Source of the DNA: a virus
Virus record (IMG/VR): IMGVR_UViG_3300042691_012604
Location: 1 to 23,314 of that record
Length of the DNA: 23,314 nucleotides
Reading direction: 5' to 3' (one strand)
Shown: in pieces, positions 1 through 23,314 of the stretch
How positions within the stretch are numbered: the stretch's first letter is position 1
Layout: each line of letters opens with the position of its first letter
Notes under the pieces: model-generated
The model's database searches: none
What the model was told of the DNA's origin: nothing
Seen by the model: only the letters and a program-made list of their open reading frames with translations
Translations under genes and position numbers: made by a program

Positions 1-645
1 GAGGCCGGAAACGATGACCGGATGGACGCGGTGGTCTTCGGGGCGCGGCCCTATCACCACCGGTTCAAGGTCAAGCATTGGCTGCCGATTCCGATGCCGG
101 TCGCGGACTATCAAGCGGTGCGGAAGGACGAGGCCCCCGGCCCGCGCAAGGGGCGCAAGTTCCGGGTCGCCCATTCGCCGACGCGCCGGTCTATCAAGGG
201 GACCGCGGAGTTCTTGCGGGCCTGCGAGTACCTGACGATGCATCAGGGCATCGAGGTCGAGCCGGTGCTCATCGAGGGGCTCGAGCACGGCGCGGCGTTG
301 CGGCTCAAGGCGTCCTGCGATGCGGTCTTTGACAGCTTCTGGCTGGGGATGCAGGGGTCCGGGCTGGAGGGTGGCGCGATGGGGATGCCGGTGCTGGCGG
401 GCGATTCCGAGGCGCAGGCCGACCTCCTCAAGCTCGGCATCGAGGTGCCGTGGACGATTGCCAACGACGAGCAGGGCATCCGCGACCAGTTGGCGCGACT
501 CGCGACGGATGCTAGGTTTTATCAGCAGGAGGCCGAGCGCGTTCACGCCTACGTCGTGGCTCATCACGACTACGCGGTCGTCGGTGCCAAGTATGCGACC
601 ATCTTGACCGAGGCAAAGCGGAATGGCCCTCCCTACCGTCAGTGA
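1..645 (+). CDS. Glycosyltransferase, C-terminal part (cut by window start)
   Basis: The frame is open from base 1, so the gene begins upstream; an internal ATG at 22 is unlikely to be the start. The visible ~214 residues look like the nucleotide-sugar-binding half of a GT-B glycosyltransferase (GT4-like): a stretch around bases 165-240 (AHSPTRRSIKGTAEFLRA) resembles the start of that domain, and the segment LEGGAMGMPVLAGD matches the family's donor-binding loop (E..A.G.PV). The first glutamate of the usual EX7E motif seems replaced (MQGSG precedes LEGGA), so catalysis is not assured. It overlaps the connector gene by 23 bp, placing it among virion genes; a role in glycosylating virion or cell-surface components is inference. 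The fold call is fairly secure, the substrate unknown. Confidence 0.72.
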   Translation, partial: EAGNDDRMDAVVFGARPYHHRFKVKHWLPIPMPVADYQAVRKDEAPGPRKGRKFRVAHSPTRRSIKGTAEFLRACEYLTMHQGIEVEPVLIEGLEHGAALRLKASCDAVFDSFWLGMQGSGLEGGAMGMPVLAGDSEAQADLLKLGIEVPWTIANDEQGIRDQLARLATDARFYQQEAERVHAYVVAHHDYAVVGAKYATILTEAKRNGPPYRQ

Positions 646-1186
646 CCTGAAGTCCTACCTCCGCATCGAGTCGAACGCGGAGAACACGCTCTTGACCGCG
701 CTCCTCGCTCGGGCGACGGCGCAGCTTGAACTCTGGATGGACTGCCCCATCACGGCGGTCTCGCAGACCTACGTCGACCGGTGCGAGACGGACGCCGACG
801 TGCCAGTCACGTCCCTCGTCTTTCCGCGTCGGCCCATTAGCGTGACCTCCATCGTCGACGTCGACGGCGTGACGATGCCGAGCACCGAGTACTGGACCGA
901 CGGCGCGGCGGGGATGATCTACGCCGAGACCGGGTACAGCTTCAGCAACCCCCGGTACACGGTCACCGCGCTCTGCGGCTTGTCGCTCTCCCAGCACTAC
1001 ACGGCGTGGGAGCCGATTCTCTCGCAATGCATCATCGACTTGGCCGCGGACCTGTACCAGAAGCGGACGCCGAACGCGGCGAGCGAGACCAGCGCCTCGA
1101 CGACCATCACCTGGGACGTCTCGCGGGAGACCGCGGCGCGGGTGCTCAAGACCTTGCGGGCCTTGAAGCTGCCGGTGGCGGGCTAA
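623..1186 (+). CDS. Head-tail connector protein (HK97 gp6-like)
   Basis: A 187-residue protein starting MALPTVSDLKSYLRIES and continuing ENTLLTALLARATAQLELWM, the typical N-terminal helical pattern of phage gp6-like connector proteins, in which short helices pack below the portal ring. The C-terminal half repeats the pattern with a helix around IIDLAADLYQKRTPN and a final helix with ETAARVLKTLRALK. In this family the protein forms a ring between portal and head-closure protein. Length is somewhat above the roughly 100 residues of the shortest members because of a central beta-rich insertion. The stop overlaps the next start by one base (TAATG), so the two are probably translationally coupled. 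The family assignment rests on pattern recognition and gene position. Confidence 0.72.
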   Translation: MALPTVSDLKSYLRIESNAENTLLTALLARATAQLELWMDCPITAVSQTYVDRCETDADVPVTSLVFPRRPISVTSIVDVDGVTMPSTEYWTDGAAGMIYAETGYSFSNPRYTVTALCGLSLSQHYTAWEPILSQCIIDLAADLYQKRTPNAASETSASTTITWDVSRETAARVLKTLRALKLPVAG

Positions 1187-1626
1187 TGTATATCGCACCC
1201 GGCCTGCTGGACCAGCGGCTCGGCTTCTTCAGCCGGGGGGACGACGGGGCCGACGGCTTCCAGCGCCCCGTCTACACGAAGACGGGCGTCTATTGGGGGC
1301 GCGTCGATGCCACGGCGAACACCTTCACGGTGGCCGGGGCTCCGCAGGCGCATACGGACAGCCGGACAACCGCGGTCGCCACGGTCGCGGACTATGTGCC
1401 GGTCGACCCGTATGGGATCGTCAAGCTCGAGGGGGACGAGACCCTCTGGTTCGTGCGCGGGGTCTATGCGGTGCGGCAGATGGCCTGTCAGCAGGTGACG
1501 CTTGAGGCCATCGACCCCACGGCCTACGGGCAGTATATCTTGTACGATGCGGCAGACGTTTCGGACGGGGTGCATCTCGTCGCGACGTCGGCGTTCACCA
1601 CCGGGTTTGACGAGGGCTTCGAGTAA
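1186..1626 (+). CDS. Head-closure / head-tail adaptor protein
   Basis: The start ATG at 1186 overlaps the preceding stop; the frame is open further upstream but that would overlap the connector gene by about 180 bp. The 146-residue product is beta-rich and contains GVYWGRVDA near the start and LWFVRGVYAVRQMACQQVTLEAID near the middle. This resembles the small barrel of phage head-tail joining proteins (SPP1 gp16 / Phage_H_T_join type), which plug the connector after DNA packaging. Its position directly after a gp6-like connector agrees. The C-terminal ~35 residues (from YGQYILYD) extend past the usual domain and are unassigned. Confidence 0.62.
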   Translation: MYIAPGLLDQRLGFFSRGDDGADGFQRPVYTKTGVYWGRVDATANTFTVAGAPQAHTDSRTTAVATVADYVPVDPYGIVKLEGDETLWFVRGVYAVRQMACQQVTLEAIDPTAYGQYILYDAADVSDGVHLVATSAFTTGFDEGFE

Positions 1627-2171
1627 TGGCAGAGACCCCGAAGGTTCTATCCGCGCTCCTCGCGCAGTTGCCGGACAACACGTCGGGCGACATCAGCCCC
1701 GAGGACATCCGGGACGTGGTGGTCAGCCTGTTCCCGAGCCGGGGCCAGTTGGACCTCACGGCGTCGGCGGCGACCACGTTCGCGCTCACCGATACCTGGT
1801 ACAAGCTGGCCGGGACGACGGCGCTGGACACCTCGCTCGGACAGGACGGGTTCTCGCAGTACGCGAACAACGAACTCCGAGCGACCAAGGCGGTCAATCA
1901 GGTGCTGCTTGTGACGGCCAACGTCGAGCTGGTCTGTGCGGCGAATAACAAGACCTACGGCCTGACGTTCGCCAAGAACGGGACGCCGCTGACCAACGTC
2001 CACATCTCGGCGGTCCTGTCGAGTTCGGGCGACGGCTACGGGTTCTCGCTCTCGACGCTGATCCCGACCGCGGCGAACGACATCATCTCGGTCTATGTGC
2101 GGAATGAGACGGACACCACGAGCGTCACGGCGACCAGCTTGACGCTCTCCGCGGTGGGCTTCATCCGATGA
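1626..2171 (+). CDS. Virion surface protein, beta-rich (tail/decoration type)
   Basis: 181 residues. The N-terminal ~35 residues contain LLAQLPDNTSGDISPEDIRD followed by VVVSL, a short helical module I recognise from many phage tail-fibre or decoration proteins. The remainder alternates hydrophobic and polar residues (ATTFALTDTWYKLAG, QVLLVTANVELVCAANNKTYGLTF, DIISVYVRNETD, LTLSAVGFIR), consistent with a jelly-roll or C1q-like beta sandwich. The start ATG overlaps the preceding stop by one base. The likely role is a trimeric surface or receptor-contact protein on the particle; neither partner nor receptor can be read from the sequence. It opens a cassette of similar proteins that separates the head-closure gene from the tail-completion genes. 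Confidence 0.5.
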   Translation: MAETPKVLSALLAQLPDNTSGDISPEDIRDVVVSLFPSRGQLDLTASAATTFALTDTWYKLAGTTALDTSLGQDGFSQYANNELRATKAVNQVLLVTANVELVCAANNKTYGLTFAKNGTPLTNVHISAVLSSSGDGYGFSLSTLIPTAANDIISVYVRNETDTTSVTATSLTLSAVGFIR

Positions 2172-2428
2172 TCGACGAGGAGTTCGTGTCGGGCCTCGAC
2201 ACCCGGCAGCTTTGCGGGCACGACGTTCGGCGTTCCGGCTTCTGGCCGACCGACCGCGCTCGCGCCGAGCGGTTCGTTGCCACCTACGGCGGGACGCTGG
2301 CCGCGGTGCCGGTGGGGGACGCGGCGATCGCGCTCCGCTGGGAGGCGGCGTCCGGGCAGGTGGTGACGGCGACCGGTCCCACGACCGCGATGGCGTTCGA
2401 GCGATTGACGCAGGCGATGACCCTCTAA
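2168..2428 (+). CDS. Hypothetical phage protein (86 aa)
   Basis: I do not recognise the family. The start ATG overlaps the previous stop (ATGA), so it is probably translationally coupled. Its composition is mixed alpha/beta: ERFVATYGGTLAAVPVGDAAIALRWEA, then VVTATGPTTAMAFERLTQAM at the end. The last segment (short strand, then helix) is reminiscent of small phage proteins with an alpha-beta-alpha sandwich, but the resemblance is weak. No Cys pair, signal peptide or membrane segment is seen. Its position among virion surface genes is the only functional hint. Confidence 0.55.
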   Translation: MIDEEFVSGLDTRQLCGHDVRRSGFWPTDRARAERFVATYGGTLAAVPVGDAAIALRWEAASGQVVTATGPTTAMAFERLTQAMTL

Positions 2429-2464
2429 CCTTCCGACCCTTTACCCCCTCACGAGGATAGCACG
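2429..2464 (+). promoter_or_regulatory. Leader with SD and upstream CCTC (start-associated element, divergent copy)
   Basis: This 36-bp gap holds a C/T-rich run (ACCCCCTC from 2443) directly followed by the Shine-Dalgarno GAGGA (2453-2457), 8 bp before the ATG at 2465. It resembles the leaders in front of 13973, 20657 and 22305, which share CACC-pyrimidines-CATCG-RAGG. Here the CCTC and GAGG are only 2 bases apart, so a full hairpin cannot form. Confidence 0.35.
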
Positions 2465-2920
2465 ATGGCTGCTGGCAAGTGGAAGCTGTACGATACCGCG
2501 AAGCTTTACATCGGTGACGGCACGACCGACCTGAACTCGCACACCTTTAAGATTGCGCTGTTCACGTCGTCGTCTGACGCGAACACGCTCACCGAGTCGA
2601 CGTATGCGGGGCTGACCAACGAGGTCGCCAGCGGCACCGGCTATACCACTGGCGGCAACACGCTGTCCGGGGTGACGTGGACGCAGAGCAGCGGGACGGC
2701 GACGTTCGACGCGACGGACGCGACGTGGACGGCCTCGGGCGGGTCCATCACGGCCCGTTACGCGGTCATCTATGACGACACCTCGGCGTCGAAGGTGCTG
2801 ATTTGCGTCTGCCTCCTCGACACCGCCCCGGCTGACGTGACTGTGACCAGCGGCAATACGCTCACGATCCAGTTCAACGCCTCGGGCATCTTCACGCTGT
2901 CTGGCGCGACGACTGACTAA
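2465..2920 (+). CDS. Phage structural protein, beta-rich, Thr/Ser-rich (151 aa)
   Basis: The sequence begins MAAGKWKLYDTAKLYIGDGT and continues as an almost purely beta-strand-like protein rich in Thr, Ser, Gly and Ala. It includes HTFKIALFTS, YAGLTNEVASGTGYTTGG and ITARYAVIYDDTSASKVLICVCLLD. Proteins of this exact style recur in siphovirus tail or decoration loci, usually annotated as hypothetical; function is not established. A clear SD (GAGGA, 8 bp upstream) supports the start. The stop overlaps the next start by one base. I infer a surface-exposed virion protein, possibly a fibre or decoration subunit. Confidence 0.6.
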   Translation: MAAGKWKLYDTAKLYIGDGTTDLNSHTFKIALFTSSSDANTLTESTYAGLTNEVASGTGYTTGGNTLSGVTWTQSSGTATFDATDATWTASGGSITARYAVIYDDTSASKVLICVCLLDTAPADVTVTSGNTLTIQFNASGIFTLSGATTD

Positions 2921-3390
2921 TGCCGTCCCAAACGCTGGTCACATATAAAACAATCGTCACTCCGACGATTACGCTCACCTCGCTGGCAAGCGGGGCGGGG
3001 CGTATCTGCGCGGTCGTGGATAACACCACGACTCGCGCACCAGCGGCACAGGTCTACCTCCGCGCCACGACGGGAGGCACGGCTCCAACAGCGAGTACGC
3101 CCATCAAGCTGTATCTGATTCGTCGGTCGAACGACGGGACGACGGACCTAGCAGACAGCAATCTCGGCACGGCAGACGCCGCGGTCGCGACCGAGCCGAC
3201 GAACGCCGAGCAGGTCGGGAGTATCATCGTGACAAACGCCACAAACACGACCTACATCAAGTCCTTCCTCGTTTACGATCTCTCGGCGAAATATTCGTTC
3301 GTCGTCTGGAACGCGACGGGTCAGGCGCTCAATGCCACGGCGTCGAACTTCACGTTCCAGATTGTCCCGGTTGTGATGGAGGCGCAGTAA
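2920..3390 (+). CDS. Phage structural protein, beta-rich (156 aa)
   Basis: A Thr/Ala-rich protein with repeated strand-like segments: TPTITLTSLASGAGRICAVV, PIKLYLIRRSNDG, QVGSIIVTNATNTTYIKSFL, YSFVVWNATGQALNA, and FTFQIVPVVMEAQ at the end. No catalytic motif, signal peptide or membrane segment is seen. The ATG overlaps the preceding stop. Codon usage begins to shift here to A/T-ending codons (for example ACA TAT AAA ACA near the start), and the lower GC continues through the LamG gene, suggesting the two arrived together. The role is probably a virion surface or fibre protein. Confidence 0.55.
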   Translation: MPSQTLVTYKTIVTPTITLTSLASGAGRICAVVDNTTTRAPAAQVYLRATTGGTAPTASTPIKLYLIRRSNDGTTDLADSNLGTADAAVATEPTNAEQVGSIIVTNATNTTYIKSFLVYDLSAKYSFVVWNATGQALNATASNFTFQIVPVVMEAQ

Positions 3391-3392
3391 AC

Positions 3393-4091
3393 GTGCCCGC
3401 CATCTCGAAATACCAGCAGACGATTTCGCGCACGGGGCTCACCGGTCTCAACGCGACGACGGGCTTCACGGTTTCGTGGTGGCATCGGTGGAATCACTCC
3501 ATCAACCCGCTGTATCCGGCGCAGGGCAATGTATTCGCACACTTCAACCAAGGCACTGCTCGCAACGGATACGGCGTCGGGTTCCAGACCGACGGGCAGG
3601 TCAGCGTAGTGATTTACGGGTCGGCAGGATTGACGACCACGAACACCACGGGTAATGCGCTCGCAACCTCCGGGCGGTGGGCGCATTGCGCGGTGACGTT
3701 CAATGATGCCGACAACGCGGTGCTCGTGTATGTCAACGGCGAACTATTGACCCGAGGCACGAACACCCGCGACCTGACCTCGACCACGACGGGGCTGACG
3801 ACAAGCATCGGAAACAGCATCTCCACGCTGCCGGAGTATCGGGGCGAGTTGTTTGACATTCAGGTTTTCCCAGATGTTGTTATTGACCCAAGCGACATTC
3901 ATCACTTGATGAACCCGTTCGAGTCGGTGCCGGGATGCAAGGGCCGGTACTTCGGTGCGCAATCGACGCAGTACACGCTCAACGCCGCGGGCGGGGTTCG
4001 CGATGAAAGCGAAAGCGGCAACGACTTGACCATTACGGGGACCGCGCTGCCCACTGCCGCGGAACCGCCTTTCCGATTCACCATCGCCTAA
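3393..4091 (+). CDS. LamG / concanavalin A-like lectin domain protein
   Basis: 232 residues with a GTG start supported by GGAGG about 10 bp upstream; the previous gene ends 2 bp before. The hallmark of LamG-type jelly rolls lies at residues ~93-115: GRWAHCAVTFNDADNAVLVYVNGELL, equivalent to the family pattern W.H.A.T......LYV.G. It is preceded by FTVSWWHRWNH (strands with aromatic residues) and followed by YRGELFDIQVFPDVVIDPSDIHHLM, the usual closing strands. In phages such domains bind carbohydrate and are found in adhesins or decoration proteins. GC is markedly lower than the surroundings (28 of 60 at 3841-3900). A host-surface or mucus-type glycan-binding role is inference. Confidence 0.72.
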   Translation: MPAISKYQQTISRTGLTGLNATTGFTVSWWHRWNHSINPLYPAQGNVFAHFNQGTARNGYGVGFQTDGQVSVVIYGSAGLTTTNTTGNALATSGRWAHCAVTFNDADNAVLVYVNGELLTRGTNTRDLTSTTTGLTTSIGNSISTLPEYRGELFDIQVFPDVVIDPSDIHHLMNPFESVPGCKGRYFGAQSTQYTLNAAGGVRDESESGNDLTITGTALPTAAEPPFRFTIA

Positions 4092-4102
4092 CCCAACAAC
4101 CG

Positions 4103-4342
4103 ATGATCACCATCACGAGCTATTACATCACGCCCGCTACGCAGACCGTTGCGGTCGAGTACGCCTATGTCATCGCCGACGAGGTGCAGGGCGTGAGCGT
4201 GCCGCGGACGGGGAACGAGCAGCTCTCCGAGACGAACGCCCCGCTCGACAAGCCGGACTGGACGGACGACGACCTCTGCGCGGCGCTGGCCACGCGGCTC
4301 GGGCGTCCGGTGTCCGACGTCGTGATGGCGCAGCCGGAGTAG
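4103..4342 (+). CDS. Hypothetical phage protein (79 aa)
   Basis: I do not recognise the family. The N-terminal half is strand-like (MITITSYYITPATQTVAVEYAYVI). The C-terminal half is acidic and helical (KPDWTDDDLCAALATRLG). There is no obvious SD before the ATG (AACCCAACAACCG). It lies 11 bp after the LamG gene and 8 bp before the repeat protein gene, so it is part of the virion surface cassette; a role as chaperone or small linker for one of its neighbours is possible but not shown by the sequence. Confidence 0.5.
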   Translation: MITITSYYITPATQTVAVEYAYVIADEVQGVSVPRTGNEQLSETNAPLDKPDWTDDDLCAALATRLGRPVSDVVMAQPE

Positions 4343-4350
4343 GCTGACCG

Positions 4351-5850
4351 ATGGCCCGCGGCAACTCCGGTATCAGGAACCGTGGGCCATTCAACGCCCA
4401 GCGATTTGTCGCGGCGTACCTCGCGCCGGTAGTCATCGCGACGGGGTTGGGTGAGGGGACGTATACGGGGTTCGTCCCGACCGTTGCGGTCACGAACAAC
4501 ATCGCGGTCGCCACCGAGACGGGGGCGGGCACCTATACAGGGCTGACGCCGACCGTCATCGCGGGGAACAACCAGAGCGCGAGCACCCAGACCGGGACGG
4601 GGACGTATACCGGCTTCGTGCCGACGTTGACCATCGAGGTCGATGTCGCGACGCAGACCGGGACGGGATCGTACACGGGCCTCGCGCCCACGCTGGTCAC
4701 CCCGGTCGCCGTCCCCACGAGTACGGGGCAGGGCACCTATACCGGATTTGCGCCCGCGCTGTCGCTCCCGGTGGTCGCCTCGAGCCAGACGGGGACGGGC
4801 AGTTACACGGGCTTCGCGCCCACGATTACCGCCTCGGCCAGCGTGGCCACGCAGACGGGGACCGGCACCTACACCGGGCAAGCCCCCGCGGTGGTCACGA
4901 CGGCGAACCAGTTTGTCGCCACGGCCACGGGTCTGGGGACGTACACGGGCTTCGCGCCGAGCTTGGCCGAGCCGATTACCGTCACGACCGCGCTGGGGCA
5001 GGGCACCTATACGGGCCAGTCTCCCGCGGTGGTGGTCGGCAACGCGGTCATCGTCCAGCCGGGGACGGGGGCCGGGAGCTATACGGGGTTCGCGCCGACC
5101 ATCTTCTCGACGGTGGTCGTCTCGACGCAGACGGGGCAGGTCACGGCGACGGGCTTCGCCCCCGCGGCGATCGATGGGGTCCGGGCGGCGACCCAGACGG
5201 GGACCGGGACGTACACGGGGCTGGCTCCCGTTATCGCCACGACCGCGGTCACCCAGACCGGGCAGGCCACGCTCACGGGGTATGCGCCGACCATCGTCAC
5301 GGGGGGCGCGGTCACGGTCCTGCCGGGGGTCGGGACGGGCACCTATACCGGACAGGCCCCCACCCTGCGCGAGGCCGTCAGGGTCCAGCCTGGCGTCGGC
5401 GCGGGGCTGTATACGGGGCAGACGCCCGCGGTGGTGGTCTCGGCCAACGTGGCGGTGGCGACCGGGGTGGGGGCTGGGACGTACACCGGGTTCGCGCCGG
5501 TGGTCCGGCTGCCGAAGGTGGCGGCCACGCAGACCGGGCAGGGGACGTATGCCGGGCTGGCTCCCGCGGTGGTGCTGGGCACGGTCATCCGTCCGGGGGT
5601 CGGGGCGGGGACGTACACGGGCTTCCGGCCCTCGATTGCTATTGCGCCGGTGGTCTTTGTGCGGGCGACGGGGCGCGACTTGTCCGCCCCGTATGGGCTG
5701 GTTGAGGATCGCTCGGGCGCGGAGGTCTGGGCGGTGGACGAGGGCGGGGTGGCGCGGCGGGTGCTTGAGGAGTCCGGGCCGCAGGTCGTGGCGCGGGACC
5801 GAGGCGCGAATGAGGTCACCGTGCTAGATTCTTCACAGGGACTAGTCTAG
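4351..5850 (+). CDS. Tandem-repeat protein with 18 TGxGTYTGFAPT units, probable virion fibre/decoration protein
   Basis: 499 residues in three parts. Residues 1-30 form a basic, non-repetitive head (MARGNSGIRNRGPFNAQRF). Residues ~31-437 hold 18 tandem units of 21-25 residues with core T.TGTGTYTGFAPTV followed by a variable hydrophobic segment. Residues ~438-499 are a non-repetitive, charged C-terminal domain (GLVEDRSGAEVWAVDEGGVA). Strongly conserved are Gly, Tyr (Leu/Ala in a few units), Thr-Gly, Phe/Leu/Gln and Pro. Such a period fits a beta-solenoid or stacked beta-hairpin fibre, but I know no named family with this consensus; similar Gly-Thr repeats occur in phage tail-region proteins. 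No Cys, signal peptide or membrane segment is seen. Its position between the LamG gene and the tail-completion genes suggests a virion surface role. The gene call is secure, the function inferred. Confidence 0.72.
   Translation: MARGNSGIRNRGPFNAQRFVAAYLAPVVIATGLGEGTYTGFVPTVAVTNNIAVATETGAGTYTGLTPTVIAGNNQSASTQTGTGTYTGFVPTLTIEVDVATQTGTGSYTGLAPTLVTPVAVPTSTGQGTYTGFAPALSLPVVASSQTGTGSYTGFAPTITASASVATQTGTGTYTGQAPAVVTTANQFVATATGLGTYTGFAPSLAEPITVTTALGQGTYTGQSPAVVVGNAVIVQPGTGAGSYTGFAPTIFSTVVVSTQTGQVTATGFAPAAIDGVRAATQTGTGTYTGLAPVIATTAVTQTGQATLTGYAPTIVTGGAVTVLPGVGTGTYTGQAPTLREAVRVQPGVGAGLYTGQTPAVVVSANVAVATGVGAGTYTGFAPVVRLPKVAATQTGQGTYAGLAPAVVLGTVIRPGVGAGTYTGFRPSIAIAPVVFVRATGRDLSAPYGLVEDRSGAEVWAVDEGGVARRVLEESGPQVVARDRGANEVTVLDSSQGLV
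4441..5661 (+). repeat. Degenerate 63-75 bp in-frame tandem repeat array (18 units)
   Basis: DNA-level counterpart of the protein repeats. Each unit carries a variant of ACGGGGACNGGNACNTAYACNGG. Unit length varies by whole codons and third positions differ widely, so selection acts on the protein. Units 11 and 13 diverge most (QTGQVTATGFAP and QTGQATLTGYAP). Boundaries are approximate. Confidence 0.8.
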
Positions 5851-5858
5851 GGGCGACG

Positions 5859-6218
5859 ATGGCAACGACCGCGACGAGCAAGCAGATCCACCCGAACAAC
5901 GCCTACCTGGTGCGGCAGGCCTTGTCGAAGTACGACCCGACGACGAACACCTACATCGTCTGGACGGGGGCCGCGTCGGTCACGGCGGGGTTCTACGAGG
6001 ACGCGCTCGGGGTGACGGCCATCGCAGGGCTCACGGGCTTGAATATGACCGAGAGCAGCGTCACGGGGACGTACTACTACGTCGTGCCGGGGACGTCGAC
6101 GGCGGTCCTCGCGAGCTACGCGGGCGAGACCATCTATCAGATCGTGACGGGCGGGGTGCAGAGCGACCTCAAGGTCGTGACGCCGCTGGTCGTGACCGAG
6201 CCCCGGTACGCGCAATGA
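5859..6218 (+). CDS. Phage structural protein, hypothetical (119 aa)
   Basis: A small beta-rich protein with YLVRQALSKYDPTTNTYIVW near the N-terminus, then GFYEDALGVTAIAGLTGLNM, GTYYYVVPGTSTAVLASYAG, and VVTPLVVTEPRYAQ at the end. The segment pattern (strand, turn, strand with YY) fits a small beta sandwich. I do not recognise a named family. It follows the repeat protein by 8 bp, with AGGGG before the ATG, and overlaps the next start (ATGA). It is the last gene of the surface cassette before the conserved tail-completion genes, so it could be an adaptor or fibre-associated protein. Confidence 0.5.
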   Translation: MATTATSKQIHPNNAYLVRQALSKYDPTTNTYIVWTGAASVTAGFYEDALGVTAIAGLTGLNMTESSVTGTYYYVVPGTSTAVLASYAGETIYQIVTGGVQSDLKVVTPLVVTEPRYAQ

Positions 6219-6706
6219 GCGTGAAAGTCCGCGACTTGTCGCCGGAGTTTCTGAAGCAGTATCGGGACGCCTCGCGGCTGGCGCTCGATGCGGCGGCGGC
6301 CTTGTACGAGGGCAATATCAAGAAGCGGATGATGCGCGGCTACTACACCTCGGGTGCGTTCCGTTCGACGGCGCAGATTGTCCAGCACGTCCAGCGCGAG
6401 GAGCCGATGTTCGGCGGCAACGGCTGGTACACCAAGGTCGGCGTCCCAGATGGGATTATGGCGAAGCCGAAATCGAAGAAGGCGCAGAAGAAGTTCTTCC
6501 GAAAGCTGGCGATGTCGACCAAGATGCCGTCGATGGTCGGGCAGATCGCGCTCGCGTGGGAGATGGGTCACCAGAATATCTTCACGCGTAAGTATGAGCG
6601 GGTCGAGATATTCAAGCCGGTCCTGCTGGATTCCTTGCAGGCGATGACGGCGACCTACAACCGCGTCCTGAACCGCTACCTCGAGCGCGGGAGACCCGTC
6701 CGATGA
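6215..6706 (+). CDS. Tail completion / neck protein (HK97 gp10-like)
   Basis: 163 residues. An N-terminal helix carries FLKQYRDASRLALDAAAALYEGNIKKRM, and the C-terminal segment IALAWEMGHQNIFTRKYERV ends in FKPVLLDSLQ. The latter matches the end of HK97 gp10-type proteins: an aromatic-E-x-G-H element, then a (R/K)P.L...L helix. In known phages this protein sits at the head-tail interface or helps terminate the tail. It is placed directly before a tail terminator, as usual. Between the two conserved ends lies a basic segment (KPKSKKAQKKFFRKLA). The start overlaps the previous stop, and the gene overlaps the next one by 4 bp (ATGA). Confidence 0.7.
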   Translation: MSVKVRDLSPEFLKQYRDASRLALDAAAALYEGNIKKRMMRGYYTSGAFRSTAQIVQHVQREEPMFGGNGWYTKVGVPDGIMAKPKSKKAQKKFFRKLAMSTKMPSMVGQIALAWEMGHQNIFTRKYERVEIFKPVLLDSLQAMTATYNRVLNRYLERGRPVR

Positions 6707-7194
6707 CGCTGCCCAAGTACGTCGTCCCAGGTAGTACGCCGCTCCCGTCGACCGCCTCCACGGTTCAGCTCTACGCGACCCTGCGCCAGCAGTTGTTGGC
6801 GTATGAGTCCAGCCAGACCGAGATGCTGGAGGACTTCGTGGGGGATCGCGTGTGGGTGCGGGCCGCGCCGGACAACCCGGTCTTCCCGTACCTGACCCTT
6901 CGGCTCGACCGGACCAGTCTCTCGGCGTTCAACGGCTACCGGGAGACGGCGGTCCTCGAGGTGCAGGCGGTGGGCCGTCCCGACAGCCAGCTCCCGCTCG
7001 TGGAGTCGGCGATGGACATTGTGGATCAATGCCTCACCGGGCTGACGCTCTCGTCCTCTGGGCTCGTCGTGGGCCGGAGCCGGACGCGCCAGACCATCCC
7101 GCAGATGACCGACCCCGCGGATAGTGCGGTGGTCGGGGTTGTCAGTAACTTTGAGCTGTACCTCTGGCCGGTCGTCTTGACGGCCCGCGCCTAA
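6703..7194 (+). CDS. Tail terminator protein
   Basis: 163 residues with the usual features of siphovirus tail terminators (lambda gpU / DUF3168-like): an N-terminal helix with TVQLYATLRQQLLAYESSQT, the strand FPYLTLRLDRTSL, and a central strand ETAVLEVQAVGRPDSQ. Next comes a helix VESAMDIVDQCLTGLTLSSS and closing strands VSNFELYLWPVVL. In the family it forms a hexamer ring that stops tube growth and joins tail to head. Its position between the gp10-like gene and the major tail protein supports the call. The start ATG overlaps the preceding stop (ATGA). Confidence 0.68.
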   Translation: MTLPKYVVPGSTPLPSTASTVQLYATLRQQLLAYESSQTEMLEDFVGDRVWVRAAPDNPVFPYLTLRLDRTSLSAFNGYRETAVLEVQAVGRPDSQLPLVESAMDIVDQCLTGLTLSSSGLVVGRSRTRQTIPQMTDPADSAVVGVVSNFELYLWPVVLTARA

Positions 7195-7224
7195 CCCGTT
7201 GTACCCTTCACCCCGGATGGACCT

Positions 7225-7803
7225 ATGACCGCACCGCTGACAGGCTACACCTCCTCCTTTCCCCAAGACGTGCTGATGGACTCTGGCGTCCTGTACGTCG
7301 GCCCCGCGGGTTCGACCGCCGTGTTCGGGGCGTTCGCTGGGGGGCTCAAGTTTGACCCCGGCCTCACCTACCGCAACATCGACTTCGACGGCAAGCGGTC
7401 GCCGGTCAAGCTGCTCGACCGCAAGATGATGCAGATGCCGAAGATCACGGGCACGGTCATCCAGCTCTCGACGACCAACGTCGGCCAGGTCGAGCCGGGG
7501 GCCACGGTCGCGACGACGGGCGCGTGGACGGCCTCGACCTCGTACGCGCCGAAGCGGGCTGCTGGCCTGCTCATCGCGGGCGACTACCTCTCCGACGTTC
7601 GGGCCATCTGGCTCCGCGGCAACGGGTCGTTCGTGCAGGTGCGGTTCCCCTCCGCGCTTTGCATCAAGTACGACGTCACCTCGCAGGACGGGGCCGAGGT
7701 TGCCATCGCGCTGGAGATTGAGGCCCGCCTCGACCCGGCGCTTTCCGGCTTCACCAACACGGGTGACGCGCCGTACCGCATCGAATACATCGCGAGCGTC
7801 TGA
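7225..7803 (+). CDS. Major tail tube protein
   Basis: 192 residues, preceded by a 30-bp gap with a GGATGG SD-like sequence. It reads as a tube-forming beta barrel: LMDSGVLYVGPAGSTAVFGA, GGLKFDPGLTYRNIDFDGK, MPKITGTVIQLSTTNVGQ and a C-terminal VAIALEIEARLDPALSGF. In this family a hexamer repeats along the tail to make the DNA conduit. Its location between the terminator and the frameshifted assembly chaperones is diagnostic. There is no sheath gene beside it, which argues for a non-contractile tail. No Ig-like C-terminal extension is present. Confidence 0.8.
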   Translation: MTAPLTGYTSSFPQDVLMDSGVLYVGPAGSTAVFGAFAGGLKFDPGLTYRNIDFDGKRSPVKLLDRKMMQMPKITGTVIQLSTTNVGQVEPGATVATTGAWTASTSYAPKRAAGLLIAGDYLSDVRAIWLRGNGSFVQVRFPSALCIKYDVTSQDGAEVAIALEIEARLDPALSGFTNTGDAPYRIEYIASV

Positions 7804-8117
7804 TGCCTCTCCTCGATCTTGACGCCCTGACGAACCCGAACCGCCTGCCGCGTGTCAAGCTGTTCGGGCGCGAGATTGTGGTGAAGCCGCTGACCGGAGC
7901 CTCTGCCCACCGGATTGCCTCGGTGCAGTCGGTGGAGGACTCCGGCGAGTCGATGCTCGGAGCCCTGCTGGACGTGGTGCGGTCATCCTGCCCGGACCTG
8001 ACCGAGAAGGAAGTGACGCAACTCTCGGTCGATCAGGTGGCGGCGCTGGTGCAGTTGAGCCGCGGACAGGTGGCCGAGGTGGAGTCGATGCTTGAGGCGC
8101 AAGCGGAAAAAAACTGA
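7803..8117 (+). CDS. Tail assembly chaperone, short form (gpG-like)
   Basis: 104 residues: a short N-terminal strand segment (RVKLFGREIVVKPLTGA) followed by helices (SMLGALLDVVRSSCPDL, QVAALVQLSRGQVAEVESML). This fits chaperones that coat the tape measure before tube assembly. The ATG overlaps the tube gene's stop. The last codons are GAA AAA AAC TGA, and the final seven bases before the stop form the -1 slippery heptamer A AAA AAC. Normal termination gives this short form, while a minority of ribosomes should shift and continue into the next reading frame, as for lambda G/GT. Confidence 0.82.
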   Translation: MPLLDLDALTNPNRLPRVKLFGREIVVKPLTGASAHRIASVQSVEDSGESMLGALLDVVRSSCPDLTEKEVTQLSVDQVAALVQLSRGQVAEVESMLEAQAEKN

Positions 8118-8156
8118 CGGACGCAACCGGGGCTGAACCCTCGGTCTCGGTTGCGT
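8108..8156 (+). promoter_or_regulatory. Programmed -1 ribosomal frameshift site with stimulatory hairpin
   Basis: The slippery heptamer A AAA AAC (8108-8114) is in the correct phase of the upstream gene. A 6-nt spacer containing the zero-frame stop TGA follows (8115-8120). A perfect 9-bp stem is next: ACGCAACCG (8121-8129) pairs with CGGTTGCGT (8148-8156), with a possible inner GGG/CCC pairing. All three canonical parts of a -1 frameshift signal are present. Confidence 0.88.
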
Positions 8157-8515
8157 GGTCGGTGGAGCAGTACATCCGGCGCGTGGTGGTGGAGACGGCC
8201 ACGCGAACGGGCCGCGGGGTGGGTGAGGTGGCGCAGGAGAGCTTCGCCCTGACCCTCTGGACGTGGGCCGAGTTGCGGGTAATGGAGCGGGAGCAAGCGG
8301 TGACGCGGTTGGGGGATCGGACGGACCTCGCGGGCTTGGTGGCCGTGGCGTTCCATCAGCCGCAGGACTTGCAGAAGATGGAGATGCGATACCTGAAGGC
8401 GGCGGGTCGGTTGTCGCAGATGTTTGAGGATACGCGGGAACGGATGGCGCACCTGGCCGACCGGATGCAGCAGGCAGTCGCACGGGCGGCAGAGGCCCAA
8501 CCCCAGCCGGAGTAA
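8114..8515 (+). CDS. Tail assembly chaperone, frameshift extension (gpT-like)
   Basis: The frame entered by a -1 shift at 8108-8114 runs 133 codons to 8515, giving a fusion of about 237 residues from 7803. It begins LTDATGAEPSVSVAWSVEQY and continues with helices (RVVVETATRTGRGVGEVAQE, LTLWTWAELRVMEREQ, LQKMEMRYLKAAGRLSQMF, a C-terminal coiled coil). No good independent start exists; a GTG at 8162 is in frame but lacks an SD and would remove the natural junction. In lambda the T domain recruits tube protein while G binds the tape measure. The stop lies 3 bp before the tape measure start. Confidence 0.82.
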   Translation: MTDATGAEPSVSVAWSVEQYIRRVVVETATRTGRGVGEVAQESFALTLWTWAELRVMEREQAVTRLGDRTDLAGLVAVAFHQPQDLQKMEMRYLKAAGRLSQMFEDTRERMAHLADRMQQAVARAAEAQPQPE

Positions 8516-8518
8516 GCG

Positions 8519-10162
8519 ATGCGGGTTTTCAGCGTCGAGATGCTAGTGAAGGAGGAGGGGGCGGCGGTCGTCGAGGCCGCCCTCAAGCGGCTGAAGGGCG
8601 AGACCGCTGCCGTCGCCGCGCAGATGAAGACCACGACCTCGCAGGTTACGTCGACTGGTAAGGCAATGAGGGATGCCGGGGCCGGGACGCAAATCGCTGG
8701 GGATCGTGCGGCCAAGGCCGCCATCGGGTTTGCCGCGGTGGGGCAGTCTATCGCCCGTACAGGATCGCTGACCGCGGACGCCGGGACGCGCATCATCGAG
8801 GCCGGTTCGCAGATTGCCACGATGTTCGGGCCTGGCGGACTTGTGGTTGCCGCGTTGTTGTCTGCTGGCGTGGCGATTTCGATGCGGATGAAGCAAGCCA
8901 GAGACGAAATCGAACAAACAAAGAAGTCGTTCGACGAACTGGCAGACGTGGGCAATGTGGCCGGGCTGAAAAAGCAGCTTGCTGAACTGACAGTTGGTCG
9001 TCCAAGCCAAAACTACCAAGACGGCATTATCGCGCTGTCTACCGAACTGGCAAAGTTGAAGGACAAATACCAAGGCGTGGTATTTGGTCTTGACGGTTTG
9101 ACTGCGGCATCGCGTCGTCAGATTTTGATGAATGCCGATTTGTCGCGGCAAGAAAAAGACGACCTGATTCGCATCGGTGAACTCAATAGCAAGATTCGGG
9201 AAAAGAACGAACTGGTCGCGCGGTTGAATGTGTTGCTGCCGATTGCGTCTTCGGTAGCCGCGCAAAATGCCGACACGACGGAAAACGAAACCGCCGCGCT
9301 GAAGGAGTTGAACGAAGAACTTGCGTTGACGAATGTGAACCGCAAGGAGCTGATCTATGGCATTCGCGAGACCTCTCGCGAGATGGATGCGAACGCTCGC
9401 AGCGTAAGGGCGGCGGCGGCGGCATATGAGGGGCGGCTGTCACAACGCATACAGACCGAGCTCAAGGCGGCTCCGCTACAATCATCAGACATTGAGCGCA
9501 TCGCCCGAGACGCGCAGGCGGCAACCGAACGCTATCGGTTGCAAAACGCGGTGCAGATGGACCTCGATGTAACCATCGGGGAAATCACCTCTGGCGGCGT
9601 TGATATTGACCAGAAGTTGCTGAAGGCCATTCGGGCTGACAACATCAAGACGACGCTCGCCGATGGCATTCGTGATGCGGTGGAGGGCGGGTTGACGTCC
9701 GGCCTTGAGATGGCGATGGCGGGTGGCAGTTTGTCTGACAGTTTCAAGGCGATGGGGCAAGCGATTACGCAGGCGATGGCATCCGCGATGGCAAAGGTAG
9801 CGCTGGCTGCGATTGGATTCGGGACGCTTCTAGAAAAGATTCAGAAGTTTATGATGAAGCATCCCGCGCTGGCGGTGGCGTCAGCGGTGGCGATGCTGGC
9901 CTTGGCGCGGTCGATGGGCGGTGGGGCGAGTGGGGCCGATATGGTCGGCACCGGTGGAGCTGGCGGGCTGACGTATTCGGCGGCGTCCTCGGCGGCCCCG
10001 ACACAGCAAATCATCTTCGGTGCGACCTCGGCGACGACCGCCGCGGGCATGACGCCGCGGAGCTCGACCAACGTGACCATCATCGGGCCGAACGATCCGA
10101 GCGCCCAACGGGCGATGCAGGAGTTGATGGCGAAAGCGGATAGCCGCGGGAGGCTGGGCTGA
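8519..10162 (+). CDS. Tape measure protein
   Basis: 547 residues. The N-terminal ~100 are Ala-rich helices (EEGAAVVEAALKRLKGETAA). A hydrophobic segment lies near 103-121 (GPGGLVVAALLSAGVAIS). A long helical/coiled-coil region follows at ~125-360 (KKSFDELADV, ELTVGRPS, DDLIRIGELNSKIREKNELV, ALKELNEELALT). A second hydrophobic region is at ~425-465 (AKVALAAIGFGTLLEKI, HPALAVASAVAMLALA), then a Gly/Ser-rich tail. At the usual ~0.15 nm per residue this suggests a tail of about 80 nm. Position after the frameshifted chaperones and before tail-tip genes is diagnostic. The middle of the gene is clearly poorer in GC (29/60 at 9001-9060) than both ends, a sign of exchange inside the gene. Confidence 0.85.
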   Translation: MRVFSVEMLVKEEGAAVVEAALKRLKGETAAVAAQMKTTTSQVTSTGKAMRDAGAGTQIAGDRAAKAAIGFAAVGQSIARTGSLTADAGTRIIEAGSQIATMFGPGGLVVAALLSAGVAISMRMKQARDEIEQTKKSFDELADVGNVAGLKKQLAELTVGRPSQNYQDGIIALSTELAKLKDKYQGVVFGLDGLTAASRRQILMNADLSRQEKDDLIRIGELNSKIREKNELVARLNVLLPIASSVAAQNADTTENETAALKELNEELALTNVNRKELIYGIRETSREMDANARSVRAAAAAYEGRLSQRIQTELKAAPLQSSDIERIARDAQAATERYRLQNAVQMDLDVTIGEITSGGVDIDQKLLKAIRADNIKTTLADGIRDAVEGGLTSGLEMAMAGGSLSDSFKAMGQAITQAMASAMAKVALAAIGFGTLLEKIQKFMMKHPALAVASAVAMLALARSMGGGASGADMVGTGGAGGLTYSAASSAAPTQQIIFGATSATTAAGMTPRSSTNVTIIGPNDPSAQRAMQELMAKADSRGRLG

Positions 10163-10602
10163 TGGCGAGCATCACATTCAATGACGGCACCTCGGCCACG
10201 CTGGATAACGGCACGACGGGGATGAGCGGCGGGCTGGGGTCGCGGTTCGCGGACTGGACACCGTTCCAGCGCCCGGTCGGGGCCGCGGCGGTCTCGCTCG
10301 GGACGGGGGCGCGGTCGATGTTTACGTTCCGCACGGACTACGGGGCGTCCTTCACGATGAACGACATCCCGAATACCTCGATGGCGACGATGCTCCGATG
10401 CCAAGCGCATCTGCTTGGGGGCGGCACGGTCTCGGTGGCGACGGGCGACAACGCCTCGCGGACCTACGCGACCTGCTGCCTCGCGCCGGATGGGGACGTC
10501 TCGATCACCTTGCAGGACAAGACGGCGCTCCTGTATTCGATGTCGTTCACGCTCATCAACATCGCGGGCAGTCCGTCTGCGATGCTCTGCATCTACGACT
10601 GA
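10162..10602 (+). CDS. Minor tail protein (distal-tail position, 146 aa)
   Basis: The start overlaps the tape measure's stop by one base. Composition is beta-rich: MASITFNDGTSATLDNGTTG, ARSMFTFRTDYGASFTMNDI, GGTVSVATGDNASRTYATCC, GDVSITLQDKTALLYSMSFT, with a short C-terminal strand MLCIYD. In siphoviruses the gene between tape measure and hub usually encodes the distal tail (Dit) protein or an equivalent ring protein. The present protein is shorter than typical Dit and I see no Dit signature, so only the positional call is made. Two adjacent cysteines (TCC) are unusual. Confidence 0.5.
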   Translation: MASITFNDGTSATLDNGTTGMSGGLGSRFADWTPFQRPVGAAAVSLGTGARSMFTFRTDYGASFTMNDIPNTSMATMLRCQAHLLGGGTVSVATGDNASRTYATCCLAPDGDVSITLQDKTALLYSMSFTLINIAGSPSAMLCIYD

Positions 10603-10614
10603 CCCTGACCTCTG

Positions 10615-13600
10615 ATGCCGACGCAAGCCTATCGCCTTCGCATCCGCAACGCCGCCGACAGCGCCGACGCCCTCACGATCACCTCCATCCGCGGCGGGAC
10701 CAACCCGTACATCGCGGCCCCGCCAAGCGGGGACGGGCAGGAGGTCGACCTGCTCACGGGCGCGGTGCGGACGGGGGCGTATGTCGTGGAGGTCGTCGAC
10801 GTCGTGACGGGGAGCGACGGGACGGGCACCCTGCGCGTGATGACCAGCCAGCTCTACGACTCGTCGGCGACCACGGGGCGTCCGCATCTGCTGTCGCGGC
10901 GGGCGTTCGTGGAGATGTCGACGGATAACGGCTCGACGTGGACGGCGTGGTGTGCGGGGTACATCTCGAACATCCGGCAGATTGACGCGATCCGGTACGC
11001 GGTGACGGTCAGCAACACGCGCCGGGTCGAGCAGACCAAGCAGGTCTTCACCTGGCAGACCAAGGCCGAGCGCGATGCGTTCCCCAAGCGCGGGTGCATC
11101 TTCGGCGGGCCGATTATCACCGGGCTCGGTGGGGCGACGTCGCGGACCATCGACTCGGGCGGCTGGTTCTACACCTACAAGGGGACGACCGGGAGTTCGA
11201 CGCCGGTCGAGGGCGATACCCTTGCGCTCTTGTATGACGCAGGGGCCTTCTATCCGCTGTTCGAGAAGAAGCGCATCCCCGGCCCCCGGCAGACAGCGCA
11301 ATGGTACCGCTCGGTCAAGCCGTTCATGAAGCGCGTGAGCGGGGACGCCTCGGCACTTGGCGCGGACTTCACATATCTCCGCGGGTCGCAGGTCTTCGCG
11401 ATGCCGGACCTGACCGCTATCGTGACAGATCCCGCGACCGGGAATGAGTGGCTCGGGAGCATCCGGGCCATCAACCTCGGGGCGCAGATGCTGGTCGAGG
11501 CCGGGGCGTTCTACTACGGCGGCCAGAACTTTTACGTCAAGCTGTACAAGCCGGACACCACCTGGCCGACCTTGCCGTCGGCGGGGACCACGCTCCGCGT
11601 CCGAGCGGTCACGCGGCAGGTCGCCGCGTTGTCGCCGGTCTATATCCAGTCGCACCCGGTCGACATCGCCAAGAAGCTGTACGAACTCATCGACATCTCG
11701 GTCAACACCACGGCTTATAATACGGTGAAGGATGCGCTGGGGCCGAACCTGATGGTGACCTATCGCATCCCCGAGCCGGAGACAATGGCCGACTTCCTCG
11801 AGAAGTCGCTGTTTGGTCCATTCGGGTTCGCCGCTCGCATCAACACCGCGGGCGAGGTCGAGTTCTTCTCGACGCGAGTGCTCAACTATTCGGCCCCGAC
11901 GTACACCATCGCGACCGCGGACCTCGTGGGCGATCAGCCGCCGACGATTTACGACTTGGACGAGGCAACGGTCGTCACGGGGTTCACCTTGCAGCAGAGC
12001 GTTCTGACCTCGACGACGGACTTCGACTCGGACGACACCGACCCGACGCCGGACGGCATCTACGCGACCACGCAGACGCTCGAGTATGGCAGCGGGGATA
12101 CCTCGACCTTCTCGACGCGGGTCGTCTCGTACAACGTGCCGGGGATGGTGACCGACGCGGACTCGTTCGTGCCGACGTTTGAGGAGTGGTCCCGCGGTGT
12201 GACGTATGAGGGGTTCGAGCGGTTCGGGCGTGGCGCGGTGAACTCCGAGGTCGAGGTGCTCCGCACGGCTTCCGCGGCGGCGGCGCAGGTCGGCGACTTC
12301 GTGTATATCAACGCCAGTTTCTACCCGAACCGGAACTATCGCATCGGCGAATCCTCGGTCGGCGCACGGGTGGCGCAGGTCGTCCGGCGCGAGGAGCGGC
12401 CCGAGTCGGTGGTCTTCAAGCTGGTGGACGCGGGCGGGTATGTGCAACCGGCGACGGCGGCGACGGTCAGCATCGCCAAGTCGACGAGCGACCCGCGGCG
12501 GGTGGCGCAGTTCACCATCACGAACGCGGCCACGCTTAACTCGGGGAACATCGGCGTCGCGGTGGAGTGGGCGACGGGGGCCAGCGCCCCCGCGGCGGGC
12601 AAGAACGGGAACCTCTTCACTAGGTATCCGGTTGGCCAAGTCCCGACGGGCGCGGTGCAACTGCCGGGCGTCAAGCTGGGCGGGAACACGGTGTACGTCC
12701 GGGTCCGCTCCGAGGTGCCTGGCATCTTCCCGTCGGCGTGGTCCGGCTGGCAGTCGGTCGCGCTGGATGCGTGGACGGCTCCGACGGGCGTGACGGTGGG
12801 GACGCTGACGAACCAGACGGCGGTCGTCTCGTGGAGTCTGAACACCAACACGGTCGATCAAGTGGACGTCTACGTCGCGCCGGGATCGTCCGCGCCGAGC
12901 GACTGGACGCCGTACCGCATCAACACGCTGCCCGAGGGGACGACCTCGACGCTCATCTCGGAGCTCACGGCCTCGACGGCCTACATCGTGGGCATCGCGT
13001 TCCGGGACTCGGTGGCGCGGGTGGCGATGACGCCGGTGACGGCGACCTTCACCACGGCCTCCGGGACGACCGGCACGGCCCCGACGCCTATCGGGTTGCA
13101 GGTGGCCCCCGGCATCGACGACGTGACCTCACCGCAGGGCGTGTTTCTCGTCATCTATCCGGCCCCCGGTGCCGCGCAGACGATTATCGAACGGGCGACC
13201 AGTTCGGGTGGGACGTTCACCGAGATCGCGGTCATCCAAGCCGATACGACCACCTATGTCGACCAGTTGCCAAAGAACGGGACGACCTACTACTACCGGG
13301 TGAAACATCGGGTGCCGGGACAGGCCGACTCGGCGGCGAGCGCGGAGGTCTCCGGCACGGCGCTCGGCCTGAATGTGTTCGTTATCCCGGCGTACTCGGC
13401 TCCCAGCTTGAAGGCGGTGACCACGCCGGGGGCGTCGAGTTATGACATCGTGGTGACGTGGGACGGGACCATCGTCTACAACTTGGACGGCGTGAGCCAG
13501 TCGGTGAGCGGGTGGACCTCGCCGCGGACGGTCAACGTGACGCGGGACACCGGCACGGCGACCAAGGTGGCGGCGTTCGCGGTGAGCAAGACGGGGGTGA

Positions 13601-13941
13601 CGGTCTCGGAGTCGGTCAACATCCCGCCGGTCGCGCCATCCATTCCGCAAATCACGAGCGCCTTCTTCAGCAACGGGTTCACGCCGGGCGACGGCGGTGG
13701 CTCGGTTGACATTACCTGGTCGGTCGTGAATATGCCGTCCGGCGTGACGTATAACATCGACCTCGTAAACGTGACGGGCGATCCCATCACCGACTCGAGT
13801 GCAGCCTACACGGGCGTGACCTCGCCCTACACCGCGAGCATCGCGCTGGGCGATGGGGCCGAGGCGACTTGTGTCATTCAAGCCCTTGTCGGCGGCATCA
13901 CCATCGCGGCCTATTCCTTCCGCAGCGCCATCCCCATCTAA
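10615..13941 (+). CDS. Tail tip / hub protein with fibronectin III-like modules
   Basis: 1108 residues, the largest gene of the window, 12 bp after the preceding stop. The N-terminal ~600 residues carry hub-like strands and turns (YRLRIRNAADSADALTITSI, VSNTRRVEQTKQVFTWQTK, SLFGPFGFAARINTAGEVEFF). From about residue 720 the protein turns into repeated beta-sandwich modules. The first (~720-820, APTGVTVGTLTNQTAVVSWS to ATFTT) and second (~822-918, with YYYRVKHRVPGQADSAAS) are fibronectin III-like. Two looser modules follow (~925-1008, ~1009-1108). It fits a gpJ/Tal-type tail tip, which seals the tube and contacts the host surface through its C-terminal modules. No peptidase or lysozyme motif is seen. 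Confidence 0.72.
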   Translation: MPTQAYRLRIRNAADSADALTITSIRGGTNPYIAAPPSGDGQEVDLLTGAVRTGAYVVEVVDVVTGSDGTGTLRVMTSQLYDSSATTGRPHLLSRRAFVEMSTDNGSTWTAWCAGYISNIRQIDAIRYAVTVSNTRRVEQTKQVFTWQTKAERDAFPKRGCIFGGPIITGLGGATSRTIDSGGWFYTYKGTTGSSTPVEGDTLALLYDAGAFYPLFEKKRIPGPRQTAQWYRSVKPFMKRVSGDASALGADFTYLRGSQVFAMPDLTAIVTDPATGNEWLGSIRAINLGAQMLVEAGAFYYGGQNFYVKLYKPDTTWPTLPSAGTTLRVRAVTRQVAALSPVYIQSHPVDIAKKLYELIDISVNTTAYNTVKDALGPNLMVTYRIPEPETMADFLEKSLFGPFGFAARINTAGEVEFFSTRVLNYSAPTYTIATADLVGDQPPTIYDLDEATVVTGFTLQQSVLTSTTDFDSDDTDPTPDGIYATTQTLEYGSGDTSTFSTRVVSYNVPGMVTDADSFVPTFEEWSRGVTYEGFERFGRGAVNSEVEVLRTASAAAAQVGDFVYINASFYPNRNYRIGESSVGARVAQVVRREERPESVVFKLVDAGGYVQPATAATVSIAKSTSDPRRVAQFTITNAATLNSGNIGVAVEWATGASAPAAGKNGNLFTRYPVGQVPTGAVQLPGVKLGGNTVYVRVRSEVPGIFPSAWSGWQSVALDAWTAPTGVTVGTLTNQTAVVSWSLNTNTVDQVDVYVAPGSSAPSDWTPYRINTLPEGTTSTLISELTASTAYIVGIAFRDSVARVAMTPVTATFTTASGTTGTAPTPIGLQVAPGIDDVTSPQGVFLVIYPAPGAAQTIIERATSSGGTFTEIAVIQADTTTYVDQLPKNGTTYYYRVKHRVPGQADSAASAEVSGTALGLNVFVIPAYSAPSLKAVTTPGASSYDIVVTWDGTIVYNLDGVSQSVSGWTSPRTVNVTRDTGTATKVAAFAVSKTGVTVSESVNIPPVAPSIPQITSAFFSNGFTPGDGGGSVDITWSVVNMPSGVTYNIDLVNVTGDPITDSSAAYTGVTSPYTASIALGDGAEATCVIQALVGGITIAAYSFRSAIPI

Positions 13942-13972
13942 TCGGCTCTCACCTTCCTCCATCGAGGACTTC
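13942..13972 (+). promoter_or_regulatory. Leader with SD in a CCTC/GAGG hairpin (start-associated element)
   Basis: The gap before the glycosyltransferase contains CACCTTCCTCCATCGAGGA (13950-13968). TCCTC (13955-13959) can pair with GAGGA (13964-13968) around a CATC loop, so the SD lies in a 5-bp hairpin 5 bp before the ATG at 13973. It is closely related to the leaders at 20635 and 22279. Confidence 0.5.
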
Positions 13973-15088
13973 ATGCGTCTGCACCTGCTCGGCATCCCGC
14001 ACACCCTGACGACAAAAGACTTCGCGCATTGCGCCTTCACGCAGAAGGTCTATAAGCTGCCGCGGATGTTGCGCCCGCTGGGCTACGAGGTCATCCACTA
14101 CGGGGTCGAGGGGTCGGACTCCGGCGCGGACGTGGACGCGATCGTGATGACGCAGGACGAGCACCTCGAGATGCTCGGGCACCCGTATCACCACCAGCCG
14201 AACGGGTTCTACGGCGACGACGCGCAGGCCGACAGCCCGCTCTACCGGCAATGGAACCTGAACGCCCGCGAGTTGCTGAAGGAGTTCGTGCGACCGGGTG
14301 ACGGCATCCTGCTCCCGTTCGGTCACGCCCACGCGCCCGCGATTCGCGGGTTGCCGGTGCTGTCGGAGGGGGCGTGGGCGGTCGAGTCCGGGATCGGCTA
14401 CTACGACTGCCTGCTTCCGTGGCGGGTGTACGAGAGCGAGGCGGTGCGGCACGGCGTGATGGCGAAGGAGGGGCGGGCCGGGGTGCACCAGATGTCGAAC
14501 CGGCTCGAGTTCGTGGTGCCCAACTCCTACGACGTTGACGAGTGGCCGGAGGGTCCGGGCGGCGACGAGATCGTGTTCCTCGGGCGGCTGACCGAGGGCA
14601 AGGGCATCGGCATCATCTTCGAGCTGGCGCGTCGGAAGCCGAACGTGCGGTTCGCGCTGGCGGGGCAGGGCAGCGTCGAGCCGTTCGGGGAGGTGCCGCC
14701 TAATGTCCGGCTGGTCGGGCCGCTGACGCACGAGCGGGCGAAGTACCTCGGGAACGCCCGTGCTCTGATTGCCCCCAGCCGGTACGTCGAGCCGTTCTGC
14801 GGCACGGTGGTCGAGGCCGCGCTCTGCGGGACACCGGCGATTACGTCGAACTTCGGGGCGTTCACCGAGACCGTGGCGAACGATCGCACGGGGTACCGGT
14901 GTCAGACGATGGCCGAGTTCGAGCGGGCGGTGGACGCGGTGCGGGGGCTGAACCGGAAGGACATCCGGGCGCGGGCGCGGCGGCTCTACGGGTTGCGGTC
15001 GGTCGCTCGGGCCTATGACGTGGCGTTCCAGGTGATGGCCGAGGAGGCCGCGGCGGGCCGGTTCCCGACCTCCGGCTGGGCGGAGTAG
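13973..15088 (+). CDS. Glycosyltransferase, GT4-like (GT-B fold)
   Basis: 371 residues; the ATG at 13973 has an SD (GAGGA) and follows the hub gene by 31 bp, whereas an earlier in-frame start would overlap that gene. The N-terminal half begins MRLHLLGIPHTLTT with DAIVMTQDEHLEML, an acceptor-domain Rossmann pattern. The C-terminal half has DEIVFLGRLTEGKGIGIIFEL, FALAGQGSVEPFG, NVRLVGPLTHERAKYLGNAR, and the donor-site motif EPFCGTVVEAALCGTPAITS with E-X7-E intact and A..G.P. This is a full-length GT4-like enzyme expected to use a nucleotide-activated sugar. Its place between tail tip and lysis genes suggests modification of tail/virion proteins or of host surface glycans; neither is proven. A second, partial glycosyltransferase starts the window. 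Confidence 0.85.
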   Translation: MRLHLLGIPHTLTTKDFAHCAFTQKVYKLPRMLRPLGYEVIHYGVEGSDSGADVDAIVMTQDEHLEMLGHPYHHQPNGFYGDDAQADSPLYRQWNLNARELLKEFVRPGDGILLPFGHAHAPAIRGLPVLSEGAWAVESGIGYYDCLLPWRVYESEAVRHGVMAKEGRAGVHQMSNRLEFVVPNSYDVDEWPEGPGGDEIVFLGRLTEGKGIGIIFELARRKPNVRFALAGQGSVEPFGEVPPNVRLVGPLTHERAKYLGNARALIAPSRYVEPFCGTVVEAALCGTPAITSNFGAFTETVANDRTGYRCQTMAEFERAVDAVRGLNRKDIRARARRLYGLRSVARAYDVAFQVMAEEAAAGRFPTSGWAE

Positions 15089-15146
15089 GAGGGGTGGTGC
15101 AGTCTGTCAACTTGTCGGCTTGCTTGCTTTCTCGCATCTTTCGGCT

Positions 15147-15434
15147 ATGACTGCGAACCCTGTCGTGGCGTCGGTGGTGTCTGTCGTGTCGGCGACGGGG
15201 GGCTATTTTCTTGCCGAGACGGGGGCCGTATCGATGACAGCGAGTGTTTGGGTCTCGGTGGGCTCTGGGGTCATCTCGCTCATCACGTCGGTGATGGTGC
15301 TGAAGGTGATGGTCAACCGGATGGACCGCGATATGCAGGACTTTCGGCGCGAGATGCGCGAGGACTTGCGCGAGATTTACGGGCTGATGCGGGACACCTC
15401 GGAGCGCGTGGCGCGGATTGAGGGGCGCGAGTGA
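15147..15434 (+). CDS. Small membrane protein with C-terminal coiled coil, holin candidate
   Basis: 95 residues from ATG 15147; an in-frame TTG at 15120 would add nine residues. No SD is visible before either. Two hydrophobic segments are seen: residues ~5-25 (PVVASVVSVVSATGGYFLAE) and ~32-55 (ASVWVSVGSGVISLITSVMV). A highly charged helix follows (RDMQDFRREMREDLREIYGL). Two membrane spans plus a charged cytoplasmic tail is the layout of many holins, and the gene lies just upstream of an endolysin. Alternatively it is an antiholin or accessory membrane protein. The stop overlaps the next start (GTGA). Confidence 0.6.
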   Translation: MTANPVVASVVSVVSATGGYFLAETGAVSMTASVWVSVGSGVISLITSVMVLKVMVNRMDRDMQDFRREMREDLREIYGLMRDTSERVARIEGRE

Positions 15435-15625
15435 TCACGAGACTCGGGGGCCGGAAGTTCGTGCTCTCGGTCGTGGGGCTCGCCGTGATTCTGGGACTGG
15501 CGCTGATTGGCGGGGACGCCGCGGCGTATGGCGCGGTCGCCATCGTGGTCGGGGCGTACTCGGGCGCGAACGGCTACATCGAGGGGCACTATGCGACCCG
15601 TCGAACGGCGCAGCCCGAACCATAA
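15431..15625 (+). CDS. Small membrane protein, holin candidate (64 aa)
   Basis: The GTG start overlaps the previous stop. After a short basic head (MITRLGGRKFVLSVVGLAVI) two hydrophobic spans can be drawn: ~9-27 (KFVLSVVGLAVILGLALIG) and ~29-48 (AAAYGAVAIVVGAYSGANGY), then a short polar tail ending TRRTAQPEP. Proteins beginning with R-x-x-GGRKF and two spans are frequent beside phage endolysin genes and are commonly considered holins. The gene overlaps the amidase gene by 35 bp. Which of the two membrane proteins forms the hole cannot be decided here. Confidence 0.62.
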   Translation: MITRLGGRKFVLSVVGLAVILGLALIGGDAAAYGAVAIVVGAYSGANGYIEGHYATRRTAQPEP

Positions 15626-16046
15626 CAGCCGGGGCGCGAAGAAGGTCGCGCTGATTGTGTTGCACGCGGACGCCGGACGGACGGACGCGGGGACGCTCGC
15701 GTGGCTCCAGTCGAGCGAGTCCAAGGTCAGCTATCACATTCTGGTCGGGCGCGACGGCACGGCATACCGATGCGTTCCGGATGATCGCCGGGCGTGGCAC
15801 GCGGGCAAGGCGAACTGGATGGGCGAGAAGGACGTGAACGGCATCTCGCTCTCGCTCGCGTTCGCCAACCGGCACGACGGCATCGAGGGGCTGACGGGGG
15901 CGCAGCGGGCGACGGCGCAGGCCATCGTCGCGGGGTGGCAAAAGACCTATGGGCCGATCCCGGTGACGACTCACGCGCAGGTCGCACCGGGGCGCAAGAC
16001 CGACCCGGAGCAGATGCCGGGGTTCGCGCTTGCGGATTACGTCTAA
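15591..16046 (+). CDS. Endolysin, N-acetylmuramoyl-L-alanine amidase (Amidase_2 type)
   Basis: 151 residues from ATG 15591, inside the end of the holin-like gene; an earlier in-frame start (GTG at 15507) would overlap that gene by a further 84 bp and add an Arg-rich, non-homologous stretch. Zinc-amidase motifs are clear. The first His lies in ALIVLHADAG (residue ~22). SYHILVGRDGTAYRCVPDD and the substrate-site AWHAGKANW follow. The C-terminal HAQVAPGRKTDPE supplies the second His and the Asp ligand, with the Lys typical of the group. The enzyme cuts the bond between muramic acid and L-Ala in peptidoglycan. No cell-wall binding domain or signal peptide is present, so release through a holin is expected. 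Confidence 0.88.
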   Translation: MRPVERRSPNHNSRGAKKVALIVLHADAGRTDAGTLAWLQSSESKVSYHILVGRDGTAYRCVPDDRRAWHAGKANWMGEKDVNGISLSLAFANRHDGIEGLTGAQRATAQAIVAGWQKTYGPIPVTTHAQVAPGRKTDPEQMPGFALADYV

Positions 16047-16596
16047 CGGCTGGCTGGTTGTTCTCGTGGCGCTCGTGACCCTGCTGGGGTTCCTGTCTGG
16101 CAAGCGTCAGCGGGCCGATTATACACGAGCCGTAGACAGCTTGACGGCGCGGGTGCGCGAGCTCGAGGCGGCGGGCCAGGTGGCGCGGGTGCAGTCGGAC
16201 AGCGCGGCGGTGTCGATTCGGCGCGTGGCACATTTGGCGCGAGAGGCCCGCGAGGAGGCGAAGGGCACCACCGATACGGCTCGGGCGGTGTTAGGCGATT
16301 CTACGGCCAGCCAGACCCGTCTCCGGCTGACCCTTGCGGCCACGACCGCGGCGTCGGAACGATTACAGGCGCAGGTCTTGACATACGAGGCGCGGATTGA
16401 TACGCTCTTGATAGCGCATCTTGCCGAGCGTCAAGCGATGGCCGCGCAAGTGGAGGCGATGCAGGCGGTCATTGACGCGCAGGCGGGGGCGCTGGAAGCA
16501 GGGCGCTGCTCGAGCTTCGTCGGGCGGTGTCCGACCCGGTGGCAAGCGTTCGGGGCTGGCGTGGTGGTCGCCATTGCGGTCGCGGTGCTCTTGTGA
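16030..16596 (+). CDS. Coiled-coil membrane protein, spanin (Rz-like) candidate
   Basis: 188 residues from TTG 16030 (17 bp overlap with the amidase), giving an N-terminal membrane span at once (GWLVVLVALVTLLGFLSG). A long Ala/Arg/Glu-rich coiled coil covers ~25-155. It ends with a Cys pair (RCSSFVGRC) and a second C-terminal span (FGAGVVVAIAVAVLL). An N-anchor plus coiled coil after the endolysin is the i-spanin arrangement, which would link inner and outer membrane in Gram-negative lysis. The extra C-terminal span and the absence of a nested Rz1 lipoprotein frame are atypical. It may be a different lysis accessory or a membrane-tethered structural protein. Confidence 0.5.
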   Translation: MRITSNGWLVVLVALVTLLGFLSGKRQRADYTRAVDSLTARVRELEAAGQVARVQSDSAAVSIRRVAHLAREAREEAKGTTDTARAVLGDSTASQTRLRLTLAATTAASERLQAQVLTYEARIDTLLIAHLAERQAMAAQVEAMQAVIDAQAGALEAGRCSSFVGRCPTRWQAFGAGVVVAIAVAVLL

Positions 16597-16607
16597 GGGA
16601 CTGGTCG

Positions 16608-16820
16608 ATGTCCTATAGTGTGCGCGTGTTCTGCCCGGATTGTCTGGGCGAAAGCTCCGACCCGTCGAGTCCGGCCTGTGAGACCTGTATGTGCGGCGGG
16701 CATCTCGACATCAACCGCAACCCTGACGGCTCTGTTCCGACGCATCACCCGGACGGCGCGGTGGTGCAGGAGTGGGTCGATCGCCTCCTTCCTGTCGAAT
16801 GGGCGCACGGCACGATCTGA
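16608..16820 (+). CDS. Small zinc-ribbon protein (70 aa)
   Basis: The start ATG at 16608 follows the previous gene by 11 bp; an upstream in-frame ATG at 16527 would overlap it by 70 bp. The sequence begins MSYSVRVFCPDCLGESSD and has a second Cys group PACETCMCGGHLDIN, giving a C-x2-C ... C-x2-C(-x-C) pattern typical of a treble-clef or ribbon zinc site. A Pro/His segment follows (PTHHPDGAV). No catalytic motif is seen. It overlaps the metallophosphoesterase start by 22 bp, so the two may be co-translated. Function is unknown; protein or nucleic-acid binding is likely for such a fold. Confidence 0.55.
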   Translation: MSYSVRVFCPDCLGESSDPSSPACETCMCGGHLDINRNPDGSVPTHHPDGAVVQEWVDRLLPVEWAHGTI

Positions 16821-18151
16821 CCGCGTGGTCTGACCGCGAACTCAAGCGGCTCGCCGAACTCTCGGCGCAAGGGGCGACGGCGAGCGAGACCACCGCGGCG
16901 CTGAACGCCGAGTTTCACAAGGGCGTCCCGATTCGCACGACGACCTCGGTGCAACTGAAGCGGAGCAAGCACGGCATTAAGGTCGGCGAGCGTCCGCGGG
17001 AGCTGGTGGGCTTGGCGTCCCGAGAGCAGGCGGTCGAGCAAACCGCGGGGCCGGACGGCATCATCGCCCGAGCGAACGGCTCGCGCATCAAGACCGTGGC
17101 CGACCTACTCGCGCACATCGAGGCCGACCTCGAGCGGTTCGACGTCGCCGAGAGTCAGGCCACCAAGTACGAGGTCGCGACCAAAGACCCCGAGACGGGC
17201 GAGGTGGCGACCACCGAACTGCACCGCGTCTTCGTCAAGCTGAAGCCCAAGGCGGGGCCGACGCTCGAGGAGCGCATCGAGGCCATCATCGCGGGGGCGT
17301 TTGCCACGCGGACCCCACCGGCGCGGGCAATCCCGAAGGGGACGGCGCTCCGCGGCGACCTGCTGCAAGGGGTCGTCATCGCGGACCCGCACATCGCCAA
17401 GCTGGCGTGGGGCGAGGGGACCGGGAGCCAGAGCTACGACACCAACCTCGCGATCAAGGTCATCCACAGCGGTGTGACAGCGTTGCTCGAGGCGGGGCAG
17501 GATCGGCGCATCGGGGTCCGGCACCTTTGGCTGCTGGGCGACTATTTCCACCACGACGGGCAGGGCGCGACGACGAAGGGCACCATCCTCGACTACGACA
17601 GCCGCGTCCAGCAGATGCTCGAGCGGGGCGCGAATGTGCTCTGCGAGGTCATCGAGGCGAGCGCGTCGCAAGTGCCGACCAAGGTCATCCTCGTGCCTGG
17701 CAACCACGACCGGACGCTGACGTGGGCGCTCCAGCGCATCTTGGTCGCCGAGTTCCGGCGCTCGCGTGGGGTCACGATTGACGACTCGCCGACGACGACG
17801 AAATACATCCAGCACGGCAAGACGCTCATCGGCCTCGACCACGGCGACAAGGGGAAGAAGCGGCTGGCCGAGGTGATGGCCGCGCAATGCGCCGTGGAGT
17901 GGGGCCAGACCATCTACCGCGAGATGCACACCGGGCACCTGCACGGCAAGGCGGCCATCGAGACGTTCGGCGGGGTGACGGTGAGGACCCACGCCGCGCT
18001 CTGCCCGCCGGACCAGTATCACGCGGACGAGAAGTTCTCGGTCAGCCCTCGGATGATCGAGGGGTTCGTGTATCATTCGGGGGGGGCGTTGGTCGGCTCC
18101 GATGCGTGGAGTCCCGACCTTGGCAGCGCCCCGCGCCGGGGGACGATATGA
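16799..18151 (+). CDS. Metallophosphoesterase with N-terminal helix-turn-helix domain
   Basis: 450 residues from ATG 16799. Residues ~8-60 (TAWSDRELKRLAELSAQGAT, then a second helix and VQLKRSKHGI) resemble a Myb/GcrA-type DNA-binding helix-turn-helix. Residues ~95-165 form a linker domain (KTVADLLAHIEADLERFDVA). From ~190 a calcineurin-like phosphoesterase follows with all motifs: D-x-H (VIADPHIAKL), GD (LLGDYFHHDG, ~246), GNHD (VPGNHDRTLT, ~300), a later HGD (~347), and GHxH (HTGHLHGK, ~378). These ligate two metal ions. Phages encode such proteins, often annotated as exonuclease-like; the substrate (DNA, RNA or nucleotide) cannot be told here. The DNA-binding domain favours a nucleic acid role. 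Confidence 0.85.
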   Translation: MGARHDLTAWSDRELKRLAELSAQGATASETTAALNAEFHKGVPIRTTTSVQLKRSKHGIKVGERPRELVGLASREQAVEQTAGPDGIIARANGSRIKTVADLLAHIEADLERFDVAESQATKYEVATKDPETGEVATTELHRVFVKLKPKAGPTLEERIEAIIAGAFATRTPPARAIPKGTALRGDLLQGVVIADPHIAKLAWGEGTGSQSYDTNLAIKVIHSGVTALLEAGQDRRIGVRHLWLLGDYFHHDGQGATTKGTILDYDSRVQQMLERGANVLCEVIEASASQVPTKVILVPGNHDRTLTWALQRILVAEFRRSRGVTIDDSPTTTKYIQHGKTLIGLDHGDKGKKRLAEVMAAQCAVEWGQTIYREMHTGHLHGKAAIETFGGVTVRTHAALCPPDQYHADEKFSVSPRMIEGFVYHSGGALVGSDAWSPDLGSAPRRGTI

Positions 18152-18375
18152 GTGAGACGGACGAGGACATCAAGTGCGTGGACTGGTCGCCGGTGCCGTG
18201 TGCGTATCGCAAGGCGGCACGGGATCGGGGCGACTTCGGGTATCTCTGGGGCGTGGGCTGGGTCTGGTGGCGGGCCAAGGACGTCATGACGCCGTGGGAG
18301 AAGTGCCCGTGGTGCGACGGCTGGCTCCCGACGATGGAGGCGCTCGTGTTGCGGGCGTTGAGCCGTGGCAAGTAA
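18148..18375 (+). CDS. Small Cys/Trp-rich hypothetical protein (75 aa)
   Basis: The start ATG overlaps the previous stop by 4 bp (ATGA); the frame is open further upstream but inside the phosphoesterase gene. It is Trp- and Cys-rich: IKCVDWSPVPCAYRKAA, YLWGVGWVWWRAKDVM, EKCPWCDGWLPTMEAL. The CPWC is a zinc-knuckle-like or redox-type pair; with the two N-terminal Cys it could form one zinc site. The family is not recognised. It is likely co-translated with the phosphoesterase. Confidence 0.5.
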   Translation: MSETDEDIKCVDWSPVPCAYRKAARDRGDFGYLWGVGWVWWRAKDVMTPWEKCPWCDGWLPTMEALVLRALSRGK

Positions 18376-18649
18376 GCGTCGGACCAACCCGTTCACGAAC
18401 CGCAAGGCGTCGGTGAGCCTGCACCGGAACGGCTTGTCCATCGAGATACAGGACGTGGGCGCGATTGACGCGGGCTTGGTGGCGAAGGAGTTGCTGGATA
18501 TGATGCGGCAACTCACTGCGGCGGGGTACGACGAGCTGGTGCAGGACGCCGGGGCGTTGCACGGGGGCGGGTTCGAGACGCCGGACGAGGAGGGCGTTGA
18601 GGACTGGAAGATGCCGCCAGAGGCCAAGCGTCGGCGCATCGGGTTCTAG
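18365..18649 (+). CDS. Hypothetical phage protein (94 aa)
   Basis: The GTG start overlaps the previous gene by 11 bp. A basic N-terminus (MASKRRTNPFTNRKASVSLH) precedes strands and a helix (LVAKELLDMMRQLTAAGYDE). The C-terminus is acidic and then basic (DEEGVEDWKMPPEAKRRR). I do not recognise a family. It ends 163 bp before the next gene, so it likely closes the transcription unit of this block. No membrane segment or Cys is present. Confidence 0.5.
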   Translation: MASKRRTNPFTNRKASVSLHRNGLSIEIQDVGAIDAGLVAKELLDMMRQLTAAGYDELVQDAGALHGGGFETPDEEGVEDWKMPPEAKRRRIGF

Positions 18650-18812
18650 GGCTTTACTTTTGGTGAGCGCGGTGTAGGTTATGGCTTGCGGTGTCGGGAA
18701 CCACCGCAACGAAGTAAAAACCGATTGGCCCCCGTACTTCTACGCCAAAGCCCCTTGACCGGGTGCGATGGGTTCCCCGTAGAAGGCGGGGGCCGCTCGT
18801 TTAGGTGGCGCG
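18650..18812 (+). promoter_or_regulatory. Non-coding, hairpin-rich leader / regulatory region
   Basis: The only substantial intergenic gap. Outer complementary arms are TTTACTT (18653-18659) and AAGTAAA (18712-18718). Between them is a perfect 8-bp hairpin, TTGCGGTG (18686-18693) with CACCGCAA (18702-18709). A long interrupted hairpin follows, 18727-18744 with 18778-18794: two 8-bp helices around a 2x1 internal loop, 33-nt apical loop. A weak promoter-like pair lies at 18653 (TTTACT) and 18675 (TAGGTT), spacing 16. No tRNA or terminator U-run is seen. SD-like AGGTGG precedes the ATG at 18813. Confidence 0.6.
18681..18758 (+). CDS. Possible 25-codon leader ORF
   Basis: ATG at 18681 to TGA at 18756-18758 encodes MACGVGNHRNEVKTDW then PPYFYAKAP. 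It reads through the 8-bp hairpin and the whole upstream arm of the long hairpin, and stops in the loop. No strong SD precedes it (GTAGG 3 bp away). It could be a regulatory leader peptide, a tiny real protein, or chance. Confidence 0.2.
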   Translation: MACGVGNHRNEVKTDWPPYFYAKAP

Positions 18813-19427
18813 ATGCATTGGATTAGAGTGGCGGTCACGATCGGGGACGATCCCGACATCTACACGCTGGCGCATCACCTCGGCATACGACCTGCGGAAG
18901 CAGTCGGCCTGCTGGTGATGACGTTGGCAAAGTTCCCGGCACACGCGCCGGACGGCAACCTCAAAGACATCCCGGACGCCCTGATTGAGCGATGGGCGGG
19001 ATGGGCTGGCGAGCCTGGCGAGTACGCCGGACTTCTCCGGGCGTTATTCCTGAACGGGTCTGGCGTCTGGGAATCGTGGGAGCGGCATAACGGCCAACCG
19101 CTGCGGGAGGCCGAGGCCAGCCGGGAACGTGCCCGAAAGTATCGTGAACAGAAACTAAACACCGAGGCGAGTACGGCGAACGGTACGGCGAACGGTACGG
19201 CGAACGAACGCGAACGGTTCGCGTTCGGTACGGGTCTACGTACGAACGTACGAACGAACCAAACAACTAGGGGTGCTACGCACAGGAATGTGGAAAACTA
19301 CGCACCCGGTCACGTCAACCTGATGCCGACGAAGTTCTGCGCGGAATGTGGGGACGGGGTGCTGGCCGAGGTTGCGGGGTCGAAGCGTCCGGTCCAAACT
19401 CACGCGCCGGGGTGCGGGAATGCTTGA
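18813..19427 (+). CDS. Replication initiator / replisome organiser-like protein
   Basis: 204 residues; ATG 18813 has AGGTGG just upstream. The N-terminal ~95 residues (MHWIRVAVTIGDDPDIYTLA, VGLLVMTLAKFPAHAPDGNL, a helix ALIERWAGWAG, LLRALFLNGSGVW) follow the winged-helix pattern of phage replisome organisers and DnaD/DnaT-like proteins. There a short strand/helix head is followed by a dG-turn and helices. A charged helix (REAEASRERARKYREQKLNT) precedes a low-complexity linker with TANG repeats. At the end is a Cys/His motif (KFCAECGDG ... THAPGCGNA) that may bind zinc. The linker DNA is a candidate origin, as in phages where the origin lies inside the initiator gene. The call rests on pattern and context. 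Confidence 0.58.
   Translation: MHWIRVAVTIGDDPDIYTLAHHLGIRPAEAVGLLVMTLAKFPAHAPDGNLKDIPDALIERWAGWAGEPGEYAGLLRALFLNGSGVWESWERHNGQPLREAEASRERARKYREQKLNTEASTANGTANGTANERERFAFGTGLRTNVRTNQTTRGATHRNVENYAPGHVNLMPTKFCAECGDGVLAEVAGSKRPVQTHAPGCGNA
19171..19300 (+). other. Candidate phage replication origin (iterons, palindrome, DnaA-like box)
   Basis: Three head-to-tail 12-bp repeats GTACGGCGAACG (19171-19206) are followed by a perfect palindrome with 11-bp arms (19205-19215 and 19217-19227). Next are tandem CGTACGAA copies (19239-19254) and an A-rich stretch (19260-19270). TGTGGAAAA (19289-19297) is one mismatch from the reverse complement of the DnaA box TTATCCACA. The cluster lies inside the initiator-like gene, as in lambdoid phages. 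Confidence 0.5.
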
Positions 19428-19446
19428 CACTAACCAAGGGAGACCG

Positions 19447-20625
19447 ATGGACCTGACGTACCTCGAACTCTTCGCCGGGGCTGGGGGGATGAGCCTGGGC
19501 CTTGAGACCGCGGGTTGGCGATGCGTGGCCCACGCCGAAATCGAGCCCCACGCCCGCGCCGTGTTGCGCCACCGCTGGCCGGACGTGCCGCTGTATGGCG
19601 ATGTCGCCGAGCTTGACGGCACCCAGTTCCGCGGCGTCACGATGGTCACCGGCGGGTCGCCGTGTCAGGACTTGTCGATTGCCGGAAAGCGGGCCGGGAT
19701 GACCGAAGGATCGGGCACCCGTTCGTCGCTGTTCTTTGAGCAGGTCCGCATCTGGAACGAATCACAAGCCCCCTACATCCTCTGGGAAAATGTCTATGGA
19801 GCCTTCAGTAGCAATGCCGGACGGGATTTTTCCGCCGTCCTATCAGCCCTCGTGGGAGGAGCCGTCCCTGTTCCCGCGGACGGATGGGTCCGTGCAGGTG
19901 TGGTTGCAGGACCGACCGGAGTCGCCGCGTGGCGCACATTGGATGCTCAATACTTCGGGGTGCCACAGCGCCGCCGCCGTGTCTTTGTCCTCGGTGTTAG
20001 AGGCGGAGGGGTCGATCCCGCCGAAATACTATCTCTCGCCGAAAGCCTGTCAGGGCATCTTGCGACGAGCGGAGAAGCGCGGGAAGGCGTTGCCGCCGAT
20101 GCTGGAGCAGGCGCTGCGGTCACGTTCGACGCCCGAGGCAACGGCGACGTTGTGAACACGATGGCAGGCGACCACCAGAACCGCGTGACGGATTACACGG
20201 CCATCGTGCTCCGCAACCGCGAGGGCAAGCCCGGCGGCGGCAAGGGGCCGCTCCTCTCTGCCGAGCGTTCGTTGACGCTCGGCACAAGCAACGACCAGGT
20301 GGTGTTTGCAATGGCCAGCGGTCAAGCGAACGCCGAGACCGCAAAGGACATCTCGCCCTCGTTGACGGGACTGCACGAACAACCTATCGCGTTCAGACGG
20401 GCTGGCGTCCCCCGTCGCCTGACCCCGGTGGAATGTGAGCGACTGATGGGCTGGCCGGACCAGCATACCGCCCACGGCATCAGCGAGGCAGGCAAGCCCT
20501 ATGCGCTCGCGGACACCGCCCGCTACAAGCTCTGCGGCAACGGCATCGCCAGCCCGGTGACGGCGTGGATTGGGTTCCAGTTGCGCCACTACTTGACAAG
20601 CGGCAAGCCGTTCCCTATCCTGTAG
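19447..20625 (+). CDS. DNA (cytosine-5) methyltransferase
   Basis: 392 residues from ATG 19447, which has a GGGAG SD; an in-frame ATG at 19420 adds nine residues and is possible. C5-methyltransferase motifs appear in order: I LELFAGAGGMSLGLETAGW (SAM binding), IV GGSPCQDLSIAGKRAG with the catalytic Cys (~73), VI WENVYG (~114), VIII QYFGVPQRRRRVFVLG (~173), target-recognition region ~190-320, IX RRLTPVECERLMGWP and X GNGIASPVTAWIG (~364). Full length, so likely active. In phages such enzymes usually protect the genome from host restriction. Part of the gene is poorer in GC (around 19730-19830), suggesting recent transfer. Confidence 0.9.
   Translation: MDLTYLELFAGAGGMSLGLETAGWRCVAHAEIEPHARAVLRHRWPDVPLYGDVAELDGTQFRGVTMVTGGSPCQDLSIAGKRAGMTEGSGTRSSLFFEQVRIWNESQAPYILWENVYGAFSSNAGRDFSAVLSALVGGAVPVPADGWVRAGVVAGPTGVAAWRTLDAQYFGVPQRRRRVFVLGVRGGGVDPAEILSLAESLSGHLATSGEAREGVAADAGAGAAVTFDARGNGDVVNTMAGDHQNRVTDYTAIVLRNREGKPGGGKGPLLSAERSLTLGTSNDQVVFAMASGQANAETAKDISPSLTGLHEQPIAFRRAGVPRRLTPVECERLMGWPDQHTAHGISEAGKPYALADTARYKLCGNGIASPVTAWIGFQLRHYLTSGKPFPIL
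20593..20621 (+). promoter_or_regulatory. Sigma70-like promoter candidate
   Basis: A consensus -35 box TTGACA (20593-20598), a 17-bp spacer and TATCCT (20616-20621, 4 of 6 matches) lie at the end of the methyltransferase gene, 35 bp upstream of the next start. A transcript beginning near 20628 would include the 20635 leader element and drive 20657 onward. Confidence 0.5.
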
Positions 20626-20656
20626 GCGTTGGCTCACCCTCTCATCGGAGGTCGCA
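20626..20656 (+). promoter_or_regulatory. Leader with SD-sequestering hairpin (start-associated element, exact copy 1)
   Basis: Contains CACCCTCTCATCGGAGG (20635-20651), identical over 17 bp to 22279-22295. CCTC (20638-20641) can pair with GAGG (20648-20651) around TCATCG. The SD (GGAGG) is 5 bp before the ATG at 20657. Confidence 0.55.
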
Positions 20657-20839
20657 ATGCATGATCGTCACGCGCTGGTGCAGGTGGTCTACAACAAGCG
20701 GTTCGGGTTCCTCGCCGTGTTCGAGGACGGCTCGGTGGCCGAGGCAAAGACGCTCCCCAATGGCAAGCGGACGTGGACGTTCGCGGAAAACATCTGGGAC
20801 GAGGCGATGGCGAACGACCAGATGCCGGGGGTCAAGTGA
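20657..20839 (+). CDS. Hypothetical phage protein (60 aa)
   Basis: The ATG is supported by GGAGG 5 bp upstream within the repeated leader element, and by a likely promoter at 20593. The sequence is MHDRHALVQVVYNKRFGFLA, then VFEDGSVAEAKTLPNGKRTW and an acidic helix (AENIWDEAMANDQ). The family is not recognised. A small alpha/beta fold is plausible. It overlaps the next start by 4 bp (GTGA), so it probably forms an operon with it. Confidence 0.6.
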   Translation: MHDRHALVQVVYNKRFGFLAVFEDGSVAEAKTLPNGKRTWTFAENIWDEAMANDQMPGVK

Positions 20840-21096
20840 GCGACCCTATCTCCTTCGAGACCTACCGCGCTATCAAGGACGGCGAGCTCGCCGCGGTACA
20901 GGCCAACCTCGCTGCGTTCCGTCGGACCCTTGATTACCTCACCGCGGGGACGTGGGACGACGTGCCGGACGGCCTGACGGACGCCGAGCGGCAGCGCATC
21001 CAACGGGCGGCGTTCGCCGCGATGAACGCAGACTTCGACTTCGGCGCGGCCCATCGCGCCTTTCAAGCGGCCCGCGACCGACTGGTCCGGGACTGA
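20836..21096 (+). CDS. Hypothetical phage protein, helical (86 aa)
   Basis: The GTG start at 20836 overlaps the previous stop; the frame is open upstream only inside that gene. It is mostly helical: SFETYRAIKDGELAAVQANL, then a helix AAFRRTLDYLTAG, an Asp-rich turn WDDVPDGLTDAE, and helices RQRIQRAAFAAMNADF and AAHRAFQAARDRLVRD. No Cys, membrane or catalytic motif is present. The family is not recognised. It lies in the early/replication-type block, upstream of the SSB-like gene. Confidence 0.55.
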   Translation: MSDPISFETYRAIKDGELAAVQANLAAFRRTLDYLTAGTWDDVPDGLTDAERQRIQRAAFAAMNADFDFGAAHRAFQAARDRLVRD

Positions 21097-21149
21097 CCCC
21101 GCACGACGGCGGGAACTACTACCGGGGGCGCGCCCCCAAGGATCGGCAA

Positions 21150-21830
21150 ATGCAGAGCAAGGCACGAAAGGTACAACTCGAGAACGCGGGCGACGAGGCC
21201 ACGTTCACCGTCACGACCTGCCGGACGGTCGAGACGAAGTTCGGCGAGCGGATGGTTTTCGCCGGGACGGATGTCGCGGGCGAGGCAGTGGAGACGCCGC
21301 TGATGCCGGAAGCGACGGCCACGAAGCAGCTCGACCGGCTGGGCCTGACGCATGAGACGTGCGTGGGCGAGACCCTGCGGTTCTCGCGGGCGGCGAACCC
21401 CAGCGGGAAGCCCTACTGGAACATCGACGTCGCGGGCGCGGCTCCGGCCCCGACCAAGCGGCTTCCGGCCCCGACGACCGAGGTGGTCGGCGCATCTGCG
21501 GGAAGCACCCCGAAGGCTGGCAAGTCGGTCGGCGGCATCGCGGACGCCTACGCGAACCTCTGGGAGTCGATGGCGGCTCGCCTGGCGGTCTCGTGCGCGA
21601 CGCATCAGGTGACGCTCACCGCGGAGGCGGTGCAGGCGGCGACGGCGACGGTCTGGATCGCGCTCCGCGACCACGGCTTGCAGGGGGTGACGGACGCGCC
21701 TGCGGCTCCGAAGGCCGAACCTGCGCCGGCCATCAAGCACCCCGCGCCGAGCGGCAAGCGTATGTTGCCGCCCGAGGAGATGGATTACTCGAAGGTGCCG
21801 CCCCCGACCGACGACGATCTACCGTTCTGA
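21150..21830 (+). CDS. Single-stranded DNA-binding-like protein with acidic C-terminal tip
   Basis: 226 residues; the ATG at 21150 has AAGGA 8 bp upstream, while earlier in-frame codons lie in the preceding gene. An OB-fold-like N-terminus (KVQLENAGDEATFTVTTCRT, then strands and GKPYWNIDV near 90) is followed by a Pro/Ala-rich linker. A helical region follows (ADAYANLWESMAARLAV ... VQAATATVWIALRD). The last residues are KVPPPTDDDLPF: this acidic tip ending in Pro-Phe is the hallmark by which bacterial and phage SSBs recruit replication and repair proteins. The helical region (~120-190) is not part of a minimal SSB, so a specialised recombination/replication protein is possible. Confidence 0.62.
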   Translation: MQSKARKVQLENAGDEATFTVTTCRTVETKFGERMVFAGTDVAGEAVETPLMPEATATKQLDRLGLTHETCVGETLRFSRAANPSGKPYWNIDVAGAAPAPTKRLPAPTTEVVGASAGSTPKAGKSVGGIADAYANLWESMAARLAVSCATHQVTLTAEAVQAATATVWIALRDHGLQGVTDAPAAPKAEPAPAIKHPAPSGKRMLPPEEMDYSKVPPPTDDDLPF

Positions 21831-22312
21831 TGCGCTGCGAATACCAAAAGTGTCGGGCGGTGCTGGTGGAGCGGATTGACCGACTGGGGCGGGTGACGTA
21901 CACCTGCCCCGGTTGCGCCCGCCGCAAGGCTGGCATCTGCGCCGGATGCCCGGCCCCGGTGGCCGGGAAGGCGCACAACGCCAAGTGGTGCGCGAGGTGT
22001 CTGGTCATCCAGCATCAGCGATACTGCGCGAAGTACCGGAAGCGCGACGTCGAGGCGTATAACAAGAACGCGGCCCGGCGGGCGCGGGAACGGCGGGCGA
22101 AGATCAAGGCGACCCAACCCCAGCGGCCCTGGCGGGAGATTGTGGCGGAGCGGACGGCCAGCCGGAACGCGAGCGTGACCCCGGCCCAACGTTCGGCCAT
22201 CGCCAAGAAGGCAGGCGCGGCCCGCTGGCGGCGATACTATCAGCGGCAGATGTTGGCGAAGATGCGGCAGGAATCCACCACCCTCTCATCGGAGGCGTCA
22301 CGAGATGCGTGA
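21830..22312 (+). CDS. Cys-rich zinc-finger protein with basic C-terminus (160 aa)
   Basis: The ATG overlaps the SSB-like gene's stop by one base (TGATG). The N-terminal ~65 residues hold four Cys pairs: MRCEYQKCRAVLVE, YTCPGCARRKA, GICAGCPAPVAG, WCARCLVIQ, fitting two zinc ribbons or treble clefs. The rest is Arg/Lys-rich and helical (ARRARERRAKIKATQ, KKAGAARWRRYYQRQMLAK), a good DNA- or RNA-binding surface. The spacing differs from HNH endonucleases and I see no HNH motif. It is therefore called a nucleic-acid-binding zinc protein of unknown role. It overlaps the next gene by 8 bp. Confidence 0.6.
   Translation: MRCEYQKCRAVLVERIDRLGRVTYTCPGCARRKAGICAGCPAPVAGKAHNAKWCARCLVIQHQRYCAKYRKRDVEAYNKNAARRARERRAKIKATQPQRPWREIVAERTASRNASVTPAQRSAIAKKAGAARWRRYYQRQMLAKMRQESTTLSSEASRDA
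22279..22304 (+). promoter_or_regulatory. Leader with SD-sequestering hairpin (start-associated element, exact copy 2)
   Basis: CACCCTCTCATCGGAGG (22279-22295) repeats the element at 20635 exactly, although it here lies within the end of the zinc-finger gene. CCTC (22282-22285) can pair with GAGG (22292-22295); the ATG at 22305 follows 9 bp later. Confidence 0.55.
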
Positions 22313-22679
22313 CATCGAAGCACGAATCGGCATCGAACCGCTGGACGAACTGCTGGACCTCCGCGGCAAGCTGGTCGCGCAGGCCGCGAGTCTGTACGCC
22401 CTCTACGGCCCGTTCGGGACCGCGGAGCACCGCCGGAAGGTCTCGCTGGCGATGGCCGAGCTACAGGTCCGACGCGATCTGACGGACTCCGGCGAGAAGG
22501 CGACCGAGGGGAAGGTCGAGGCGATGAGCCGGACGCACCCGACGTACCTCACCTTCCTCGACACCCTCGAGGCGGGCCGGGCCGAATGGCTGATGACCGA
22601 GAACGCCATCCAGTCCATCACCGACCGCATCACCCGCGGCAACACCCTGTCGCGCTACGTCGCCTCGGAGCCCCGCTAA
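22305..22679 (+). CDS. Hypothetical phage protein, helical (124 aa)
   Basis: The ATG at 22305 has the repeated leader's GGAGG 9 bp upstream. Almost entirely helical: IEPLDELLDLRGKLVAQAAS, a variable turn, EHRRKVSLAMAELQVRRDLT, TEGKVEAMSRTHPTYLTFL, and TENAIQSITDRITRGNTLSR. I have seen proteins with the THPTY..FLD segment in other phage genomes near recombination or nuclease genes, but no function is assigned to them. The stop overlaps the next start by one base (TAATG). Confidence 0.6.
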   Translation: MRDIEARIGIEPLDELLDLRGKLVAQAASLYALYGPFGTAEHRRKVSLAMAELQVRRDLTDSGEKATEGKVEAMSRTHPTYLTFLDTLEAGRAEWLMTENAIQSITDRITRGNTLSRYVASEPR

Positions 22680-23041
22680 TGGACGAGACCGAGATGTACC
22701 TCTACCGCAAGCGGCTGGCGCTGGATTTCGGCCTCTTTGCTGCCGAGCAACACAATGCGCGGACCACGGACCCGGAGACGAGTCACAAAGCCGACCGCGC
22801 CAACGCCCCGCGACGAGCCTCGCAAGCAACGCGGATTCTTCGCGCCTATCTTGACGGCCCGCAGACGGACGAACAAGCCAGCGAGATCGCCGGAGTGCCG
22901 AACGGGTGGAAGCGGTGTTCCGATCTCCGACGGCTTGGCTATATCATCCCCACGGGGGAAACCGCCGTCACGAGCTATGGCGTCGAGGCGAATGTCTGTC
23001 GCATCACGGACCTCGGTCGGGAGGTGGCGCGTGGCCGATAA
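22679..23041 (+). CDS. Winged helix-turn-helix protein (120 aa)
   Basis: The ATG overlaps the previous stop. The start segment (MDETEMYLYRKRLALDFGLF) precedes a short DPETSHKADRANAPR stretch often seen in phage wHTH proteins. The wHTH follows: helix 1 TRILRAYLDG, helix 2 TDEQASEIAG, recognition helix GWKRCSDLRRLGY, then a beta wing IIPTGETAVTSYGVEANVCR. This fits a small DNA-binding regulator or a replication-associated phage wHTH protein. No dimerisation domain is apparent. It overlaps the next gene by 11 bp. Confidence 0.65.
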   Translation: MDETEMYLYRKRLALDFGLFAAEQHNARTTDPETSHKADRANAPRRASQATRILRAYLDGPQTDEQASEIAGVPNGWKRCSDLRRLGYIIPTGETAVTSYGVEANVCRITDLGREVARGR

Positions 23042-23189
23042 TGACAATTGGGAGAACACCGGCATCGACGACTTCGCTCGCCGACAGGCCGAGGTCTGCC
23101 GCCTCTGCGGGGACGATACCGACGAAGACGACACCCCCATCTGCGCGGCCTGCCGCGCCCAACCTGCGAGAATCAGCGATGCCGATTGA
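23031..23189 (+). CDS. Small zinc-ribbon protein (52 aa)
   Basis: The GTG start at 23031 overlaps the previous gene by 11 bp; the frame is open upstream only inside that gene. The sequence is MADNDNWENTGIDDFARRQA, then EVCRLCGDDTDEDDTPICAA and a final CRAQPARISDAD. C-x2-C with a second C-x2-C about 15 residues later makes one zinc site. It overlaps the following start by 11 bp. Function is unknown. Confidence 0.5.
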   Translation: MADNDNWENTGIDDFARRQAEVCRLCGDDTDEDDTPICAACRAQPARISDAD

Positions 23190-23314
23190 TGAGTCGAGGT
23201 GGCAGACCTCGTGGGAATGGTACGAGGTTCGTGACGCCAAGAATACGGGAGCAGAGTACGATACCTTCCGCGAGGCGTTGCAAGAGATGAGCGAGCATTG
23301 GCAGGTCAAGTACC
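23179..23314 (+). CDS. Hypothetical protein, N-terminal part (cut by window end)
   Basis: The ATG at 23179 lies inside the end of the previous gene and its frame stays open to the window edge (45 codons). It begins MPIDESRWQTSWEWYEVRDA and continues with an aromatic and acidic helix (YDTFREALQEMSEHWQ). The family is not recognised. Overlapping starts are usual in this block, so the call is plausible. Confidence 0.45.
   Translation, partial: MPIDESRWQTSWEWYEVRDAKNTGAEYDTFREALQEMSEHWQVKY

Follow-up and report, generated by a model that had tools for sequence, protein, structure and literature searches.

A candidate replication origin inside the gene of its own putative initiator in a viral DNA fragment

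Introduction

Do the repeats clustered within the coding sequence of a replication initiator-like gene form the DNA site at which its product would act, or are they a by-product of the peptide that they encode? The question is raised by a virus record of 23,314 bp, hereafter the window, i.e. the whole stretch of DNA that was analysed. The original prediction, made from the letters alone, had proposed an origin of replication embedded in this gene as in lambdoid phages, and had granted that the in-frame repeats, encoding the peptide TANG, could reflect a protein linker.

The initiator gene and its surroundings

The gene at issue encodes a protein of 204 aa (hereafter the 18813 protein).

18813-19427, plus strand: initiator gene, with an N-terminal domain (aa 1 to about 121), a linker (aa 127-172) and a small C-terminal domain

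Residues 1-135 match PHROG 9474 (E=2.4e-18 in a profile search and E=2.3e-20 in the genome search) as well as PHROG 2509 (E=9.4e-9), both annotated as 'replication initiation protein'. The match to PHROG 9474 stops at profile position 141, leaving the C-terminal profile part (142-288) unmatched and, judged from these alignments, the protein is kin to this family via its N-terminal domain only; the small C-terminal domain exhibits a CxxC...HxxxC pattern. No family was matched in NCBIfam, nor in Pfam at E<=0.1, the families O and Phage_rep_org_N included. In an AlphaFold2 model built from a 40-sequence alignment, the N-terminal domain is confidently predicted as helical (pLDDT of about 89 or more over aa 11-80), with a long helix running up to residue 121, followed by a linker predicted to be disordered (pLDDT <50 over aa 127-172) and by a small C-terminal element. 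Among the viral models of BFVD, a fold search with this model retrieved proteins called Primosomal protein 1 and Replisome organizer; for the N-terminal domain, PDB searches, whether by fold or by sequence profile, gave no usable solved structure. A winged-helix N-terminal domain would follow only from analogy with other initiators and is not claimed as demonstrated.

Regarding the surroundings of the gene, the segment just upstream (18660-18812) is near-identical in the closest relative, L003, and is predicted to form a strong, extended hairpin (-68.7 kcal/mol, z -2.4); in another relative, L004, a different GC-rich hairpin followed by TTCTTTTTC occupies this place. Such an element may be a terminator or part of a leader. 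A promoter/terminator scan found nothing and no RNA family of Rfam was found in the window. Directly downstream (19444-20625) lies a C-5 cytosine methyltransferase gene, and a cytosine methylase also adjoins the initiators of phage epsilon15, Vibrio phage 1.211 and Salmonella phages 65FD/66FD; the CpG-rich iterons described below could conceivably be methylated. Neither a helicase gene nor a loader gene was recognized next to the window copy of the initiator. Elsewhere in the window, a 66-bp tandem repeat (3.4 copies, 4654-4879) lies in ORF 4351-5850, which encodes a protein without known function.

Repeat elements within the coding sequence

The repeats run from codon 120, where the iterons start, to codon 149, where the short tract ends, and thus fall mostly within the part of the protein predicted to be disordered. 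The elements are as follows.

19171-19182, 19183-19194 and 19195-19206, plus strand: three tandem exact 12-bp iterons, GTACGGCGAACG
19205-19227: palindrome CGAACGCGAAC-G-GTTCGCGTTCG, with perfect 11-nt arms and a 1-nt spacer, made of inverted iteron half-sites
19223-19232: GTTCGGTACG, an inverted GAAC adjoining a further GTACG, the TRF array reaching 19233
19238-19259, plus strand: short-repeat tract ACGTACGAACGTACGAACGAAC, period 8/4, proposed as DNA-opening or single-strand-binding element
19257-19273, plus strand: A-rich AACCAAACAACTAGGGG flanking the short tract and containing the A-rich CCAAACAACTA (19259-19269)
19289-19297, minus strand: DnaA box TGTGGAAAA with one mismatch, weak and not conserved

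The first four elements invoked by the original prediction are all found in the sequence, namely the three exact 12-bp repeats, the perfect palindrome, which is the sole one in the window with arms of at least 11 nt, the two 8-bp repeats (ACGTACGA, twice at 19238-19253) and the A-rich run (19259-19269). The word CGAACGGT is present in the window only at the iterons (19171-19206). As for duplex stability, the 30-bp stretch starting at 19240 stands at the 99.1 percentile of the window for low stability; the possible counterpart of the AT-rich unwinding region of lambda is the low-stability stretch 19240-19300, which reaches the 99th percentile of the window, yet less stable stretches exist there.

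Repeats against chance and coding expectation

Among all 130-bp windows of the 23,314-bp stretch, the repeat region is the top repeat locus. With a simple tandem measure, the 12-bp tandem scores 24, against a maximum of 15 over all simulated windows matched in composition, and palindromes of this class number one in the window against 0.05 expected from Markov simulations.

The repeats could nonetheless be by-products of slippage within an unconstrained disordered linker (TANG) and have no role as DNA. The 12-mers do lie in frame, as the original prediction had pointed out, and the linker is indeed predicted to be disordered. On the other side, resampling of synonymous codons, drawn from the codon usage of each gene itself, yields 3.6 repeated 8-mers in the linker where 26 are present (0/5000 resamples), and CGAACG falls in each of the three frames within the gene, so a peptide repeat cannot explain that word. 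Comparison with L003 provides a modest signal of synonymous constraint in the window itself, with 3/36 synonymous changes in the linker against 26/111 before it (Fisher p=0.035, with boundaries chosen after the repeats had been seen).

Near relatives keep the place but not the letters

Close homologues were found on two viral contigs, L003 (95% identity) and L004 (62%, best segment), and more distant ones in L011, L015, L016, L018, L019 and the complete phage MW202627; a scan of genome contigs returned no relatives and a plasmid collection only two matches. L003, L004, L011, L015, L016, L018 and L019 all carry an array of period 11-12 bp and then a short tandem tract, located alike within the gene, but the repeat letters differ between these near relatives.

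L004: period 11, CGACCGTCGCG, and (ACGG)5
L011: GTACCCGGTACG three times and (ACGAG)n
L015: period 11 and (AGACG)4
L016: period 11, GGAATTCCGCA, and (AGACG)4
L018: CGTTCGGCGAA and (ACGT)4
L019: GTACGCCGAACG and (ACGG)5

Counterparts of the 19238-19259 tract among relatives read (ACGG)5, (AGACG)4, (ACGT)4 or (AGAGA)n. The spacing from the iteron array to the short tract ranges from 2 to 58 nt among the near relatives, most of which carry a AACTACTAG-like motif past the short tract. The repeats of L005 are only weak; MW202627 exhibits only a weak period-11 pair, yet it has there the best non-triplet tandem tract genome-wide. Periods of 11, 5 or 4 bp, frequent in these relatives, are not explained by peptide repeats, and a constant order of iterons then short tract would not be expected from neutral slippage.

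From about 19290 to the end of the gene (19427), the window and L004 are almost identical, the N-terminal part being far more diverged. By sequence comparison, the CxxC...HxxxC C-terminal module seems to have been exchanged where the repeats end. The repeats could then be a recombination hot spot, or a module boundary, marking the joint where C-terminal modules are swapped, in line with this near-identity next to unrelated linkers in proteins about 62-66% identical overall, and with the variation of C-terminal domains across the family. Such a module boundary accounts for a joint but not for the layout of iterons and short tract or for the synonymous constraint, and it may be a consequence of an origin rather than an alternative to it; as the primary explanation of the repeats, it is deemed very improbable.

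The layout across the initiator family

The family-wide comparison encompassed 74 non-redundant initiator genes, i.e. the near group and two sister groups from viral contigs, except for L005, L006 and L008, which come from annotated phage records; many of these 74, and of the 17 sequences of the diversity test below, are related, and the counts do not stand for independent events. For 61/74 genes, linker codons 95-180 contain the best non-triplet tandem tract of the locus (about 4.5 kb). Likewise, 61/74 genes exceed synonymous resampling at p<=0.05 and 13/74 do not pass. A non-triplet tandem score of at least 11 is reached by 56/74 initiator linkers (76%) against 0.4% of 1428 control windows, which are flanks of the same loci and not other linkers. 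Taken alone, this last comparison would be compatible with disordered linkers in general tending to carry such repeats, a possibility covered by the synonymous test and by the argument from reading frames.

The better-sampled sister subfamily, which resembles PHROG 2509, carries a strong sign of selection on DNA. The word GTAACG/CGTTAC occurs on both strands at 7.6/kb in the gene against 0.40/kb in the flanks (about 19-fold), forming one cluster at codons 40-70 and another at codons 100-140. Where most blocks stand at about 0.3, synonymous diversity in 17 members of equal length is down to 0.057 and 0.012 (codons 121-140) and to 0.13-0.16 (codons 51-70). The last iteron lies at most 6 nt from the (AGAGA)n tract in 42/45 genes with an upstream iteron. 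Among L020-L099, the cluster at codons 40-70 lies inside the region encoding the N-terminal domain, with lowered synonymous diversity, and from these two clusters the origin in this subfamily may be bipartite; period-11 arrays are also present at codons 40-70 in L063/L070/L071. In phage epsilon15, the (AGAGA)n tract is kept and the word GCGGAC/GTCCGC replaces GTAACG. VW-6S and CP2, both complete genomes, have their best non-triplet tandem tract genome-wide in the initiator, and the gene of VW-6S is flanked by the CI/Cro/CII region and by replication protein P, i.e. located at the position of lambda O.

Selection at the DNA level on these coding repeats, as gauged by synonymous sites, thus appears strong in the sister subfamily and modest for the pair formed by the window and L003. 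A synonymous diversity close to zero at the repeats, as well as two clusters in which one word also occurs inverted, are not accounted for by a neutral linker in that subfamily and, together with the excess over resampling, make a purely protein-level or neutral origin of the repeats decidedly unlikely. In this respect, the linker caveat of the original prediction holds for the frame of the 12-mers and mostly fails as an explanation.

DnaA box and GC skew

The near-consensus DnaA box of the original prediction does exist at 19289-19297 with one mismatch; its role as a core origin element is not borne out. Four such one-mismatch sites occur in the 23.3 kb, which puts the box at 19289 close to chance, and its counterpart in L004 reads TGTGGGAAA, so that the box is lost. 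A host DnaA-dependent origin with this box as key element could appeal to its location, about 30 nt past the tract, and to perfect boxes at similar spacing past the short tract, that of the L019 linker being 29 nt away and that of phage epsilon15 (L182:1947-1955) a short distance away. Across the family, DnaA boxes downstream of the short tract are found at 3/73 loci against about one expected, i.e. no enrichment and, considering also the loss in L004, such an origin is hardly credible. GC skew, proposed in cumulative form over the full genome as a check of the prediction, was uninformative, with no extremum convincingly marking the gene either in the window, because it is a 23-kb fragment, or in three complete phage genomes.

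A probable origin hidden in linker codons

The best-supported reading is the one originally put forward, and positions 19171-19273 are very probably, as far as comparative sequence analysis can tell, a cis-acting replication origin inside the gene of its own initiator. It is favoured because the relatives keep the architecture in place while the sequence changes, often at non-triplet periods, to which the near-invariant synonymous sites of the sister subfamily are added. If the protein acts as lambda O and SPP1 gp38 do, its N-terminal domain would bind the 12-bp iterons and the palindrome to form a nucleoprotein complex; the adjacent, less stable short-repeat tract would then open, or take up the initiator as single strand, and helicase would be loaded at the opened tract. 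On this model, the tract is likely an opening or single-strand-binding element. Since the linker is predicted to be disordered, its codons would be free to carry such DNA signals.

Binding by the initiator could nonetheless serve mainly another purpose, the repeats being an autoregulatory operator or a plasmid-type copy-control site and the true origin lying elsewhere. Autoregulation is common among iteron-binding initiators, and the segment 18660-18812 upstream of the gene is also conserved and structured. The site is located mid-gene, far from the gene start, and an unstable tract of short repeats suits opening more than repression; this explanation is regarded as unlikely.

Beyond this single locus, the origin reading, if true, would make the origins of a large phage group, uncultured members included, readable from sequence, would explain odd charged peptide repeats in replication proteins and would point to joint evolution and transfer of initiator and origin as a single cassette. 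It would also pose the question of strand opening, that is, whether the initiator touches the 4-6 bp repeats in single-stranded form, as with DnaA-trios. More tentatively, and with somewhat less than even confidence, a widespread class of phage origins could be envisaged, constructed like a bacterial unwinding system around an unrelated initiator, whose N-terminal domain would load on lineage-specific iterons and whose protomers would read a 4-6 bp tandem tract as single strand, both elements being hidden in linker codons. If so, charged repeats such as EKRRE, DETRR and TDGR in phage replication proteins would be the coding shadow of an origin and could be used for finding origins from sequence alone.

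Comparison with known systems

The Rac prophage of E. coli K-12 carries a known active origin, oriJ. Rac was dropped as a test case since the N-terminal domain of YdaU differs (DUF1376) and the exact position of oriJ was not found in the literature searched; in K-12 ydaU (L180:6511-6578), direct and inverted TGTTCAAACA lie in the linker, followed by an AT-rich tract of period 6.

The basal unwinding system of bacterial oriC associates DnaA-boxes and DnaA-trios (PMC8287927) and likewise places double-strand sites beside a short repeated motif on one side. It relies on DnaA and a period of 3, whereas a phage initiator and periods of 4-6 would be involved here, single-strand binding being hypothetical; the locus was not assigned to this system, as its tract periods are 4-6 or 8 rather than those of trinucleotide DnaA-trios and its DnaA boxes are unconserved.

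The nearest relatives by sequence are the PHROG 9474/2509 proteins of phages CP2, FP_Lagaffe, TL-2011b and epsilon15, with a homologous N-terminal domain and the repeat layout in most members; these have DnaT-like or longer C-terminal domains, whereas the window protein ends in the short CxxC...HxxxC domain. In the literature searched, no experimental origin data were found for this phage group and no description of a 4-6 bp tract in this initiator family, which is weak evidence as most subscription papers fell outside the search.

That origins lie within initiator genes is already known. Repeats were noted within an O-like gene of phage MD8 (PMC8508860). In SPP1, oriL lies in gene 38, encoding the replisome organizer, and comprises direct repeats bound by its own product and an unwinding element (PMC6316719). 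The present gene likewise contains direct repeats, which its product may bind by analogy; it differs by the lack of a Phage_rep_org_N match, a distant relative, P0007, giving a weak, sub-threshold hit. In lambda and Stx phages, with ori inside O, iteron changes sparing the protein abolish replication, and altering the iterons of the lambdoid P27 origin with the protein unaltered abolishes transformation (PMC7466680). The parallel drawn with lambdoid phages stands for the layout, with iterons inside the initiator coding sequence between N- and C-terminal parts and a putative easily opened tract beside them, as well as for the location of the VW-6S gene before P; it does not extend to true kinship, the 18813 protein having no O-family match in Pfam. 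Here the iterons are of 11-12 bp and, unlike the AT-rich region of lambda, the putative opening tract of the family is a 4-6 bp tandem repeat, GC-rich in this lineage. Within the literature that could be searched, what appears new is thus this two-part layout across a broad initiator family, in which the iterons are replaced by lineage and the 4-6 bp tract persists.
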